This document shows, one piece after another, positions 1 through 26,294 of a stretch of DNA of 26,294 nt (position 1 is its first letter; each line of letters starts with the position of its first letter). The notes under the pieces are model-generated. The model ran no database searches and was not told the DNA's origin. It worked only from the letters and a program-made list of their open reading frames with translations. Where the stretch lies: contig NW_014577088.1 in assembly GCF_000485595.1 (NCBI RefSeq), positions 873,740-900,033 on the forward strand. The letters are read 5' to 3'. The translations under genes and the position numbers were made by a program. The DNA comes from Priapulus caudatus (Eukaryota; Priapulida; Priapulimorpha; Priapulimorphida; Priapulidae).

Positions 1-37
1 TGTGCGTGTGTGCGTGTGTGCGTGTGTGCGTGTGTGC

Positions 38-68
<31 letters not shown>

Positions 69-102
69 TGCGTGCGTTCTTGTGTGTGTGTGTGTGTGTG
101 TT
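1..102. repeat. (TGTGCG/TGCG/TG)n microsatellite at the window edge
   Basis: Alternating purine-pyrimidine repeat mixing TGTGCG, TGCG and TG units, ending in TTTGTTTG. Such tracts readily adopt Z-DNA. The window begins inside it and ends inside a CGCA tract, which suggests that the assembly broke in repeats. The short open frames here are low-complexity and not genes. Confidence 0.95.
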
Positions 103-180
103 TGTTTGATCTCGATATTCTCCGTGATTTTTCACTCAATCGCGCTAACTGAAGATATATTCAGAATCACCACGTCTTGC

Positions 181-525
181 AGATGGTTCTGGCTGAGACA
201 AAAATTAAAAAAATAATTGTAAAAGTCAAAATTCAATCATCACGTACGTGGGAATTATTTCGCGTGTCTTGCCCGCCGCCGTAGCGTAGTCGGTAGGAGC
301 TCGGTTTCATAACCCGAGATTCCGGGTTCGAATCTCAGCTGGGGAAAAAAATTCTCCTTTACTTTTTTACTCTTTAGTATCTACTTCTGCCACTTCAGCG
401 TTAATTTAAAAATGTATAAAAACTTTAAAAAGTTAAAAATTGTAAAAAAGTACCATTTTTTTACTATTATTCTTATTTATTCTTATTTTCATGTTCTTTA
501 TATTATTTATATTATTTTTGATTGT
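181..525 (+). mobile_element. SINE-like unit A with tRNA-Met-like head
   Basis: Positions about 275-344 resemble a tRNA: an A-box-like TAGCGTAGTCGG, a CAT anticodon in a loop TTCATAA, and a B box GGGTTCGAATC. The acceptor ends pair poorly (GCCGCCG against a CAGCTGGGG end) and there are mismatches in the anticodon and T stems, so this is a degenerate SINE promoter head rather than a functional tRNA. The sequence upstream (GGTTCTGGCTGAGACAAAAA, 185-204) recurs at 992-1011 in unit B. An AT-rich body follows the head and leads directly into the GGGAT minisatellite. Confidence 0.6.
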
Positions 526-800
526 TTGGGATTGGATGGGATGGGATGGGATGGGGTCGACTGCGATGGGATCGGATCGGATCCCATGAGATGGGTCAGG
601 ATGGGATGGGATGGGATGGGATATAAGACGATAGGATGGGATGGGATGGGATATAAGACGATAGGATGGGATGGGATGGGATGGCATGGGTGGCATGGGA
701 TAGGATGAGATGGGATGGGATGGCCTGGCATGGCATGACATGCGATGGATGGATGAATGGAGGGATGACTGGTTGGATGGATGGATGGATGCATGCATGG
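526..800. repeat. Degenerate (GGGAT)n / (GGAT)n minisatellite
   Basis: Mostly pentamers GGGAT and GATGG, with two copies of a longer subunit ending ATATAAGACGATA near 630 and 660, grading into GGAT tetramers at 745-800. The translations rich in SHPIP or DGMGW come only from repeat periodicity. Confidence 0.9.
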
Positions 801-977
<177 letters not shown>

Positions 978-984
978 TTTGCGG

Positions 985-1345
985 TGGGAGGTGGTTCTGG
1001 CTGAAACAAAAATTTTAAAAAGTTAAAAAGTTAAACATTCATAAAAAATTCTATTCATCAATAGATGGCGATCACGTACGTACACACAACATCACGTCTG
1101 AATCGATGATGTATAAACGTAATGGCGCAGTGGGGTCATCAGTACAACATCCGTCTGCTACACCTGGATTCTAGGTTTGAGTCCCAGCTGGGAAACTTAT
1201 TTCCCCTTTTTTCCTTTTTTTCCCTTTACCTACCTCTTTAGTATGTATTATTTTTAATTTTTAATTAATTTTTAATTTATTAATTTATTAAATTATTTTT
1301 TATTATTAATTAGTTGAATTTTCATGTTTTGATCTTATTTTTTTT
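985..1345 (+). mobile_element. SINE-like unit B with tRNA-like head
   Basis: Same architecture as unit A. The leader GGTTCTGGCTGAAACAAAAA matches 185-204 of unit A with one change. A tRNA-like segment lies at about 1121-1193, with an A-box-like TGGCGCAGTGGGG and a B box AGGTTTGAGTCCC, and ends in CAGCTGGGAAA as unit A does. The body (TTTCCC runs, ACCTACCTCTTTAGTAT, then TTTAATT-rich DNA) leads into another GATGG minisatellite. Confidence 0.6.
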
Positions 1346-1570
1346 ACTGTGTGCGATGGATCGGGATGCGATGGGATGATGTATGGGATGGGAATGCGGA
1401 CTGCTATGCATGCATGGCATGGAGGGAGATGGCATGCATGGGTATGCACTGAACCTGTGAGGATAGGTGGATGATGGGTATATTGAGCATGGAGGTGGCA
1501 TTGAATGGATAGGGATGGAATGGATGTCGATAACTGGTGCATGAATGCAGCATGGATGCTGGAGGATAGA
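1346..1570. repeat. Degenerate GGATG minisatellite of unit B
   Basis: GATGG/GGATG/GCATG pentamers with many interruptions, clearly more diverged than the array at 526-760. It follows unit B just as the first array follows unit A. Confidence 0.8.
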
Positions 1571-1582
1571 TAGATAGTTAGA

Positions 1583-1744
1583 TTCCTTTCCTTTTTTTCC
1601 CTTGACCTACCTCTTTAAGTAGTATTATTTTTATTTTTAATTCATTCTTTAATTAATTAAATTTAATTAATGATTTTTTAGTTTACTGATTATTTTAATT
1701 TATGTCTTTTATCTTTTGATATTATATTGTGTTTTTTTACTTTT
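1583..1744 (+). mobile_element. Unit C, 5'-truncated body of the same SINE-like repeat
   Basis: The segment TTTTTTTCCC-TTGACCTACCTCTTTAAGTA matches the part of unit B just after its tRNA-like head (TTTCCCTTTACCTACCTCTTTAGTA, from about 1216). It is followed by the same kind of AT-rich DNA and then a GATGG array. No tRNA-like head precedes it, so this copy starts inside the unit. Confidence 0.6.
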
Positions 1745-2032
1745 GGGATGGATGTATTGGGATGCGAGCGATGGCAGCGATGGTGCGATGATTGGACCAT
1801 GGATGGCATGCGCCATGGGATGTATGCGGAGTGGATGGGTGATATGCTGGGATGGGATGCGATGGGATAGGAATGGCATGGGATTCGCATGCTGGCATGG
1901 GATGGCAACTGAATGTGATGAGATGGGGGATGGCAGGGATGGATATGGGATGGATGTGGTGCAATGGGATGGGATGGATGGAATGGAATGGATGGATGGA
2001 TGTATGATGCATTGCATGGATGCATGGATTAG
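1745..2032. repeat. Degenerate GGATG minisatellite of unit C
   Basis: Third array of GGGATG/GGATGG-type pentamers. Frames of about 100 residues are open on both strands because of the biased composition; none is a credible gene. Confidence 0.85.
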
Positions 2033-2039
2033 AGCTGAG

Positions 2040-2409
2040 TAACAGCCATAGATTACCCGGCCAACGCGGTATCTCCCTAGTATCTTATATTATTTGTCGT
2101 GTTCGGACGAGTACTAATAAAGTCAGAGTTCAATAACAAGGTTCTGCCGACTAGCTCTATCTTACGAAATTTACGCTGCCTACTTACCTTGCTATCTAAT
2201 ACAAACATCTCTACCGTCTGCTAACTCTACCTGCTACGATTCCGGAGCTGAGTTATCACCTAAATAGAAGTACAATATTACCTACGTGATGATGTCTGAC
2301 CCTAACTTTACGTCTAGCTGCAATCCGTCAAGTATAGTGCCTTTAAACGTCTAGTATATTATCATCACGTTTATCACTTTCATACATCAGAACTGCAGCG
2401 AACTAGATC
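2040..2409. other. No feature recognised
   Basis: Moderate-complexity DNA between the minisatellite and the MITE at 2418. I see no open frame of note, no repeat and no RNA-like fold. Confidence 0.5.
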
Positions 2410-2618
2410 ACCTAGAGCAGTGCTTCTTAAACTGGTGACTGAAATTATTTTGGGGTGAATGAAATTGTCCATGTGAATGAAGAATGGCATGTGAATGAAA
2501 ATGGGTGAATGAAAATGTGTGAAAAACACAAGGAAAGTTAGTCGTGGGTGAATGAAATTTTGGATAAAACCTCGAGGGTGAATGACACTGAAATAGTTTA
2601 AGAAGCACTGACCTAGAG
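2410..2618. mobile_element. hAT-like MITE (2418-2610) with 8-bp target duplication
   Basis: The element runs from CAGTGCTTCTTAAACT (2418-2433) to its exact inverse AGTTTAAGAAGCACTG (2595-2610): 16-bp perfect terminal repeats on a 193-bp element. It is flanked by ACCTAGAG at 2410-2417 and 2611-2618. The CAGTG start and 8-bp duplication are typical of hAT transposons. The interior carries no gene and is largely a degenerate repeat of GTGAATGAAA (about eight copies). Two perfect flanks suggest a recent insertion. Confidence 0.9.
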
Positions 2619-5204
2619 CGTTTGAAACGATGGTCCGGCTATAGAAAGTGACGCACATTTCGGTGATGTCTGGCAATCGTCATTCGATACCTGATGATAA
2701 GCAGCGGTACAGCAAATCGCGCCGCTTATTTGCGCCAGCATCAACGCAGCAGTAACTCCATTTCCCACCGTTTCTCCATCGCAAAAGGATCGCATAACTA
2801 TTTAAGCTCGTATTTCCACCTTTTCGGTATTTTTTCGTAGTATGCCTTCGCGTCATATAAGGTTACGATGTTCTTGTTGCATATATTCGTCACGCAGCCA
2901 CATTATTGTACGAGGTCTCATATTTTTTAAAGTAACGGTGATCATATCCTCTTGGGTTTCCCATTTTAAAGCTCTCGGTGAAATACGCGTATAGTTATGC
3001 CTGCCGCCTTTGGCACGCGCCATGTTCCTTCGCTATATATGCCTCCCGGTCTCAGCATAGCACAGGTCTGATCTTGTTGTCAACGTTCGTACTTAGAGCA
3101 CGTGTGAAATAGGAGACATTTAGGAATCAGCTGCTGGTAATGTATTTCGTGTTGTGACGGCAACTTCTAATTACATCAATTTTCCATTTATTAGAAACGC
3201 CGTCATCACGCATTTCAATAAAATGTCCATTTACGACATTGATACGACAGAATGATTGCTATAATCGCAAAGGAATGAAAACGAAACGATCTCAGGAAAT
3301 TGCAAGCTGAGTTTTGTTTAATTCTATTCGTGTGTGTGGGAGGGGGCGCGTATATAATACACGCTGATTATATATATATTCGAACCTTGATATATATCCG
3401 CTGAAGTTATATTATAGAACAACAACTGTGTCGCAATAAACTATCGAATCCAAATTCTAAGCGATGATCAATGCTTGAGAGCCCGGGTAAGGCATATGAC
3501 TACGCAACCTATAAGCAGTGTGATACGCCAAGTCCACATCAACCGTATGAAGGAGCTACCTATGCAGACGAATACTGACTGAGGTTGCATTTGTTAAAGA
3601 CCCCCTTTGCTAAAACGCTTTAAATGAATAATGGCACCGTTTGCAAATAAACGTTTTTCATGTTTCGGAAAAATATTCATGTTAACATTTTACGACACAG
3701 TTTATGACTTTTAAAGGAAATTTCGTCGCGAAAATCCGCTAAGAAAGAGTGGCTGACTGGGCGTGATTGAGTGCTAGAATGAGAGATCATCATCAGAGGG
3801 AGGAGGTGAGATTCCTGAGTAATAATTCGTGAAAAATCCACTAACACCTCTTTCGCTGAAAGGACACTATTAAATCGGTGTGGGTTGCAACCAACTGGTG
3901 TCATGATGAAAATCTAGATTGTGGAAAATCAACTGGATATAGTTGCTTTGTACGCGTATAAATGATCATTAAATAGATTTCCAACGCAACAAATATCCCG
4001 CAAATGCAAAATGTGCATATAAAATTAATGACTAGTTATGACATTACTTAATAGGGGGTTTTCTGTTTTGAGAACGAGCTAATATATACTTAATATTTAT
4101 AGTTATGATGAGAAAAAACAAACATAAGTACCTATCTTAATAAAAACGCGAGTTATTATAATAAATAGGTATACAAAAAATTAATTTTATTATTTTAATA
4201 TGATAAAAGTATATACACACATATATATATATATTAAAATATAGTTTGGACGAAAACAACGGAAGGTCTTGGCTTTACGTGACACAGCTCTATGACAATA
4301 CCTGCAGGGAATTGTACCAGGTCAGGTGCATATGACACGGAAAATTTGCAGCAGGGCAATTAAGCCAAGCCTGTATTTTGGAAATGACACGTGTGGCACT
4401 TTCAGCCTCGGTCAACATTCTTTAAAACGAGAAATTATTTTATCGTGACAATTTTGTATCTTAATACTTTCACGTGCATTGTTCCAGTTAATGAAGATAT
4501 ATATGAACGAATAATACTAATAAAAAGTGACCAGAGGAGCAGGTGAAGTGAGCGTACAGTGTGGGGATAGTAATACGAGCGTGGCTGCATGCATATATAC
4601 ACAGTCAGTTGGACCGTTTCAGTAGTAGAATTATATGACCAGTAAATAATTATGAATATATTAAATACGTTAATAACGGTAAATACGGTTTTAACGTATA
4701 TGTATTCTGAATAGCCTAATAATTTCACCTAGATCCTTCCCAAATGTTTCTCTACAGCATACACGGTCACTGCACCCACGCTTCAAGATATACACAAAAG
4801 ACAAGAACAAGGAGTGGTGTGATGTTGACGTTAATGTATGCATGTTAATTCGGAGTTTCTCTTCTGGAGATTACACTGTAGTTTTGGATACTATCGGCCA
4901 GCAGCACATAAAAGCAGAACATAAAAGCATATGCGATACCCTTACATCTGACTTCTATATAGCACATACTGGTTCTCTGCCGGTCCGCGCCGATAGCACC
5001 AATGCCGGATACAAACAAGGTAAGAATCACGCTCAGGGGGTTTAATAGCACACACTCTACAGCCATGCTGGCTACATATTATTTCTGCCACGGTAGCTTT
5101 GCATATGAACACGGTGATCGAACTAGGCGAAATTGGGACAGCAGCGAGGAGACCGGATAACGCTGGGGTCAGTTAATACGGCCGTTCGAAACGAATATCG
5201 ACAC
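2619..5204. other. About 2.6 kb without a recognised gene
   Basis: No conserved protein is visible in any frame; the longest frames (up to 97 residues) lack recognisable motifs. AT-dinucleotide tracts lie at about 3379-3393 and 4209-4225. The section 4070-4240 is strongly AT-rich. I cannot exclude short exons of a host gene. Confidence 0.5.
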
Positions 5205-5824
5205 GGTCACAGGGTTCTCCAAGCTTTTAAATTATAGCATGGGGGTGCTACTCACTGCTGGGGGGTCCGGGGGCATGCCCCCCGGAAAATGTTTGAATTG
5301 TAGAAGCTCTGAGATGCAATCTGGGACACTCTGTGTGTAAATTTGAAGCACTGCATGTGGGGTGAAAATGTTTGTTTTGCATGGGCAAAGCCATGGGCAA
5401 ATTTAAAATAATGATTTCTTGATGAGCTAGAAAACACTCGGATTTGAAGTATGAAAATGAACATTATTGTGCCAGCTAGTTGGTTGGGATTGATTGTCAG
5501 TTCAGATGCAAAATATTGAAAGCAAAAGGTTATACAACATAGATTAATTTTGGTACTATAACACGCGTATATAAGATAGCCGAGTCAGTTTAGAGTTAGT
5601 GTTAGGGTTAGGGATAGGGAGACTGTTTGTACTTGTGTGTGGGACTGCCGTACCCGTAGCATCGATACCAACGTGTATTAAATAATTATTGTTTGAACTT
5701 CTTGTGTATACACCAGCATGGCGGCTATGATATTTAGCGTGGCGGGTGCATTTTAGGATGGCGGGGCTCGACGATAGCCTGGCGGGCCGCCAGGCTATAA
5801 GTGCCCTTGGAGAACCCTGGGTCA
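5205..5824. mobile_element. TIR element (5210-5819) with 5-bp target duplication
   Basis: CAGGGTTCTCCAAG at 5210-5223 is repeated as its inverse at 5806-5819, a 14-bp perfect terminal repeat, and TTATAGC/GCTATAA follow inside both ends. Direct repeats GGTCA (5205-5209 and 5820-5824) abut the element exactly. The 610-bp interior has no credible gene. It holds a CCGGGGGCATGCCCCCCGG palindrome (5267-5285), a telomere-like GTTAGGGTTAGGG (5602-5614) and a strong hairpin near the right end. A CAGGG terminus with a 5-bp duplication fits a hAT-related group, but the superfamily is an inference. Confidence 0.8.
5774..5798. repeat. 25-nt palindrome inside the 5210-5819 element
   Basis: ATAGCCTGGCGG, one G, then the perfect inverse CCGCCAGGCTAT: a 12-bp GC-rich stem around one base, eight bases inside the right terminal repeat. 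Subterminal hairpins are common in nonautonomous DNA transposons. Confidence 0.85.
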
Positions 5825-7090
5825 TCATAGATCCGAAAAGCAGTTCGCATAACATGGTAGTATTAGGGTCGTTTAGGATTAGAAAGGTCAGAAAATAGTG
5901 TTACGCAAAAATAAAACTCGAGTGAGTACAGAGGTAAAGCGAATCTGTGAGCAAACATATTGCGTTACATGTATGGTCAGTTATATCTAAATTTATATGA
6001 AACATCAGGACATCACAAAAGCACGGAGGAATAAATCTGAAAATGCCTGGGCTAACAACTGCAGCAGCAATGACGTATATATAGCAGCACTGCGATTCAC
6101 ATCCAATATAACTAAAAAATTCAGGAATGGCCTTCGGTGATTTAGCAAAAGTGTAAAAAGCCTAATGTCTAGCCCAACCGTATAACAATGCAGCAGGTTA
6201 TATGGTAAATCTACGCCTCGGATATCAATAGAAATGACACTTTACGCTATTTTCAATAAGAAAAATCCTAACAATGGCAGATACGACCGTAAAAGTAAAA
6301 GCTGTTTAGCGGGTATGTCTACAACGTAATAAGAAATAGCCTGCAACAGCACAGCAATGTCCGAGCTTTGTCTCTATGACCTATCATGCAAAATATAAAC
6401 ACCAATAGGCCTTTATTCGAGACTCCAACAATATAACACTGCACGTGTGTGGATCTCATTTCACGAAATGTACATGTAGACGGACAAACACATACTCAAA
6501 CGAGACAATAACTATAATTACATGCCACCAGGTGAGCATGCACCGCGGGGCAACACTCTTCAATGCTAAGATTAGTAACCATTATTGCACGAATGAAAAA
6601 AAAACCTAGTTTTGCGGGGCTTCACCGGCCCAGGCGCACAGCAGTATGTCCGCAGAACTCGCAGCAATAACGCTGTGCATCCTCATCACTGCACCGAGAT
6701 GATGCCAACTAGCTGCGACTCGGCGACTCTGTAAGCACAGGGGTTCATGACATCGTAAGTGCACGGCATCGGGATTCCGTAAGCGTGCGTTGCTCGAGAG
6801 CTTTCTATTCGGCGAGTGCATGCTCGGAGGGTCACGACGATACGAGCGCGCATGCATTACTGTATCTTTCCGACAAGAACAGCGGTGTGTGTACGAACTC
6901 GCGAGTGATCGCCAACATGACATCATGACGCTGCGATTGCACGACGCAATAATCGTCAGTCGTAACGGCACGGTGTTGTTTGGCATTCCGTGCGCATAGC
7001 TCCACGATTCAGCACTGGAATTAGCTCGCCGATTGTGTGCTTGCGTGTGGAGTGGGGAATAAATTAATAAACTAGAAAGGGCAGTTGTCG
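5825..7090. other. About 1.25 kb without a recognised gene
   Basis: No repeat or RNA gene stands out. The only sizeable frame is 162 codons on the minus strand at 6606-7094; its product has no motif I recognise and no family resemblance, and I treat it as chance. Confidence 0.5.
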
Positions 7091-7112
7091 CCAACTACAT
7101 GTATCCCCCGTG

Positions 7113-7790
7113 TTCTCCCCAAGATGTGTAAGTATACGAAGTTTGGTCGTGCTAGGTCAATTAGGGGCCGAGTCATAGAGTGGAAGAGAAATATGATAAA
7201 GGTCAAGGTCAAGGTCAATGTCAAATAAAGGTTGCAGTGACCTGTTTTCGGTACACGACACACCTTCTCCACAAGATGTGTAAGTATACCAAGTTTGGTC
7301 ATGCTAGGTCAATTAGGGGCCGAGTTATAGAGTGGAAGGGAAATATGATCAAGGTCAAGGTCAAGGTCAAATAAAAGCCGCAGTGACCTTGTTTTGGTAC
7401 GCAACACACATACTCCCCAAGATGTGTAAGTATACCAAGATTGGTAGCGCTAGGTCAATTAGGGGCCGAGTGAGAGAGCAGAAGGGAAATATGATCAAGG
7501 TTAAGGTAAAGGTCAAATAAAGGTCGCAGTGACCTGGTTTTGGTAGCGCTAGGTCAATTAGGAGCCGAGTTAGAGAGTGGAAGGGAAATATGATCAAGGT
7601 CAAAGTAAAGGTCAAATAAAGGTCGCAGTGACCTGGTTTTGGTACGCTGCTCACCTTCTCCCCAAGATGTATAAGTATACCAAGATTGGTAGCGCTAGGT
7701 CAATTAGGGGCCGAGTGAGAGAGCAGAAGGGAAATGTGATCAAGGTCCAGGTAAAGGTCAAATAAAGGTCGCAGTGACTATTGACTGCAG
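7113..7790 (+). repeat. Tandem repeat of about 146 bp rich in AGGTCA hexamers
   Basis: AAGATGT(G/A)TAAGTATA starts at 7121, 7273, 7419 and 7664, spaced 152, 146 and 245 bp; a unit lacking that part lies between the last two. Each unit has a CTAGGTCAATTAGG(G/A)GCCGAGT block, then AAGGTCAAGGTCA-type hexamer runs, then GGTCGCAGTGACCTGGTTTTGGTA. The same family occurs at 12578-12763, so it is dispersed as well as tandem. The frames of 60-95 residues here are repeat shadows. The array stops about 20 bp before the transposon arm at 7809. Confidence 0.9.
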
Positions 7791-7808
7791 TGACGCAATC
7801 TGTCTGTC

Positions 7809-8099
7809 TGACATTCCTTGTAAATAGGCTAGATTCATTAAAGTTCTGGAAATGTTATCTGACCTTCTTCCTCTGTCTGTCAATAGCTATTCATAGACAC
7901 TGCCCACGCCAATTAAGATGCCAATTAACAAAATTATTAACACAATTAGGCTAATTACATGATAATACAACAACAATAACAGAACCAGATAGTGATAATT
8001 ATGGTGGCTTGCTCTCATCAGATCAATCCTGGGCAAGTCAAATATTATACTTCTGTGGTCAAGGGACACTACTACATTTAATTATCATGTTAATTAACA
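7809..8099. repeat. Left long inverted repeat of the transposon
   Basis: AT-rich arm running from TGACATTCCTTGT to TTAATTAACA. It contains GTCTGTCTGTCAATAGC-like and AATTAGGCTAATTACAT motifs. The right arm at 10056-10347 is its inverse, with a handful of substitutions and a one-base indel. It abuts the start of the gene and so must hold any nearby promoter. Confidence 0.9.
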
Positions 8100-8100
8100 T

Positions 8101-9942
8101 ATGGGGCGCGATGTCCTGCTTGCATTCAATGTGTTCAACGGGTTTCCTGCAGGATGCCAACAGGACTCCATGCCACCCATGCTGCTTGCCTTGGTCAATA
8201 TGATCTTGGAAGGTCCCAGTTTCAAGCACCAGAGTGAAAGCACAACACCAGCGGCACCGAGCATCGCCCAGCACCTCAAGTTCAACAGCGTTATGCACCG
8301 ACGGGCCGCCACAGGCAATACGCCTCACCCAGTCAGGCACGCCACCACGCAGGAGACGCCAGTTCCAACCTACATCGGCCTAATGCTACATGCACACACG
8401 CGCAAGAAGAAGCTCGTCGACAGGCTGGCACACATGGGGATTTTTATCTCCTATGATCGGGTCCTGTCCCTTTCCACACAGCTGGGGAACAGTGCCTGCT
8501 GCCTCTACCACCAGAAACAAGTAGTCTGCCCTCCCAAGATGAGAGGCAGAGTCTTCACGACTGCTGCGATAGACAATATTGATCACAACCTAAGTTCCAC
8601 CACAGCAAAACAGTCATTCCATGGAACTGCTATTTCCCTCATGCAACACCCTGCGGTCCCTGGGGCTGGCATTGACCGCAGAATCATCATCCTCGGAAGG
8701 CCGAATGAAAGAGGCCTCAAAACAGTTGACCATTTGCCGCACTACTATACAGATGCCCTATCTGTCGGCAGCATCAAGAACACCCCCGTGCCGGCTACCA
8801 GCGTGACATCCCTGAGCAGCAACAGCGGCCTCAAGCAACATGCTGAAAAAGAGTATCTCTGGCTAAAACACACCCAAGTCGCCCTACAAGAAACTTCTCC
8901 AGTGGAGAACACTTCATGGGCTGCATACCACACAAGCCAGCAGAACATGCTAGCCAGGCGGGCCATCTGTCCCACCGCACTGCTCCCACTCTTCCTGGAG
9001 AGCGCCCACACCGTGGCTATGATCAAGCACTCCATGGATGTGGTCAGGATTTCAGTGGAACATCTCAACCCTGGCCAGACTCGGACCATTGCAGACAAGG
9101 AGCTGGCCATCACTGAAGGAGATGATGTATTGAGCAAGCCACCGCTCCTAGATACTGCAGCCGTGGCTCCTTGCAACCACGAGGAAGCCGACAGCCACAT
9201 GGTGTTGCATACCGCCCACGCTGCTCACAATGGCCACAAGAAGATTCTCATCTGCACAGTTGACACTAATGTTGTTGTCCTGACAGTGGCTCTGGCACAC
9301 ACCCTGGAGGAGGAAGCCGAAGTGTGGGTGTCCTTCGGTAAGGGCAAGGCTTTCCGGTTCTTGGCAGACCATGAGATGGCGCGGGCTCTGGGGAAAGCGC
9401 AGGCACTACCGATGTTTCATGCTTTGACATGCTTCGCCGGACATGGCAAGAGGACAGCATGGGCAGTGTGGACAGCTCTACCTCAGCGGACCCAGACACT
9501 CGTAGATATCTCCACTGCACCAGATCATATTGATGAAGATGCCATGCACACCATCGAGAGGTTTGTCATCCTGCTTTATGACAGAACAAGCACTGCAACC
9601 GATATCGACAAGGCACGCCACACACTGTTTGCAAAGAAGAGCAATGTCCAGCTGATCCCACCGACAAGTGCAGCCCTGAAGCAGCACGTCCGACGAGCAA
9701 TATACCAGGGCGGACATGTCTGGGGTCAGGCCCTGGTTCCTGCACCAACATTGCCATCACCAACCGACTGGGGTTGGATCAAGACCAGCAACATGTACGA
9801 ACCTCTCTGGACAACGCTCCCCGAGGCATCCAAGGTCTGCCGGGAGCTTATCTCCTGCAAATACCAGAAGGGCTGCATCAAGAGGTGCAAGTGCAAGAAG
9901 GCCAGTCTGGAATGCACACCACTGTGTGCTTGCGACGGGTAG
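8101..9942 (+). CDS. Transposon-encoded protein, PIN/XPG-like nuclease region plus cysteine-rich tail
   Basis: 613 residues. I recognise the family from memory as a large repeat-encoded group in marine invertebrates; its function is unproven. Visible parts: an N-terminal region with LHAHTRKKKLVDRL (96-109), ISYDRVL (116-122) and IDNIDHN (157-163); a nuclease-like region with NHEEAD (E361, E362, D364), TVDTN (D388, N390), HALT..FAGHGKRTAW (440-454) and ERFVILLYDRTS (486-497); IPPTSAALKQHVRRAIYQ and DWGW (556-559); then a tail with cysteines 580, 586, 592, 596, 598, 605, 609 and 611, like a Tesmin/TSO1 CXC motif. Full-length relatives, as I recall, exceed 1,000 residues. Here a central block of several hundred residues seems missing around residue 327, in frame. 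Family D at 390 is N, a GCD-containing stretch near 444 is absent, and a CxC cysteine is Y588. The start is the first ATG, six bases past an in-frame TAA. Probably a dead transposon copy; domestication is possible. Confidence 0.85.
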   Translation: MGRDVLLAFNVFNGFPAGCQQDSMPPMLLALVNMILEGPSFKHQSESTTPAAPSIAQHLKFNSVMHRRAATGNTPHPVRHATTQETPVPTYIGLMLHAHTRKKKLVDRLAHMGIFISYDRVLSLSTQLGNSACCLYHQKQVVCPPKMRGRVFTTAAIDNIDHNLSSTTAKQSFHGTAISLMQHPAVPGAGIDRRIIILGRPNERGLKTVDHLPHYYTDALSVGSIKNTPVPATSVTSLSSNSGLKQHAEKEYLWLKHTQVALQETSPVENTSWAAYHTSQQNMLARRAICPTALLPLFLESAHTVAMIKHSMDVVRISVEHLNPGQTRTIADKELAITEGDDVLSKPPLLDTAAVAPCNHEEADSHMVLHTAHAAHNGHKKILICTVDTNVVVLTVALAHTLEEEAEVWVSFGKGKAFRFLADHEMARALGKAQALPMFHALTCFAGHGKRTAWAVWTALPQRTQTLVDISTAPDHIDEDAMHTIERFVILLYDRTSTATDIDKARHTLFAKKSNVQLIPPTSAALKQHVRRAIYQGGHVWGQALVPAPTLPSPTDWGWIKTSNMYEPLWTTLPEASKVCRELISCKYQKGCIKRCKCKKASLECTPLCACDG

Positions 9943-10055
9943 TGCTCTCAGAACTGAACTCGCAAACTTAAGAGGAAGATTCTGAACTGTTCCAGACAGT
10001 ACACAGGTACTGTAAAACAGTGAACTTATCTGCATATTGCATTTAGCAGATTATG

Positions 10056-10347
10056 TGTTAATTAACATAATAATTACATGTAGTAGTGTCCCTTGACCAC
10101 AGAAGTATAGCATTTGACTTGCCCAGGATTGATTTGATGAGAGCAAGCCACCATAATGATCACTATCTGGTTCTGTTATTGTTGTTGTATTATCGATGTA
10201 ATTAGCCTAATTGTGTTAATAATTTGGTTAATTGGCATCTTAATTGGCGTGGGCAGTGTCCATGAATAGCTATTGACAGACAGACAAAGAAGGTCAGATA
10301 ACATTTCCAGAACTTAAATGAATCTAGCCTATTAACAAGGAATGTCA
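10056..10347. repeat. Right long inverted repeat of the transposon
   Basis: Inverse of 7809-8099, running from TGTTAATTAACATAAT to CAAGGAATGTCA. It begins 113 bp after the stop codon of the gene. A weaker echo of its GCAATTAGCC-TAA-ATGTTAATTAAT motif lies just outside at 10391-10420. Confidence 0.9.
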
Positions 10348-10700
10348 ACATTTGATGCCTGATCATGGGTTTCCTTGTCACCATTTCATCTGCAATTAGC
10401 CTAAATATGTTAATTAATATCAGCAGCATCTCCCAAAATGTGACTAAGAGCTATCTGGCATGTCTTGATTCAAAACATTCAATAAACATTCACTGAAACC
10501 TTCAGCAGCAAACTTTATCTAACTTCTGTGTCTTTTAGGTGTCTGCTGGCGGCCATTTTGAAAAATGGCCGCCACGGCCGCCAGGGGGCAGTTGGGCGAT
10601 GGCTCCACATCCAAATTTGTTCATAATATATTGGTCTACCTCTGTGCCAAAATTCGTGCTTTTATCAAAAAATGCACAATAGGTTAGCTTACCCGTTGTA
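10348..10700. repeat. Probable transposon-derived flank with GC-rich hairpin
   Basis: It carries an echo of the arm motif at 10391-10420 and, at 10548-10573, a hairpin GGCGGCCATTTT, GA, AAAATGGCCGCC, followed by another GGCCGCCAGGGGGCAG. The text CAGTTGGGCGATGGCTCCACA and CTACCTCTGTGCCAAA reads to me like repeat DNA of invertebrate genomes, but that is recollection. It could be leftover transposon sequence outside the arm or an older element into which the transposon inserted. Confidence 0.45.
10548..10573. repeat. Perfect 12-bp hairpin with 2-nt loop
   Basis: GGCGGCCATTTT and AAAATGGCCGCC are exact inverses separated by GA. The GGCCGCC segment occurs once more at 10577-10583, so alternative pairings exist. 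Confidence 0.9.
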
Positions 10701-11430
10701 CTAGTGTAGGATGCGTGATTCAGTGATGTTAGTAAAACGTCTCAACTCGGCTGCCACACTCGATACCCTATCCCCGGCCCATGCAGTATTCGTGTTTACA
10801 ATCATTTAACATATACTGTTAACTCTTGGTTACTCGCCTCAAATGCCCTACCATAACCTACTACGTACAGGTACAACACCGATTTTCCGGATACGTAGCC
10901 GCGTAACCGCGTCGCCAGGTAGCCGCATAATCGCGTTGCCACGTAGCCTAAAATACGGTGCGTTAAATTAATATGCACAAATAAGCTTCCCTTAAATAGG
11001 AAAGGCAGATATACTGTTTATACGCCTGTAACAGCTGTTCTGTGTTGATAAACACAACTCGCCAGTGACATAATAGATTAATACTAATAGTAATAAAAAC
11101 AGTATACACGTATATTTGATATCACTTATGTAATAATATTTATATCAATAACCTTTTCGGGTCTTTGGGGAACCTTAAAAAACTTAGTCCGGGTATTGAT
11201 GACGACCGATTATTGCAATTAAAAGCAGAGCAATACGACCCTCCATATCGTTTCCTAACAGTCTCCATGGCAGCATCAGAGGCAGCATCCAACGACACAC
11301 GCCGGCTACTGCGTGGCGCTACAATTCAATTCCAAAATGGCTGACCAATGGGAATAGTCGAAGTGACCGTGCTCGGTGATTTATATGCTCTGCCTACAGT
11401 CTACACAAACTGCATGCGCATAATTTGAAA
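10701..11430. other. No gene; one small tandem repeat
   Basis: At 10895-10948 a 24-bp unit GTAGCCGC.TAA.CGCGT.GCCA occurs twice plus a partial third copy (starts at 10895, 10919 and 10943). Nothing else in the stretch is recognisable. Confidence 0.6.
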
Positions 11431-11581
11431 GTAGTAAATCGGCGCACAATACACGCACTATTTTGTATCACTATTTTATCACATTTTTCATAAGATAATG
11501 GTTGGATTTTTAAAATCTTTGCAACTTTTATTAGTCCAAATCTTATTACATAGGATACGAGTAACGTGGCCGCTGTAAAAC
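11431..11581 (+). repeat. Dispersed repeat, copy 1 (mate at 15202-15342)
   Basis: From GTAGTAAATCGGCGCAC to CGCTGTAAAAC this stretch matches 15202-15342 in the same orientation with modest divergence, including the shared blocks TATCACTATTTTATCA, CTTTGCAACTTTTATTAGTC and TTATTACATAGGA.ACGAGTAA. No coding content. Superfamily unknown. Confidence 0.85.
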
Positions 11582-11807
11582 AGGAGTATGATATTATTTA
11601 CAACAATTTCTATCTGACATGTCCGTCACGAATGCCCCTGCCCTATGGGGGCCCAATATCACGTCAGTCAGCGCAGTCTACACTGCTCCACCATCCACAC
11701 CTTCACTCAGCGAGCCTCGCTACACTGGAGACGCGAGTGGTATTGTATTGTTAGTCTGTGACAAGGTCGTCGTACACACACACCACATGGTCATGGGTAA
11801 TACTGTA

Positions 11808-11887
11808 TAAGCTGTATATTTCGCGGTTATTAAATTTCTCTTCCATTTCGCGTCATTGACGAAGCAGTTCTTCAGTGATTCTCGTGC
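11808..11887 (+). repeat. 80-bp direct repeat, copy 1 (mate at 12238-12317)
   Basis: TAAGC.GTATATTTCGC through GCAGTTCTTCAGTGATTCTC.TGC matches 12238-12317 with about ten differences. The two copies flank the tRNA-Val-like segment at 11972, so the pair may be subunits or borders of a larger repeat. Confidence 0.85.
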
Positions 11888-11971
11888 TTGAACGTGCCTC
11901 AAACTCCTCAATGACGTCACAGTGTTGTCATATTCAAGGCACATCCATAATCCACAAACACAATTGATCCA

Positions 11972-12060
11972 TAATAGCGCGAACGCGTACGATACGCACG
12001 TCACGGGCCGAAAGGTCCTTGGATCGAATCCCATCTGTTTTTAATTATTTTCCTGTTTTC
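11972..12060 (+). mobile_element. SINE head with tRNA-Val-like sequence
   Basis: The segment has an A-box-like TAGCGCGAACGCG, a stretch TCACGGGCCGAAAGGTCC close to the anticodon and variable part of tRNA-Val, and a B box TTGGATCGAATCCC. It lacks a paired acceptor stem and runs on into TTTTTAATTATTTTCCTG instead of a CCA end, so it is a retroposed tRNA derivative. The TTTCC-rich continuation recalls the units at 181 and 985. Confidence 0.55.
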
Positions 12061-12170
12061 TGTATTTTTCTATCTTTTGGCAATTAACGCAAATATTTAC
12101 ATGATTTATTTACAACAATTTAATAACAACAAATAATTTTTACAACAATTAAATTATTATTTTTTAAATA

Positions 12171-12190
12171 TGCGTTAGGGTTAGGGTTAT
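12171..12190 (+). repeat. Short interstitial telomere-like motif
   Basis: GCGTTAGGGTTAGGGTTATC contains two TTAGGG units plus a partial one. A similar fragment lies at 5602-5614. Both are too short to indicate a chromosome end. Confidence 0.6.
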
Positions 12191-12237
12191 CCAATGGGAT
12201 TTGGGAGGTATGCAGGCCCTAGCTGCGTGTGTCTAAC

Positions 12238-12317
12238 TAAGCCGTATATTTCGCCGTCATTGAATTTCTTTTCCGTTTCGCGTAATTGACGGAGCAGTTC
12301 TTCAGTGATTCTCATGC
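12238..12317 (+). repeat. 80-bp direct repeat, copy 2 (mate at 11808-11887)
   Basis: Second copy of the pair described at 11808. The sequences diverge immediately after TCATGC. The following 12318-12577 contains no recognisable feature. Confidence 0.85.
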
Positions 12318-12577
12318 AATTAGACCTGCGCGATGGCGTGTGCATATGTTTGGTAGTGAATTAGACCCGCTAAAATTCGAGACTGTTCGCTGGCAGCAAT
12401 TGATCGTGCGCCGGCCTTTGCGATTTGGCGCACAGATCAATAGCTGACAGCCCGTGATACTTTCGTAGGACGTTCCACGGTCGCGTGCGCCTTGCCGGAA
12501 CTGCGCGCAAAATCCGCGCTCAGCGGGCAGGATCAACACCTCTCAGGCGACGCTTCTCTGGTATCCGGTCTCTCATC

Positions 12578-12763
12578 TGGGTCAATTAGGGGCCGAGTTA
12601 GAGAGCGGAAGGGAAATATGATCAAGGTCAAGGTAAAAGTCAAATAAAGGTCGCAGTGACCTGGTTTTGGTACTCTGCACACCTTCTCCCAAGATGTGTA
12701 AGTATACCAAGTTTGGTCACGCTAGGTCAATTAGGGGTCGAGTTATAGAGCGGAAGGGAAATT
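12578..12763 (+). repeat. Second locus of the AGGTCA-rich 146-bp repeat
   Basis: It starts in the block GGTCAATTAGGGGCCGAGTTAGAGAGCGGAAGGGAAATATGATC, passes through AAGGTCAAGGTAAAAGTCA and the AAGATGTGTAAGTATACC block, and reaches a second GGTCAATTAGGGGTCGAGT: about 1.3 units, same orientation and order as 7113-7790. Confidence 0.9.
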
Positions 12764-12780
12764 CTCTGCGGCGGACCGAG

Positions 12781-12803
12781 CGGCGGCGGCGGCGGCGGCG
12801 GCG
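12781..12803. repeat. (CGG)n trinucleotide tract
   Basis: Seven to eight uninterrupted CGG units followed by ACGG, directly after the AGGTCA-type repeat. Expansion-prone composition. No coding frame supports it as a poly-amino-acid tract. Confidence 0.9.
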
Positions 12804-12873
12804 ACGGCTGGGAGACATGAAACCATAGTACTCCGCGCGACTTCGTCGGGGGGATACAATTAATATATAAGTA

Positions 12874-13045
12874 AATGTGTATGTGTGCGTGCGCGCGCGT
12901 GCGTACGTGCGTGAGTGCATGTGTGTGTGCGCCATGTGATTGACACGTTACAGTCAACGCACGCACAACACACGCTAGCACGCACATGCACGCACGCACA
13001 CGCACGCGCGCATCACACGTACGTACGCACGCACGCACGCACGAA
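12874..13045. repeat. GTGC-rich tract followed by GCAC-rich tract, Z-DNA prone
   Basis: 12874-12933 is GT/GC alternating and 12958-13045 is its complementary CA/CG type, with a 25-bp non-repetitive spacer. The two halves can pair as a loose inverted repeat. Long alternating purine-pyrimidine runs favour Z-DNA. The frames of 70-130 residues over this stretch reflect the repeat. Confidence 0.85.
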
Positions 13046-13385
13046 TACTGTCGCATTAATAAAATACACTATAGCGAATGCTACATGCAGCGGTCAGCGT
13101 TTTAGTCGGTCGGGAACCATGCAAATATACCCGATTATACGCGATGCGCTCGTTTATCTAACGCCCCCAAGAGCGGAGACCACTCTATTTGTGATACACA
13201 CCACGCTGGTTGTGGATCACAGCGTCACTGTGCACACGCGCCCTCGCACTGCGACTGCGCATCACACGCTCTGGTTCTCTCACCGGCGGTGTGTGGCTCT
13301 CTCACCATGACTGCGACACAAGTCAGCTATATACACGTTAACACCTGCTGCGGTATACGCGCTCGTGTATCCTGTAACTGTCGCA
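13046..13385. other. No feature recognised
   Basis: CA/GC-rich, moderately complex DNA between two microsatellites. I see no repeat pair, RNA fold or conserved protein. Confidence 0.5.
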
Positions 13386-13455
13386 TGCGCGCGCGCACAC
13401 ACGCACACACACACACACACGCGCGCGCACGCACGCTCGCACGCACGCACACACA
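13386..13455. repeat. (CACG/CA)n microsatellite
   Basis: Alternating GCGC, (CA)n and (GCAC)n blocks, continuous for about 70 bp. Same class as 12958-13045, 24651-24718 and the window end. Confidence 0.93.
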
Positions 13456-13474
13456 TTGATGTGACATACATAGC

Positions 13475-13528
13475 CTACATATCAAGAATACATAATAGAG
13501 ATCTCTATTATGTACTCTTGATACATAT
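13475..13528. mobile_element. 38-bp palindrome (13483-13520), possible minimal hAT-like element
   Basis: CAAGAATACATAATAGAGA joined with no spacer to TCTCTATTATGTACTCTTG: 19-bp arms with one mismatch. The flanks CTACATAT (13475-13482) and ATACATAT (13521-13528) agree at 7 of 8 positions in register, as a hAT target duplication would. The arm closely resembles that of the palindrome at 21513. There is no room for anything beyond the two ends. Calling it a transposon remnant is inference; the palindrome itself is certain. Confidence 0.55.
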
Positions 13529-14068
13529 ATTGCGCCAAGCCTGCCAGCACTTGACTGTTACACGCGTCCTGACATAATTATATTACCTATAATACGCTCT
13601 GTGCAGTCTATAGTGACACATTGAATACCGCATGCGCGCCCACACAGTGGCACGAGCATATACACTCTCTCAGTGGCTGTCTTACAAATAATTAACAAAT
13701 ATGCCGGGTGGCCTTTCACGTTCACTAGCAAGCACTAATGCTGATTAACAATGTTCAAAGCAAAAAAAATACGCATGTCACCATAGCAACAGTGAAGATC
13801 AGACGTAACAAAAAATCAAATCGGTCGCACCATGTAGGCCTATATTTGCGAAGAAAGAGAAAAATTAATGAGTAATAGGGGAACGCAGGAAAGCGCGGTA
13901 AAGAATAAAGAACGAGATGAACGAGAACTATATATATATACATATACACTATAATATATATAAGTGTCCGTGTGCATAGTGCAGCCGCGTGAGCAATGAA
14001 CGCCGGCAGCGTATGTTGCACATAGAGGATTTGGACGGAATTTACAGGAATTAAACTGTCGGCAATAA
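13529..14068. other. No gene recognised
   Basis: AT-rich DNA with a short A run at 13763-13770 and TA-rich DNA at 13929-13961. The 112-codon minus-strand frame at 13755-14093 is hydrophobic and low-complexity, lacks known motifs, and overlaps repeat DNA at its upstream end. Confidence 0.5.
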
Positions 14069-14172
14069 TAGGTGAAAGAGAGTACAGAAACATTAAGAAT
14101 TTGGTAGTAAATAGATTTCGTATTTATTTAGCATTATATTTTATTGAAACGCTTCAAGTGCCTGTGTGCACA
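14069..14172 (+). repeat. Composite dispersed repeat related to 16674-16748 and 17211-17255
   Basis: 14069-14114 (AGGTGAAAGAGAGTACAG, then ACATTAAGA and GTAGTAAAT) matches the right arm of the inverted-repeat element at 17211-17255. The adjoining 14117-14145 is a 29-bp exact match to 16691-16719, and both continue to AGTGCCTGTGTG. So one continuous stretch here corresponds to two places about 0.5 kb apart near 17 kb. Confidence 0.8.
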
Positions 14173-15201
14173 CTTACACAACAAGAGCCGCAGAACGACT
14201 GGGCTCATCTGAGGTTTGTTGCTACGGTTATCAACTCAAAATTTCAGTTGTACGTAGTGACACCTTTGTTAGATTTACAGATATGCAGATATGCAGATAG
14301 GCGCAGATATGCAGATACGCAGTTGCGTACACATAATTTCAGCAAACTTTGGCAAAGGCAAGATACGGTAACCGTTGAGTACCTTAATTGTCAGAGTTAC
14401 AGATCAACGTAATCATATGATATAGATGTAGATAAATATTAGATATAAATGTTATATGTAGATATCAACGTTGCTTGCATATGCGCGTAGCCTGAGGGCG
14501 TAGCCAGCATGTCGTAAACAAAACGGAGTGACACCTGGCGCCAACGAATTCATTTAATTCCGATAGATAGATGGATTATTTCTTACGTAGTATAGATATT
14601 TTCTTGTGTATAAACACTGTACTTGCCTGTATAAACATCAATTATCTTTATAAATAAATTTTATTTGAATTTGATTTTGAATGCGTGCGAGTTGCTATCA
14701 TCCCTGCACATTCTTTTAAGTCTGTTCCGATAGATGGGGGCCGTTATCAAAAAACATACCGTATCGTGCAATGCAAGACTAGACGGCGTCCTGCCGTCGA
14801 CTCCACTCACTATGATCGCTCTGCCAGGCCCAGCGAGCCTAAGCCGAGAGCTGGCGATCGAGTACCAGTCTACATTTTGAGCAGCTATCACAAACCGCAC
14901 ACTCAAGATACCACTGTTCACAATGCTAGCCACTATTTTTCAAGTTGGCGGGGCTCCGGGGAAATCCAGCAAATGGCAATCAACGGCCGTGAAGTCGGCC
15001 GCCGAACAAACACATTAGAAATTTCTATGATTTGCATGTTTGTTGGTGACAAATTTAGATCTTTTAAGCTGAATACGCAAAAATGCATCAAAGACAATGT
15101 TCGAGAATTAGGTATATTGGCAAGCATTTCGAAAAATTCATGATAAATATTAAATAAACACGTGAACTTAGTTTAGTAAAACAGCGTAATGCTATTGAAC
15201 A
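14173..15201. other. No gene recognised; short ATGCAGAT-type tandem repeat
   Basis: At about 14278-14323 the octamer ATATGCAG recurs four to five times with small changes. A 152-codon frame at 14685-15143 has no recognisable domain; with no family match or supporting context I leave it uncalled, though it is among the longer frames outside repeats. Confidence 0.5.
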
Positions 15202-15342
15202 GTAGTAAATGTGCGCACGTATTTCGTATCACTATTTTATCAAATTTCTCATAAAATAATGGTCGGATTTTTAATATCTTTGCAACTTTTATTAGTCAAA
15301 TATTATTACATAGGACACGAGTAAGCGTGCCTGCTGTAAAAC
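15202..15342 (+). repeat. Dispersed repeat, copy 2 (mate at 11431-11581)
   Basis: Same orientation as the first copy. It ends at CTGCTGTAAAAC, after which the two loci differ. I could not find terminal repeats or a target duplication for either copy, so the element type is open. Confidence 0.85.
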
Positions 15343-16050
15343 CTGTTAGTAAAAAAGCGTTACAAATTGTAACCGAAATCTGTTTGTGGCAGTGGTATAT
15401 TGAGCCCATGAGCGAGAGCGCCATCTGTCGTGAAGTTTGCAGCTATCAGCCACCACAAAAAGCCAGTCAGTGCGAGCGGTGGCGAGTGTATTCGTAATGT
15501 ACACTAAAGAATCTCATATATAATTATTGTTTAAGTAAGTCAACGTTGTTCAAGTAAGAGTTATGTGTGGAATTTCACTGTAAAATGTGAGCCTTGCACA
15601 ACCACAGGTACTGGCAAAAGCAGCAGCGTACGCAGTAAACAAATCCTTCAAGGTTAAATGCTTTAATTAATTATATATACTATAGACCTACCGTGAGCTC
15701 CTCTGTTGCAAAAATTCACTAGAACTCATTTGTATTGCTACTTTCATAACATTTCTTCTCAAAATCTAAACGAAGATACAGCTGTGTAACTTTAATGAAT
15801 TCACTATATTAACATGTCATCATGGAAATGCATCGAGCGCGAGCGTAGTGGTAGTGGTGCATGGGGGCGGGGGTAAGGGCGGGTGGAGATGGCTCTACTA
15901 GCAAAAGCAGTTCAGTCCTTTGTTGACAGTCAACAAATCCATGTTTAACCGCTCCGTTGAGTGTCAAAAGCGTTATCAGACACTTACTCTTCCCGTCAGT
16001 GGAAGTACATTCATTGTCTTTCAATAAAGTGATAAAAAATGGTAGGTCAG
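15343..16050. other. No feature recognised
   Basis: No credible reading frame or repeat. An AT-rich patch lies at 15660-15685. Confidence 0.5.
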
Positions 16051-16515
16051 CACTGAAACAAACAAGTTTTTCACTGGGTCCGTTAAACCATGTCCTCAGA
16101 AAATGTCTGATATCTTACATTTCCCCTGCCCTTTAACCTGTGACCTCCAATTTCGCTCTGGTGATGGGTTTCCTGCCCATCACACTATACACCGAATATT
16201 AATAGATAGGTCAAGCCGTTCAGATTTGTGGGCCGCAATTCGCTATTTCATCCTATACCCTTAAGTTTAAGGGGCAAATTTTACCCTCGTTCGACAGCAT
16301 CTTGACCTTTGACCCCTTGCCTTCCCAAATCGGTCATCCCGAGTTTCTTTTCAACGATCCCCCCCCCCCCCGACGTCCCGAATATCGTGACCGTGACGTT
16401 GCGAGCGGTTTAAGATTTGTGGGCCCAACTGTTGACCGGAGGACGCACGAGACACACAGGGACACACGGAACACGACCTGCACGGAACGGAAGGACGCTA
16501 ATTGCGACTTCTAGC
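16051..16515. repeat. Probable interspersed-repeat DNA with GACCTTTGACC motifs
   Basis: It contains CTGGTGATGGGTTTCCTGCC, a CTTGACCTTTGACCCC motif (16301-16316), a run of 13 C (16359-16371), TTTGTGGGC twice (near 16225 and 16416) and a purine/CA-rich end with ACACACAGGGACACACGGAA. These resemble tails of invertebrate interspersed repeats, but I cannot name the family or fix its ends. No coding frame is convincing. Confidence 0.35.
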
Positions 16516-16673
16516 AAGCTGCATCTGACTTCGTTCAATAGATGGAGCTAAAAATGGTAGTAAAAATAGAAATAAATAAACTAACGTCTATATTGATGTG
16601 TAAGTTGTGCAGCGATAGTGCGTGCGGTTTGTGCTTGTGTTTGCTGTGGTTGGGGCATTTGACGTGGCTCAGA

Positions 16674-16748
16674 CTTTGTAGTAATAGCACTTCGTATTTA
16701 TTTAGCATTATATTTTATTTGGAATTACGCTCCACAGTGCCTGTGTGA
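16674..16748 (+). repeat. Dispersed repeat matching 14103-14168
   Basis: TAGTAAT.G, a 29-bp exact block at 16691-16719, then AGTGCCTGTGTG at 16736-16747, in the same order and orientation as at 14103-14168. The following 16749-17020 has no recognised feature. Confidence 0.8.
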
Positions 16749-17020
16749 CATACTGCGAGCAAATCGGCAAAATACATAAAATGTAAATGGAGGCGTTGCA
16801 GAAAATGGAACATGAAAACAAGAACAAAAAGTACAGAAAATACCCATATAGCTACCATGATTTTTGGAGCAGATATGGGTCTGGTATAAGTTAATAAAAA
16901 CTTTAAGGGCGCGAGAGTCTTGAGCGCACGGGCATATGGAAGCGTATTTCATATAATATAAATGATATGATTTGTACGTATGAATGGTATATGTCACGAA
17001 AAGTATTTAACTACTACAAA

Positions 17021-17234
17021 AGTCTTAAGCTTTCATGCTTACTCTCTTTTCGCTTATTTATTATTAAATAACTTTCTGTAAATGCTGTTTCAAATGCTCT
17101 CTCTCTATTTTTGGTTGTTTGGTCGAACAGTGCGGCGTGCATTTGCGGCCGTGCATGTGTGTAAGAACGGAAGCATTTGACCAGGCATTTACAGAAAGCT
17201 ATACTAATGATTAGGCGAAAGAGAGTAGGGAGAA
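17021..17234. mobile_element. Imperfect inverted-repeat element (MITE-like)
   Basis: Left arm 17021-17098 (AGTCTTAAGC, ACTCTCTTTTCGC, TTTCTGTAAATGC, CAAATGCT) is mirrored in 17172-17234 (AGCATTTGA, GCATTTACAGAAA, GCGAAAGAGAGTA, CATTAAGACT). The arms surround 73 bp of unique DNA. No clear target duplication is visible. The right end recurs at 14069-14114, which supports mobility. Superfamily unknown. Confidence 0.65.
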
Positions 17235-17255
17235 CATTAAGACTGGTATGTAAAT

Positions 17256-17761
17256 GTGCAGCGATTTGCGATGTTTATTTGATCATCATGTACCTCGGAC
17301 GCAACGGAGTTGGCAGGAGCAGTATTGTGATGCTGGCGGTGTGATGTGTTCGTGTATGTGTTCGAGAGCAGATGACGGCAGTCAGTGTGTTTTCGTGTGT
17401 GTGCCGTAGCAGCAGTGTCAGCCAGCCAGACGAATCGATTCAACAGCCCGCGTCGCCTTAAGGGCGTCGAGTCGCAGCAGCAGCTCGCTCGCTTGCACGC
17501 GATCAATCAATATTTTCACGATTCTACTACTATTTTTTACTAGAACTACTAGAAAATTGCAGCTAAAACTGAATAACTACGAAGTCAGCGAGCGGCGCGC
17601 AGGCGCAATCGACTGTACGCGCGTCGGCGAGTACAGCGTAGTGGGAGTCAGCAGCAGCCCCCAGTGAGGCGGCGAGCAGCAGCAGGCGAGTGCCAGTCAG
17701 TCAGCCGCCACCAGCGAGCTAGCATACATGCTACGCATGCTCGCCGAGGTATGCCTCTCCG
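17256..17761. other. GC- and CpG-richer stretch beside the satellite; no gene
   Basis: From about 17390 the composition shifts to CAG/CGGC-rich text with frequent CpG (AGCGAGCGGCGCGCAGGCGC at 17590-17609), which could be a CpG island or promoter-proximal region of an unseen gene. No frame with known domains is present. A single N at 17762 marks the junction with the satellite. Confidence 0.4.
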
Positions 17762-17762
17762 N

Positions 17763-18318
17763 ACATCACCGCTACGAATGCGGTACGCGGCGCACGTACG
17801 GCACACATCACCGCTACGAATGCGGTACGCGGCGCACGTACGGCACACATCACCGCTACGAATGCACGCGGCGCACGTACGGCACACATTACCGCTACGA
17901 ATGCACGCGACGCACGTACGGCACACATTACCGCTACGAATGCACGCGGCGCACGTACGGCACACATCACGCTACGAATGCGGTACACGGCGCACGTACG
18001 GCACACATTTGCCGTACGTGCGCCGCGTGCATTCGTAGCGGTAATGTACGCCGTGCGTGCGTCGCGTGCATTCGTAGCGGTGATGTGTGCCGTACGTGCG
18101 TCGCGTGCATTCGTAGCGGTAATGTACGCCGTGCGTGCGTCGCGTGCATTCGTAGCGGTGATGTGTGCCGTACGTGCGCCGCACATCACCGCTACGAATG
18201 CACGCGACGCACGCACGGCGTACATTACCGCTACGAATGCACGCGACGCACGTACGGCACACATCACCGCTACGAATGCACGCGACGCACGCACGGCGTA
18301 CATTACCGCTACGAATGC
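17763..18318. repeat. 39/42-bp satellite, clean block with orientation switches
   Basis: The unit is CATCACCGCTACGAATGC, ACGCGGCGCACGTACGGCACA, with a 42-bp variant having GGTACGCGG. Starts at 17764, 17806, 17848, 17887, 17926 and 17965 show periods of 42, 42, 39, 39 and 39. Orientation reverses at about 18008 and again at about 18180. Single Ns lie immediately outside both borders. Because the period is a multiple of three, long frames stay open on both strands; they are not genes. Confidence 0.95.
18029..18318. repeat. Perfect 137-bp inverted repeat within the satellite
   Basis: 18029-18165 and 18182-18318 are exact reverse complements around a 16-nt spacer (TGCCGTACGTGCGCCG). Inside the arms, two versions of the 39-bp unit alternate (GCACGGCGTACATTACC and GTACGGCACACATCACC), giving a 78-bp dimer not seen in the first, directly repeated part. 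The right arm ends exactly at the N at 18319. Confidence 0.95.
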
Positions 18319-18482
18319 NCTACGCGTTATGCAGACAGCAAGCCGATAACAAACTGGCAGAACTACATACCCTCCTTACGCAGTACCGTCTCGTGTCTCG
18401 TTTCCGGTTGGGTCCTATGTTTTTTCCGACAGTACGCTCTTTTATAAACATGTACCGTGCACAATGTTCACTTACATACTAT

Positions 18483-18498
18483 CAGAAGTAGATAATAG
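18483..18498 (+). repeat. Half copy of the small palindromic motif
   Basis: With its preceding TAT, 18480-18498 matches 21510-21528 at 18 of 19 positions (CAGAAGTAGATAATAG against CAGGAGTAGATAATAG). It abuts the left arm of the fold-back element. No inverse arm is present nearby. Confidence 0.5.
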
Positions 18499-18805
18499 TG
18501 AAATCGTTTCCTCGTATACACCCGCAATCCGGATATACAGACTAAAAACGTACGATTACGATTGTCCATTAGTCTGCCAGCAAACTGAATGCTATTAACC
18601 GCCTAAATTGAAACAACAGGTAGCTACCTAACGAGCCACACCGCTCGCGGAACGAGCAAGTGCGCCAAGAAGCTGCCTTGTTTCAATTTAAGGCGTGGTT
18701 TATAATTTCATTTTGCTGCGGCCGACATAATGGGAAAATCGTTGTTGTACGGTTTTAGTCTGTATCTCGGATTGCCGGGTGTTATACGAGTGAAAACGAT
18801 TTCGC
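18499..18805. mobile_element. Fold-back element between the two satellite blocks
   Basis: The left arm 18499-18616 (GAAATCGTTT, CTCGTATA, GCAATCCG, ATACAGACTAAAA, TAAATTGAAACAA) is mirrored by 18678-18805 (TTGTTTCAATTTA, TTTTAGTCTGTAT, CGGATTGC, TATACGAG, AAACGATTTC), with scattered indels concentrated in the left arm. The roughly 60-bp centre contains AGGTAGCTACCT and GCTCGCGGAACGAGC. Long arms with no gene fit a fold-back or MITE-type element. No target duplication is evident. Confidence 0.75.
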
Positions 18806-18869
18806 ACGAGCTAGCGAATGTACTGTGTACGATTTTGAGCTCAAGTTAGCTTGAGTTACCGGTACGGGG

Positions 18870-20690
18870 GCAATTGCGGTACATTGACGCACGCACGGCC
18901 GTACATTCCTCCCTTACGAATGCACGGCAACGCACGTCGGCAACACATCACGCTATACGAATGCCACGCGGTGCACGTACGGCACACATTTAACCGCTAC
19001 GAATGGGTACACGGCGCACGGCACGGACATGACATCACGTCTACGAAATGCGGTACACGGCGCACACGTACGGCATACATTACGCCTCTACGAATGCCAC
19101 GACGGCGCACGCACGGCAACACATCACGCTACGAATCCACGCGCGTCGCACGTACGGCACGCACATTACCGCTGACGAACTGCGTAACACGGACGCCACG
19201 TACGGCATACATCACGCTACGAATGCACGCGGGCCGCACGCACGGGCACACCATCGACCTACGAATGCACGCGGGCGCACGCACGGCACACATTACGCTA
19301 CGAATGCACGCGGCGCACGCACGGCACACATCACGCCTACAATGCACGCGTGCACGTACGGCACACATACCGCTACGAATGCGGTACGCGGCGCACGCAA
19401 CGGCTAGCATCACGCTACGGAAGCGTAACGCCGACGTACGACTGTACAAGCACGCGGCGCACTGCACGCTAGCCATACACGCTACGAATGCACGCGGCGC
19501 ACGCACGGCACACATCACCGCTACGAATGCACGCGGCGCACCGCACCGAGCACACATTCACCGCTACGAATGGCCACGCGGCGCACCGCACGGCACAAAC
19601 ATTACCGCCTACAATGCACGCGCGCACGCACGGCAACAATTCACCGCTTACGAATGCACGCGGCGCACGCACGGCCACACATCACCGCCTACGAATGCAC
19701 GCGGCGCACGCACGGCGCACATCTAACGCCTACGAATGCACGCGGCGCACGACGGCACCATTACCGCCTACGAATGCACGCGGCGCACGCACGGCCACTA
19801 GCTACGAATCACCGGCGCACGTGCACGGAACATCCGCCTTCAATGCGTAGCACGCGCACGTACGCAACACATTTACCGCTACGAATGCTGGCTTACACGG
19901 CGGCACGGTACGGCACACATCTACCGCCCATACGAATGCGGTACACGGCCGCACGATACGGCACAACACACCGCCTACAATGCGGTACACGCGCAACGTA
20001 CGGCACACATTCACGACCGTACGAATGCGGTACACGGCGCACGTACGGCACACATTACCGCTACGAATGCAGCCGCGACGCCACGTACGACACAACATTA
20101 CCGATACGAATGCACGCGATGCACGTACGGGACACACATCACCGCTACGAATGCACGCGACGCAGCGTACGGCACACACTTACCGATACGAATGCACGAC
20201 GGGCGCACGTACGGCACACATCACCGCTCACGAATGCACGCGGCGCACGTACGGCACACATCACGCGCTACGAATGCACGCCGGCGCACGTACTCGGCAC
20301 ACATTACCGCTACGAATGCACGCGACGCACGCTACGGCACACAAAAACATTACCGCTACGAAGCACGCGGCGCACGCACGGCACACATTACCGATACGAA
20401 TGCACGCGCATGCACGTACGGCACACATCACCGCCTACGTAATGCACGCGACGCACGTACGGCACACATTACCGTCTACGAATGCAGCGCGACGCACGCA
20501 CGGCACACATTACCGCCTACGAATGCACGCGGCGCACGCACGGCACACATCACCGCCCCTCTACAAATGCTCGCCGCGCCACGTACGGCCACACATTACG
20601 CCCTACGAATGCGGGACAACGCGGCGCACGTACGGCACACATCACCGCTACGAATGCGGTACACGGCGCACGCCGTCTGTACCGCCGCAT
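18870..20690 (+). repeat. 39/42-bp satellite, long degraded block (about 45 units)
   Basis: Same unit and orientation as the first part of 17763-18318, for about 1.8 kb, but almost every unit has one or more single-base insertions or deletions (CGCTATACGAATGCC, GCCTACAATGC, CGGCAACACATC). Substitutions are few relative to indels, a pattern more like uncorrected long reads than age. Frames of 290, 291 and 279 codons across it are periodicity artefacts. Confidence 0.93.
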
Positions 20691-21010
20691 CTCTGCATGC
20701 GTCGTGATTACACGGTGCTGCTGCTGCTAGGCGACGCGACAATGGCAGTAACTAACCAGAAGATACGAGGCGCCGCGCCCGCGTCTCCGGCATCCGAGCG
20801 TAAACTACGCGTTCGTTAATGCGGCGCTTCATCAGCGCCGAGACGACGTGCCTCCCCCTCCGCGTGACAGTTTTTACACGTGTACGCAGAATGCACGTCC
20901 GTCATTATGAGGGCGAGCCTTACTATCACACGCACATCCGACTCGTTGCGGTCCTACGCTATAGTGCTATTATATCCCTATATCACTACAATGCTATAGT
21001 GCTATAGTGT
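20691..21010. other. No gene; CTATAGTG-type short repeats at the end
   Basis: 20971-21010 repeats GCTATAGTGCTATAGTG-like octamers leading into a TA tract at about 21011-21028. The rest shows nothing recognisable. Confidence 0.5.
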
Positions 21011-21025
21011 TATATATATATATAT

Positions 21026-21039
21026 ATACCGCTACGAAT
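21026..21039 (+). repeat. Isolated 14-bp satellite fragment
   Basis: TACCGCTACGAATT is the core of the 39-bp satellite unit, found alone within TA-rich DNA about 340 bp beyond the array. It may be a stray piece of the array; it is too short to prove that. Confidence 0.45.
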
Positions 21040-21065
21040 TATAATATATAATATTCGGTGCTTTA

Positions 21066-21135
21066 GTGTTATCAGGGGTTAATAATGACAAATTGTCATT
21101 ATTAATCACTTGTCATTATTAACCCCTGGTGTTAT
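21066..21135. mobile_element. 56-bp palindromic element (21073-21128) with 7-bp flanking repeats
   Basis: CAGGGGTTAATAATGACAA (21073-21091) is exactly mirrored by TTGTCATTATTAACCCCTG (21110-21128), enclosing 18 nt that contain another TTGTCATTATTAA copy, so two hairpins compete. GTGTTAT abuts both ends (21066-21072 and 21129-21135). GTGTTAT also occurs at about 21007 in local repeats, so the flanks could be coincidental. The arm resembles the terminus of the MITE at 21159. Confidence 0.55.
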
Positions 21136-21158
21136 AATATATATATATATATATATAA

Positions 21159-21501
21159 CAGGGGTAGAAATGAACTTTTGAACAAGAGAGTTCAACGGAC
21201 TCTCTACCCTCAAAAAGAGGGAGTCCGCAGTCTGAGGTTCAAAATTAAAGATATTAACAATAACGCATGTGCTAATTTCTAAGATTCATGCAGTTGCACG
21301 TCTGCCAAATTTTCTTTGGACATTAGCAGAAAAAATACAGTACTTAATTCAGCGAGGCCGTGCTTCGGAACAAACTATAGTTAGTATGGCAGAATTTTCA
21401 GGGAGTCACAGTGACACGGACTCCTGCATATGTCAAATCAGGGAGCCCGACAGTAAATCAGGGAGTATTTGACTCCAGACTCCCGTTAATTTCGCACCCT
21501 G
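21159..21501. mobile_element. hAT-like MITE inserted in a TA tract
   Basis: CAGGGGTAGAAATGAAC at the left and the inverse of CAGGGTGCGAAATTAAC at the right agree at 13 of 17 positions. TA repeats flank both ends (21151-21158 and from 21502), so a duplication of TATATATA-like DNA is plausible but not provable. The interior has GGACT, CCCTC, GAGGG, AGTCC hairpin segments near 21200 and three TCAGGGAG motifs near 21398-21465. The 67-codon frame inside has no recognised domain. Confidence 0.65.
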
Positions 21502-21512
21502 TATATATATAT

Positions 21513-21554
21513 CAGGAGTAGATAATAGAAGACTTCTTCTATTATCTACTCCTG
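21513..21554. mobile_element. 42-bp perfect palindrome, possible minimal element
   Basis: CAGGAGTAGATAATAGAAGA, CT, then the exact inverse TCTTCTATTATCTACTCCTG. Flanking ATATAT extends the symmetry to 26-bp arms. It lies 11 bp beyond the MITE at 21159-21501 within the same TA tract. Arm sequence and layout match the palindrome at 13483. Confidence 0.6.
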
Positions 21555-21562
21555 ATATATGT

Positions 21563-22213
21563 ATACATATAGTATTATATTGCTGCGCTATAGTGACGTC
21601 AACATCAAACTACACGGCACTACGTGGCATCCACATCTACGTTTGACACCGTTAGTATTTTTTTTTTGCGAAAACGGATTCCGCGATGTGCACGTTCGTA
21701 TGTCAGCACCTACTCGTGGCATCTATCATTTGATTAAAGTAGGACTCAATACAGCCGGGCACAGCAGTCATCATGATAGACTAGTCGTTATGAACACATA
21801 CATGCGTCAGTGTGTTCTGCACACCCGTCGGATATGCCCTCAATTCATCGTAAAACCCAATGCTATTGGGCACAGTGTATAGGTGAAAGATTGTAATATA
21901 GACGGTTTCACGGCTGAAACATCCACTAACCATCATTATTAGTTTTATCCCCCCACCCACCACACCCCTCATAACTTTTAGACATGTAACCTAAAAATGC
22001 CAATCGGTGGAAGTGGTTTCAGATGGCGTTCAAACAGCGTAACCTTCTACCACCACAACTCTACGATAACAATTATGTTTAAGAATTAATGCCATAGTAG
22101 GCGATTGTGAAATATTAATTTCATTCAATTTAATTTAAATGTTAATGCTCCTAGTATTGAGCCTTTGATTTCATACTATATGGCCAAATACCCTTGGTAG
22201 GGCTGACGTTATA
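21563..22213. other. No gene recognised
   Basis: A 107-codon frame at 21559-21882 has no motif I recognise and begins in palindrome-adjacent repeat DNA. A run of ten T lies at about 21659-21668 and a CCCCACCC-type patch at 21951-21968. Nothing else stands out. Confidence 0.5.
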
Positions 22214-22471
22214 GAGAGGGAGAAACAGAGAGATAGAGGCGAATGGTAAGTAGAGCGAGGGAGCGGGAGCGGGAGAGAGAGAGAGAGAGAGAGAGATGAG
22301 GAGTAGAGCTGAGAGATGAGCCAGTGAATGAGAGAGAGGGAGGGAGGGAGGGAGAGAGAGAGATAGAGAGAGAGGGAGGGGAGCGCGAGAGAGAGAGAGA
22401 AAGAGAAGGGGGAGGGGATGATGGTGAGGAGGAGGAGGAGGAGGAGGAGGAGGAGGAGGAGGAGGAAGAGG
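22214..22471. repeat. Polypurine tract: (GA)n, (GGGA)n and (GGA)n
   Basis: Over 250 bp of almost pure G and A on the plus strand, with (GA)n at about 22275-22295, GGGA runs near 22340 and a (GAG)n block at 22426-22465. Mirror-symmetric polypurine DNA can form intramolecular triplexes. The minus-strand frame of leucine and serine is composition only. Confidence 0.95.
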
Positions 22472-23910
22472 ATTGCAGCAGATGTCACTAGTATCGCCTC
22501 TACAAAATACGCCTATTTAGATGTGATAACAGGCTGAAAAGGCTAGAATCAATACCGTGTTTGAATACAAGTTACAGCAATACCACAGTAAATAGCTACA
22601 AACTGATTTCGATAAGAAAGGTAGGGAAATAGCTCAAGAATATGTACAGTACATATTTGTTTTTTACGTCATATTTGAAGTGGGAAATCGGTGAAAAACG
22701 AGGTAAAAACACGAAAGCATATACAAGATGAGAACGCAGTGGCTATATGTAATGTATAGGTGGCGCTACATGCCGGGTGCAAATTGCAATAAATCACATC
22801 GCACCGCCTCTTCGTCCAGGGAAAAAAGATGGAGGGCCTCAGGGAGATGCACGTCTTTACAGCTATACATCTCTGTTTTAGTCACACTCAATTTACACCC
22901 GGTTTGGATGGCTGTAAAACACGTTGCCGATAATGGAAATTCAACCCCCGGAGAACCCCTCGCGTGTCGCTAGCTTCTAGATGATGAAATAACTGAATAA
23001 TTGAAGCTAACACGTGTACACCATCAACCAGATCAACACTCATCCACTTACAAAGGACAAAGGTTGCCTGCAGCTCCGACGCATAAACTCAAAATAAAAT
23101 GGATTGCAGTTCAAAAACCGCCACAACGACGCGTGCGTTTACAGCGTATTTCCACTAATCGGAATTTCGCGGGCGTTAATTCGAGGCGTTTCGCAGCTCG
23201 CCTCATGATTACCAACTCGGCCAAATTGGATCATGCAATTTCCAAATGAAATAAACGACAGAACTCTCTCATTCTAATGGGAAATAGTTAGTGCTGAGTG
23301 GACTGCCTATTCTGGGACGTAAAGGGGAATCGTTCTGCTCAATTTTGGTGCGCTTGGTACAACAGGAAGACACTAGCGTTCCATAGCAGCTAATATCGCC
23401 TATCAACGTAGGTTATTCCATGTCGATGAGCTATCCGATCTGTGTGCAATCAATGCACTCATGCAGACGTCGCTGAACCAATCTAGTAACAAACAACGGT
23501 TAAGAAGTAGACGCTGTTGTTTCTGTGTTAATGAGATATAAATAGCAAAATCATTAAAGAGCCGGGCCAGAGAGACCTGTACCCATACCGACCCCGGGCC
23601 TGAAGGCCTGAGAGGCATCCTTGAGCATTATCTTTGTGTGAGGGACCTCTGTCCTCAAGTTAGCAGTTGTCTGGTAAAACGCCACGCCTCGTAGACTGAC
23701 TCTGCAAGTCGTTGAAATACGGAGGAATTTTTTTTCGGGTGGATGATCGAGCCAGGTTAGCTCGCCGCGATCGGACAGCCAATACTGTAGTACGTACCGG
23801 ACACGAAAATGTTAGCGTATAGAAGTCTGCTGCGGTTGAAGAGTCAACTAATGCCAGTATTTTAAAGTTAAATCCTTCCCGAGCCTTCATACGCATAGCG
23901 CATAGCTACA
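22472..23910. other. About 1.4 kb without a recognised feature
   Basis: Frames of 70-82 codons (22728-22973, 23001-23249, 23403-23618, 23660-23896) have no known motifs. Isolated host exons cannot be excluded. Confidence 0.5.
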
Positions 23911-23914
23911 TGAC

Positions 23915-24170
23915 GCATAAGGCGGTGCCTATCTCCGTTTCAGTAACCCTGAGGCCCCGCAGCTGCTTTCACAGTAAATGCTACAGTAGGGGGTCAGTCC
24001 ACTGGTAGCACTGCGAGTTAACTTGCCACACGCTATCTCTATTTGCTGAATGCTAAGCAGAGAAGCCGTGTGTACCATTTTTCAAGTCTTTGGTATGACC
24101 CGGACGGGAGTTGAACCCCCGACCTTCCACATACGAGGCGAGCACTCAACCATTGAGCTACCGCAGTGGT
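23915..24170 (-). mobile_element. tRNA-derived SINE, Meta-SINE/V-SINE-like
   Basis: On the minus strand the head (about 24165-24096) has an A box GTAGCTCAATGGTTGAG and a B box GGGGGTTCAACTCCCG, then CCGGGTCATACCAAAGACTT and AAAAATGGTAC. That tRNA-to-body junction resembles SINEs I recall from bivalves and other invertebrates. The body continues with GCTTAGCATTCAGCAAATAG and a CCTCAGGGTTACTGAAACGG segment toward 23935. No 3' tail or target duplication was identified, so the 23915 border is approximate and the family name is from memory. Confidence 0.7.
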
Positions 24171-24174
24171 GATG

Positions 24175-24650
24175 TTTAGTTTGGCGCAAGTTTTAAAGTC
24201 TGCCAGAAATCAGCGGCTAAAATAGTAAATGAAACGAGTTCACTTTATGGAGGAAAGTTGGGCAAATTTGTCAGTTACGTGCATCTTTCAATCAAGTAAT
24301 GTTAGTCTTTGAGGATCGGTCACACACAATTTGTATGCGAATACACAATATTGTTCATGTGAAGGTTAGGTTAGTTCAGAGTAGTCAGTGGCTTTGTAGG
24401 TTAATGCAGCGAGGTCATTCTAGGAGGGTTAACCCATTGGGGTCAGTCAGACAGGGTCAGGTAACACTCGTCAAACAGCGCGCCATTACTCACAGTAAAC
24501 CATCGAAGTAATCGCTTGTGTCAGCATTTATCATTCAATCAGGTGGACGTTAGATGCCGCATGGCTTCGCGCTGTCAGCTCTGACCGACTGCATCCATAA
24601 TTGAACTGAGAAGCCGCCTCGGCTGTTTGCGGTCGATGTCGCTCGCCGCA
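24175..24650. other. No feature recognised
   Basis: The 70-codon frame at 24299-24511 has no motif. GTTAGGTTAG at 24365-24374 is too short to be meaningful. Confidence 0.5.
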
Positions 24651-24718
24651 ATGTACACACCCATGCACGTACACACACGCGCATGCACGCGCGCACGCAC
24701 GCACAAAAACGCACGCGC
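24651..24718. repeat. (CA/CGCA)n microsatellite
   Basis: ACACACCCATGCACGTACAC followed by CGCGCATGCACGCGCGCACG and ACGCAC units: interrupted alternating purine-pyrimidine DNA. Confidence 0.85.
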
Positions 24719-25090
24719 ATATATATCACGAGTATATATACCGCATGATTTACTGTGTTTTTACTGTTTTCCTCATTAAATTCTGGCGTATCTCGTCCTG
24801 GCTTATTCTATGCATTTGTAATCTGCCTTGTTTATACTGTCATGTATAGGTTTGTATTACTCGATATTTGCACATAATATGAATTTAGAGATATTTGCCG
24901 AGGGGTGATATTGCGCCCCATTCCTCATATACAAAGGAAAATCGTGCGAGACAAGGCAAGTGAAGGTCATCCAGTAGCAGAAACGGGCAGTGACTCAGTA
25001 GTTGTCTTAAAATTAATACTTATTAATTTATATCGAAATGTAATGAAAGATCGATAAAAACGTGCTAGACATGCGTGGGTTCCTGCGCGC
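24719..25090. other. No feature recognised
   Basis: AT-rich DNA without repeats or credible frames. Confidence 0.5.
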
Positions 25091-25095
25091 GTCCG

Positions 25096-25150
25096 AGGAG
25101 TGTGCGTGCGTTCGTGCGTGTGTACGTGCGTTCGTGCGTGTGTGCATGTG
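25096..25150. repeat. (GTGC/TTCG)n microsatellite
   Basis: GTGTGCGTGCGTTCGTGCGT recurs with small changes (GTGTACGTGCGTTCGTGCGT), giving about 2.5 copies of a 22-bp pattern. The 107-codon frame starting at 25075 crosses it and is not supported as a gene. Confidence 0.85.
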
Positions 25151-26234
25151 TATTCTCATCAAAGGTGAAACTTAAAGTTAAACTCAGAGAAAAACTATCG
25201 CGAACGAATTATCGGTATACATGTATCTACAAAATGCGTAGGCTATTTGATGTTGTAATGATCCTACAAGGCCACTCACGCATTGATTCTTGGAATGCAC
25301 TGTTGCATTGTGCATTTCATACACATTATACATTAGTAATTAAGAATCTACATGCATGTCACATATCATGGAAGCACTATGAGTGTGCAGGAAATTAAAT
25401 ATTTGTTATCGACACTATTAGCCCACGCGCGGGATTGGTGATACCAAACAACAACAACAACTGAAGATTCTAGAACATTAGAACTAGACGAGTCTATTAC
25501 CAAATATCTACATCCGCACCGTATTATTCAGCATCTGTGCTGCTGGCACTTATACTCCCATTGCCTTCATCCATCCAGTACCTAATTGAGTTATCAGGAG
25601 CGCATGATGATAGCTGGCTAGCACTCACATGCATGCACACACTTCTAATCGCACGGTGAATGACGTGATCGGTGGTGACACGTCTGTCACGCGCCGCTCA
25701 GATACGCGGATATGCTTGCAGCTTGCCCATCCCATAATACCTCCCCCGAATGAATGATTTCCGCACGGGTAGAAATGCGTTTATTGTAGTAAAACTGTAA
25801 AACGAAATCGGCGGTCGGCGGTCGGCGCGTGTACACACAGCATTAAATATTTTACCGAGATTAAACCGAAGAATGTTTTCAGGAAGTGTAATGAAAGGTG
25901 AAATGATAGTTTAACTATACACGTATATTTAGCGCGGCTGTTGATTATATAAAATATAGCTTAATTTAACAGCAGGAAGAAGTCGACGCCATTATGTCGA
26001 ATACTTGGGTCAGCAGACGCATTTAGCTGTGCAGAGGGCAAATGATTTATATAAAGCGACAACGAATGTTTAATTTTACTGCAGTAATAAGTTTTATTTG
26101 CAGAGGTATAAGCGAATGAATCTAACAGACTACGGCTGGTCGGGTTCTAGCTCTAATGCAGTGAAAACCTTTTAGTGGATATAAAGAAGGTTTTGGCTTC
26201 ACAGGCTACCACACGCGCGGCACCTACAGCATAC
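25151..26234. other. About 1.1 kb without a recognised feature
   Basis: No repeat pair, RNA-like fold or conserved protein seen. A short AAC run (CAACAACAACAACTG) lies at about 25449-25463 and a doubled GGCGGTC at about 25810-25824. Confidence 0.5.
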
Positions 26235-26235
26235 A

Positions 26236-26248
26236 ACGCACGCACGAA

Positions 26249-26292
<44 letters not shown>

Positions 26293-26294
26293 CG
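26236..26294. repeat. (CGCA)n microsatellite at the window edge
   Basis: Near-perfect ACGC units running off the end, complementary in composition to the TGCG tract that opens the window. Confidence 0.97.

Follow-up and report, generated by a model that had tools for sequence, protein, structure and literature searches.

Short palindromes in the Priapulus caudatus genome as probable excision footprints of P-superfamily-like transposons

Introduction

The DNA analysed here, referred to as the window, is a stretch of 26,294 nucleotides of Priapulus caudatus contig NW_014577088.1. It contains three short palindromes with related arms. The question is whether such palindromes are hAT-type transposons reduced to their two ends, and thus the smallest mobilisable units of a family, or whether they were formed by excision of longer elements; both readings had been offered in the original prediction. 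The literature search, which covered titles and abstract openings, found no description of natural genome-wide P-type scars.

Palindromes of the window

The palindromes and their flanks are listed in Table 1, where they are termed scars after the reading preferred below. All three were found at the predicted coordinates, and each is directly preceded by TAT.

Table 1. Palindromes, flanking duplications and a solitary arm in the window.
Feature	Position	Strand	Remark
Scar 1, left target-duplication copy CTACATAT	13475..13482	.	7/8 bp identical to right copy
Scar 1, palindrome, arm family CAAGAGTACATAATAG	13483..13520	.	91 exact loci genome-wide
Scar 1, right target-duplication copy ATACATAT	13521..13528	.	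7/8 bp identical to left copy
Solitary arm CAGAAGTAGATAATAG	18483..18498	+	one mismatch to scar 3 arm
Scar 2, left target-duplication copy GTGTTAT	21066..21072	.	exact 7-bp duplication
Scar 2, palindrome, arm family CAGGGGTTAATAATGACAA	21073..21128	.	46 exact loci genome-wide
Scar 2, right target-duplication copy GTGTTAT	21129..21135	.	exact 7-bp duplication
Scar 3, left target-duplication copy ATATATAT	21505..21512	.	7/8 bp identical to right copy; inside TA run
Scar 3, palindrome, arm family CAGGAGTAGATAATAG	21513..21554	.	239 exact loci genome-wide
Scar 3, right target-duplication copy ATATATGT	21555..21562	.	7/8 bp identical to left copy

Scar 1 spans 38 bp; its arms differ at one position, so it is probably old. 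Its left arm is CAAGAATACATAATAGAGA; the arm quoted for it originally is the right one. The arms of scar 3 are perfect, with 20 nt each. The description as near-perfect palindromes is accurate for these two, but scar 2 departs from a simple palindrome, in that its two arms, each perfect over 19 nt, surround an 18-nt filler, which copies part of the arm. The flanking duplications noted earlier were seen, as was the half copy (the solitary arm of Table 1). No partner arm was found for the latter, which may be a scar with one side only or an end from an unknown element. The MITE at 21159 starts as had been described. Its proposed link to the palindromes was not retained: its own arm gave 0 exact palindrome loci genome-wide, although this negative is weak. 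Pfam searches of two window ORFs returned no matches.

At the stringency used, the window contains 5 short palindromes, the three scars and two others within the satellite at 17740-20680. Dinucleotide-shuffled versions of the window (200 shuffles, 500-bp blocks) contained 0.04 on average and 1 at most.

Genome-wide abundance and target duplications

The palindrome patterns, which detect only scars keeping at least 15-16 nt per side, were searched in the 385-Mb home genome (a single assembly). In addition to the three families of Table 1, a fourth palindrome family was found at 219 exact loci. The reversed-pattern controls gave 0 loci for each of the four arm patterns. Exact duplications of 7-9 bp flanked 7 of 142 palindrome pairs with CA...TG ends, compared with 0-3 for nine other end pairs. 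Sampling of 200 kb yielded 8 scars with exact duplications, located in 4 of the 20 stretches. Thus the palindromes are neither scarce in the genome nor matched in frequency by palindromes of unrelated arms.

Flanks were read at 50 of the 239 loci of the scar 3 family. Exact target duplications were present at 39 loci (7 bp at 23 and 8 bp at 16), whereas re-paired flanks gave exact duplications in 0.9% and 1.0%; duplicated flanks are thus far from absent. A fortieth locus, composite and 130 bp long, has an exact duplication at its outer edges. The duplications have the form nTnnnAn or nTnnnnAn, with T and A at the fixed motif positions in 22/23 and 22/23 of the shorter class and 15/16 and 16/16 of the longer one. 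Among the five intact elements of the fourth family, four carry T and A at these positions too. Such an AT-rich, palindromic target, with duplications of 7 or 8 bp, fits a P-superfamily origin of the source elements.

Retained arms and intact elements

Intact elements were found in one of the four families, the fourth, and in none of the three window families. These elements, of 356, 786, 803, 1422 and 3149 bp (the last including a 1608-bp run of N), have exact 7-bp duplications and share the ends of the scars, and their inverted repeats extend beyond 20 nt. Of the 219 scars of this family, the 50 listed keep 15-20 nt per side, with more than 20 nt in 0 of 100 sides. In the scar 2 family, positional agreement is 0.91 at position 20, 0.58 at position 21 and 0.31 at position 22. 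The limit of about 20 nt is clearest in these two families; in the scar 1 and scar 3 families, sub-families blur it when arms are compared position by position. The retained length points to 18-21 nt, rather than the 17 nt of the Drosophila P element. The 219 scars of the fourth family compare with 197 exact intact ends, a number that would suffice for no more than about 98 complete elements.

Centres and fillers

The centres are mostly private: 35/50, 41/50, 30/46 and 43/50 were distinct in the four sampled sets, and the common interior expected of MITE copies is absent. Some simple centres recur, namely CAAATTTG at 11/46 loci and GGAATTCC at 5/50 loci, four of the latter with different exact duplications. 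The only filler-type centre repeated among the listed fourth-family scars, CCTAGTATAGG, lies at two sites of the same contig separated by 14 kb (C35:298022 and C35:311999), possibly through local duplication.

For the 25 fillers of the listed fourth-family scars, the match between a filler and its own arms averages 7.28 nt, compared with 4.41 nt after shuffling. Individually, 13 of the 25 reach p of 0.05 or less; the other 12 are unremarkable (p over 0.05), which counts against a footprint origin. Overall, the junctions are variable, with microhomology and templated inserts, as in P-type excision footprints.

P transposase in the genome

The P RNase-H domain has 64 matches in the genome; 14 genomes, labelled simply as well known, served as PF21787 controls. 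One match falls within an 827-aa ORF that carries every P-transposase Pfam domain and matches PDB 6p5a at 2.8e-23. At the sole transposase locus that was read, no terminal repeats with a duplication were found within 4.5 kb. No transposase was seen between scar-family ends, and this counts against the P-footprint reading.

Origin of the palindromes

The palindromes are best explained as excision footprints of P-superfamily-like cut-and-paste transposons, sealed by error-prone end joining (probability about 0.87). Of the two original readings, that of palindrome-forming excision products is the one supported, because the outer ~20 nt are conserved, the centres are mostly private, the fillers copy the arms, target duplications are present, and longer intact elements with the same ends exist in one related family. 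Besides the fillers and the missing transposase, what weighs against it is that intact elements were seen in one family of four, that the limit is blurred in the scar 1 and scar 3 families, that simple centres recur, as mobility could equally produce, and that the retained length is not the 17 nt of Drosophila P. The source element would insert at an AT-rich palindromic target and generate the 7- or 8-bp duplication. On excision, the transposase may cut with a long stagger, one strand at the element end and the second some 20 nt further in, so that each side of the donor break would be left with a 3' tail of about 20 nt of terminal repeat. The tails might then be fused by end joining, probably including polymerase-theta-type joining, either directly, at short overlaps, or after bits of arm are copied into the gap. 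The expected end product is duplication-arm-(filler)-arm-duplication. The window families presumably behaved like the fourth family. We lean, if only slightly, towards a broader proposal, in which the genome, judging by the 200-kb sample, holds on the order of ten thousand natural scars, from several related P-superfamily lineages with a transposase cutting about 20 instead of 17 nt inside.

Other origins have to be weighed against P-type excision. The palindromes might themselves be mobile, as elements of two ends only, moved by a transposase as 36-60-bp units. The target duplications on both sides and the recurrence of simple centres would agree with this, but moved units should have common centres, and most centres are private. 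Recurring centres are also expected from the simple joining of 18-20-nt tails, and the mobility known for P elements requires internal sequences. The reading as smallest mobilisable units is thus disfavoured, and we consider it quite improbable. Chance palindromes or assembly artefacts in TA-rich DNA might be suggested by the several palindromes that sit within TA-rich runs, but reversed patterns gave no loci where the arms gave 46-239, the shuffled windows fell far below the 5 palindromes observed, and the flanks carry exact duplications; the probability of this origin is practically negligible.

An origin as hAT MITEs or hAT excision products would be in line with the CAGG/CAAG ends, and in the excerpts of PMC3276498 the motif of the 8-bp class, nTnnnnAn, is also that of hobo. 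However, the original hAT label does not agree with the 7-bp length of 23 of the 39 exact duplications and of those of the intact fourth-family elements, nor with an interior that differs among copies and the retention of about 20 nt per end. Retained ends of that length are not known from hAT excision. A hAT origin is very improbable. The scars might also come from another long-stagger transposase, neither P nor hAT: no transposase is tied to the scar ends, and the retained 18-21 nt differ from 17. Against this, duplications of 7 or 8 bp, a GTANTAC-like target and long tails are jointly the pattern of the P superfamily, and P transposases exist in this genome. This origin appears improbable.

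P-type footprints would matter for repeat annotation, in which scars risk being mistaken for the smallest possible transposons. Footprints of P-element excision are already known at experimental Drosophila sites (PMC2895639); their occurrence in a natural genome at hundreds per family would make them usable as data. The point at which the known end stops is a readout of transposase stagger, the centres are a readout of break sealing, and the scar-to-intact ratio bears on how often the element departed without restoration. If the P-footprint reading is true, the scars are a natural fossil record of many independent cut-and-repair events. Sequence alone would then yield cut geometry, repair signature and number of departures, even for families without surviving intact elements.

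Comparison with known systems

The literature comparisons here rest on excerpts of the cited papers. The hAT MITEs and hobo share CAGG-like ends with the scars, and the nTnnnnAn form with their 8-bp class. However, hobo has 8-bp duplications (PMC3276498), whereas those of the scars are mostly 7 bp, and the scars have no constant interior. The P-superfamily elements Galileo, 1360 and P have duplications of 7 or 8 bp and the palindromic targets GTANTAC, GTTNAAC and GTCCGGAC (PMC4168063, PMC3276498). The outer positions of those targets are G/C, but A/T in the ATANTAT found here, and the end sequences given in these excerpts are unlike those of the scars. Galileo has very long terminal repeats (PMC4168063, PMC3276498), as do the intact elements here. 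Zebrafish Pdre2/THAP9 is an animal P-type element outside flies, with active excision and an 8-bp duplication; as excerpted, it differs in its 13-bp terminal repeats and in the larger flanking deletions left by THAP9 excision (PMC10983969).

The Drosophila P-element excision junctions of the P{wa} assay, which come from a single engineered site and have 17-nt tails with a duplication of 8 bp, were also compared (PMC2895639). The excerpts describe the same order as in the scars, namely duplication, terminal-repeat stub, microhomology or partly templated insert, stub and duplication, with stubs that stop a constant distance in from the element terminus. The Drosophila junctions include many deeper losses, whereas the palindrome patterns used here pick up a scar only when 15-16 nt or more remain per side. 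The scars keep about 18-21 nt, are flanked by 7 or 8 bp, and occur at hundreds of natural sites per family.

Palindrome families in the window and in the genome

The original prediction placed three short palindromes, a half copy of their arms and a neighbouring MITE in the window, and all of these positions were confirmed in the sequence. The arms were generally as quoted, except for the left arm at 13483, which is one letter off; this mutated arm suggests that the 13483 palindrome is old. The 21073 palindrome, described as near-perfect, has two 19-nt arms around an 18-nt interior that repeats a portion of an arm. At the stringency used, five palindromes were found in the window, versus 0.04 per window (maximum 1) when 500-bp blocks were dinucleotide-shuffled 200 times. 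Two of the five lie inside the satellite at 17740-20680.

The home assembly (385,217,808 bases) was searched with exact-arm palindrome patterns, and the same patterns read backwards served as the control. The resulting counts for the three window families, and for a fourth family found elsewhere in the genome, are lower bounds, since mutated arms, and palindromes in which one side or both fall short of 15-16 nt, escape the search. In 20 fixed 10-kb stretches from 20 contigs (200 kb), there were eight CA...TG palindromes with exact 7- or 8-bp duplications, of several arm types, one being doubtful (L064:7842, whose interior is a TA run). Scaling gives about 15,000 such palindromes in the genome, with a large error because the palindromes cluster: the eight were confined to four of the 20 stretches. 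The grouping in stretch L006 also indicates strong clustering. The palindrome observation is confirmed and extended.

Palindromes, transposon-like elements and other features (bare positions refer to the window; L-numbers are other genome stretches)
Feature	Position	Arm or end	Duplication	Details
13483 palindrome and family	13483-13520	CAAGAGTACATAATAG		Centre 2-30 nt; 91 loci; reversed pattern 0
21073 palindrome and family	21073-21128	CAGGGGTTAATAATGA		Centre 2-30 nt; 46 loci; reversed pattern 0
21513 palindrome and family	21513-21554	CAGGAGTAGATAATAG		Centre 4-14 nt; 239 loci; reversed pattern 0
Fourth family		CAAGAGCTAATAATA		Centre 2-30 nt; 219 loci; reversed pattern 0
Half copy	18483-18498
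Palindrome group	L006:279-1642			At least 4 palindromes, several arm types, within 1.4 kb
Composite palindrome	L009:1412-1541		AAATTAT, exact, at outer flanks	130 bp; long filler built of repeated arm fragments
Intact element, fourth family	L007:2242-2597	CAAGAGCTAATAATACCTAGAGTGTACAACGG	ATATCTT (7 bp)	356 bp; inverted repeat ~79 bp
Intact copy, fourth family			ATGATAT	786 bp; inverted repeat without mismatch over 150 bp or more
Intact copy, fourth family			ATAAAAT	803 bp
Intact copy, fourth family			TTTGTAT	1422 bp; ungapped repeat imperfect after 40 nt
Intact copy, fourth family			ATATTAT	3149 bp, 1608 N inside; ungapped repeat imperfect after 20 nt
P transposase ORF	L075:437-2917 (minus)			827 aa
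Inverted repeats around ORF	7809-10347			Repeats ~292 nt (7809-8099, 10056-10347), 95.5% identical; uninterrupted 613-aa ORF 8101-9942
Short element	2418-2610	CAGTGCTTCTTAAACT	ACCTAGAG (8 bp, exact)	193 bp
MITE	21159-21501	CAGGGGTAGAAATGAAC / CAGGGTGCGAAATTAAC		Inside TA repeats
Satellite	17740-20680			Units ~39 bp; 290-bp near-perfect inverted repeat 18029-18318; many small indels in second half, which may be sequencing error
tRNA-like sequence	280-345			CAT anticodon context, adjoins A/T-rich tail (by eye); related stretch near L067:2459

Target duplications

The palindromes occupy insertion sites. Among 50 listed loci of the 239 in the 21513 family, the flanks form exact 7-bp duplications at 23 and exact 8-bp duplications at 16; six more are one letter off, two match over 6 bp, and three have none at the boundary tested. 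One of these three is the inner part of the composite palindrome in L009. When left and right flanks were re-paired between loci (9802 pairs), exact matches occurred in 0.9% for 7-mers and 1.0% for 8-mers, and near-matches in 6.5% and 4.5%, respectively. The 7-bp target motif is symmetric, ATANTAT, position 2 being T and position 6 being A in 22/23 each; the 8-bp class has T at position 2 (15/16) and A at position 7 (16/16). A wider scan with any arm (226 kb) showed exact 7-9-bp duplications at 7 of 142 CA...TG pairs, versus 0-3 for each of nine further end combinations. TC...GA ends account for three such cases, of which one is a CA...TG palindrome extended by one letter on each side. Members with exact duplications were found for all four families, at loci sampled by a scan selecting for duplications.

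Retained ends and centres

Measured against the known intact end, fourth-family palindromes retain between 15 and 20 nt on each side (50 palindromes, 100 sides). The sides keeping 15, 16, 17, 18, 19 and 20 nt number 22, 12, 5, 29, 22 and 10; the 15-nt peak partly reflects the minimum set by the search, and chance matches at the junction may explain some 19- and 20-nt sides. None of the 100 sides retained 21 nt or more, despite room in the gap. In the 21073 family, agreement between the side letters is 0.98, 0.97, 0.90 and 0.91 at positions 17-20, and falls to 0.58 at position 21 and 0.31 at position 22 (0.44 and 0.61 further in). The retained end has a limit near 20 nt, clearest in these two families. 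Over positions 17-20, agreement runs from 0.69 to 0.42 in the 13483 family and from 0.68 to 0.82 in the 21513 family; in both, sub-families blur the pattern.

The centres are mostly private to single loci. Distinct centres number 35/50 in the 21513 family (50 listed of 239), 41/50 in the fourth (50 of 219), 43/50 in the 13483 family (50 of 91), and 30/46 in the whole 21073 family. The commonest, GGAATTCC, CAAATTTG, AGATCT and CCTAGG, would be the expected product of simply joining two 18-20-nt tails. Longer centres often hold pieces of their own arms: fourth-family fillers of at least 5 nt (n = 25) have a mean arm match of 7.28 nt versus 4.41 nt when shuffled, individually with p of 0.05 or less in 13 and not in 12.

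Two readings had been offered, smallest mobilisable units or products of palindrome-forming excision. The smallest-unit reading is disfavoured. The five loci sharing the GGAATTCC centre, four of which have different exact duplications and one none, are compatible with repeated simple joining but also with mobility, so the simplest palindromes may themselves be mobile. Excision is supported by the duplications, the mostly private centres, the arm-copying fillers and the P-like anatomy. The hAT label was not supported for the palindromes.

Intact elements and P transposase

Intact elements were found for the fourth family only; none were seen for the three window families. The 32-nt end of the fourth family has 97 + 100 exact occurrences. 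Forty-one matches to a 200-bp end taken from the 786-bp copy (40 of 753 candidates scored) are 97-100% identical to it; therefore, at least that set was amplified recently. No transposase was seen between the ends of these families.

For Pfam PF21787, the P-type RNase H domain, the genome has 64 matches, and 14 control genomes have none. The ORF in stretch L075 matches PF21787, PF21788, PF12017, PF21789 and THAP9_C, and PDB 6p5a at 2.8e-23; no terminal repeats with a duplication were found in 4.5 kb at this locus.

Other elements in the window

The 613-aa ORF matched no Pfam family, and 7809-10347 may be a transposon whose transposase is of an unrecognised type. The 193-bp element has the look of a hAT-type MITE. 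The duplication of the MITE at 21159 is not resolvable because TA repeats surround it, and a genome search showed no exact palindromes of its own arm. The tRNA-like sequence is perhaps a tRNA-derived SINE; ARAGORN predicted no tRNA there.

Comparison with known P elements

Drosophila P transposase is described as making an unusual 17-nt staggered cut, after which 3' terminal-repeat tails stay on the donor DNA (PMC7776569, PMC10983969, PMC2895639). A P-type cut most likely left such tails at the donor sites here, and joining them would then yield a palindrome. Within the superfamily literature cited, Galileo has 7- or 8-bp duplications with target GTANTAC, 1360 has the 7-bp duplication GTTNAAC, and P has the 8-bp GTCCGGAC (PMC4168063, PMC3276498). 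Polymerase theta has been linked to long-microhomology joins and complex templated insertions (PMC2895639). In the P{wa} repair junctions of its Table 1, the two duplications flank two stubs of the element end, each at most 17 nt long, and microhomology or an insert lies between the stubs. The Priapulus palindromes share this anatomy, whereas the limit is 17 nt there and near 20 nt here. They are most likely P-type excision footprints, which would be natural and numerous, come from several families, and keep more of each end than the Drosophila junctions do.
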